38,899 bases of DNA from Bacteroidota bacterium (GTDB lineage Bacteria; Bacteroidota; Bacteroidia; Flavobacteriales; JADGDT01): the NCBI GenBank assembly GCA_039714315.1, contig JBDLJM010000011.1:1-38899 (forward strand), written 5' to 3'. Position numbers and translations under genes: made by a program. The notes beneath the pieces were generated by a model, which saw only the letters and a list, made by a program, of their open reading frames with translations, was not told where the DNA came from and did no database searches. Of the stretch, positions 1 to 38,899 are shown one piece after another (positions within the stretch are counted from its first letter, which is position 1; each line of letters starts with the position of its first letter).

Positions 1-1557
1 TGAAAGCAATATTAGAATCGCTACTATTATTTTACGGTCTTTTTTATTCCCCTGATCAGAAATTCCGGTCATTATTCTGTCCCAACGGAACTTACTTAGG
101 CCTTTTCCATGTTGATTTAAACTCATCCAGATAAATGTTGGTTTACCCACAACATGATCTTCGGGTACAAATCCCCAGAATCTTGAATCTAATGAGTTGT
201 AGCGGTTATCGCCCATCATCCAGTAGTAATCTTGTTTGAAAGTATATGAATTACTTTCTACACCGTTGATTAAGAATTTACCGTCTTTTTCTTCAAGAGT
301 GTTATTCTCATAAACAGTAATCAGTCTGCGGTAAAATTCAATATTGTCATTATTTAGGGGAGTAGTAACACCCGCTTCAGGAATGTATATAGTTCCATAG
401 TTATCTACATTCCAATTTTTGTTTGATGGGAAAATACCTGAACTTTTTCTAGTAGATGGTTTAATATATTGTTTAACAGATTCTACAGCTTTCCATGAAC
501 TTAGTTGGCTAACCTTTTCTTCGGTTAGGTTAATGGCATATACACGGTTTAAATCGTCCTTGTTTTTAGCACTTGTAAATTTTTGCCAATTAGGAAAGTT
601 TATGTTAAAGTATTGGTAATAGTCCCCTGCAGGTATTATTCCATCGGTAATGTCAAGCTTTCTTGTCAGGATATTGTCAGAATATGTGTCTCCCGAGACA
701 AATAAAGATTTACCAGGCTTTATGGTTACTATATATGAAAATTGAGCTTTAGCTCCCTCAGGTAATTTTTGTTCTTTCCCATTTACGAATACAACACCAT
801 TTTCTATTTTTAGCGAATCTCCGGCTATTGCAACACAACGTTTAATATAATTTGTCTTTTTGTCAACCGGAGCATCAACCATCGGGTAGTTAAAGACTAC
901 AATATCATTGTTTTTTATTGATGAGAATTTCGGAAGTCTGAAATATGGTAATTCAGGCCCTTTAATATATGCTGGTAATCCTAAAACGGGAATTGAATCA
1001 TGTAGTAGAGGCAGAGTAAATTGTGTCATAGGAACTCTTGTTCCGTAACTCATTTTACTTACAAAAAGGAAGTCACCAACCATCATTGATTTTTCCATTG
1101 ATGAAGTTGGAATAGTATAGGCTTCAAAAGAAAAAGTTCTGATTATTGTTGCTGCAACTATTGCAAATACAATTGCGCTTACCCAGTCGCCTGTGTCAGT
1201 TTTTGATTCATGCGATCTGCTTTCTATAAATTTGGGGTCTTCAACATAGTTTAAGTAGAATAGGTAAAAGCCAAGAGTGAAAGTAACCAGAAGGCTATCA
1301 GTAGTTTTGTTTTTACCAAAGCTCCTTATCAGTTCTATCCATGATACAATTATCATAATATTATTCACAATTGGAATAAAGAAAAGAAATATCCACCACC
1401 ATGGGCGATTTATGATCTTTAAAAGTATGTGAATATTGTAAAATGGAATAATAGCAGAAATAGGTGAAAATCCTGCTTTTTTATATAGTTTCCAGGTTCC
1501 TGCAAAGTGAATTACATTTAGAACAAGAAAAGTAATTATCCAATAAGTTAAACTCAT
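1..1557 (-). CDS. lepB: Signal peptidase I, C-terminus cut by window edge
   Basis: This enzyme removes signal peptides from exported proteins at the inner membrane, using a Ser/Lys dyad. The reading frame starts at the ATG at 1557 and is still open at base 1, so at least 519 codons are present and the end is missing. The N-terminus carries several hydrophobic segments (about residues 1-20, 53-72 and 85-102) resembling the DUF5684-type membrane region seen in Bacteroidota homologues. A transmembrane segment at about 124-140 follows. The catalytic Ser153 is in PTSSMEKSM and the likely general base Lys239 is in YIKRCVAIAGD. The late box GDNRYNSLDSRFWGFVP is also present. A long insertion between the Lys box and this last box makes it much larger than enterobacterial LepB. 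It follows dapB on the same strand with 92 bp between them, so co-transcription is plausible. Confidence 0.95.
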   Translation of the reverse strand, partial: MSLTYWIITFLVLNVIHFAGTWKLYKKAGFSPISAIIPFYNIHILLKIINRPWWWIFLFFIPIVNNIMIIVSWIELIRSFGKNKTTDSLLVTFTLGFYLFYLNYVEDPKFIESRSHESKTDTGDWVSAIVFAIVAATIIRTFSFEAYTIPTSSMEKSMMVGDFLFVSKMSYGTRVPMTQFTLPLLHDSIPVLGLPAYIKGPELPYFRLPKFSSIKNNDIVVFNYPMVDAPVDKKTNYIKRCVAIAGDSLKIENGVVFVNGKEQKLPEGAKAQFSYIVTIKPGKSLFVSGDTYSDNILTRKLDITDGIIPAGDYYQYFNINFPNWQKFTSAKNKDDLNRVYAINLTEEKVSQLSSWKAVESVKQYIKPSTRKSSGIFPSNKNWNVDNYGTIYIPEAGVTTPLNNDNIEFYRRLITVYENNTLEEKDGKFLINGVESNSYTFKQDYYWMMGDNRYNSLDSRFWGFVPEDHVVGKPTFIWMSLNQHGKGLSKFRWDRIMTGISDQGNKKDRKIIVAILILLS

Positions 1558-1649
1558 GATCTGTTTTTTGTTTTTTTTAAGGTTCGTTTATTTACTAACG
1601 ATTGAATATTGATTTTGTTACTTCATTAAATAATAAAGTGTCACTCTTT

Positions 1650-2348
1650 TTATAAACCAAGAACATCTTTCATACTGAATACCCCTTCTTTGTCAACAAG
1701 CCATTCGGCAGCAACTACCGCACCCAAAGCAAAGCCTTTTCTGTTGTGGGCAGTATGTTTTATTTCTATGTCATCAATTTCCGAATTGTACGTTACGGTA
1801 TGAGTTCCGGGAATGTTTTCAATACGTTTAGCAGTGATAGCTATCTCATTTTCTCCTGAATTATCAAGTTTCCAGCCTGTGAAGTCAGAATTTTCGATGA
1901 TTCCTTCTGCCAGTGTAATTGCGGTTCCGCTTGGGGCATCAAGTTTTTTTGTATGGTGAATTTCTTCCATCTCAACCGAATAGTTATGGGGAGAGATCAT
2001 CTTAGCCAGTTTTTTATTTAGCTCGAAGAATATATTTACTCCTAAACTGAAGTTAGAGGCATAAATAAAAGCACCTTTTTTTTCATTACAATAATCAACT
2101 ATATCATCATAGTTGTGAAGCCATCCGGTAGTACCTGAAATTATAGGAATATTATTTTTGATTGCTTTTTTTATATTGTTAAATGCCGATTCAGGAACAC
2201 TAAAATCAATTGCAACATCTGCTATGCTGATTTCTTCATCGCTAAATCCTTTGATTTCTGCTTTTAATACTATCTCGTGTCCCCGGCTAAGAGCAATTTT
2301 TTCAATTTCCTGCCCCATTCTGCCGTACCCCAGTAAGGCTATTTTCAT
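1650..2348 (-). CDS. dapB: 4-hydroxy-tetrahydrodipicolinate reductase
   Basis: DapB performs the NAD(P)H-dependent reduction step of the diaminopimelate/lysine pathway, which supplies peptidoglycan precursors. The N-terminal Rossmann motif is MKIALLGYGRMG. The substrate and catalytic box EIHHTKKLDAPSGTA lies around residues 129-143, with H131/H132 and K135 as the expected active-site residues. I chose the ATG at 2348 (232 residues). An in-frame TTG at 2372 would add eight residues before the nucleotide-binding motif and overlap the upstream gene by 11 bp, whereas family members begin right at this motif. It lies 13 bp after the DUF5683 gene and before lepB, an order common in Flavobacteriia. 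Confidence 0.95.
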   Translation of the reverse strand: MKIALLGYGRMGQEIEKIALSRGHEIVLKAEIKGFSDEEISIADVAIDFSVPESAFNNIKKAIKNNIPIISGTTGWLHNYDDIVDYCNEKKGAFIYASNFSLGVNIFFELNKKLAKMISPHNYSVEMEEIHHTKKLDAPSGTAITLAEGIIENSDFTGWKLDNSGENEIAITAKRIENIPGTHTVTYNSEIDDIEIKHTAHNRKGFALGAVVAAEWLVDKEGVFSMKDVLGL

Positions 2349-2361
2349 TGTATGTAATTTT

Positions 2362-2982
2362 TTAAAGATCAAGGCTTAATCTTAAACCATAAGCATGTGG
2401 ATCCTTGAAGTTTGTATTTTGAAATATGCTAGGTTCTACTCTAAGTGAAAGGTCATTGCTTATGTTAAAATTTATTAGGTGGGCATCGACGTAAGCATCG
2501 AGAATATTAAATGCGTAGATTCCTATCATAATTAAAATAGATAAATCTCTTTGGTTTCTGTAATGATCCATCCAGGCTATAAGCTGACTTTCCTGTGGTA
2601 ATATGTTTTTATAGTCATCATCGCCGCCACTAAGTCTAATTCTATATGCTTCCAGGAATACATTATAATTTTCCTGATTCCAGTTAATGGCATATATTCC
2701 TCCTGCAAAAGCTGCAAAAACTAAAGGTACCTTCCAGTATTTTTCGTTATATATTTGTCCTAATCCCGGAAATACAGCAGAATACAGGGCAGCAGTAGAC
2801 GGTACTTTTTGTAAAGTGTTTTCCTGAACCGAAACTCCATCAACATCAATAACCTTTACCGGTGCATTTTTTGTTAAATAGTTAATATTTGTTTTTGTGC
2901 TGTCGTTTTGAGCCAATAAATTGATTTGAAGTATGAATATAAATACTCCAATTATTGGAATGGATTTGATTGAAATCTTCAA
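2362..2982 (-). CDS. DUF5683 membrane protein
   Basis: This is a 206-residue protein of unknown function. The first 24 residues look like a signal peptide ending in LLA-Q. A DUF5683-like core follows: AVFPGLGQIYNEKYWKVPLVF (about 88-108) with a hydrophobic segment, and a second hydrophobic segment around 147-162 (ILIMIGIYAFNILDAYVDAH). The last 40 residues look like short beta-strands. The only plausible start is TTG at 2982, because there is no in-frame ATG until the middle of the protein. The parB stop codon lies in the same frame only six bases upstream, so translation is probably coupled to parB. The neighbours parB and dapB are typical for this family in Flavobacteriia, but they do not reveal its role. 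Confidence 0.82.
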   Translation of the reverse strand: MKISIKSIPIIGVFIFILQINLLAQNDSTKTNINYLTKNAPVKVIDVDGVSVQENTLQKVPSTAALYSAVFPGLGQIYNEKYWKVPLVFAAFAGGIYAINWNQENYNVFLEAYRIRLSGGDDDYKNILPQESQLIAWMDHYRNQRDLSILIMIGIYAFNILDAYVDAHLINFNISNDLSLRVEPSIFQNTNFKDPHAYGLRLSLDL

Positions 2983-2988
2983 ACTGCG

Positions 2989-3888
2989 TTATTCAATTAT
3001 TTTTTTGATTCTCTCAAAGTCTGCCTCAGAGTGGAAGTTTATTATTAACTTTCCTTTTCCGTTTTTAGAAACTTTAATATCCACCTTGTTACCAAAATGT
3101 TCCGAAAGATCTTTTGATGCATTTACATACGATTCAGCAAGAATAGATTTTTCTTTCTTTTCATTTTTTACAGGTAACTCACCGTTTTTATAACTTTTAA
3201 CTAACTCTTCTACCTGACGAACAGAAAGACCGTCTTTTAAGATTAATTCATAGAATTCCAGCTGTACTTCTGTGTCTTCAATATTAATTAAAGCTCGTCC
3301 GTGTCCCATGCTGAGCATCCCGTCTCTCATCCCTGTTTGGATTATAGGGTCAAGTTTTAATAATCTTAAGTAGTTGGTAATTGTAGATCTCTTTTTTCCA
3401 ACTCGTTCACTCATTTTCTCCTGAGTGAGTTCACATTCTTCAATAAGTCTCTGGTACGACAGGGCAACTTCAATAGCATCTAAATCCTGTCTCTGAATAT
3501 TTTCGACCAATGCCATTTCGAGCATTTCCTGATCGTTTGCAATTCTTATAAAAGCAGGTACCTGAGTTAGTCCGGCTAATTTTGAGGCTCTAAAACGACG
3601 CTCACCTGAAACCAGTTGGTATTTGTTAAATCCAATTTTGCGAACAGTGATGGGTTGAATAACACCCAGTTCTTTAATCGAATCAGATAATTCTTTTAAA
3701 GCTTCTTCGTTGAAATAAGTTCTTGGCTGAAATGGGTTAACTTCAATGGAAGTAATTTCTATTTCTGCTATATTGCCAATTACTTTATCTGCATTTTTAT
3801 CTTGTGCTGTGCTAACATCTGTTTTTGGATCTTTCAGTAAAGCTGAAAGGCCTCTGCCCATTGCCTGTTTTTTAGTTGCTTTTGCCAT
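2989..3888 (-). CDS. parB: Chromosome partitioning protein ParB
   Basis: ParB binds parS sites near the origin and works with the ParA ATPase in chromosome segregation. At 299 residues it has normal family length. The N-terminal segment MGRGLSALL is typical of chromosomal ParB. The nuclease-like N-domain contains NPFQPRTYF and GERRFRASKLAG, the CTP/arginine-patch box, followed by LVENIQRQDLDAIE. A helix-turn-helix is visible at LTQEKMSERVGKKRSTITNYLRLL. The basic C-terminus is probably the dimerisation domain. It starts 5 bp after the parA stop codon, so the two form an operon. I saw no good parS site near the genes. Confidence 0.96.
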   Translation of the reverse strand: MAKATKKQAMGRGLSALLKDPKTDVSTAQDKNADKVIGNIAEIEITSIEVNPFQPRTYFNEEALKELSDSIKELGVIQPITVRKIGFNKYQLVSGERRFRASKLAGLTQVPAFIRIANDQEMLEMALVENIQRQDLDAIEVALSYQRLIEECELTQEKMSERVGKKRSTITNYLRLLKLDPIIQTGMRDGMLSMGHGRALINIEDTEVQLEFYELILKDGLSVRQVEELVKSYKNGELPVKNEKKEKSILAESYVNASKDLSEHFGNKVDIKVSKNGKGKLIINFHSEADFERIKKIIE

Positions 3889-3893
3889 CTATA

Positions 3894-4673
3894 TTAATTT
3901 ATAACCTCCAAACTGTTTTTCTCAACAACTTCGTGTGCTAAGTTAAGATAATTTATGGCACCCTTGCTGGCAGCATCATATTTAATTATGCTTTCGCCAT
4001 AACTTGGAGCCTCACTTAAACGAACATTTCTCTGGATGATTGTTTCAAAAACCATAGCTTCAAAATGAGCTTTTACTTCTTCAACAACCTGATTAGATAA
4101 CCTTAATCTAGCATCGTACATAGTTAGTAAAAGTCCTTCTATGTCCAAGTCAGGGTTGTGTATGTTTTGAACGCTTTTTACTGTATTTAACAGTTTTCCC
4201 AATCCTTCAAGAGCAAAATATTCACATTGTATCGGAATAATTACAGAGTCGGCAGCAGTTAATGCATTCAATGTTATAAGTCCCAGTGAAGGTGCACAAT
4301 CGATAATTATAAAATCGTAATCGTTTTTTACTTCCTCGAGAGCTACTTTTAACATTGACTCCCTGTTTGGCTTATCAACCAGTTCTATTTCGGTAGCCAC
4401 CAAATCTAAATGAGCAGGCATAACATCCACATTTGGAGAGTCCGTTTCTAAAATAGCATCGCTGGCAGCTGCAGCGTGTTCCAGACATTGATATGTTCCT
4501 AATTCTATACTTTCTACATCCAGACCAAGAGCAGAGGTAGCGTTGGCCTGAGGGTCAGCATCAATTAATAGAATCTTTTTTTCCAGTACGCCTAAAGATG
4601 CAGCTAAATTAACTGAAGTGGTTGTTTTACCAACACCACCTTTTTGGTTGGCAATTGCAATTATTTTTCCCAT
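3894..4673 (-). CDS. parA: Chromosome partitioning ATPase ParA
   Basis: This is a deviant Walker-type ATPase that forms dynamic gradients on the nucleoid and drives ParB-DNA complexes apart. The deviant P-loop KGGVGKTTTS spans residues 11-20, with the signature Lys11 and the nucleotide-binding Lys16. The Walker A' DADPQAN starts at D38 and the Walker B is DCAPSLG. At 259 residues and without an N-terminal DNA-binding extension, it is the chromosomal Soj-like form. It is the first gene of the minus-strand run parA-parB-DUF5683-dapB-lepB. The 335 bp upstream must hold its promoter, although I could not identify a consensus box there. Confidence 0.96.
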   Translation of the reverse strand: MGKIIAIANQKGGVGKTTTSVNLAASLGVLEKKILLIDADPQANATSALGLDVESIELGTYQCLEHAAAASDAILETDSPNVDVMPAHLDLVATEIELVDKPNRESMLKVALEEVKNDYDFIIIDCAPSLGLITLNALTAADSVIIPIQCEYFALEGLGKLLNTVKSVQNIHNPDLDIEGLLLTMYDARLRLSNQVVEEVKAHFEAMVFETIIQRNVRLSEAPSYGESIIKYDAASKGAINYLNLAHEVVEKNSLEVIN

Positions 4674-5008
4674 TTACGTCGAATAATTTGAATAAGATTG
4701 TTGTCGAAAAAATATATCATAACCTCAATAAATTATTAGAGGAGTAATATGCTGACTAACGTTCTTAAAATGTGCGTAAAAATATAAATATTATTTAGCA
4801 TTTATAACTCTTCAGCGATAGAATTATTAACATAAGAATATACTTTGTTAAAAGTACGAGAATACTTATCCGATATTTAATTGTTTTTAGTGGTTTAAGT
4901 GGATATTATCAAAAAAAAATAATAGTTTAACATTTTAACAGTGTTTATAACTTTTTAGATTAAGGGATCTCTAAAAACACCTTCGCATCAAAATTTTCAG
5001 AGGTCTCC
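4674..5008. other. Intergenic gap between receptor gene and parA
   Basis: No gene is visible in this AT-rich 335-bp stretch. It must contain the promoter of parA and the transcription end of the receptor gene, both on the minus strand. On the minus strand a weak AT-only hairpin (around 4925-4945) is followed by a run of nine T, which might terminate the receptor transcript. I saw no parS-like palindrome and no clear TAnnTTTG box facing parA. Confidence 0.5.
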
Positions 5009-7414
5009 TTAAAAACCAACTTCTCCCTCTTGTTCTCCGTTTTCTGAAGATTTTCTTTTTCTCGAAGATTTTTTCTTTGGAGCTTTTCCGAAGTTATAGG
5101 TAAATGTAATGTAAGCAACTCTGGATTCCCATTTTCGGTTCCCAATTTCTTCAAATCCCTGTCCGCTTGTATTGTATGTGAAGCTGTAGGAGTTGAAAAC
5201 ATCGCTAAGTCTAAAACCTAAAGTGGCTTTTTTGTTGAATAAGCTTTTTCTAACACCCAGTTCCATTCCATACATTGGGTCTATATATCCCTGTGGAATA
5301 ATTCTTTTCCCTCTGTATCTTCCTGAAGCCTGTAAACTCAGTGTCGGTGTTATTTTAAAGGTGTTATTTAGTCTGGTGAACCAGTTAATTCCATTATTGC
5401 TGAAGTTAGGGTCATTTGTTTCAAGGTTGGTATAATACATGTTGAAACTACCGTTTATACTCCACCACGGGAATAGTTTTGACATTATTGAAGCCTCAAA
5501 CCCCATTTCCTGTGCAGTTGCAATGTTGGAGTAAGTAGCAGTAGAAACCCCGTATTCGTCAACTAGTTTTATTCTGTTTATCTTGTCGCTTGTATGTCTG
5601 TAGAATACAGCAGTATTGAAAGATCCTCCTCTCCAGTATCTGTTGAAAGATAATTCTATTGAGTTTGTGAATTCCGGATTTAAGTAAGGGTTCCCCATCC
5701 AGATGTTTAAGGTGTCGGAATATCTTTTTGCCGGATTTAACTGGCGTGTTGATGGTCGTGAAACCCTTTTACTGTAACTAAGTCCTAATTCGTTTTGATC
5801 GCCAAGGCTTCTGGTTAGAAATGCGCTTGGGTAAAAGTTTGGGTAATTATTTTCATATGCATCTTCACCTTCCAGACGAGACTCTGTAAAAGCCTGTTCT
5901 ACCCGCATTCCTGCCTGTAAAGCCCATTTATTCCATTTTTTACCATAATTTGTATATGCGGAATATATCTGCTCTTTAAAAAAGTAGTGGTCGGATCTTG
6001 AATCTATAGGATCATTATTCTCTTCATTAAAATATTTGTAATCAGAATCTATATTTCTAATATGTCCCTTTACACCGAATTCTAATTTGTATTTATCTGT
6101 ATCTTTTACAAAGTCGGCCTGTAGAGTTGTTAAGTCGTCATCACCAATTGTAAGGTCTCTTTCGTCAATACTGTTCATTGATTCAAATAAACTGTTAGCA
6201 TCCCTTTTAGAGTCAGTTCTGTATGCGTTTATTTCCAGATACGAACCTTTGCTGTAGTCATGTTTAAAGGTTAGATCATGACTTAGTGAATTGAAGCTTG
6301 CAACGCTTTCTGTGTAGCGTTCCTCCATTGGGTTTTCGTAAACAATATCCTGGAAGGAATTTCTGTCCGATTTTCTGATATTAGCGGTATAGCTAAGTGT
6401 GTTTTTATTGTTAAAAGAGTAGTCGATACCTGTTTTCAAAGTATTACTTTGTCTCTGTCGCTTATTATCACTTGTTTGTTCCAAAAGTTTCTCATTACCG
6501 TCGTATGATGTAATTCTGGAAAAGTCGCCTGAAGTTTCTCTTTCGTGGCTTCGGTACCCGTAATTGGCAAAAATATTCCATTTTCCTACATTGTAGTTTA
6601 GGTTTAAAGACCCATTGTACTTGTTGAATCCTGAAAATTCGTTTGCTGTACCTATTCCTCCTGTAGCACTTCCGTTAAAGCCTAATTTTTTATTTTTCTT
6701 AAGTATTATATTTAAAATCCCTGATATTCCGTCAGGATCATATTTTGCTGATGGATTTGTAATTATTTCCACCCTGTCTATGTTTTCTGCAGGGATTGTG
6801 GCTAAAAGTTCTTCGGAAGAAAGGTTTGTTGGTCTGCCGTCAACAAGGATTCTCACATTTTCATTCCCTCTAAGTGAAACATTTCCTTCTATATCAACAT
6901 CTACAGAGGGTAAGCTACTCATTATATCCGTTGCTGAAGCTCCTGCAGTCAATAGATCTTTACCAATATTAACTACTTTTTTATCGATCTTATTTTCTAC
7001 ATAAGTCCGTTCTGATGTTACGGTAACATTTTCCAGAACATCAACATCAGGTTGTAGAGCTAATTTTCCTAAATCTATGTTGTTGTTTTTACGGTTTACA
7101 TGAATTTCTTTGGAAGTATAGGCTTCATAACCAATAAAATCAATTTTTAGAATATATTTTCCGGGCTTTATATTGTCGAAATTAAAAAATCCACTATTAT
7201 CGGTTAAATTTCCTGCTACAATTTCATTAGTTTTCTTGCTCTGTAATGATACTGAGGCAAATTCTACATTATTTCCTGTTTCATTATCGATGACAGTTCC
7301 CTTAATAGTCCCGCTTTTTGGGGGATTATTTATAGGGTCATTATCAGATTCGGCTGCAAACGAATTTGTAAGAGTGAAAAGTAAAAATACAATTGAAAAT
7401 AGTATTCGGTTCAT
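5009..7414 (-). CDS. TonB-dependent receptor / outer-membrane beta-barrel protein
   Basis: This is probably an outer-membrane transporter or receptor of unknown substrate. The 801-residue protein starts with a signal peptide (cleavage near residue 21, SFAA). A carboxypeptidase-regulatory-like beta-sandwich follows at about 35-120 (GTVIDNETGNNVEFASVSL). Next comes a plug domain at about 125-240 (GASATDIMSSLPSVDVDIEGNVSLRGNENVRILVDG), and then a long beta-barrel ending near YITFTYNFGK. The barrel resembles the outer membrane protein beta-barrel family 3. I see no obvious TonB box and no SusD partner, so polysaccharide import by a Sus-like system is not supported. After the last expected strand there is a very basic tail (KAPKKKSSRKRKSSENG). 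The gene stands alone on the minus strand with its own likely promoter. Confidence 0.87.
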   Translation of the reverse strand: MNRILFSIVFLLFTLTNSFAAESDNDPINNPPKSGTIKGTVIDNETGNNVEFASVSLQSKKTNEIVAGNLTDNSGFFNFDNIKPGKYILKIDFIGYEAYTSKEIHVNRKNNNIDLGKLALQPDVDVLENVTVTSERTYVENKIDKKVVNIGKDLLTAGASATDIMSSLPSVDVDIEGNVSLRGNENVRILVDGRPTNLSSEELLATIPAENIDRVEIITNPSAKYDPDGISGILNIILKKNKKLGFNGSATGGIGTANEFSGFNKYNGSLNLNYNVGKWNIFANYGYRSHERETSGDFSRITSYDGNEKLLEQTSDNKRQRQSNTLKTGIDYSFNNKNTLSYTANIRKSDRNSFQDIVYENPMEERYTESVASFNSLSHDLTFKHDYSKGSYLEINAYRTDSKRDANSLFESMNSIDERDLTIGDDDLTTLQADFVKDTDKYKLEFGVKGHIRNIDSDYKYFNEENNDPIDSRSDHYFFKEQIYSAYTNYGKKWNKWALQAGMRVEQAFTESRLEGEDAYENNYPNFYPSAFLTRSLGDQNELGLSYSKRVSRPSTRQLNPAKRYSDTLNIWMGNPYLNPEFTNSIELSFNRYWRGGSFNTAVFYRHTSDKINRIKLVDEYGVSTATYSNIATAQEMGFEASIMSKLFPWWSINGSFNMYYTNLETNDPNFSNNGINWFTRLNNTFKITPTLSLQASGRYRGKRIIPQGYIDPMYGMELGVRKSLFNKKATLGFRLSDVFNSYSFTYNTSGQGFEEIGNRKWESRVAYITFTYNFGKAPKKKSSRKRKSSENGEQEGEVGF

Positions 7415-7431
7415 GAGTCATTATTTTGATG

Positions 7432-7439
7432 CAAAAATA
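7432..7439 (-). promoter_or_regulatory. Likely -7 box of the receptor gene
   Basis: On the minus strand this reads TATTTTTG, matching the Bacteroidota TAnnTTTG element. It sits 17 bp before the ATG of the receptor gene, a suitable distance for a short leader. I see no good -33 TTTG at the usual spacing. A dyad (7455-7479) occupies the region just upstream instead. Confidence 0.5.
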
Positions 7440-7454
7440 GGAAAAACAGGAATA

Positions 7455-7479
7455 GAGATGCTATATATTAATACATCTC
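7455..7479. promoter_or_regulatory. Dyad upstream of the receptor promoter
   Basis: GAGATG and CATCTC form a perfect 6-bp inverted repeat around a 13-bp AT-rich spacer. The dyad lies just upstream of the minus-strand -7 box of the receptor gene, where a regulator would bind. On the plus strand it is followed by CCGGTTTTTT and so could also act as a terminator, but no plus-strand gene precedes it. Confidence 0.35.
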
Positions 7480-7682
7480 CCGGTTTTTTAACTAAGCTTA
7501 ACACTTCTGTTAAGAAAACTATAAAATACTGTAATCCGGATTATTATATAGTTTAAGTGTTTAATGTGTTGTTTGTCAGTTCTTTAGTGTTTTAAAAGGT
7601 GTTAGATGTACATTTGTATTGTCTATTTTAGGAAACAAGCTTTATAAGTATCAAAAGTTACTCAAAGTAGATGTTTGCTTTA

Positions 7683-7690
7683 TAATTTTG
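7683..7690 (+). promoter_or_regulatory. Likely -7 box of the thioredoxin-like gene
   Basis: TAATTTTG matches TAnnTTTG and lies 30 bp before the ATG at 7721. A -33 element at normal spacing is not obvious. Confidence 0.5.
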
Positions 7691-7720
7691 CATTTTAAAT
7701 TTTGAAAATAATTACATAAT

Positions 7721-8035
7721 ATGTTACATAAGCTAGAATTAGAAAAAGATTACAATGAATTTCTTGAGGCTAACGAATTTGTAGGTGTTTATTACAGTTC
7801 TCACAAATGTGGGGTTTGTAATACAATGAAGCCACAGGTAGCAGGGGTATTTAACAGTAATAGTGTAAAGCTTGCTGAGATAGTAGTTAATGAGCATAGA
7901 GAATTAGCTGCTCAACAATTGATAATGACTTCTCCAACAGTTGTTTTTTATGAAAATGGAAAAGAATTATTCAGAGAAAGCGGTTTTGTTGATTTGCAAA
8001 AAATAAACAGGAATTTGGGGATGATTACAGCTTAA
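7721..8035 (+). CDS. Thioredoxin family protein
   Basis: This is a small cytoplasmic thioredoxin-fold protein of 104 residues, probably a thiol-disulfide oxidoreductase. The active-site motif CGVC (C30, C33) follows the strand GVYYSSHK, and the cis-proline P72 is in MTSPTVVF. Both are where a minimal thioredoxin has them. It has no signal peptide. The active-site dipeptide Gly-Val differs from the Gly-Pro of classical thioredoxin, so the redox potential and partner may differ. It is transcribed alone: a consensus-like -7 box precedes it and a strong terminator follows 29 bp after the stop codon. Confidence 0.9.
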   Translation: MLHKLELEKDYNEFLEANEFVGVYYSSHKCGVCNTMKPQVAGVFNSNSVKLAEIVVNEHRELAAQQLIMTSPTVVFYENGKELFRESGFVDLQKINRNLGMITA

Positions 8036-8064
8036 GGCAGTTTTATTCTTAGTTATATTTATGG

Positions 8065-8097
8065 CGGTTGCTCTTGTTCAGGGTAACCGTTTTTTTT
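8065..8097 (+). terminator. Rho-independent terminator of the thioredoxin-like gene
   Basis: A 10-bp stem (8065-8074 with 8080-8089; two or three G-U pairs in RNA) closes a 5-base loop and is followed by eight T. It sits just after the stop codon at 8035 and its T-run abuts the transposase remnant. Confidence 0.85.
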
Positions 8098-8099
8098 AT

Positions 8100-8189
8100 T
8101 CATTTTGTAAATGCATCTACCCAATCCTGTACCGCAAAAGGCATAAAATATATACGCTCCTGATTATGGAATTTGTATTTTATGCTCAT
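8100..8189 (-). pseudogene. N-terminal remnant of a REP-associated (Y1-type) transposase
   Basis: A 29-codon frame with its own ATG (8189) reads MSIKYKFHNQERIYF followed by MPFAVQDWVDAFTK and a stop codon. From memory this matches the start of Bacteroidota REP-associated tyrosine transposases, whose N-termini read like KYKFH(N/D)..G.YF.TF.V..WIDVFTR. The rest of the protein, including the HxH metal motif and the catalytic tyrosine, is absent. The frame ends where the terminator of the neighbouring gene begins, so this looks like a deletion-truncated relic. The REP-like palindrome at 8236-8265 lies about 50 bp upstream, as expected for such elements. The assignment rests on pattern recall and should be confirmed by a protein search. 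Confidence 0.65.
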
Positions 8190-8235
8190 GTTATAGTCTT
8201 TTTCTATTAATAAATATAATATCGTTCTCTGTTTT

Positions 8236-8265
8236 GGCACGGATTACAAATCCGCGTTAGCGAGG
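8236..8265. repeat. REP-like palindrome
   Basis: The core CGGATT-ACA-AATCCG (8240-8254) is a perfect 6-bp hairpin flanked by GGCA and CGTTAGCGAGGGG. Similar palindromes recur in many Bacteroidota genomes next to REP-associated transposases. Here it lies just upstream of the transposase remnant and directly after the 3' end of the esterase gene. Confidence 0.6.
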
Positions 8266-8268
8266 GGT

Positions 8269-9267
8269 TCATTGGGAGATACTGATACTGTTATTTAATA
8301 AATGATTATGCCTGATTACAAATGATACAATCCAATTTTGAATATCGTTTTTTTGGACATCGGTAGCACCTATAAAACCGTGATTTACATTTTCCAGTAT
8401 CCGTAATTCATGTTCAATGTTGAGGCTGTCAAGTTTTCTTTTTAGTGTTTTACTTTGATCTAACGGTACTACCTGATCTGCATTACCGTGAATCATAAGA
8501 ACCGGAGCTTCACCTTTATCAAGATAGCATAGAGGTGAAAATTTATCGGAAAATTCTTTTGCTCTCGATGAATCCTTTTTTGGGTCAAATCCGAAAATAA
8601 GTTTAGCAACATCCAGCTTATCGTGTAGTATTGGAGGAAGCTTTTCTAAATAAGCATTAATAGTGTCTGAAGTAGCTGAATTATACAGATCGTTGAGCTC
8701 ACTTGGCCCGTATACATCTATGATAAAGTCAAAATTATTATTCTCGTAATTGAGGCCAAAATCTGAAGGCGATGTAAATGCCATCATCATGGCGATATGT
8801 CCGCCTGCTGATTCACCCATTATACCTATATGATTCATTTGAATATTAAGACTATCTGAATGTTGTTTCACCCACTCAAGAGCATCGTAACCGTCAATAA
8901 TACAATCGGGAAAAGGGGAATGTTCATCTTCTGCAAGTGTATATTCCGGACTGATGATAGTATAGCCGGTATTTCTGAGTTTGTTAAATGCTACATTGAA
9001 TCGGTTGTTATTAACTGTTTCTTTACGCCCGGTGATCCATGCTCCACCGTGAAGAAACAATAGTACCGGAGATTTTTCAAATACCGTTTGCGTAGGGAAA
9101 TAAATGTCTAAAGTCCTGTCCTTTTTAAATTCAATGTTATATGCAATTTTTCCATGAATTATAGGAGCATCGTTTGAATAAATAAAATATGTTAAAGCAA
9201 GTATTGGTAAGAATACTATCAGTAGTATTTTTAATATCCATCTTGTTCTTATTCTTTTTCCGACCAT
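8269..9267 (-). CDS. Membrane-anchored alpha/beta hydrolase (esterase/lipase-like)
   Basis: This 332-residue alpha/beta hydrolase resembles the BD-FAE/esterase-lipase group. Residues 11-30 form a hydrophobic N-terminal anchor, so the enzyme probably sits in the periplasm tethered to the inner membrane. The oxyanion motif HGGAW starts at H73. The nucleophile S153 lies in GESAGG, and D264 (GNADQVVP) and H296 (NVNHGF) complete the triad. The substrate cannot be named: sugar-ester, carboxyl-ester or peptide substrates are all possible. It follows the GIDE-domain gene by 27 bp on the same strand and they are probably co-transcribed. A REP-like palindrome begins only a few bases after its stop codon. 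Confidence 0.85.
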   Translation of the reverse strand: MVGKRIRTRWILKILLIVFLPILALTYFIYSNDAPIIHGKIAYNIEFKKDRTLDIYFPTQTVFEKSPVLLFLHGGAWITGRKETVNNNRFNVAFNKLRNTGYTIISPEYTLAEDEHSPFPDCIIDGYDALEWVKQHSDSLNIQMNHIGIMGESAGGHIAMMMAFTSPSDFGLNYENNNFDFIIDVYGPSELNDLYNSATSDTINAYLEKLPPILHDKLDVAKLIFGFDPKKDSSRAKEFSDKFSPLCYLDKGEAPVLMIHGNADQVVPLDQSKTLKRKLDSLNIEHELRILENVNHGFIGATDVQKNDIQNWIVSFVIRHNHLLNNSISISQ

Positions 9268-9294
9268 TGTTTTTTACTAAATACTTTTTATTAA

Positions 9295-10026
9295 TTAAGG
9301 ACTAACACGTCTATAATTTTTTGTGTTTGATTTGGCAGTTTTGTTATTATTAACAGTTTTAATTTTAGTTGTATCAGGGTCATCACTCAGATATATGTGA
9401 TCCTTTTCCGTAGAGTTTATTACAAGAACTTTTTCGTAATGACCCGGTAAGTCAATCTGATCAGCATCTTTCCATTCACCTTTGCCTAAAACAGCAATTT
9501 TTTCACCTTTCTCTAAGATACCTTCTTTATACCGAATGGCTTTATTAAGTCCAAGAAATCCTTCACTTTCATATCCGTGTTTATTTAAATACTTCTCAAG
9601 AATTGCATTAGCATCGTTTAAGAAGCCTGAAGAATACTCTTTATCCTGAATAATATAACTTTTTAATTTACTGTCATTGATAAAAGCACACTTTTCACCA
9701 TCCCGTATTACAAATTTATTTGATATCTCTTCCTCAATTATTGTTTTCCAGTATGAATTTTTACCGGATGAAACTTTTTGTTCTATATGAACATAGTAAT
9801 ATGAGCACTCCCGATTAGATAGGGGAGCAATGAGAGGCTGATCAACAAATTCAATATTGCCTGTAAATTTTGCTGTCTCCCCATTTTTAAAATCAGATAT
9901 TTTTTTTTGAACAGCATTTTTTAATCTTCTCTTTATTCTGGCTTTTTTACTAAAGAAAAATTTTAATAAAAAAATTACAAGAAATATTATAGCTATAAAT
10001 ATGAAAAAATTAGAATCATTCATCAT
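9295..10026 (-). CDS. GIDE-domain membrane protein
   Basis: This 243-residue protein has one N-terminal transmembrane segment (about 7-26) and a basic stretch after it (KKARIKRRLKNAVQKK). The following domain, with AKFTGNIEFVDQPLIAPLSNRECSYY and later strands, resembles the GIDE/BAM domain. That domain is found in the mitochondrial E3 ligase MULAN and in many bacterial membrane proteins of unknown function. There is no RING finger, so ubiquitin-ligase activity is not implied. The C-terminus is Lys/Asn-rich and low complexity. It begins MM, so either Met could be used. It lies directly upstream of the membrane-anchored esterase, suggesting a shared envelope role, but this is only inferred from position. 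Confidence 0.65.
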   Translation of the reverse strand: MMNDSNFFIFIAIIFLVIFLLKFFFSKKARIKRRLKNAVQKKISDFKNGETAKFTGNIEFVDQPLIAPLSNRECSYYYVHIEQKVSSGKNSYWKTIIEEEISNKFVIRDGEKCAFINDSKLKSYIIQDKEYSSGFLNDANAILEKYLNKHGYESEGFLGLNKAIRYKEGILEKGEKIAVLGKGEWKDADQIDLPGHYEKVLVINSTEKDHIYLSDDPDTTKIKTVNNNKTAKSNTKNYRRVSP

Positions 10027-10115
10027 TTATTAATTGATTTGAAGAGTTACTGATAGATACACTGATTGTTATTAATTAAGACTAATACTATATTTTAGAT
10101 AGTCATTTATTTAAT

Positions 10116-10592
10116 TTATTGTTTCCAGTTTATTTTAATAGCAGTTATAAGCTTGGATTCGGATTTTATGTCGTATAAAATTTGAAAACCGGTCTTTTCG
10201 TAAAAACCGATAGGTGATTTATATTTTTCGCCGTTTATTTTTTCTAAATCGTTTGATGTAATCACCCAACCGTTTAATGTCTCATTTGAGGCTTTTCCCA
10301 GTTCCATTAATTTTACTCCATATCCTTTTCCTTGAATATCGGAATCAATAATCATTGCATACCATCTTTCTTTATCTCTAAAGAAGTCGAAAAACCATCC
10401 CTTAATTTCTTTTTCATCGTTTTCTAAAATAATATGGTGTTGGTCTGATAAATTAGAAAGATAACTTTCAAGACTTTCAATTGATTCTTGATTTATCACT
10501 ATTGGATACTCTTTATTCCATAATTCTCTAATTTGAATTATTTGAGCTTTTGTTAATGAATTTGTTTTATGAATTTTCAGTCGTGTTGCCAA
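10116..10592 (-). CDS. GNAT family N-acetyltransferase
   Basis: This 158-residue protein has the Gcn5-related acetyltransferase fold. The acetyl-CoA loop is DSDIQGKGYGVKLMELGK (about residues 93-110), preceded by strands KEIKGWFFDFF and RWYAMIID. A late NGEKYKSPIGFYEKTGFQI matches the usual YEKxGF motif of beta-6/7. The substrate is unknown. The start appears to be TTG at 10592. The frame is open further upstream but contains no ATG, and the next internal Met would remove part of the fold. The gene stands rather alone, with 331 bp of non-coding DNA upstream. Confidence 0.8.
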   Translation of the reverse strand: MATRLKIHKTNSLTKAQIIQIRELWNKEYPIVINQESIESLESYLSNLSDQHHIILENDEKEIKGWFFDFFRDKERWYAMIIDSDIQGKGYGVKLMELGKASNETLNGWVITSNDLEKINGEKYKSPIGFYEKTGFQILYDIKSESKLITAIKINWKQ

Positions 10593-10923
10593 AGTTCTAT
10601 TATGTTTCTTTATAATTACTTTAAGATAATTTTCTAATATATATATGATAGACTTCTCCCTTTTCCTTTTGCGTAAGTTCTTACTTTTTCTATTAGGCTA
10701 TGTTCTATTGTTAAGGTTAATTTTGTTCATGATACGTGTTAAATTGATCATGAAAGTACGTGGTTAGACCTGCTTGCCACTAATTCCGCTGTATATACAA
10801 CAAACATAATCTTATTCCGTAAATTAACAGAATAAGATTATGCTTAAATATTTATTATCTTTCAATAAAACAGTATCGTTTTATTTTTTACTTTGTATGA
10901 GTCCACCTGTGGATGGAGTAGAG
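10593..10923. other. Intergenic gap between symporter and acetyltransferase genes
   Basis: No gene is visible. The stretch holds a perfect 13-bp inverted repeat (10805-10842). Nearer the acetyltransferase there are two imperfect copies of a TCATGA..TACGTG pattern around 10730-10762. I found no TAnnTTTG box facing the acetyltransferase gene. Confidence 0.5.
10805..10842. repeat. Perfect 13-bp inverted repeat
   Basis: CATAATCTTATTC and its exact reverse complement flank a 12-base spacer. It lies about 80 bp after the stop codon of the symporter gene. There is no T-run on either side, so it is not a standard intrinsic terminator. It could mark an RNA 3' end, a protein-binding dyad or a relic of a small mobile element. 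Confidence 0.7.
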
Positions 10924-12360
10924 TTATTTTTTCTTTCTAAAAAGTAAAAGTCCGATGAAGGTAATCATCCCGTTAAAGATCAATAATTCAAATCCAAAAT
11001 TATAACCAAACCATTCATAAGAATTATCTTTAACTATATAACTTATTATTGGTGCTGCTATGGCTACATAAGGGATAAATTTGTCGTTGACCTTAATTTT
11101 TGTAAATAATCCAAAAGTGTAAATTCCCAGTAAAGGTCCGTAGGTATAACCGGCAAAAATGAAGAGTTCTTTAATTACGCTTTCTTCAATTACATAACCG
11201 AAAAGTATTATCACTGCCATTAGAATTAGTGACATTGAAATGTGAACTGCTTTTCTTGTTTTCACTGCTTTTTTCGCTTCCATTTTTTCTACTTCCAAAA
11301 TATCTACACTAAAAGATGTAGTTAGCGATGTTAAGGCGCTGTCGGCGCTTGAGTAAGCAGCAGCAATTAATCCCAAAACAAAGAAAGTAGCTGCAACAGG
11401 TCCGAGGTTTGTTTGTGTCGCAATTACGGGGAACAGGTCATCGCCGTGTGCATCTATACCGTTTATATTTGCGTATTCAATTAACAGTACTCCAACCGCC
11501 AGGAAAAAGAAATTTACAAAAACCAGTGATATACTCATCCAAAACATGTTTTTCTGAGAGTCCTTAACCGTTTTTACACTGAGGTTTTTTTGCATCATGT
11601 CCTGGTCCAGTCCGGTCATGACAATTGCAATAAAGGCTCCGGATAAAAATTGTTTCCAGAAATAATCGGGCGAAGATGTGTCCTCGAAAAAGAAGGTTTT
11701 GGAATAGCCATTTTCGAATATATGATCAAAGAAGTCGGTATATGGAATTTCCATTTTATCCATGATTAGCATAATAACAACAAATACAGCTGCTAACATG
11801 AAAAAGGTTTGGAGTGTGTCGGTCCAAATAATTGTTTTTATTCCCGATTTAAATGTGTAAAGTAATATTAGTACTATGGTTAATGCTACAGTTACAAAGA
11901 ATGGTACGCCTATATGATCGAAAATTAAAAGTTGTAAAACATTTGCTACCAAAAACAATCGGAAAGCCGCTCCGATAACTTTTGAAATTAAAAATAGCCA
12001 TGCTCCTGTTTTATACGATTTTTTACCAAAACGATCGCCCAGATATTCATATATCGAAATTAAATTCATTCGGTAATATAGCGGCAGCAATACCAAAATG
12101 ATTACCATGTATCCGAAGAAATATCCGATTACCATTTGTAGATAACTGAATTGTGATGCTTCTACCCATCCCGGAACAGAAATAAAGGTGACACCTGAAA
12201 GTGATGCCCCAATCATTCCAAAAGCAACCACATACCATGGTGATTGTTTGTTGCCTGTAAAAAAGGCATCGTTGTTTTCTTTTCTACTTGTTAAGTACGA
12301 AATTCCTATAAGTACAGCAAAATATGATACTATTAGTAAAGAAATATTTAATGGATTCAT
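10924..12360 (-). CDS. Sodium:solute symporter family transporter
   Basis: This 478-residue inner-membrane protein has about 13 hydrophobic segments and belongs to the SSS family. The N-terminus (NDAFFTGNKQSPWYVVAFGMIGASLSGVTFISVPGW) is the typical first part of the core, with small residues in the broken TM1. The conserved segment GLIAAAYSSADSALTSLTTSFSVDI near residues 328-350 contains the serines and alanines usually linked to Na+ binding in TM8. The substrate cannot be inferred. It follows the DUF4159 gene with a 34-bp gap, and the order rsmE-DUF4159-symporter is, as far as I recall, common in Flavobacteriia. Confidence 0.92.
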   Translation of the reverse strand: MNPLNISLLIVSYFAVLIGISYLTSRKENNDAFFTGNKQSPWYVVAFGMIGASLSGVTFISVPGWVEASQFSYLQMVIGYFFGYMVIILVLLPLYYRMNLISIYEYLGDRFGKKSYKTGAWLFLISKVIGAAFRLFLVANVLQLLIFDHIGVPFFVTVALTIVLILLYTFKSGIKTIIWTDTLQTFFMLAAVFVVIMLIMDKMEIPYTDFFDHIFENGYSKTFFFEDTSSPDYFWKQFLSGAFIAIVMTGLDQDMMQKNLSVKTVKDSQKNMFWMSISLVFVNFFFLAVGVLLIEYANINGIDAHGDDLFPVIATQTNLGPVAATFFVLGLIAAAYSSADSALTSLTTSFSVDILEVEKMEAKKAVKTRKAVHISMSLILMAVIILFGYVIEESVIKELFIFAGYTYGPLLGIYTFGLFTKIKVNDKFIPYVAIAAPIISYIVKDNSYEWFGYNFGFELLIFNGMITFIGLLLFRKKK

Positions 12361-12394
12361 TAGGTGTTAATTAGGTGAGTTTTTAATTAGTTTA

Positions 12395-13042
12395 TTAATT
12401 TGTGAATGCATATTCAATTATATTACAGCCCATTTTTAGAGCTTGAAGTCGTAGTTCTTGAGGGTCGTTATGTACATTTTTGTCTTCCCATCCGTCTCCC
12501 AAATCACTTTCGTAGGTATATAACAGGACTATTCTGTTTTTAAGAGTAATAGCAAAAGCCTGTGGAGGCTTATTATCATGTTCGTGAATTTTTGGCAGCC
12601 CGTTTGGAAAGTTAAATGGCTGTCTGAATATCTGGTGGGAGGCAGGTAGCTCTCTTAATTTTGTATTTGAAAATATCTTTTTGATTTCTTCAACAATATA
12701 CCTGTTCATTCCGTAATTGTCATCTATGTGGATAAACCCACCGTTAGACAGATATTTTCTGAGTCTTTCAATTTGAATGTCATTAAAAGTTACATTTCCG
12801 TGACCGGTCATATGAATAAAAGGATAGTTGAAGATGTTATCGCTGTTAATATCAACTATGTCATACGGTTTGCTAATATTGGTTTTAATATTCTCATTGG
12901 CAAATTCGATTAAATTGCTGAGAGAACTCGGATTGGCATACCAGTCGCCCCCTCCGTCGTATTTGAGTTTAGCAATTTTAACCTGCGAAAATGAGTTTGC
13001 AGATAAAACTAATAGAGAAAATATTAACAATAATCTATTCAT
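12395..13042 (-). CDS. DUF4159 domain-containing exported protein
   Basis: The chosen ATG at 13042 gives 215 residues beginning with a clear signal peptide (MNRLLLIFSLLVLSANSFSQ). An upstream in-frame start would add nine residues before it and is less likely. The mature protein resembles DUF4159. It contains YDGGGDWYANPSSLSNLIEF, a strand-loop HMTGHGNVTF and GGFIHIDDNYGMN, features of a class I glutamine amidotransferase-like fold. No catalytic triad can be assigned with confidence. The start overlaps the end of rsmE by 8 bp, so the two are translationally coupled. It probably acts in the periplasm, function unknown. Confidence 0.85.
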   Translation of the reverse strand: MNRLLLIFSLLVLSANSFSQVKIAKLKYDGGGDWYANPSSLSNLIEFANENIKTNISKPYDIVDINSDNIFNYPFIHMTGHGNVTFNDIQIERLRKYLSNGGFIHIDDNYGMNRYIVEEIKKIFSNTKLRELPASHQIFRQPFNFPNGLPKIHEHDNKPPQAFAITLKNRIVLLYTYESDLGDGWEDKNVHNDPQELRLQALKMGCNIIEYAFTN

Positions 13043-13742
13043 TTGCAAAAGCGATTGAATGAACGGCAACCAAAGCAGCCGTTTCGGTTCTCAGTCTGAA
13101 ATTTCCAAGTGTTACCGGTGTAAAACCTTTTGAAATTGCAATATCAACTTCTTCAGGGCTAAAATCTCCTTCCGGACCAATCAGAATCAAATATTTTCTA
13201 CCCGGTTTTATTTCGTTTTTAAGTGATTTTCGGTCATCATCTACTAAGTGAGCAATATATTTGTCGGAATTAAATTCATTTTTTAAGAAATCCCTTAGCT
13301 TTATGCTATTGTTTATTTTAGGAATATATGCTTTTAGAGACTGTTTAACTGCCGATAAAATTACTTTGTTAAAGCGTTCAATTTTCACAACTTTTCTTTC
13401 GGAACGATCTCCGATAATTGGCGTAATTTCGTCAATTCCAATTTCGGTAGCTTTTTCTAAAAACCATTCGTATCTGTCGTTATTTTTTGTTGGGGCTACT
13501 GCTATATGGACGTAATAATCGCGTTTTTCATGATTAGATTTAACTTCCAGAATTTTAACCTCACAAGCTTTTTGATTTGCATTTGAAATTTCGGCAGTTA
13601 GTAAATTGCCATTGCCATCTGTGAGGTGGATAGTTTCACCTTCTTTAAGTCTGAGAACCCGGACAATATGTTTGCTTTCTTCTTTGTTGAGAATAACAAT
13701 TTCGCTGTTTATGTCTATGTCGGGAGTGAAAAAAAGTTGCAT
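13035..13742 (-). CDS. rsmE: 16S rRNA (uracil-1498-N3)-methyltransferase
   Basis: RsmE methylates U1498 of 16S rRNA using S-adenosylmethionine. The 235-residue protein begins MQLFFTPDI, the usual start of the PUA-like N-domain, followed by HIVRVLRLKEGETIHLTDGNG. The SPOUT trefoil-knot motifs are at the C-terminus: YLILIGPEGDFSPEEVD and LGNFRLRTETAALVAV. I chose the ATG at 13742 because the in-frame codon at 13748 is TTG and would add only two residues. It lies 35 bp after smpB and overlaps the DUF4159 gene. Confidence 0.95.
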   Translation of the reverse strand: MQLFFTPDIDINSEIVILNKEESKHIVRVLRLKEGETIHLTDGNGNLLTAEISNANQKACEVKILEVKSNHEKRDYYVHIAVAPTKNNDRYEWFLEKATEIGIDEITPIIGDRSERKVVKIERFNKVILSAVKQSLKAYIPKINNSIKLRDFLKNEFNSDKYIAHLVDDDRKSLKNEIKPGRKYLILIGPEGDFSPEEVDIAISKGFTPVTLGNFRLRTETAALVAVHSIAFANE

Positions 13743-13777
13743 ATTCAATCTGGTCTGACTCTGTTGTTTGATGAAAA

Positions 13778-14230
13778 TTAAAAAGATTTTTTTGCTCTGT
13801 CCATGCTTCGTTTAGCATCCTGCGCTTTTAAATCCTGACGCTTGTCATGCATTTTTTTACCTTTTGCTAAGGCTATATTTAATTTTGCATGTCCGTTCTC
13901 ATTAATAAAAAGCTTTGTTGGGATAATAGATAAACCTTTGTCCTTTATTTTGTTTTGAAGTCTTTTTAATTCTCTTTTGTTTAATAGTAATTTTCTATCT
14001 CTTTTAGGAGCATGATTGTAGATGTTTCCATGTGAATATTCATCAACATTCATATTTATAACATAAAGCTCATCTTCTTTAAACTGACAAAAGCTTTCGG
14101 CAATACGAGCTTTACCTTCTCTGATAGATTTTATTTCTGTTCCTTTTAAGACTAAACCTGCAGTGAATCGTTCTAAAAATTCATATTCAAATTTAGCTTT
14201 TTTGTTAAGGATGTTTACTGATTTTTGCAT
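13778..14230 (-). CDS. smpB: SsrA-binding protein SmpB
   Basis: SmpB binds tmRNA and brings it to stalled ribosomes for trans-translation. Its 150 residues match the family. It starts with NKKAKFEYEFLERFTAGLVLKGTEIKSIREGKA, continues with the central KRDRKLLLNKRELKRL, and ends in the basic tail AKGKKMHDKRQDLKAQDAKRSMDRAKKSF needed for decoding-site function. The tmRNA gene itself is not in the window. A TAnnTTTG-type box lies only four bases before the ATG. Confidence 0.97.
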   Translation of the reverse strand: MQKSVNILNKKAKFEYEFLERFTAGLVLKGTEIKSIREGKARIAESFCQFKEDELYVINMNVDEYSHGNIYNHAPKRDRKLLLNKRELKRLQNKIKDKGLSIIPTKLFINENGHAKLNIALAKGKKMHDKRQDLKAQDAKRSMDRAKKSF

Positions 14231-14234
14231 GAGG

Positions 14235-14242
14235 CAAATGTA
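14235..14242 (-). promoter_or_regulatory. TAnnTTTG box directly before smpB
   Basis: On the minus strand this reads TACATTTG, a match to the Bacteroidota -7 element, and ends four bases before the smpB start codon. If it is used, the transcript would be leaderless or nearly so. No -33 partner is obvious. Confidence 0.35.
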
Positions 14243-14267
14243 ATGTTTATTTGGAATATCTTATATG

Positions 14268-14789
14268 TTATTCACTGGCGAAGTATATGTTTTGTGAAGA
14301 AGACTCTGCATCGATATAAGATTTAAGTGCAAAGTTATTTGAAGTAAATGCCAAATCGTTCCAGGGGATGTTATCTAAGTCGAAAAATTCTATTTCTGTA
14401 CTTTCAACTGTGGTATTGTTTTTATCGCTTTCAAGTTTGGCCAAATAAAAAATGTAGAGATGATTTGAATTTGCCTGAAACATAGTGTGAAGAATCAGCT
14501 CAGAAATTTCTGCTCCCGTTTCTTCTATTGTTTCTCTTCGGGCACCATGTTCAATACTCTCATTTACTTCCAAAAAACCGGCTGGGAGATTCCATTTTCC
14601 AATTTGAGGTTCAATTCCTCTTTTTGCAAGAAGAATTTTGTTGTTGAAAACAGGAATTGTACCAACAACAATCCTCGGATTTTCATAGAATACAGAGTTA
14701 CAATTTGAACACACATTTCTCAGGCGGTGATCGTCTTGTGGTATTTCGTGTTTTATGTCGTTGCTTCCGCACTTACTGCAATATTTCAT
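14268..14789 (-). CDS. Nudix hydrolase with N-terminal zinc ribbon
   Basis: This 173-residue protein carries a zinc ribbon (CSKCG at residues 4-8 and a CSNC pair at about 27-30) followed by a Nudix domain. The Nudix box, GFLEVNESIEHGARRETIEE and onward, fits GX5EX7REUXEEXGU. It probably hydrolyses a nucleoside diphosphate derivative such as an ADP-ribose-like or NADH-like compound, but the exact substrate cannot be read from sequence. It lies upstream of smpB on the same strand with a 37-bp gap. A terminator and tRNA genes lie upstream. Confidence 0.9.
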   Translation of the reverse strand: MKYCSKCGSNDIKHEIPQDDHRLRNVCSNCNSVFYENPRIVVGTIPVFNNKILLAKRGIEPQIGKWNLPAGFLEVNESIEHGARRETIEETGAEISELILHTMFQANSNHLYIFYLAKLESDKNNTTVESTEIEFFDLDNIPWNDLAFTSNNFALKSYIDAESSSQNIYFASE

Positions 14790-15017
14790 TTTAATTTGTC
14801 AGTTTAGTTTTTAGGCTATAAATATAGGGTAAATTAAAGTTCAAACCGACGGCCGAAGGGTTCAAGGCCTGCAACGCTTTGCGTGGTTCAAGGGAGTATT
14901 TAGTGTTTTTGTATGGATTGTACTCGAGACTGAAGTATAGTATGTTCTGAGGAGGCGCATAGTTGTGGTTCTTTACAACTTTATCAGTTCGGGGACCAAA
15001 GGGAGCACCGGAAACAA
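14790..15017. other. Unexplained stretch between Nudix gene and tRNA terminator
   Basis: This stretch is noticeably richer in G+C than the surrounding intergenic DNA. It contains two copies of GGTTCAAGG 33-34 bases apart around 14858-14900. A minus-strand 100-codon frame runs through it and on into the tRNA, but it looks like chance reading of the tRNA. Short pieces on either strand faintly recall the start of GIY-YIG nucleases that often sit beside tRNA genes in Bacteroidota, but nothing long enough to call. The promoter of the Nudix gene must lie here. Confidence 0.4.
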
Positions 15018-15048
15018 AAAAAGCCAGCAAATTATTTGCTGGCTTTTT
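15018..15048 (-). terminator. Terminator after the tRNA-His pair
   Basis: A near-perfect 14-bp stem (core AGCCAGCAAA with TTTGCTGGCT) and a 3-base loop are flanked by A and T runs. It therefore works in either direction. It lies five bases after the 3' end of the nearer tRNA-His and separates the tRNA transcript from the Nudix gene. Confidence 0.88.
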
Positions 15049-15053
15049 ATAAG

Positions 15054-15128
15054 GGTGAAAGACCGGTCTCGAACCGGCGACCTCCGGAACCACAATCCGG
15101 CGCTCTAACCAACTGAGCTACAATCACC
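15054..15128 (-). tRNA. tRNA-His (GTG), copy 2 in transcription order
   Basis: The minus strand folds into a full tRNA with anticodon GTG in the loop TTGTGGT, GTTCGAGA-type T-arm and AGTTGGTTA D-loop. The encoded extra G at -1 pairs with C73, the identity feature of tRNA-His. CCA is not encoded. In the acceptor stem, positions 5-68 and 6-67 are both U opposite U, while all other pairs are good. The sequence is identical to the copy at 15190-15264. Confidence 0.95.
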
Positions 15129-15136
15129 ATTTTTAT

Positions 15137-15159
15137 GATTCTGAATTAATGTCAGAATC
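15137..15159. other. Hairpin between the two tRNA-His genes
   Basis: GATTCTGA and TCAGAATC form a perfect 8-bp stem with a 7-base loop. It lies between the two tRNA genes and has no T-run after it, so it is more likely a processing or spacer structure than a terminator. Confidence 0.5.
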
Positions 15160-15189
15160 TGGGTCAATATGTATGTTTAAAGAACTTAG

Positions 15190-15264
15190 GGTGAAAGACC
15201 GGTCTCGAACCGGCGACCTCCGGAACCACAATCCGGCGCTCTAACCAACTGAGCTACAATCACC
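15190..15264 (-). tRNA. tRNA-His (GTG), copy 1 in transcription order
   Basis: This copy is identical over its full length to the one at 15054-15128, with the same anticodon GTG, extra G-1 paired to C73 and the same two U-U oppositions in the acceptor stem. The two genes are 61 bp apart and share one likely promoter and one terminator. Confidence 0.95.
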
Positions 15265-15280
15265 ATTTGTTTAGCGGATG

Positions 15281-15312
15281 CAAATGTAGTTTAATCCCAC
15301 TTATCTGCCAAA
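15281..15312 (-). promoter_or_regulatory. Promoter of the tRNA-His pair
   Basis: On the minus strand a TTTG (15309-15312) is followed after 20 bases by TACATTTG (15281-15288). This matches the Bacteroidota -33/-7 promoter layout. The -7 box ends 16 bases before the first tRNA. Confidence 0.7.
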
Positions 15313-15496
15313 TAAAATTATTGATTTTTTATCCTGTTTGTATAAGGTATTTTTCGATACTTTAATTACCTGAAATTTAAGATGTTTTGTCTTTTGAATT
15401 TGATTAAGTCTTAATGTTTAACATTATTTTAAGTAAAATGAATTCATATTAGCGTTAATTTTATCTCGCCAAAAATCACTCTTATTATAAGTACAT

Positions 15497-17923
15497 ATGC
15501 GTCAAATACTGATTATATTTATATTGTTTTACTCTTCTGTTATTTTAGCTAATGATAATCAGGCTAAGGATAAGAAAATTCTAATTACCTCCAGGATTGA
15601 TGCTCCTCCTTCAATTGATGGTAAATTAGATGAAAGTATTTGGGAGCAGTCAGATAAAGCATCTAATTTTTTAATGAGAGATCCCGGTGACGGGACTCCT
15701 GAGCGTCAATCGCAACGCTCAGTTGTATACGTTTTATATGATGATGCTGCGATTTATATCGGGGCAAAGCTTTATGATGCCGAACCGGATAAAATTCTTA
15801 AGGAACTGGGAGAACGTGATGATTATCTAAGAAATACTGATTATTTTAATGTGTCAATAAATCCTTATAATGATGGACAGCAGGTCTTTAATTTTGTGGT
15901 TTTAGCTTCTGGAGTGCAGCTGGATTATAAATATTTGTCCGGTGAATATGATGGAAGCTGGAATGCAGTCTGGGACAGTGAAGTAGTAATTGATGAAAAT
16001 GGCTGGACAGTTGAAGTGAAAATTCCATATTCTGAGTTGCGATTTCCTGAAAAGGACGAACAGGTATGGGGATTGAACTTTTATAGATCTATAAAAAGGT
16101 TAAATGAAGAGTATAGCTGGAATTATATAGATAAATCGGTTGGAGATTTTGCTCAGCATTATGGTGAGTTGCACGGGATAAAAAATATAGTACCTCCAAC
16201 AAGGTTGAGTTTTATGCCCTATGTTTCGGGGTATGTAGACGATAATAACGGAAAGGCAAATTTCAGTTATAATGCCGGGATGGATTTAAAATACGGGATA
16301 AATGAGAGTTTCACTTTAGATATGACCCTAATTCCGGATTTTGGACAAACAACTTATGATGAACAAATTTTAAACCTTAGCCCCTTTGAGGTAATGTATG
16401 GTGAAAACAGGCAGTTTTTTAATGAGGGAACTGAGTTGTTCGGAAAAGGAAATCTGTTTTATTCCAGAAGGATTGGCGGAGTTCCAACTAAATATTATGA
16501 AGTGGAAGATGAAATCAACTTAGATGAAAAAGAAATACTAACTAACCCTGCCAAAACACCACTTCTCAATGCAACAAAAGTTTCCGGAAGAACAAAAGGA
16601 GGTTTGGGAATAGGTGTATTTAATGCCATAACTAATAAGTCGATTGCTAAAATCAGGGATTTAGAATCAGGGAATATTGAAGAAATAGAAACTGAACCTC
16701 TGGCAAATTATAATGTATTTGTTCTGGATCAGCGGTTTAACGGTAATTCCTCTGTATCGTTTATCAATACCAATGTTATGCGTAGTGGTGAGTTCAGAGA
16801 TGCAAATGTTAGTGGATTGTTGTTTGATATTTCCAATAAAGCAAACTCTTATAAAGTTTTTGGACAAGGAAAATTCAGTTATATAAAACCATTACCCGAT
16901 AGTACAAAACAGGGGTTTCAAACCCAGTTAGGATTCGCAAAGACGAAAGGTAAGTTTAGATTTGATCACGCCACCAGACTAACCAGTGAAAATTACGACA
17001 ATACAGATTTGGGATATATGCGATACAGTAATATTTGGGAGATAGACACCGATATTTCTTATCAAATCTTTGAACCAACTGACAGGTTTAATTCTTATAG
17101 ATTGAATTTTGGAATATATCACGACAGACAGTTTGATCCTGATCATTTTATAAAGGTTGATCTGGCTTTAAGTGCAAGATTTACAACTTTAAAATTCTTT
17201 TCCTTTGGAGGACATATAAGGGTTTCTCCGGTCGATAAATATGATTTTTATGAACCAAGAGCCGAAGACCGTTTTTTAATTATACCACCAAATATTCAGG
17301 TAATTTCGTGGATTTCTACCGATAGCAGGAAAAAAATTGCAATAGAGACTGTTGTAGGGGTTGGTCATACACCTGAATGGGATAAGAACTGGATATTTAT
17401 GGAAGTTGAATCAAGGTACAGAGTGAATGACAGGTTTGCTTTGGAATTAGGATTGAACCGTTTTCTTGTTAAAAATGATATAGGTTGGGTAGATGAACTA
17501 GGTAATGATGATATTGTTATGGGGATAAGAGATCAAAAGAATTTGGTGACTTCTTTAGGGAGTGCATTTACCTTTAATAATAAAATGTCTATGGGGTTGA
17601 GTTTCAGGCATTATTGGGCTGATATTGAGTATAGTGGGTTTAGTTTGCTTAACAATGATGGAAGATTGTCTGATGTTGATTACGATGTAAATCACGATAC
17701 TACATTTAACTCCTGGAATGTTGATTTAAGTTACTCATGGTGGTTTGCTCCGGGAAGTCAGGTTACTGTTTTGTATAGGAATTCTTTATTGTCGGATAAT
17801 GAAGTATCCGGATTAAACTATTTGGAGAACATTGAAAGGATGTTCGAAGATTCTCCGCAGAATGTGCTGTCTGTTAAATTAGTATATTACCTCGATTATA
17901 ATGTAATTAAAAATATCTTTTAA
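15497..17923 (+). CDS. CBM9 / DUF5916 outer-membrane protein, copy A
   Basis: This 808-residue exported protein has a signal peptide (cleavage near ILAN, residue 19). A family 9 carbohydrate-binding-like domain follows at about 30-225: PPSIDGKLDESIWEQ, VVYVLYDDAAIYIGAKLYD, NDGQQVFNFVV and WTVEVKIPYSELRFP. A DUF5916 region continues to the C-terminus, beginning near PPTRLSFMPYVSGYVDD. Its alternating aromatic strands, ending in SVKLVYYLDYNVIKNIF, suggest an outer-membrane beta-barrel. Biochemical function is unknown, and CBM9 homology alone does not prove sugar binding. The gene immediately downstream is a full-length paralogue, so this is a tandem duplication. Confidence 0.85.
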   Translation: MRQILIIFILFYSSVILANDNQAKDKKILITSRIDAPPSIDGKLDESIWEQSDKASNFLMRDPGDGTPERQSQRSVVYVLYDDAAIYIGAKLYDAEPDKILKELGERDDYLRNTDYFNVSINPYNDGQQVFNFVVLASGVQLDYKYLSGEYDGSWNAVWDSEVVIDENGWTVEVKIPYSELRFPEKDEQVWGLNFYRSIKRLNEEYSWNYIDKSVGDFAQHYGELHGIKNIVPPTRLSFMPYVSGYVDDNNGKANFSYNAGMDLKYGINESFTLDMTLIPDFGQTTYDEQILNLSPFEVMYGENRQFFNEGTELFGKGNLFYSRRIGGVPTKYYEVEDEINLDEKEILTNPAKTPLLNATKVSGRTKGGLGIGVFNAITNKSIAKIRDLESGNIEEIETEPLANYNVFVLDQRFNGNSSVSFINTNVMRSGEFRDANVSGLLFDISNKANSYKVFGQGKFSYIKPLPDSTKQGFQTQLGFAKTKGKFRFDHATRLTSENYDNTDLGYMRYSNIWEIDTDISYQIFEPTDRFNSYRLNFGIYHDRQFDPDHFIKVDLALSARFTTLKFFSFGGHIRVSPVDKYDFYEPRAEDRFLIIPPNIQVISWISTDSRKKIAIETVVGVGHTPEWDKNWIFMEVESRYRVNDRFALELGLNRFLVKNDIGWVDELGNDDIVMGIRDQKNLVTSLGSAFTFNNKMSMGLSFRHYWADIEYSGFSLLNNDGRLSDVDYDVNHDTTFNSWNVDLSYSWWFAPGSQVTVLYRNSLLSDNEVSGLNYLENIERMFEDSPQNVLSVKLVYYLDYNVIKNIF

Positions 17924-18151
17924 ACAGACTGTTTTCATTGTTATTTTTGATCAATAATCATCAAAATGTTACATCTCTTCTTTTGGAAGTACCTAATATA
18001 TTGTTAGAGAATTTTGCTTGGTTGTTGTGTAGTGTGCATGTTTTCAGGTTGTTGCATTGTATGGTTTCGTTTTTTTAACGTTTCGTTAAGTTAAATCAGT
18101 CTAAATAAATATTATCTTCGTGTCGCTGACAAAATCTTATTATTTGACTAT

Positions 18152-20587
18152 ATGCGATCGAGGATTTTAATACTTATTATGTTCAATACTTTTGTTGTAT
18201 TTGGTAATTCTGACCCTGCAAAGAAGATGAAGATATTAAAAACAACAAGAGTTGAAATCCCACCTTCAATTGATGGAAAACTGGGCGAAAGTGTATGGCA
18301 ACAGTCCGAAAAAGCTTCTAATTTTGTAATGTTCACTCCCGAAGACGGAACTCCCGAAAGAGAGGCTCAACTTTCGGTTGTTTATGTATTGTATGATGAT
18401 GAAGCTTTATATGTTGGAGCGAGATTATATGATGATAACCCGGACGAAATACCAAAGGAACTTGGTGACCGTGATGATTATTTTGATAGAAATACAGATT
18501 TTTTTGCTGTAAACATAAATCCTTACAACGACGGTCAACAAAATTTTAATTTCATAGTAACGGCTGCCGGAGTTCAGGGTGATGATAAATGGATTTTGGG
18601 TGCGCCCGGACCTGACATAACATGGAATGCTGTTTGGGATAGCAGTGTGGCTATTGACGAAGAGGGGTGGACAGTTGAAATAAAAATACCATACTCGGAG
18701 CTGCGATTTCCCGATGGGGAGAAACAGGTTTGGGGACTGAATTTCTTCAGGATGAAAAAAAAACATGGAGAGTTTTATTCCTGGAGCTATGTTGACAGAG
18801 CAGTTGGAGAATGGTTACAACACAATGGCGAATTGCACGGAATTCAGGATATAGAACCTCCAACCAGATTGAGTTTTATGCCATATATCTCCGGCTATGT
18901 TGATGATTCTGAAGGTGAATCTAATTTCAGTTATAGTTTAGGAATGGATCTTAAATATGGGATAAACGAAAGTTTTACCCTGGATATGACTCTGATTCCT
19001 GATTTTGGACAAACAACTTTCGATGAACTTGTATTAAATCTGGGGCCTTTTGAGGTTAGATACGATGAAAACAGACAGTTTTTTACCGAGGGAACTGAGT
19101 TGTTTGGGAAGGGGAATCTGTTTTATTCCAGAAGGATTGGGGGAATACCCTCAAAATATTACAATGTGGAAAATGATACAGATCCGGATGCAAAAGAAGT
19201 TTTATCAAACCCTTCAAAAACACCACTTTTGAACGCAACAAAAGTTTCCGGAAGAACTAAAGGTGGTTTGGGTATTGGTGTATTTAATGCTGTTACCAAT
19301 AAAACAGTTGCGAAAATCAAAGATTTGGAGTCAGGAGAGACAAAGAAAGTTGTTACGGAACCTATTGCAAATTATAATGTGTTTGTGCTGGATAAACGTT
19401 TCAATAGTAATTCGTCTGTGTCGCTGGTTAATACAAATGTGACACGCAGCGGAGAATTCAGGGATGCAAATGTAACAGGTTTGTTATTCGATCTGGCGAA
19501 CAAAGCAAACTCTTATAAAATTTTTGGAGAAGGAAAGTACAGTCATATCGTTCCGGAGCCCGACAGTATTAAGGGAGGGTTTCAGTCTTCATTGGGCTTT
19601 GCCAAAACAAAGGGTAAGTTCAGGTTTAATCACGTTACAAGGCTCACTGATGAAAATTACGATATAACGGATTTGGGTTTTATGACATATAGAAATATAT
19701 GGGAGATTGATACTGAATTTTCATATGAGATTTTTGAGCCGGTTAAGAATTTTAATAATTACCGATTTAGCTTAGGTGTACATCACGACAGGCAGTTTGC
19801 TCCCGATCATTTTATAAAACTCGAGATGTTACTTCGAGTAAATGCCCAGACCAGAGGTTTTTTTTCTTTCGGTGGTGGTATTTGGACCTCCGTTCTCGAT
19901 AAATATGATTTTTATGAGCCGAGAGTCAAGGGTAGGTATTTGTTAATTCCTCCAGCGTATAACATTTATGGTTGGATTGAAACCGATGGGCGAAAGAAGT
20001 TTGCTATAGGTTCATTTATGGGAGGCGGGCAAAACAGATTTTGGGATAAAAGTTGGTTCTTTTTTGGGGTTAGTCCGAGGTTTAGATTTAATGATAAGCT
20101 TAGCCTGGAGATGGAAATATTCCGGGAAACTGCAAAAAATGATGTCGGATGGGTGAATGAGCTCGATAACAGCGATATAATAATGGGGATAAGGGATAAA
20201 AGAAATTTAACCGTTTCTCTGGGAGGAACCTTTACTTTCAACAATAAAATGTCGATGAGTCTTAAATTCAGACATTATTGGGATAATCTTAAATACAATG
20301 ATTTTAAGAAGCTAACCGATAATGGAGGTTTGTCTGATATTGATTACGATGAAAACCATGATACAACTTTTAACTCCTGGAATGTAGACCTGAGTTATTC
20401 ATGGTGGTTTGCTCCGGGAAGTCAGGTGTCTGTATTGTATAGAAACTCATTATTGTCAAGTCTTGATATGTCCGGATTTAGCTATTTTGAAAACTTCGAA
20501 AATATGTTCCATGACCATCCACAAAATGTACTGTCAGTTAAACTTGTTTACTATTTAGACTACAATAGTATAAAGAATATATTCTAG
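18152..20587 (+). CDS. CBM9 / DUF5916 outer-membrane protein, copy B
   Basis: This 811-residue paralogue of copy A has the same layout: signal peptide, CBM9-like domain (PPSIDGKLGESVWQQ, WTVEIKIPYSELRFP) and DUF5916 beta-barrel. The two align from end to end with long identical blocks, for example ESFTLDMTLIPDFGQTT and FNSWNVDLSYSWWFAPGSQV. The main differences are scattered substitutions and a few small insertions in the CBM9 part (such as the extra KWILGAPGPDIT stretch). Even the leader before the ATG is related: TCTTATTAT and ATATGCG recur at both starts. Each copy may be separately transcribed, since 228 bp lie between them. Function unknown. Confidence 0.85.
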   Translation: MRSRILILIMFNTFVVFGNSDPAKKMKILKTTRVEIPPSIDGKLGESVWQQSEKASNFVMFTPEDGTPEREAQLSVVYVLYDDEALYVGARLYDDNPDEIPKELGDRDDYFDRNTDFFAVNINPYNDGQQNFNFIVTAAGVQGDDKWILGAPGPDITWNAVWDSSVAIDEEGWTVEIKIPYSELRFPDGEKQVWGLNFFRMKKKHGEFYSWSYVDRAVGEWLQHNGELHGIQDIEPPTRLSFMPYISGYVDDSEGESNFSYSLGMDLKYGINESFTLDMTLIPDFGQTTFDELVLNLGPFEVRYDENRQFFTEGTELFGKGNLFYSRRIGGIPSKYYNVENDTDPDAKEVLSNPSKTPLLNATKVSGRTKGGLGIGVFNAVTNKTVAKIKDLESGETKKVVTEPIANYNVFVLDKRFNSNSSVSLVNTNVTRSGEFRDANVTGLLFDLANKANSYKIFGEGKYSHIVPEPDSIKGGFQSSLGFAKTKGKFRFNHVTRLTDENYDITDLGFMTYRNIWEIDTEFSYEIFEPVKNFNNYRFSLGVHHDRQFAPDHFIKLEMLLRVNAQTRGFFSFGGGIWTSVLDKYDFYEPRVKGRYLLIPPAYNIYGWIETDGRKKFAIGSFMGGGQNRFWDKSWFFFGVSPRFRFNDKLSLEMEIFRETAKNDVGWVNELDNSDIIMGIRDKRNLTVSLGGTFTFNNKMSMSLKFRHYWDNLKYNDFKKLTDNGGLSDIDYDENHDTTFNSWNVDLSYSWWFAPGSQVSVLYRNSLLSSLDMSGFSYFENFENMFHDHPQNVLSVKLVYYLDYNSIKNIF

Positions 20588-20609
20588 TTTCATCCGGGAT
20601 TGTTATTAC

Positions 20610-20638
20610 TTTGAATTTATTGAATTATTGTATATTTG
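20610..20638 (+). promoter_or_regulatory. Promoter of the MORN-repeat gene
   Basis: TTTG (20610-20613) and TATATTTG (20631-20638) are separated by 17 bases, a good match to the Bacteroidota promoter. The -7 box ends 23 bases before the ATG at 20662. Its position inside the longer possible reading frame is one reason for choosing that ATG. Confidence 0.7.
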
Positions 20639-20661
20639 CATGCTATTTTAATTCAATTTAC

Positions 20662-21324
20662 ATGAATAAGATTCTTTTAATTACAGCCTTATTAACCCAA
20701 TTTGTATTCGGGTATTCCCAGAACAATATCAATGAATTTGACAATAATGGCAAACGTCATGGTGAATGGGCAAAAAAATATGATAATTCGGAACAGATCA
20801 GGTTTTCCGGTCAGTTTAATCATGGAATAGAAGTTGGTGTTTTTAATTTCTACAGTAAGAGTGGTCTCTTAATTGCTGTGAAGTCATACAAATCCAATAC
20901 CGGTATTTGTAATGCAAAACTATATAATTCGAATAAACAGATAACTGCCGAAGGTGACTTTGACGGGAAGGAAAAAGTAGGATTGTGGAAATATTACAGT
21001 GCTGATGGTTATTTGCTGATGACTGAAAATTATAAACAGGGAAAACTTGAGGGTAAGAAAAGCACTTTTTTTAAAGATGGATCCCTGGCGGAAGTTGAAA
21101 ATTTTAAGAATAACTTGTCCCATGGTAAGTTTATGAGATTTACCGCTGATGGAAATAAAACTGCAGAGCTAAATTATGAATATGGTCTTTTACAGGGTGA
21201 AGGAAAATACTTTAATGTGGATGGTAAGATAGTTATGTCGGGAAATTATAAAGATGATAAGAAAGTTGGAGAGTGGAAGCACTATGAAAATGGTAAAGTA
21301 ATTAGGACAGAATATTTTGATTAG
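20662..21324 (+). CDS. MORN-repeat exported protein (YwqK-like)
   Basis: The 220-residue protein starts with a signal peptide ([20 protein letters not shown]). It then consists of about seven or eight MORN_2-type repeats such as [47 protein letters not shown] and [19 protein letters not shown]. Databases often label such proteins YwqK-family antitoxins, but no toxin partner is next to it here. It is likely a periplasmic or surface protein. The start at 20662 is preferred over an upstream frame extension, because the signal peptide begins there and a consensus promoter lies upstream. It ends 22 bp before mnmA, so the two may be co-transcribed. Confidence 0.85.
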
Positions 21325-21346
21325 CGGAAAGATAAAAGGTAATATT

Positions 21347-22537
21347 ATGCAAAAGAAAGTGGTTGTAGGACTTTCCGGAGGAGTTGATTCCAGTGTGGCC
21401 GCCTATGTTTTAAAAAAGCAGGGCTATGATGTGATAGGTGTATTTATGATAAACTGGCATGATACGTCTGTTACAATTTCTGATGAATGTCCATGGTTAG
21501 AAGATTCTAATGATGCAATGATGGTTGCCGATAAATTGGGTATACCTTTTCAGGTAGTGGATTTGAGCGAAAAATACCATGATAAGGTGGTTGATTATAT
21601 GTTTAGCGAATACGAAAAAGGTAGAACTCCAAACCCTGACGTACTTTGTAACAGGGAAATCAAATTTGCTGAGTTTATGGATGTCGCTATGGATTTAGGA
21701 GCAGATTATGTTGCTACCGGCCACTATGCCCGAAAAGAAGAAGAAGTTATCAACGGAGAAAAGGTTTATAGGTTGATGGCCGGAAAAGATAATAATAAAG
21801 ACCAGTCATATTTTCTTTGTCAATTATCCGGAGAACAGTTGGCCAAATCTCTTTTTCCAATTGGAGAAATGACAAAGCCTGAGGTTAGGGAAATTGCAAA
21901 AGAACTTGATTTAATTACTGCGGATAAAAAGGACTCACAGGGAATTTGTTTTGTAGGTAAAGTGAAATTGCCCGATTTCCTTAAACAGCAACTAAAACCC
22001 AAAGAAGGAAATATAGTTGAGATTTTGCGTGATAGCAAGGTTTATTCTTCCGATAAAAATAGTTTTAAGGATAAAGAAGAAGAGCTTAAGTTTTTAGCTA
22101 CAAGATATATTTATAAAGAAGAAGATGGTGAAGTTGTAGGAAAACATCAGGGGGCACATTTTTTTACCAAGGGACAAAGAAAAGGTCTTGGTGTTGGGGG
22201 TAAAGTAGAACCGCTTTTTGTTATTGAAACTGATGTTGTAAGTAATACTGTATATACCGGACAAGGACATTCTCATCCCGGCTTATTGCGTAAGGCACTT
22301 TTTATATCAAACGATGAATTACACTGGGTAAGAGAAGATCTTAGGTTAAAACAGAGAGAAACTCTTGAGGTTGAGGCGCGAATCAGATACAGACAACCCC
22401 TTCAAAAAGCCAGGTTATATAAAGTAGAAAGTGGATTGTATATCGAATTTGATCAATTTCAGTCAGCTATTTCCGAGGGGCAGTTTGCCGCCTGGTATCT
22501 AGGAGAAGAATTGATTGGATCAGGTGTAATTAGTTAG
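21347..22537 (+). CDS. mnmA: tRNA 2-thiouridylase MnmA
   Basis: MnmA adds sulfur to uridine 34 of tRNA-Lys, -Glu and -Gln. The 396-residue protein has the PP-loop SGGVDSS at residues 9-15, the catalytic C101 in [12 protein letters not shown] and the persulfide-forming C201 in GICFVGK. The tRNA-binding ATGHYAR and DQSYFL motifs are also present. I chose the ATG at 21347, just before the PP-loop. An upstream in-frame TTG would add ten residues and overlap the preceding gene. A segment of about 25 residues around 225-250 ([20 protein letters not shown]) looks like a charged insertion in the central domain. Confidence 0.96.
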
Positions 22538-22634
22538 TTTCTTTCATAGGTGCAAATAATAATATATATATATTAACTTTTTGGATACCTTTTGTGTAAT
22601 TCTCAAATTTGTTACATCATGCAAATAATTTTAT

Positions 22635-22642
22635 TACTTTTG
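22635..22642 (+). promoter_or_regulatory. TAnnTTTG box directly before lpxD
   Basis: TACTTTTG matches the Bacteroidota -7 element and ends five bases before the lpxD ATG. A TTTG at 22608-22611 is 23 bases upstream, wider than usual. If used, the mRNA would be nearly leaderless. Confidence 0.4.
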
Positions 22643-22647
22643 CGCTA

Positions 22648-23682
22648 ATGAATTTTACAGCCACTGACATAGCAGGAATCCTCCATGGGGAAATTGAAGG
22701 AAATCCGGAAGTAACAGTCAATAATTTAGCAAAAATAGAGGAGGGGAAACCCGGAACTCTTACGTTTTTGTCTAATCCCAGGTATACTCCTTATATATAT
22801 TCTACAAATTCATCTATAGTAATTGTAGAAAAGAATTTCAAGGCAGAAAAAGAAGTAAATGCAACATTGATTCGCGTTGATGATCCTTATAAGTCATTTT
22901 CTACTTTATTGGAGTTTTATAACCAGGTAAAGCAAAATAAATCGGGAATAGAGAGCCCGGTATTTATATCAGATTCTGCTAAATTTGGAGAAGATTCTTA
23001 TATAGGCGCTTTTTCGCATATAGGAAATAATGTTGTAATTGGAGATAATGTAAAAATATATCCTAATGTGTCTATTGGGGATAACACAGTGATAGGGGAT
23101 AATTCTATATTATTTTCAGGTGTGAAAATTTATTCTGAAACGGAAATAGGAAATAATTGTACAATACATTCAGGTACGGTAATTGGTTCTGATGGTTTTG
23201 GTTTTGCACCTAGCTCGGGAAGTGAATATTCAAAAATTCCCCAGATAGGGAATGTTATCATTGAAGACTATGTAGAAATTGGGGCTGCATCAACAATTGA
23301 TAGGGCAACATTAGGTTCTACAATCATCAGAAAAGGAGTTAAGTTGGATAATCAAATACAAATAGCTCACAATGTTGAGATTGGCCAAAATACAGTAATC
23401 GCAGCGCAGACAGGAATTGCGGGTTCTTCAAAAATTGGAGAAAACTGTATGATTGGTGGTCAGGTTGGTATTGTCGGGCATATTACGATTGGTAACAACG
23501 TGAAAATAGCAGCTCAATCCGGTATTAATTCAAGTATTGAGGATAATATTACCATACAGGGATCGCCGGCCATGCCAATAAACGATTTTTATAAATCGTA
23601 CGTTTATTTCAGAAAGTTTCCTGAAATAGTAACGAGACTAAGTAAATTAGAAAGCAAGCAATTAAATAATATAGAGAATTAA
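22648..23682 (+). CDS. lpxD: UDP-3-O-acylglucosamine N-acyltransferase LpxD
   Basis: LpxD adds the second (N-linked) hydroxyacyl chain during lipid A synthesis. The 344-residue protein has an N-terminal uridine-binding domain (to about residue 105), then a long left-handed beta-helix of hexapeptide repeats. The catalytic histidine is H241 in [10 protein letters not shown], and the [10 protein letters not shown] motif is present. I chose the ATG at 22648 because the homologous N-terminus [12 protein letters not shown] begins there. The upstream 13 residues of the open frame are not conserved-looking. It leads the lpxD-lpxC/fabZ-lpxA-efp run with short gaps. Confidence 0.95.
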
Positions 23683-23691
23683 CCAATAATT

Positions 23692-25083
23692 ATGAGTCAG
23701 AAGCAGAAGACTTTGAAAGCACCAGTGTCTCTTACTGGGGTGGGTCTCCATACGGGAACCATGGTGACAATGACCTTTAATCCTGCTCCCGAAAATCACG
23801 GATTCAAATTTATGAGAACTGATTTGGAGGGAAGTCCTATAATTGAAGCAGATGCAAATTATGTGACGAATACGCAGAGAGGTACTGTACTAGAGAAAAA
23901 AGGAGTAAAAGTATATACAACGGAGCACGTTTTAGCAGCATTGGTTGGATTAGATCTAGATAATGTTTTGATTGAAATGGATGGCCCTGAACCTCCAATA
24001 AAAGATGGTTCATCAATCCAGTTTATTGAGGCAGTTGAAACAGTAGGTGTCAAAGAACAAGATGCAGAACGTGAATATTTTGAAATTAAGGAAGTTGTTT
24101 CTTATACTGATCCTACCACCGGAAGTGAAATAATAGCAATGCCTTCTGATGATTTTTCCATTACAACCATGGTTGATTTTGGAACTAAAGTACTTGGAAC
24201 TCAAAATGCAACTTTAAATAGTCTCTCAAGTTTTAGAGATGAAATTGCAAATTCAAGAACTTTCTCTTTTTTACACGAACTGGAAATGTTGTTAGATAGT
24301 GGACTAATTAAGGGAGGGGACCTTAATAATGCTATTATTTATGTAGATAAGGAGATTTCGGAAGATACTTTGAATAAGCTTAAAAAAGTATTTAATAAGG
24401 AAAATGTCACTGTAAACCCAAATGGTATACTTGATAACCTGACTTTACATTATCCAAATGAGGCTGCCAGACACAAGTTGTTAGATGTTGTTGGTGATTT
24501 AACTCTTGTTGGAAAAAGAATTAAAGGAAAGATTATTGCTAATAAACCGGGGCACTTTGTCAATACACAGTTTGCCAAAAAATTAGCAAAGATTATTAAG
24601 ATCGAAAAACGAAATAAAATTCCAAAATTCGATCTTAATGCCGAGCCTTTGATGGATGTTACAAAAATAATGAGCTTTTTGCCGCACAGACCTCCATTTT
24701 TGTTAGTTGATAAAATTATCGAATTATCTAAAAATCATGTGGTAGGGTTGAAGAATGTGACAATGAACGAACCTTTTTTTACAGGTCATTTTCCCGGAGC
24801 ACCTGTTATGCCAGGAGTTTTGCAAGTTGAGGCAATGGCTCAGGCTGGTGGGATCCTAATACTAAATACGGTACCGGATCCTGAAAATTATTTGACATAC
24901 TTCATGAAGATAGATAATGTTAAATTTAAACAAATGGTACTTCCAGGAGATACTTTAGTGTTTAAGATGGAGCTGTTATCACCAATTAGAAGAGGGATTT
25001 GTCATATGCAGGGTTATGCCTACGCTAATAATAAATTAGTAATGGAAGCTGAATTAATGGCTCAAATAGCTAAAAAGAAATAA
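23692..25083 (+). CDS. lpxC-fabZ: Bifunctional LpxC deacetylase / FabZ dehydratase
   Basis: This is a natural fusion known in Bacteroidota. Residues 1 to about 310 form LpxC, the zinc-dependent deacetylase that commits precursor to lipid A. It shows LTGVGLHTG, the zinc-ligand motif TTEHVLAAL and RHKLLDVVGDL. Residues from about 320 to 463 form FabZ, the 3-hydroxyacyl-ACP dehydratase of fatty acid synthesis. It has LPHRPPFLLVDKI (catalytic His) and GHFPGAPVMPGVLQVEAMAQ (catalytic Glu). The fusion couples the two enzymes that draw on the same hydroxyacyl-ACP pool. The start is 9 bp after lpxD. Confidence 0.97.
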   Translation: MSQKQKTLKAPVSLTGVGLHTGTMVTMTFNPAPENHGFKFMRTDLEGSPIIEADANYVTNTQRGTVLEKKGVKVYTTEHVLAALVGLDLDNVLIEMDGPEPPIKDGSSIQFIEAVETVGVKEQDAEREYFEIKEVVSYTDPTTGSEIIAMPSDDFSITTMVDFGTKVLGTQNATLNSLSSFRDEIANSRTFSFLHELEMLLDSGLIKGGDLNNAIIYVDKEISEDTLNKLKKVFNKENVTVNPNGILDNLTLHYPNEAARHKLLDVVGDLTLVGKRIKGKIIANKPGHFVNTQFAKKLAKIIKIEKRNKIPKFDLNAEPLMDVTKIMSFLPHRPPFLLVDKIIELSKNHVVGLKNVTMNEPFFTGHFPGAPVMPGVLQVEAMAQAGGILILNTVPDPENYLTYFMKIDNVKFKQMVLPGDTLVFKMELLSPIRRGICHMQGYAYANNKLVMEAELMAQIAKKK

Positions 25084-25107
25084 ATTTTATTCAACACACA
25101 CAAAGAT

Positions 25108-25893
25108 ATGAATCAACCATTAGCATATGTTCACCCCGGTGCGAAGATCGCTTCCAATGTGGTTATTGAACCTTTTACAACTATACATAAAAATGTTGAA
25201 ATAGGAGAGGGAACATGGATTGGATCTAATGTAACAATAATGGAAGGTGCCCGCATCGGTAAAAATGTGAGAATTTTTCCGGGAGCAGTTATTTCCGCAA
25301 TCCCTCAAGATTTAAAATTTGAGGGTGAAGATTCTTTGGTAAAAATAGGAGATAATACAACTATTAGAGAAAATGTTACAGTAAACCGTGGAACAAGTGC
25401 CTCAGGAGAAACAGTAGTAGGCGAAAATTGTTTGGTCATGGCAAATGTACATGTTGCTCATGATTGTATATTAGGAAATTACTCTATTCTTGTAAATAAT
25501 GTAGCTTTGGCCGGACATGTTGTTGTTGGAGAGTTTGCCATTATAGGTGGTCAATCGGCAGTGCATCAATTTGTGCATATTGGAGAACATGCAATGATAT
25601 CAGGAGGTACATTAGTGAGAAAAGATATTCCTCCATTTACAAAAGCAGGAAAAGAGCCTGTTTCGTTTATAGGTATTAATTCTATAGGGTTGAGACGTAG
25701 GGGATTTGATTCTACTAAGATTCATGAAATACAGAGTATTTATAGAATATTATTTCAAAAGAAAAACAATACCACTCAGGCTTTACAGGTAATAGAGGCT
25801 GAGTTAGAAGCAACACCCGAAAGAGATCAAATAGTTACCTTTATCAGAGAGTCTCAAAGGGGGATAATGAAAGGATATAATCAGAAATTATAA
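25108..25893 (+). CDS. lpxA: UDP-N-acetylglucosamine acyltransferase LpxA
   Basis: LpxA attaches the first hydroxyacyl chain to UDP-GlcNAc, opening lipid A synthesis. The 261-residue protein starts with hexapeptide repeats (HPGAKIASNVVIEPFTTI). The likely catalytic histidine is H118 in ANVHVAHDC. The C-terminal helical part (RRRGFDSTKIHEIQSIYRILF) matches the family. It is 24 bp after the lpxC-fabZ gene and 14 bp before efp. Confidence 0.96.
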   Translation: MNQPLAYVHPGAKIASNVVIEPFTTIHKNVEIGEGTWIGSNVTIMEGARIGKNVRIFPGAVISAIPQDLKFEGEDSLVKIGDNTTIRENVTVNRGTSASGETVVGENCLVMANVHVAHDCILGNYSILVNNVALAGHVVVGEFAIIGGQSAVHQFVHIGEHAMISGGTLVRKDIPPFTKAGKEPVSFIGINSIGLRRRGFDSTKIHEIQSIYRILFQKKNNTTQALQVIEAELEATPERDQIVTFIRESQRGIMKGYNQKL

Positions 25894-25907
25894 TATAATA
25901 AAATAAG

Positions 25908-26474
25908 ATGGCTAGTACTTCAGATATTAGAAATGGTCTATGTATTCGTTTTAATAACGATATATATAAAGTTGTTGAATTTCAACATGTAAAACCTGGA
26001 AAAGGTCCTGCTTTTGTTAGAACAAAAATTAAAAGCCTGACCACCGGAAAAGTTCTTGACAATACAATTCCTGCCGGTCATAAAATTGAAACAGTAAGAG
26101 TTGAAACCAGAAGTTATCAATTCTTATATAACGACGATCAGGGTTATCACTTTATGAACATGGAAGATTACAATCAGATATTTCTTCAAGCTGAGATAAT
26201 TGATGCACCTGAGTTGTTAAAAGAAGGTCAGAATGTAACTATTGTTTTTAATAGTGAGGATGAATCTCCTTTAACGTGTGATTTACCGTCACATGTGATA
26301 TTAGAAATTAAATCAACTGAACCTGGTATAAAAGGAAATACAGCTACTAATGCTACAAAGCCTGCAATACTTGAAACCGGAGCAAATATTAATGTGCCAT
26401 TGTTCATTAATGAAGGTGACAAAATAAAAATTGACACGGTAAAAGGTGCTTACATGGAAAGAATTAAAGAATAA
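25908..26474 (+). CDS. efp: Elongation factor P
   Basis: EF-P rescues ribosomes stalled at polyproline sequences. The 188-residue protein has the three beta-barrel domains of the family: a KOW-like N-domain (FNNDIYKVVEFQHVKPGKGPAFVRTK), a middle OB domain and the C-terminal signature GANINVPLFINEGDKIKIDTVKGAYMERIKE. The conserved lysine at the loop tip is K32 in PGKGPA. The modifying enzyme is not encoded nearby. It ends the lpx run and is followed by a terminator. Confidence 0.97.
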   Translation: MASTSDIRNGLCIRFNNDIYKVVEFQHVKPGKGPAFVRTKIKSLTTGKVLDNTIPAGHKIETVRVETRSYQFLYNDDQGYHFMNMEDYNQIFLQAEIIDAPELLKEGQNVTIVFNSEDESPLTCDLPSHVILEIKSTEPGIKGNTATNATKPAILETGANINVPLFINEGDKIKIDTVKGAYMERIKE

Positions 26475-26501
26475 ATATATATTTCTTTCTTTAATATTCA
26501 A

Positions 26502-26528
26502 GAGTCCCTAAATGGGACTCATTTTTTT
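26502..26528 (+). terminator. Terminator between efp and murF
   Basis: GAGTCCC-TAAAT-GGGACTC forms a perfect 7-bp stem followed by ATTTTTTT. It terminates the efp transcript and its T-run overlaps the murF stop codon. On the opposite strand the following sequence is less T-rich, so it works mainly for efp. Confidence 0.85.
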
Positions 26529-27783
26529 ACCCCAAAATCTTTTCCATTGCCATTCCTCTAGACCCTTTTATCAGAATTGTTGAGTTTGAAAGTGTATCAA
26601 AAATTCCTGACTCTATAAACTCAGAAGTAGTTTCGAAATATGTAAATTTAGAAAGCTTATTTTTTGAGAATTCTTTTCCCAGTAAAATTACTTTGTCAAT
26701 ATCTGTCACTTCAATTTCAGCTGAAAGTGCACTGTGTTCTTTTTCTGAATATTCTCCCAGCTCAAACATATCACCCAATATAACAACCTTATAATCAGAA
26801 TTCATATCTGCAATGTTTTTTATTGCAGCGCGCATGCTGGAAGGGTTGGCGTTATATGCATCCAGTATTATAGTATTTCCGTTTTTTTCGACAATTTGCG
26901 ATCGGTTGTTTGTAGGTTGATATTCTTCTATAGCGTTTTTAATCTTTTCTTTGTCAACGTTGAAATACTCACCAACCGAAATAGCAAACCTTATATTTTG
27001 GAAATTATAACTGCCTACCAGTTTAGATTTAATTAGCAATCCGTTGTTGTTTACTACTACAAAAGGATTTGCTCCTTCGAAATAGATTTTATCAGATAAG
27101 AAACTCTTTTTGTTGTTTTCTGTTTGTTTTATCTGAATGTCATCATCAGAATTGACAAATACAGTTCCTCCTGTACTCAATAAGTATTGATAAAGTTCAC
27201 TTTTGGCTTTTATAACCCCCTCAAAACTTCCAAATCCTTCAAGATGAGCTTTGCCGAAGTTTGTAATATATCCGTATTCGGGCATTGCAATTTTGCATAA
27301 ATCTGCTATTTCACCCTGATGGTTGGCTCCCATCTCCACGATGGCCATATCGTTTTCAGGTTTTATACTGAGTAGGGTCAGAGGAACGCCAATATGATTA
27401 TTGAGGTTACCTTCTGTTGCTATTGTATTGTATTTTTTAGATAATACCTGATATAAAAGTTCCTTTGTTGTTGTTTTTCCGTTGGATCCTGAAATACCTA
27501 TGAAAGTAGCTTTTAATTGTTTTCTGTGATAATTGGCGAATTTTTGTAGAAAACTCAAAACGTCTTCAACAATAAAAGTTTTCCCTTTAATGTAATATTC
27601 TTTTTCATCAATTACAGCGATTTCTGCACCAGCTTCTATTGCTTTATTAACAAATTTATTTCCGTTAAAGTTTTCTCCTTTCAAAGCAAAGAAAATACTG
27701 CCTTGTTCAATTGTTCTGGTGTCAGTTGAAACTTTGTACGTCTTTTTATATGTCCGGTATAGTTCTTTTAGTGAAATACTCAT
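26527..27783 (-). CDS. murF: UDP-N-acetylmuramoyl-tripeptide--D-Ala-D-Ala ligase MurF
   Basis: MurF makes the UDP-MurNAc-pentapeptide, the last cytoplasmic peptidoglycan step before the lipid stage. The 418-residue protein has the N-domain (STDTRTIEQGSIFFALKGENFNGNKF), the P-loop GISGSNGKTTTKE, the LNNHIGVPLTLL and EMGANHQGEI motifs, and the late DAYNANPSSMRAAI. It lies downstream of gldJ on the same strand, with a 133-bp gap that holds a terminator-like hairpin. Confidence 0.95.
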   Translation of the reverse strand: MSISLKELYRTYKKTYKVSTDTRTIEQGSIFFALKGENFNGNKFVNKAIEAGAEIAVIDEKEYYIKGKTFIVEDVLSFLQKFANYHRKQLKATFIGISGSNGKTTTKELLYQVLSKKYNTIATEGNLNNHIGVPLTLLSIKPENDMAIVEMGANHQGEIADLCKIAMPEYGYITNFGKAHLEGFGSFEGVIKAKSELYQYLLSTGGTVFVNSDDDIQIKQTENNKKSFLSDKIYFEGANPFVVVNNNGLLIKSKLVGSYNFQNIRFAISVGEYFNVDKEKIKNAIEEYQPTNNRSQIVEKNGNTIILDAYNANPSSMRAAIKNIADMNSDYKVVILGDMFELGEYSEKEHSALSAEIEVTDIDKVILLGKEFSKNKLSKFTYFETTSEFIESGIFDTLSNSTILIKGSRGMAMEKILG

Positions 27784-27850
27784 GTTGAAGTGAAATACTA
27801 TTTAGTTTAAAGGATGATTGTAAAAGTAGTATTTTAATTATCTATAAAAT

Positions 27851-27895
27851 AATTACGGGGTGAATATCTTTAAAACAGATATGCACCCCGTAATT
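27851..27895 (-). terminator. Long hairpin after gldJ
   Basis: AATTACGGGGTG pairs with CACCCCGTAATT (12 bp). After one A/G mismatch, ATATCT pairs with AGATAT around a 7-base loop. On the minus strand it is followed by ATTTTATAG. It lies 22 bp after the gldJ stop codon and probably ends or stabilises that transcript. Confidence 0.7.
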
Positions 27896-27916
27896 TTATA
27901 TTATAGAAATAAGACT

Positions 27917-29596
27917 TTATCTATGATATGGAGTCTTTTTTTCTTTAGCCTGACTACCAACTCTATCCATGGCACATCTAAATCCAATGAAGTTTGTTGC
28001 CATATCCTGTTGAAGGAAGTTTCTTTGTGCAGGATCTAACCAATAAACTCTATCAGCCCATGACCCACCTTTATAAACTCTTACCTTATCGTTTATTAAA
28101 GAAGTTCTGCCTGCTGTTTTATCGTATGATCTTACTAAATTGCCTTCAGTATCAACTTTTACAATATTTTGCGGAGAATTATACATGTTTCCTGAAGCTC
28201 CTTCTACCTCATTAGGGTTTTCCTGATATTGTTTACTGGATTCTAAATCACCATCACTATAATTAATATTGTTAGATTGACTATAGTTAGTTCTCATGTA
28301 TGTATCATCATCACCAACAGGAACCATAGCAATATCACCCGGAAGTTTGTGAGCTATTAGAGTACCATCACTTAAAGTATCATAAGGAATTGCTTCATCA
28401 CCAATAATTGAAGTAGCCCCATTTTCGTCAATAGCTTTTTTCTCAAAAACATTACCACGGTAATAGCTAAAGTCGTTAGCATCGTCATCGATAACAGGAC
28501 GATAAACATCCGCAACCCATTCTGCAACGTTTCCAGCCATATCATATAAACCAAAATCATTTGGAGGATATGATTTTACCTGATTTGTAATATCTGCACC
28601 ATCGTTCGACCATCCGGCTATACCTTTATAATCACCTCTACCTGCTTTAAAGTTGGCAAGTAAATCACCTTTAGATCTTTTTTGTTGAGATTTAGCAGAT
28701 TTACCATTCCATGGGAACTTCTTTCTACCTTTGATAGTGTTAAACTCTCTGTTACCTACCAGTGAAAGAGCAGCATATTCCCATTCTGCTTCGGTTGGTA
28801 GTCTGTATTTAGGTAGTAATAAACCATCTTCACGTGTTACATGACGACCTTCAAAATCACCTTTTGTATCTTCGTCAGGAGAGTAGTCAGGTAATCCTTT
28901 TCTGTATACTTCCTGATCTTTATCTTTAAAAACTAAGCTCGGGTCTTCTAAATATGTATTGGTGTTAAAATTATTCTCACCAATTACTATCTTATCTTTT
29001 GATCCATTAACATCATTAAGTACACCTTGATTAATTAAGATATCTTCGTTTACACGATCAGTTCTCCATTCAGCATACTTCGTAGCCTGGATCCAGTTTA
29101 CCCCAACAACAGGATAAGCGTTATAGGCAGGGTGTCTCAAATAGTTGTTTACAAATACTTCGTTAGCACCCAAACGATTTCTCCATACTAATGTATCGGG
29201 AAGGGCAGATGCGTAAATGTATTTGTAATTAGTTTCCGATGGAGGGAACACTCTGTTTAACCAGTAAAGATATTCTCTGTAGTTTATGTTTGTTACCTCG
29301 GTTTCATCCATATAAAAAGAACGCACATGCTGTTTTGTTGGAGAGTTGTTCCAATCATGCATGAAGTCATCCTGAACACGTCCCATGGTGTATGATCCTC
29401 CTTCAATAAAAACCAGTCCCGGACCGGTTTCCTGTTCAGAGTAATTGGTGTTTGCTTGGAAACCACCATTCTTTGCATCATTTATTTTCCATCCGGTAGC
29501 ACTTGATTCATTCTTGCCACCACAAGCAAATAACATCGACACAGTAACTGTAAGCAATGATAAGTTGCGTAGACTAGATCTGTACAATTGTTTCAT
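27917..29596 (-). CDS. gldJ: Gliding motility lipoprotein GldJ
   Basis: GldJ is an outer-membrane-associated lipoprotein needed for gliding and for type IX secretion, where it supports GldK. From the ATG at 29596 the protein has 559 residues. It begins with a lipoprotein signal peptide whose lipobox ends at C25 (SMLFAC-GG). The body is a formylglycine-generating-enzyme/SUMF1-like domain: FIEGGSYTMGRV, MDETEVTNINYREYLYWL, RLPTEAEWEYAAL, DMAGNVAEWVADVY, VYKGGSWADR and IGFRCA. The last 14 residues are basic. A second ATG at 29617 would add seven residues, but the shorter form has the better signal peptide. It is divergent from porU, and the gldJ-porU-porV grouping is known from Flavobacterium. 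Confidence 0.93.
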   Translation of the reverse strand: MKQLYRSSLRNLSLLTVTVSMLFACGGKNESSATGWKINDAKNGGFQANTNYSEQETGPGLVFIEGGSYTMGRVQDDFMHDWNNSPTKQHVRSFYMDETEVTNINYREYLYWLNRVFPPSETNYKYIYASALPDTLVWRNRLGANEVFVNNYLRHPAYNAYPVVGVNWIQATKYAEWRTDRVNEDILINQGVLNDVNGSKDKIVIGENNFNTNTYLEDPSLVFKDKDQEVYRKGLPDYSPDEDTKGDFEGRHVTREDGLLLPKYRLPTEAEWEYAALSLVGNREFNTIKGRKKFPWNGKSAKSQQKRSKGDLLANFKAGRGDYKGIAGWSNDGADITNQVKSYPPNDFGLYDMAGNVAEWVADVYRPVIDDDANDFSYYRGNVFEKKAIDENGATSIIGDEAIPYDTLSDGTLIAHKLPGDIAMVPVGDDDTYMRTNYSQSNNINYSDGDLESSKQYQENPNEVEGASGNMYNSPQNIVKVDTEGNLVRSYDKTAGRTSLINDKVRVYKGGSWADRVYWLDPAQRNFLQQDMATNFIGFRCAMDRVGSQAKEKKTPYHR

Positions 29597-30085
29597 GTGT
29601 ATTAAGTTTTTTTTCATAGGTCAAACCTTTCTTTGCATTAGCTTTCTTCCTCTTCATGATCGTAAAGACATGCTAACACTACGTCTTAAGAAAAACGTTG
29701 CTGTTTTGAACAATGCAATATACAATAATTCAAAAAAAATCAACTATAAAATTCAATTTCAGAGATTTTTTTTTGAGCCTTGTATCGTGCATGTTTTCAA
29801 TGAGTTATGTTAGGTGTATAGGTGTGGATAATCAAAGTACTACATGTTTTTGTTGGAAAAATCCTATGCGTAGCAAAGCAAAACACCTTTTTTACCTCTA
29901 ATTTTTTCGTTCTCATATATACAACGTAATATTTCTATTTTTATTTTCTTAACGGAGTTATAGAATTTTTATTGTTATTTTGCGTTTTAAGCGTAGGTTT
30001 GAAGTTTTGTAAATACAAACGGACATTTGTTACTTAACTAAATCACATATTATTTAATCATTTATCTGGTAAAAAGAACATCCAT
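29597..30085. other. Divergent gldJ / porU regulatory region
   Basis: Almost 490 bp separate the two start codons. I see no gene here, only AT-rich sequence. A TATTTTG near 29978-29984 resembles a -7 box for porU but is one base short of TAnnTTTG. I found no good match facing gldJ. The length leaves room for regulators of the secretion genes. Confidence 0.5.
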
Positions 30086-33000
30086 ATGGCAAAGTACCTT
30101 TACTATATTTTATTATTATTTCCGGGGTTATTGCATGCACAGCTCAATGATGTTAATGTTTCATTGAATTGGGATTTTAATGAAATAACTAAAAAATATG
30201 AGATTGAAAGTGACAATCAATATATATATGAGGATTATTATTATATAAGGCTTTCTGAAAGGAATTATTTGTCGAAGTTGAACTTTGAATTATTTGATTT
30301 TCATTTTTTAGATATTGATAGTTCAGAAGTGCCTGATTCTTTGGATTTTGCCGAAAAGTTGGAATATAGTGTTAACTGGGCAAAAGGACGTAATGGCTGG
30401 GTTCCTACAATTAGAATGAAGCCACTGATAGATGATGAAGGTAATGCAAAGTTATTATCGTCTTTTAAATTAAAAGAAACTGTAGTAGTAAGTAAGAGGT
30501 TCGAAGAACTTGATTCAAAGTTTACATCAAATAGTGTATTGTCCGACGGTAATTGGGTAAAACTTTCAATTGATAAAAGTGGAGTTTATAAGATAGATAA
30601 TTCCTTAATGGGAGAAATAGCTTCTAAATTAGGGATTGGTATGAGTGAAATTGATCCTAGAAATATTGCAATTTATGGGCAAAGGGGGTCAAGGTTACCT
30701 GAGGTAAATTCCGATTATAATTCTGATGATCTTAAGGAATTGGCAATAGAGGTTTTTGGTGAGGATGATGGAGTTTTTAGTAATGAAGATTACCTTGTCT
30801 TTTATGCTGAAGGCGCTATCGGCCAGAAGGTTGATGTTTCTACAGCCAGATTGTCACATGTTGTTAATACATATACAGATAATACCTTTGTATTTATTAC
30901 TGTAAAAGGTGTAAAAGGGAAACGAATAGAGAAGTTGAGCTATGTTTCCGGAGATCCTACAATGATCGTAGATACATATAATAGTTTCGCTTACCATGAA
31001 TTGGAAGAGGTTAACTTTATTCAAAGTGGACAAATGTGGTTTGGCGAAAGATTGGAGCGTAATCCAAATCTATCGATTAAATTTGATTTTCCTGATAGGG
31101 TAGTCGATCGGGGTTTTTATGTAGAAACGGCTATAGGAGTTCATCCCGAAACCTATATGCGACTCGGAGTAAAAGCAAATGGTTCTGATTTGTATACCTT
31201 TAACTTTGGTGTGGATGATGAATATTATACTACGAAAAAGAATAGTAATTCAAATTCCTCAAAAGAATCTATTGATATTGATTTTAGTTTTTCTAACGGC
31301 GGAGAAGGAGAGTGTTTGTTAGATTATATAGAAGTAAATGCAATAAGTAAACTTGTTGCCAATAATAAACAATATTCTTTTCGAAATGTTGAAGCAATAA
31401 GTAATATGGTGTCGGAATATAGAATTTCTAATCCTTCATTGCTTTCAGATGTCTGGAATATTACTAATCCTTTATCTCCAAAAAAAGTTGAGCTAAGTAC
31501 ATCTTCAGGTTATTCGTCATTTAAGGAAGATTCAGGAGGTTTGGAAGAGTATCAACTTATAGTTAGCGGGGATTATTATTCACCTGAAGTTGTTTCGAGA
31601 ATAGAAAATCAAAATTTACATTCACATAGTGCAGTTGATTATCTGATAATAACACATAATTCATTGCATGACTCAGCTGAGAAATTAGCCGCTTTTCACA
31701 GGGGGAGAGGCCTGGAGGTATCTGTAATAGACGTAGAAGATATCTATAACGAATTCAGTGCCGGGAGACAGGATTTGGTGGCGATAAGGCAGTTTGTTAA
31801 AATGGTTTATGAAAAAGGTGGAATGCCGTCAAAGCTAAAGTATTTGTTGATGTTTGGTGATTCAAGTTATGATTTTAAGAACAGAATAGAGAATAATACT
31901 AATTTGGTTCCTGCATATCAGGCTTATATAAGTACATCGAAATCTTTGTCCTTTGTAAGTGATGATTATTTTGGATTTATGGATGATCATGAAGGTGGAG
32001 AAATTAGCGGTAGTGATTTGATTGATATTGCTATTGGACGTATTCCTGTGATGACTGATGAAGAAGGAAATGATGTAGTACGAAAGATAGAAGAATATTC
32101 ATCTTCATCATCTTTCGGTGATTGGAGGAATAAAGTTCAATTAATTTCCGATGACTATAAGATTAACAAGGGAAGTGATTGGGAAATTAACTTAATTAAG
32201 GATACCGAAAAGCTCTCTGACTGGTTGAGTGATAGAGATTCTAAAATAAATCATCAGAAGGTATATCTCGACAGTTACAAAATAGAAAGAACATCGGGGG
32301 GGAATACCTATCCTCAGGCACATCTGGATTTTATGCAAAATGTGCAAACAGGTAATCTGGTAACGAATTTCTTTGGGCATGGTAGTGAAACCAAGTGGAC
32401 AGGTGAAGGTTTGTTTAATATTGATGATGTAGAAAAATTTTCGAACATAAATAATTTGCCTTTATTTATTACTATTACTTGTGAATTCTCTCGTTATGAT
32501 AATCCTGCTATTTATTCGGGAGGTGAGAAGTTAATGACATATAAAGATGGAGGAGGAGTAGGTTTGATTTCAACTACAAGAGAAATGAGTGCGGGTTCAG
32601 GTAATAATATTAACAGACTTCTATTTAGTTATTTGTTTCCTGAAAACACAGAAGATTATAAGACAATTGGAGAGGTTTTAATGTTGACGAAAAACATGTA
32701 CCCTTCAGGGATTTCCAAGCGTATAGTTTCTCTTCTGGGTGATCCGGCATTAATGCTTGCTTATCCAAAAAAAGAAATTAAGGTGAACTCAATCAATTAT
32801 AATGATGTTGAGAGTACAGATTCAATCACTATTATGTCGATGATGAAAGTACATATCGAAGGCGAGATTAATTATAATGGTCAGAAAGATACGGGGTTCA
32901 ATGGAGTTGTTTATCCGCTATTTTATGATAAAAGACAATATTTGGAGTCTTTTGATAATAATAATGTGGGGAAAAAAGTCCCGTTTTGGGTGCAGAATAA

Positions 33001-33856
33001 TGTAATATATAATGGAACTTCTTCTGTAGTAGACGGAGATTTTGTTATGGAATTTGTTGTTCCGAAGGATATCAATTTCTCTTATGGAAAAGGGAAATTG
33101 TCTTTTTATGCTGTGTCGGATAAATGTGATGCTTCAGGAGGTAATTCAGATGTTATTGTTGGGGGAATAGATGTTACACAGGCGATAGATTCTGAAGGGC
33201 CATCTATGGATCTGTATATGAATAATGAATTTTTTGATGATGGTGGAATCACTAATTCCAGTCCTGTATTTATAGCAGATTTAGAAGATGAATCAGGAAT
33301 AAACACTGTCGGTAATGGAATTGGTCATGATTTGAAAATGTTATTGACTTCAGAAAACATCGGGCAGGAGATTATTTTAAATGAGTATTATGTTTCCAAA
33401 ATTGATGACTTTTCTAAAGGAAAGGTTACTTATCAATTATTGGGACTGGATCCGGGACAGTATAAGATTGAATTTATAGCATGGGATGTTTTTAACAATT
33501 CTTCGACCGGGCAATTACATTTTACAGTTAAGGATGATGATGAAATGGTAATTAGTAATACCTATAATTATCCTAATCCTTTTCCGGATAAAACTACCTT
33601 TAAATTCTCTCATAATAAGCCTAATGAGGCTTTATCGACAATGATTGAAATATATACGATATCGGGTGCTTTAGTAAAAACTTTAGTTCAATACAATAAT
33701 TATGATGGTTTTGTAGTTAATGATATTGTTTGGGAAGGAAAATCAGATAGTGGGGCACTGTTGCCAACAGGCACCTATATTTATAAGATTAGCACTATAG
33801 GCGAAGATGGCAGTTCGTCGAATCAAGTAGTGAATAAATTAATGATAATTCGATAA
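30086..33856 (+). CDS. porU: Type IX secretion sortase PorU
   Basis: PorU is the cell-surface gingipain-like cysteine protease that removes C-terminal sorting domains of type IX secretion cargo and attaches them to the surface. The 1256-residue protein starts with a signal peptide (cleavage after LLHA, residue 19). A large N-terminal beta region follows. The C25 peptidase-like core lies at about 500-900, with YLLMFGDSSYDF, the likely catalytic H765 in FFGHGSE and C799 in TCEFSRYD. The C-terminus NYPNPFPDKTTFKF to PTGTYIYKI resembles a FlgD-like or sorting-domain Ig fold. It precedes porV by 32 bp, so they are co-transcribed. Confidence 0.93.
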   Translation: MAKYLYYILLLFPGLLHAQLNDVNVSLNWDFNEITKKYEIESDNQYIYEDYYYIRLSERNYLSKLNFELFDFHFLDIDSSEVPDSLDFAEKLEYSVNWAKGRNGWVPTIRMKPLIDDEGNAKLLSSFKLKETVVVSKRFEELDSKFTSNSVLSDGNWVKLSIDKSGVYKIDNSLMGEIASKLGIGMSEIDPRNIAIYGQRGSRLPEVNSDYNSDDLKELAIEVFGEDDGVFSNEDYLVFYAEGAIGQKVDVSTARLSHVVNTYTDNTFVFITVKGVKGKRIEKLSYVSGDPTMIVDTYNSFAYHELEEVNFIQSGQMWFGERLERNPNLSIKFDFPDRVVDRGFYVETAIGVHPETYMRLGVKANGSDLYTFNFGVDDEYYTTKKNSNSNSSKESIDIDFSFSNGGEGECLLDYIEVNAISKLVANNKQYSFRNVEAISNMVSEYRISNPSLLSDVWNITNPLSPKKVELSTSSGYSSFKEDSGGLEEYQLIVSGDYYSPEVVSRIENQNLHSHSAVDYLIITHNSLHDSAEKLAAFHRGRGLEVSVIDVEDIYNEFSAGRQDLVAIRQFVKMVYEKGGMPSKLKYLLMFGDSSYDFKNRIENNTNLVPAYQAYISTSKSLSFVSDDYFGFMDDHEGGEISGSDLIDIAIGRIPVMTDEEGNDVVRKIEEYSSSSSFGDWRNKVQLISDDYKINKGSDWEINLIKDTEKLSDWLSDRDSKINHQKVYLDSYKIERTSGGNTYPQAHLDFMQNVQTGNLVTNFFGHGSETKWTGEGLFNIDDVEKFSNINNLPLFITITCEFSRYDNPAIYSGGEKLMTYKDGGGVGLISTTREMSAGSGNNINRLLFSYLFPENTEDYKTIGEVLMLTKNMYPSGISKRIVSLLGDPALMLAYPKKEIKVNSINYNDVESTDSITIMSMMKVHIEGEINYNGQKDTGFNGVVYPLFYDKRQYLESFDNNNVGKKVPFWVQNNVIYNGTSSVVDGDFVMEFVVPKDINFSYGKGKLSFYAVSDKCDASGGNSDVIVGGIDVTQAIDSEGPSMDLYMNNEFFDDGGITNSSPVFIADLEDESGINTVGNGIGHDLKMLLTSENIGQEIILNEYYVSKIDDFSKGKVTYQLLGLDPGQYKIEFIAWDVFNNSSTGQLHFTVKDDDEMVISNTYNYPNPFPDKTTFKFSHNKPNEALSTMIEIYTISGALVKTLVQYNNYDGFVVNDIVWEGKSDSGALLPTGTYIYKISTIGEDGSSSNQVVNKLMIIR

Positions 33857-33888
33857 TATTTAACATATTTGCACAAAATAAATATAAA

Positions 33889-35064
33889 ATGCGTAACCTT
33901 AATAAACTAATAGTATTTGCCGTCTTGGTAATTTTTACAAACGGCGTAAATGCTCAAGATAATCCGATAATAACTGCAGCTCCTTTTTTAACAATCACGC
34001 CAGATGCTAAGGCAGGTGCAATGGGAGATGTTGGTGCGGCAAGTTCTCCGGATGTTTACTCTCAGTATTGGAATCCTGCAAAATATATTTTTTCGGAAAA
34101 TAATTCCGGAATAGGTATTTCCTATACTCCCTGGTTGAATGAATTGGTAAGTGATATTTTTGTCGGTTATGTTTCCGGGTACTATAAAATAAACGATCGT
34201 AGTGCATTAGGTTCTAGTTTGAGATACTTTGGTTTGGGTGAAATTCAACTGACAGATGATACAGGTTTGGGGTTGGGAAGTATTAATCCCAATGAATTTT
34301 CGTTTGATATTTCTTATGCACTAAAACTTGATGACAGGTTTTCAATGGCCGTAGGATTGAGATATATACAAAGTAATATAGCTTCGGCAGGAGGATACAA
34401 CAGTGCAGATGATGTTGGTCCGGGAAGGTCTGTAGGAGTAGATATAGCAGGATATTATAATTCGAAAGAGTATAAGTACAAAGATTTCGACGGTCAATGG
34501 ACTTTTGGGTGGAATGTGTCTAATATAGGTCCTAAAATGGCTTATAATAAAAACTCTGAAGATGAATATTTTATACCTACGAATTTGAGGTTTGGAGCAG
34601 GCTATAAGTTTAAATTTGATCAATATAATGTATTAAATATTTCTGTTGATGCTAACAAGTTACTTGTACCTACACCACCGATTTATTCTGAAGATAATCC
34701 GGAAGAAATTGTAGCGGGTAAGGATCCTAATGTAGGAGTTATTCAGGGAATATTTCAATCATTTAATGATGCTCCGGACGGTTTTAGTGAAGAAATGAAA
34801 GAGATAGCATGGGCATTTGGAGCGGAGTATATATATGATGATACTTTTGCTTTACGCGGAGGGTATTTTCATGAGGATATAACAAAAGGAGCAAGACAAT
34901 ATGCTACAATTGGATTTGGATTTAATTACAATGCTATTGGATTAGATTTTTCTTATCTGATATCTACAAGTCAGGTAAAAAGTCCGTTAGAGAATACTCT
35001 AAGATTTTCATTAACTCTTGATTTAGGTTCATTTGATCTTTTGGGAGAAGAAATTGACGAATAA
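33889..35064 (+). CDS. porV: Type IX secretion outer-membrane protein PorV
   Basis: PorV is the outer-membrane beta-barrel shuttle that takes cargo from the translocon to PorU. The 391-residue protein has a signal peptide (cleavage near VNAQ). Its family start is ITAAPFLTITPDAKAGAMGDVGAASSPDVYSQYWNPAK, followed by alternating beta-strands of a FadL-like barrel with FALRGGYFHED near the C-terminus. It follows porU closely and is ended by a terminator before cdd. Confidence 0.95.
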   Translation: MRNLNKLIVFAVLVIFTNGVNAQDNPIITAAPFLTITPDAKAGAMGDVGAASSPDVYSQYWNPAKYIFSENNSGIGISYTPWLNELVSDIFVGYVSGYYKINDRSALGSSLRYFGLGEIQLTDDTGLGLGSINPNEFSFDISYALKLDDRFSMAVGLRYIQSNIASAGGYNSADDVGPGRSVGVDIAGYYNSKEYKYKDFDGQWTFGWNVSNIGPKMAYNKNSEDEYFIPTNLRFGAGYKFKFDQYNVLNISVDANKLLVPTPPIYSEDNPEEIVAGKDPNVGVIQGIFQSFNDAPDGFSEEMKEIAWAFGAEYIYDDTFALRGGYFHEDITKGARQYATIGFGFNYNAIGLDFSYLISTSQVKSPLENTLRFSLTLDLGSFDLLGEEIDE

Positions 35065-35123
35065 ATATGACAAATATATTTCTTTGGAGCTTGTCCAAGG
35101 AATTCTGATAGTTGATTATAAAG

Positions 35124-35151
35124 ACACTCTATGGCTATAGAGTGTTTTTTT
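35124..35151 (+). terminator. Terminator after porV
   Basis: ACACTCTAT-GGCT-ATAGAGTGT is a perfect 9-bp stem with a tetraloop, followed by a run of seven T that overlaps its last base. It lies 59 bp after the porV stop codon. Confidence 0.9.
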
Positions 35152-35163
35152 ATTGTATTTATA

Positions 35164-35192
35164 TTTAGAGTAATTATAAATAGTTAATTTTG
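35164..35192 (+). promoter_or_regulatory. Promoter of cdd
   Basis: TTTA (35164-35167) and TAATTTTG (35185-35192) lie 17 bases apart, a good Bacteroidota-type promoter with one -33 mismatch. The -7 box ends 22 bases before the cdd ATG. It directly follows the porV terminator. Confidence 0.6.
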
Positions 35193-35214
35193 TGTTTCAT
35201 TATTCACTTAAGTT

Positions 35215-35697
35215 ATGAAAGAGATAAAATTTTCGGCCAAGTTTAATGAATTTGAGGATAGAGAAGATCTTGATGTAGCTAATAAGAAGCTAATGGATCT
35301 GGCTATTGAGGCCAGAGACAGGTCATATTCTCCTTATTCAAAATTTAGTGTTGGCGCAGCAGTGCTTTTGGAAAACGGAGAAATTGTTACCGGTAATAAT
35401 CAGGAGAATGCTGCATATCCCTCTGGTATGTGTGCCGAAAGGGTGGCTATTTGGACGGCATCAGCTATGTATCCTGAAGTAAAAGTTTTGAAATTAGCCC
35501 TTTCAGGTAAGTCGAGGTTGAAAGTGGTAAATACACCTGTATCGCCTTGTGGAGCTTGCCGTCAGGTTTTAAGTGAGTATGAAGTAAAACAAGGGTCGGA
35601 TATAGAAATTTATTTTACGGGTGAATTTGGAAAGGTTATAAAAACCGATTCTGTAAAAGATCTTTTACCATTTAGTTTTGATGGTAGCTTGGTATAG
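35215..35697 (+). CDS. cdd: Cytidine deaminase
   Basis: This zinc enzyme converts cytidine or deoxycytidine to the uridine form in pyrimidine salvage. The 160-residue protein shows YSPYSKFSVGAAVL, the catalytic CAER (C73 zinc ligand, E75 proton shuttle) and the second zinc motif SPCGACRQ (C112, C115). The length fits the tetrameric class. It has its own promoter and is isolated from porV by a terminator. Proximity to pdhA is common in Flavobacteriia but has no obvious functional link. Confidence 0.95.
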   Translation: MKEIKFSAKFNEFEDREDLDVANKKLMDLAIEARDRSYSPYSKFSVGAAVLLENGEIVTGNNQENAAYPSGMCAERVAIWTASAMYPEVKVLKLALSGKSRLKVVNTPVSPCGACRQVLSEYEVKQGSDIEIYFTGEFGKVIKTDSVKDLLPFSFDGSLV

Positions 35698-35707
35698 ATA
35701 AGTGTAA

Positions 35708-35891
35708 TTTTTCATATGTTTAAATTTTACATTAAGGTTATATGGAATCCCAAAATTTAATAATGTCGGTTGGTATAAGCCACTTTTATGGGATTTCATA
35801 TGTATATAATTTAATGTTTTGGTCATATGGTATCCCCATAATATTCATGTTATTTGGTGTAAATGCTCGGTTTGCATGGGGATTTCATATT
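35708..35891. repeat. Tandem imperfect dyad repeats between cdd and pdhA
   Basis: Two hairpin-forming units follow one another. Unit 1 (35740-35801) has arms ATATGGAATCCCA and TGGGATTTCATAT, fully pairable in RNA if one G-U is allowed. Unit 2 (35825-35890) has arms ATATGGTATCCCCAT and ATGGGGATTTCATAT, with one G-U and one mismatch. Their loops share ATGT-NNN-TTGGT-N-TAA. The motif TTTCATAT occurs three times (around 35710, 35794 and 35883) with periods of about 84 and 89 bases, so a roughly 86-bp unit was duplicated. The block fills much of the gap upstream of pdhA. Function unknown. Confidence 0.8.
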
Positions 35892-35988
35892 ATATAAATT
35901 TATAATTAGGAATAAATAAGGGTGTTTCAATGTGGGAAGTTGAAATGTTACCGGGGCTTGGAAATATTTTTTTGGAAAAAAGAGAATT

Positions 35989-35996
35989 TAAATTTG
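35989..35996 (+). promoter_or_regulatory. TAnnTTTG-like box directly before pdhA
   Basis: TAAATTTG matches the -7 consensus and ends three bases before the pdhA ATG. The nearest TTTG upstream (35971-35974) is only 14 bases away, closer than usual. It is a weak call. Confidence 0.3.
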
Positions 35997-35999
35997 GGG

Positions 36000-36992
36000 A
36001 TGAAAAAAATAACAAAGGAGACATATCTCAGTTGGTATAGGGATATGTTGTTATGGAGAAAATTTGAGGATAAAGCTTCTGCGCTTTACATACAACAAAA
36101 AATCAGAGGATTTCTACACCTCTATAATGGTCAGGAAGCTGTACTTGCAGGTTGTTTACATGCGATGGAAATTGGTACAGATAAAATGATTACTGCATAT
36201 AGAAATCATGTTCAGCCAATAGGTTTGGGGGAAGATCCAAAAAAAATTATGGCGGAGATGCTGGGTAAGTCTACAGGAACATCTAAAGGTAACGGTGGAT
36301 CGATGCACATGTTTTCGAAGGAGAAGGGTTTTTATGGAGGACATGGTATTGTAGGTGGTCAGATTCCTCTTGGAGCCGGACTTGCTTTTGCTGATAAATA
36401 TTTTGACAGGAAAGCTGTTACCCTTACTTTTTTTGGAGATGGCGCTGCCCGTCAGGGAACTTTTCACGAAACATTAAATATGGCAATTAATTGGAAGTTG
36501 CCGGTAGTGTTTATTATTGAAAATAATCAGTATGCAATGGGTACTTCTGTTGCCCGAACATCTAACGTAACAGAGATGCACGAGATGGGTAATGGCTATA
36601 ACATGCCAAATGAATCTGTTGACGGTATGGATCCTGTTGCAGTAGCAAAATCTGTATCAAAAGCTATGGAGAGAGCCCGTAAAGGTGACGGACCTACGCT
36701 TTTGGAAATAAAAACTTATCGTTACAAAGGTCACTCAATGTCTGATGCGCAGCATTATAGAACTAAAGAGGAAGTAGCAGAGTATCAAAAACTGGATCCG
36801 ATTAATAAGGTACTTGAGGTAATCAGGGAAAATAAATATGCCACAGAAGAAGAAATTCATGCTATTAATGAATCTGTGAAAGATGAAATTAAGGAAATTG
36901 TGAAATTCGCAGAGGAATCACCGTTCCCTGATGATGGTGACCTTTATGCCGATGTGTACAAACAGGAAGATTATCCTTTCTTGATGAATTAA
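36000..36992 (+). CDS. pdhA: Pyruvate dehydrogenase E1 component, alpha subunit
   Basis: With its beta partner this thiamine-diphosphate enzyme decarboxylates pyruvate and passes the acetyl group to E2. The 330-residue protein has MITAYRNHVQPIG, the GGSMHMFSKEKGFYGGHGIVGGQIPLGAG segment and the ThDP-binding motif GDGAARQG...NN (about 147-178). It also has the phosphorylation-loop-like YRYKGHSMSDAQHYR. The ATG at 36000 is chosen because homologues start MKKITKE; an upstream GTG would add 26 unrelated residues. It is followed after 98 bp by pdhC. The E1 beta gene is not between them or elsewhere in the window, an arrangement known in Flavobacteriia. Confidence 0.95.
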   Translation: MKKITKETYLSWYRDMLLWRKFEDKASALYIQQKIRGFLHLYNGQEAVLAGCLHAMEIGTDKMITAYRNHVQPIGLGEDPKKIMAEMLGKSTGTSKGNGGSMHMFSKEKGFYGGHGIVGGQIPLGAGLAFADKYFDRKAVTLTFFGDGAARQGTFHETLNMAINWKLPVVFIIENNQYAMGTSVARTSNVTEMHEMGNGYNMPNESVDGMDPVAVAKSVSKAMERARKGDGPTLLEIKTYRYKGHSMSDAQHYRTKEEVAEYQKLDPINKVLEVIRENKYATEEEIHAINESVKDEIKEIVKFAEESPFPDDGDLYADVYKQEDYPFLMN

Positions 36993-37090
36993 ATTAGGTT
37001 CTTCGATTAAGTAATTAAATAATTTTACCCTTAATGATGGTTTCTGAGCAACGAAGGAGAAAGTCTAAGGGGAACGAATAAACAAGAACA

Positions 37091-38665
37091 ATGGCTGAGA
37101 TTGTTACAATGCCCCGTTTGAGTGATACTATGACAGAAGGAGTAGTAGCTCAATGGCATAAAAAAGTTGGAGATAAGATATCTGAGGGCGATGTGCTCGC
37201 CGAAATTGAAACAGATAAAGCAACAATGGAATTCGAATCTTTTCAGGAAGGAGTGTTGCTGTATATTGGTGTTCAGGAGGGTGAAGTTGCACCGGTTGAC
37301 TCTCTATTGGCAATTCTTGGAGAAGAGGGCGAAGATGTTTCATCACTTATTTCAGGAGGAAGTTACGAATCGGTTGTAGTTAAGGAAGAAACAGTTGTAG
37401 AAGAGGCAGTAGGCGTAGCAGAACATTCTGAAGATTTGGATGTGGAAATAGTAAGAATGCCGCGTTTAAGTGATACGATGACTGAAGGAGTTGTGACTAA
37501 ATGGCACAAGAAAGTGGGAGATAAGGTTACGGAAGGAGATATTTTAGCTGAAATTGAAACAGATAAAGCAACAATGGAGTTTGAGTCATTTCAGGAAGGA
37601 ACTTTGCTTTATATAGGTGTTCAGGAAGGAGAAAATGCCCCGGTAGACTCTATTCTAGCAATTTTGGGAGAAGCCGGAACCGATGTTTCATCGGTAGTTA
37701 ATTCTTCCGGAGATTTTGCAGCGAAAGAAAAAAATATAAAAGAAGAATCTAAAGTAGTACCTGTAAAAGCCGAAGTTCCTAAAAATGATGTTAAGCATAC
37801 AAAAACATCTGATGGAAGGATTTTAGCTTCTCCATTGGCTAAAAAGCTCGCCGAGGATAAAGGAATTAAGCTTGAAAAAGTTTTTGGCACAGGCGAAGGC
37901 GGAAGAATAGTAAAAAGGGATATAGACAACTATGAAGAGTCAACTGTGGTAGAAACGGTTGTTGCTTCTTCTGTGTCTGAAGGAGTTAGCTATGAGGATG
38001 TCAAGGTTTCGCAAATGCGCAAAACTATAGCCCGCAGACTCATAGAGTCTAAAAACGAAGCACCTCATTATTATTTGGTAATTGAAATAGATATGGATCA
38101 GGCAATTGAGAACAGAAAAGCAATCAATAATATGCCTGATACAAAAGTATCGTTCAATGATATGGTAATTAAGGCTGCTGCAATGGCATTAAAGAAACAT
38201 CCTAATGTAAATACAAGCTGGATGGGTGATAGTATCCGTTATAACAAGCAGGTTAATATTGGTGTAGCAGTAGCAGTAGAAGACGGACTTTTAGTACCGG
38301 TAATTAGACTTGCCGATACAAAGCAGTTGACTGCAATTTCAGCAGAGGTTAAAGATTTTGCCGAAAGAGCCAAGAGTAAAAAACTTATGCCGGAAGATTG
38401 GGAAGGAAGTACATTTACTATTTCAAACCTTGGAATGTTTGGGATAGAGGAGTTTACTTCAATTATCAATCAGCCTGATTCATCTATTTTATCTGTTGGA
38501 GCGATAATTCAGAAACCTGTAGTTAAAAATGGAGAGATTGTTGTTGGAAACACTATGAAGGTTACCATGGCAAATGATCACCGTACAGTAGACGGAGCTA
38601 CGGGAGCAGCATTCCTGCAAACATTTAAAATGTATCTGGAAAATCCTGTTACAATGATTGCATAG
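37091..38665 (+). CDS. pdhC: Pyruvate dehydrogenase E2, dihydrolipoamide acetyltransferase, two lipoyl domains
   Basis: E2 accepts acetyl groups from E1 on lipoyl arms and makes acetyl-CoA. The 524-residue protein has two lipoyl domains (about 1-80 and 118-198) with lipoylated lysines at K43 and K159, both in ETDKATMEF. A flexible linker and a peripheral-subunit-binding domain follow (about 243-280, RILASPLAKKLAEDKGIKLEKV). The catalytic domain runs from about 305 to the end, with H497 and D501 in DHRTVDG. The two lipoyl domains are nearly identical, and 29 bases around the lipoyl lysine codon are exactly repeated 348 bp apart, which points to recent duplication or gene conversion. A terminator follows the stop codon. 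Confidence 0.96.
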   Translation: MAEIVTMPRLSDTMTEGVVAQWHKKVGDKISEGDVLAEIETDKATMEFESFQEGVLLYIGVQEGEVAPVDSLLAILGEEGEDVSSLISGGSYESVVVKEETVVEEAVGVAEHSEDLDVEIVRMPRLSDTMTEGVVTKWHKKVGDKVTEGDILAEIETDKATMEFESFQEGTLLYIGVQEGENAPVDSILAILGEAGTDVSSVVNSSGDFAAKEKNIKEESKVVPVKAEVPKNDVKHTKTSDGRILASPLAKKLAEDKGIKLEKVFGTGEGGRIVKRDIDNYEESTVVETVVASSVSEGVSYEDVKVSQMRKTIARRLIESKNEAPHYYLVIEIDMDQAIENRKAINNMPDTKVSFNDMVIKAAAMALKKHPNVNTSWMGDSIRYNKQVNIGVAVAVEDGLLVPVIRLADTKQLTAISAEVKDFAERAKSKKLMPEDWEGSTFTISNLGMFGIEEFTSIINQPDSSILSVGAIIQKPVVKNGEIVVGNTMKVTMANDHRTVDGATGAAFLQTFKMYLENPVTMIA

Positions 38666-38690
38666 TAATAGAAATAAATACTATTTAAAG

Positions 38691-38719
38691 CCTATCAATT
38701 TTTTTTGATGGGTTTTTTT
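38691..38719 (+). terminator. Terminator after pdhC
   Basis: CCTATCAA pairs with TTGATGGG (8 bp, one G-U) around six T, followed by seven T. It lies 25 bp after the pdhC stop codon and ends the pdhA-pdhC transcript. Confidence 0.88.
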
Positions 38720-38744
38720 ATATGTCATTTTGATGTGAATTGGT

Positions 38745-38821
38745 AAAAGGAGGAAGATAATAGGCGAAAGATAAAAGATAAAAGGAGGAAGATAAAAGAT
38801 AAAAGATGAAAGATGAAAGAT
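38745..38821. repeat. Heptanucleotide tandem array
   Basis: Eleven consecutive 7-base units fill 77 bases. Most are AAAAGAT or GAAAGAT, with AAAAGGA, GGAAGAT and one divergent AATAGGC. The pair AAAAGGA-GGAAGAT recurs after five units, so a larger block was also duplicated. The array is pure purine except for scattered T and one C. It lies after the pdhC terminator with no gene visible up to the window edge. Confidence 0.88.
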
Positions 38822-38899
38822 GCTCTCATTATATTTTCAAAGTCTAGCGTTAATTAAAAGAATTTTAAAATAATAAAACTTACACCAGTAACGCCAATC

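Follow-up and report, generated by a model that had tools for sequence, protein, structure and literature searches.

Small mobile palindromes usually lie between genes or inside reading frames. In transposition of the IS200/IS605 type, the element moves as a single strand, and its guide and cleavage sites pair with one another. The integron integrase acts on a folded strand, attC, with GTT as the crossover core. The REP2 repeats of Neisseria sit just upstream of start codons and supply the ribosome-binding region. Among dispersed repeats, Rickettsia palindromic elements (RPE) are small and structured, and excerpts of two reports place some of them in frame inside conserved proteins (PMC2229807, PMC10969869). 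REPs are given as 20-40 bp long, mostly with a GTAG or CGTC tag, in an excerpt of a further report (PMC3733652). MITECca01 in Cardinium, a member of the phylum considered here, appears in part of another (PMC9769881) as a MITE of a DDE-type insertion sequence, that is, a small non-autonomous dispersed repeat.

Like RPE, the element described below has a copy in frame, a single one in an M20 peptidase; unlike RPE, it lies mainly at start codons and has a fixed six-base border, and the two are set side by side by description, not by sequence. It shares with REP/RAYT systems a hairpin with a short fixed foot sequence, many copies, and a lack of inverted ends, but it is about 84-115 bp long, carries no GTAG or CGTC tag, and resides in a genome that has no Y1 protein. 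MITEs of the MITECca01 type have inverted ends and a parental insertion sequence, whereas the ends of this element agree only as ATG...CAT, with no parent found; positions 35500-36100 hold no inverted pair when searched with exact seeds of 9. Neisseria REP2 is likewise comparable by description rather than sequence, and it belongs to another phylum, one that uses Shine-Dalgarno pairing.

The window, meaning the whole stretch of 38,899 nucleotides that was analyzed, contains a two-unit tandem array of 179 bp at 35710-35888, between cdd and pdhA. Scores marked R1 come from a covariance model described below.

35215-35697, + strand: cdd, cytidine deaminase, upstream neighbor outside the element (PF00383, E 4.2e-19)
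35710-35799, + strand: element unit 1, TTTCAT to TTTCAT, three-C subtype (R1 63.8 bits, E 7.5e-9)
35710-35715, + strand: outer left border TTTCAT, the target side
35713-35744, + strand: helix H1 of unit 1, CATATG at 35713-35718 with TATATG at 35739-35744 (5/6 Watson-Crick pairs)
35740-35801, + strand: helix H2 of unit 1, a 62-base dyad extending two bases into unit 2 (fold z -3.45; covariation)
35794-35888, + strand: element unit 2, TTTCAT to TTTCAT (R1 105.3 bits, E 2.0e-17)
35794-35799, + strand: middle TTTCAT, common to units 1 and 2
35797-35829, + strand: helix H1 of unit 2, CATATG at 35797-35802, a 21-nt loop, CATATG at 35824-35829 (covariation, 69 copies)
35826-35891, + strand: helix H2 of unit 2, a 66-base dyad with an inner hairpin at 35857-35877 (fold z -2.12; covariation)
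35883-35888, + strand: outer right border TTTCAT, the element end
36000-36992, + strand: pdhA, pyruvate dehydrogenase E1 alpha, downstream neighbor outside the element (PF00676, E 9.8e-93), its probable ATG at 36000 chosen by a longest-frame rule

The initial annotation, made from the letters alone, had described two dyads of 62 and 66 bases with common arm sequences and repeats at steps of 84 and 89 bases, and re-mapping found these and their coordinates correct: ATATGG lies at 35740 and 35825, ATCCC at 35747 and 35832, TTTCATAT at 35710, 35794, and 35883, and GGGATTTCATAT at 35790 and 35879. Its dyads are the H2 helices; it had missed the second helix of each unit, H1 (CATNNN...NNNATG), and the role of TTTCAT as the unit border. 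On the + strand the 62-nt dyad folds at -18.5 kcal/mol (z -3.45), which none of 200 dinucleotide shuffles equaled or bettered, and the 66-nt dyad at -19.0 kcal/mol (z -2.12), equaled or bettered by 5/200. The - strand folds are poorer because G-U turns into A-C (-12.0 and -12.5 kcal/mol, z -1.72 and -2.38), and the complete 184-nt block has z -2.62 on the + strand and -1.62 on the - strand. Elsewhere in the window are two tRNA genes on the - strand, at 15054-15127 and 15190-15263 (58.5 bits each, 136 bases apart); tRNA duplication is their probable origin.

Is this array peculiar to the cdd-pdhA interval? BLAST finds 46 matches to the block in its own genome, an assembly of 3.4 Mb in 273 contigs. 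Covariance model R1, built from 15 copies with 17 pairs, the structure set by hand and window unit 2 among the copies, finds at least 59 units there at E<=0.01 among the best 150 candidates scored; five stretches found by BLAST only (L022, L025, L042, L044, and L046) lie outside the 59. With the same number of candidates scored, one genome of the same genus has at least 6 copies at E<=0.01, and a second, incomplete one gives no match. The repeat is more than chance, and the suggested search of this genome and its relatives yielded abundant copies, some of them in other genera. At least 90% identity over the body is shared by 24 pairs of copies, the best of them at 96-97% with unrelated flanks. 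The pair L036/L037, at 100% identity, was left out as evidence of movement and is probably a single array divided by the assembly; in several cases contig ends of this genome fall inside element copies. Head-to-tail arrays combine unlike units, with neighbors sharing TTTCAT. We consider it probable that the element is a dispersed mobile palindrome and that the tandem pair in the window has no special link to pdhA. One role offered in the initial annotation, a small non-autonomous repeat, is borne out by these many copies dispersed at unrelated sites.

The unit, of about 84-115 bp, comprises H1 and a branched H2 with TTTCAT at either border. Read along the model strand, the order is TTTCAT, H1, a short link, H2 with its inner hairpin, and TTTCAT. 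H1 consists of CATNNN, a loop that in most copies is about 20-26 nt long and ends in GGT, and NNNATG; H2 is exemplified by ATCCCC...GGGGAT and has ATGG at its foot. Subfamilies carry additional modules: a CCTGCCTG...CAGGCAGG hairpin inside the 3' arm of H1 (12/59 own-genome copies, counted by simple text match), another hairpin there that contains GCGTGACAGG (6/59), and TCTCGGC...GCCGAGA in H2 (14/59). The nested hairpins of the H1 3' arm, seen in L018, L021, L028, L033, L043, and others, look like REP-type palindromes inside the element.

The pairing of H1 was assessed on a MAFFT alignment blind to structure, comprising 69 regions (67 distinct) and leaving out copies with an H1 insert. In it, 94.3% of cells pair and four of the six pairs have changed on both sides; covariation is 0.273, compared with 0.082 in shuffles (0/500 as high) and at most 0.045 when the arms are slid. 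The stem types, listed with the 3' arm picked by best match, include CATATG/CATATG, CATCTG/CAGATG, CATCAG/CTGATG, CATGTG/CACATG, CATTTG/CAAATG, CATATA/TATATG, CATATC/GATATG, CATACG/CGTATG, and GATGTG/CACATC. Both-side changes affect 15/17 pairs among 92 model-aligned copies and, outside the own genome, 14/17 in 30 copies and 13/17 in 61 more, these three alignments being fitted to the structure and hence biased towards it. RNAalifold gave three pairs only on a first raw alignment because inserts and three-C units misalign there. Both helices covary strongly, so the pairing is under selection. The covariance models advised in the initial annotation could be built (R1, and R2 below), and its hint of selection on structure is upheld. 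As to the strand on which the structure is selected, counts of G-T versus A-C disagree: they favor the model strand on the model-fitted alignment A3 (73 versus 37) but not on the independent alignment A4 (8 versus 11).

Rfam 15 returned no match on the window elements or in 50 loci, at gathering and permissive thresholds, in keeping with the earlier remark that the block resembles no known riboswitch. One match that overlaps the L335 copy is at chance level (E 0.56, score 29.2 against a gathering score of 67). Flavo-1 RNA (RF01705) is present in two of the stretches, L228:1590-1679 (- strand) and L235:1279-1382 (+ strand), 473 and 165 bases from element copies and without overlap.

Where do the copies lie? 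TTTCAT is the reverse complement of ATGAAA, and the element meets genes precisely there. Once 10 internal units and 3 at contig ends are taken from the 59 own-genome matches, 46 outer left borders remain, and 28 of them start an opposite-strand frame of at least 70 codons (with ATG, once GTG). The other 18, the window included, are not gene starts; the window's left border, read on the - strand, has an ATGAAA that opens a frame of only 16 codons and so is no gene start. In the genus relative G001, 5/8 copies are at gene starts. By the same criterion 73/90 copies of other genera are at gene starts (27/30 and 46/60, the set of 60 coming from 61 matches with one cut at a stretch end omitted and four duplicate loci not entered), and some of the non-start copies adjoin another unit. 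As a baseline, the own genome offers 92 ATGAA[AGT] sites that are non-coding or at gene starts, and 23 of them are gene starts, a rough figure that rests on simple gene calling over those 92 sites and leaves out any lying no farther than 1 kb from a copy in the fetched stretches. The observed 28/46 lies above it (p = 3e-7), and start-codon copies therefore exceed what the target sequence alone would lead one to expect. The tagged starts are real: in alignments of the tagged frames with NCBIfam models, those for DnaN, AsnS, Ndk, YaaA, and thiolase begin at the first residue of the frame, and those for LpxB, dUTPase, and glutamate racemase within its first eight residues. The initial annotation had held that many scattered copies would indicate a passive repeat. 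A repeat it is; "passive" alone is too weak a word, because true start codons hold more than their share of the copies.

The tagged genes (e.g., dnaN, asnS, dut, and lpxB) are mutually unrelated, and an all-versus-all comparison of 510 frames from the fetched loci found no shared neighbor gene or regulon, the largest group joining one frame to four other loci. Nor are the tagged genes conserved between genera, dnaN in two genomes excepted. The dnaN start codon is tagged in two distant genomes, at L197 (contig C86 of the own genome) and L350 (G195), which may be through chance.

Evidence for insertion comes from sites that lack the element. The nearest named relative found by a PdhA search, Ichthyobacteriaceae MAG BB17 (L048; 89% protein identity), has cdd followed by pdhA in the same order as the window, with no element between them. 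The window's organism therefore probably belongs to that family or close to it. The empty site bears directly on the proposal that the block is a conserved pdhA-specific leader or attenuator, and the initial annotation's leader-RNA regulator of pyruvate dehydrogenase likewise finds no support. The location between cdd and pdhA and the + strand folds that beat shuffles speak for such a leader; opposed to it are the empty site in L048, at least 57 other matches in the own genome, at unrelated genes, a conserved orientation that points away from pdhA, and the lack of an Rfam match. A pdhA leader is very improbable, and dispersal together with the empty L048 site refutes it as a conserved leader.

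Ten tagged genes of the own genome have 18 orthologous copies in G001 and G002, and at none of these 18 starts does the model match; two weak hits (E 0.23 and 0.62) fall in other parts of the stretches. Most of these untagged copies have ATGAA at the same codon. The borders, furthermore, are not equivalent. Most copies have TTCAT at both, and the first base differs where the gene starts with ATGAAG or ATGAAT: the left border is then CTTCAT or ATTCAT, while the right border is TTTCAT (TGTCAT in L029). Read on the gene strand, the far end is ATGAAA in 83/90 copies of other genera, although the models include TTTCAT borders and border conservation among their matches is partly by construction. 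Since the left border varies with the gene and the right one stays the same or nearly so, the former is probably the target and the latter the element's own end; the gene keeps its start, and its native leader is displaced.

One copy has landed within a coding sequence. At L032:1421-1513 (C8:49020-49112 of the own genome) it lies in frame in an M20-family peptidase, leaving the 401-codon frame open and adding 29 codons. Alignment with the homologue 7uoi runs to residue 276, at the start of the element, and resumes at 350, with the query 26 residues longer in between; within the genus the search for this peptidase returned distant paralogues only.

Could the element be a regulatory leader in a general sense? 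An mRNA hairpin that sequesters the start codon and answers a signal might have spread because such control paid off. The copies do stop exactly at start codons in one orientation, the start codon lies within a covarying helix, and an A-rich stretch occupies -14 to -11. A shared cis-regulatory leader nevertheless sits poorly with tagged genes that are unrelated and, save for dnaN in two genomes, not conserved between genera, and with orthologues that do without the element. Arrays, copies off starts, and the one inside a frame also tell against it, as do the weaker folds on the gene-sense strand of the window and the absence of an Rfam match, and we regard this explanation as quite unlikely.

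A better account of these observations, and one we think likely to be correct, is that of a non-autonomous, site-specific mobile palindromic element whose usual target is ATGAA and which is widespread in the phylum. How might it move? The element may travel as a single strand folded such that the ATG of the H2 foot pairs with the CAT of the left border (through H1) and with that of the right border (through H2). That ATG would then act like a guide of the IS200/IS605 type, with the borders as cleavage sites. Elements derived from IS200/IS605 likewise have a subterminal hairpin, no inverted ends, and a short guide able to pair with both borders; a target retained on one side and the lack of a faithful duplication would be further likenesses. 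In the window, a pair of copies would have landed between cdd and pdhA, off any start codon.

The mechanism resembles IS200/IS605 single-strand transposition; we say that it would work like it, not that it is it, because the own genome has no Y1 transposase and the Y1 genes inspected in relatives have other hairpins. The own genome, 99% complete, gave 0 matches to PF01797, with controls positive in 5/14. Y1 or RAYT was therefore rejected as the mobilizer: Y1 is present in 17/19 other genomes, and those inspected have their own, different hairpins. Among 30 Y1 loci in relatives, the only nearby element matches are in L271 (E 0.02, at another gene's start) and L251 (weak, E 0.58). In L271 (G137) the RAYT-like Y1 gene, a frame at about 1413-2004, is flanked by its own palindromes, GCGAGCGTCACGCTCG, and the element lies 0.7 kb off.

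Four mobilizer families were searched for in the own genome, and reverse transcriptase (RVT_1) and serine recombinase are also absent, leaving tyrosine recombinases, with three proteins. The main alternative to an IS200/IS605-like mechanism is that a tyrosine recombinase, Xer or another integrase, acts on the folded strand and inserts circular units at TTTCAT, which would account for units arrayed head to tail and for borders in direct repeat. In its favor are the six-base border common to unlike units within an array, the structured nature of the units, and the standing of this family as the sole one present. The borders, however, are TTTCAT and not the GTT of integron attC, no link between the three proteins and the element family was found, no neighbor gene recurs, and one recombinase gene alone lies near a copy, a single one at 1.9 kb. 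We hold this alternative to be rather unlikely. The integrase near L024 was discarded as mobilizer, with one copy only. The gene at L166:3361-4608 (contig C101) encodes a 415-aa tyrosine recombinase 1.9 kb from one copy and is followed by a frame with a motif that we take to be Fic-like and by DDE transposase-like frames; the region looks like a genomic island.

What, then, would become of a gene whose leader is replaced by a mobile palindrome? The phylum does not rely on Shine-Dalgarno pairing. In Flavobacterium johnsoniae, according to an excerpt of one study, adenines at -3, -6, -12, and -13 and little structure favor initiation (PMC6847099). Of the gene-start copies in the own genome (n=28), 96% carry A at -13, 100% carry it at -12, and 25/28 have C at -3; those elsewhere (n=27) have a similar A-rich stretch and C at -3 in 22/27. 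The A-rich -13/-12 positions make for a plausible landing region, one with a poor -3 base and with the ATG within H1. Copies at start codons may thus survive by way of the A-rich stretch at about -14 to -11, usable as a ribosome-landing region. With C in place of the favorable A at -3 and the start codon in a weak hairpin, lowered or conditioned translation would be expected. Mean fold energies around starts differ little (-2.3 kcal/mol for 8 tagged sequences versus -1.4 kcal/mol for 14 orthologues). A bolder reading makes the element a phylum-wide mobile initiation cassette: an ATGAA inserter that brings its own A-rich loop and start-codon hairpin, places unrelated genes under shared translational control, and owes its movement to a class of enzyme not yet described. 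We offer this as a doubtful extension of the mobile-element reading.

The element ranges well beyond its own genome. With R1, 19 of 296 genomes of the order match at E<=0.001, representing 9/91 genera. Covariance model R2, built from 30 copies all outside the own genome, matches at least 25 of 395 phylum genomes at E<=1e-4, in 13/171 genera that include other orders and classes; the best 10 candidates per genome were scored, and G000, G078, and G195 each have at least 10. Ten copies fetched from G078 have a median identity of 95.8% between flanks at about 50%, and 9/10 lie at gene starts; the element is, or recently was, active in that genome as well. Searches of plasmids and phages returned no copy, only a 30-base chance hit on a Microvirga plasmid. 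Among 18 viral-contig stretches picked out by three pattern scans, L357 holds a convincing short copy and L358 a weak match only. The former, at L357:5559-5616 on a predicted virus contig, has a minimal H2 and sits where a 273-aa frame begins with ATGAAA. No description of the element was found in Rfam or among the matches listed in full-text searches of open-licence PMC papers, a body that does not include subscription papers.

Overall, this is a real, structured, and mobile element with an exact preference for start codons, and its link to pdhA is accidental. In practical terms, annotators will encounter it at gene starts, and several contigs of this assembly break inside it. It would also be a lead towards the mobilizing enzyme. 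If the initiation region is re-formed upon insertion, the element would give rise to changes in expression, those of essential genes included; and if the cassette reading is true, insertion at ATGAA does no lethal harm even in such genes, dnaN, asnS, and lpxB being among those tagged. A palindrome that lands on start codons and re-forms the initiation region in many genera would amount to a natural experiment on what ribosomes that do not rely on Shine-Dalgarno pairing need.
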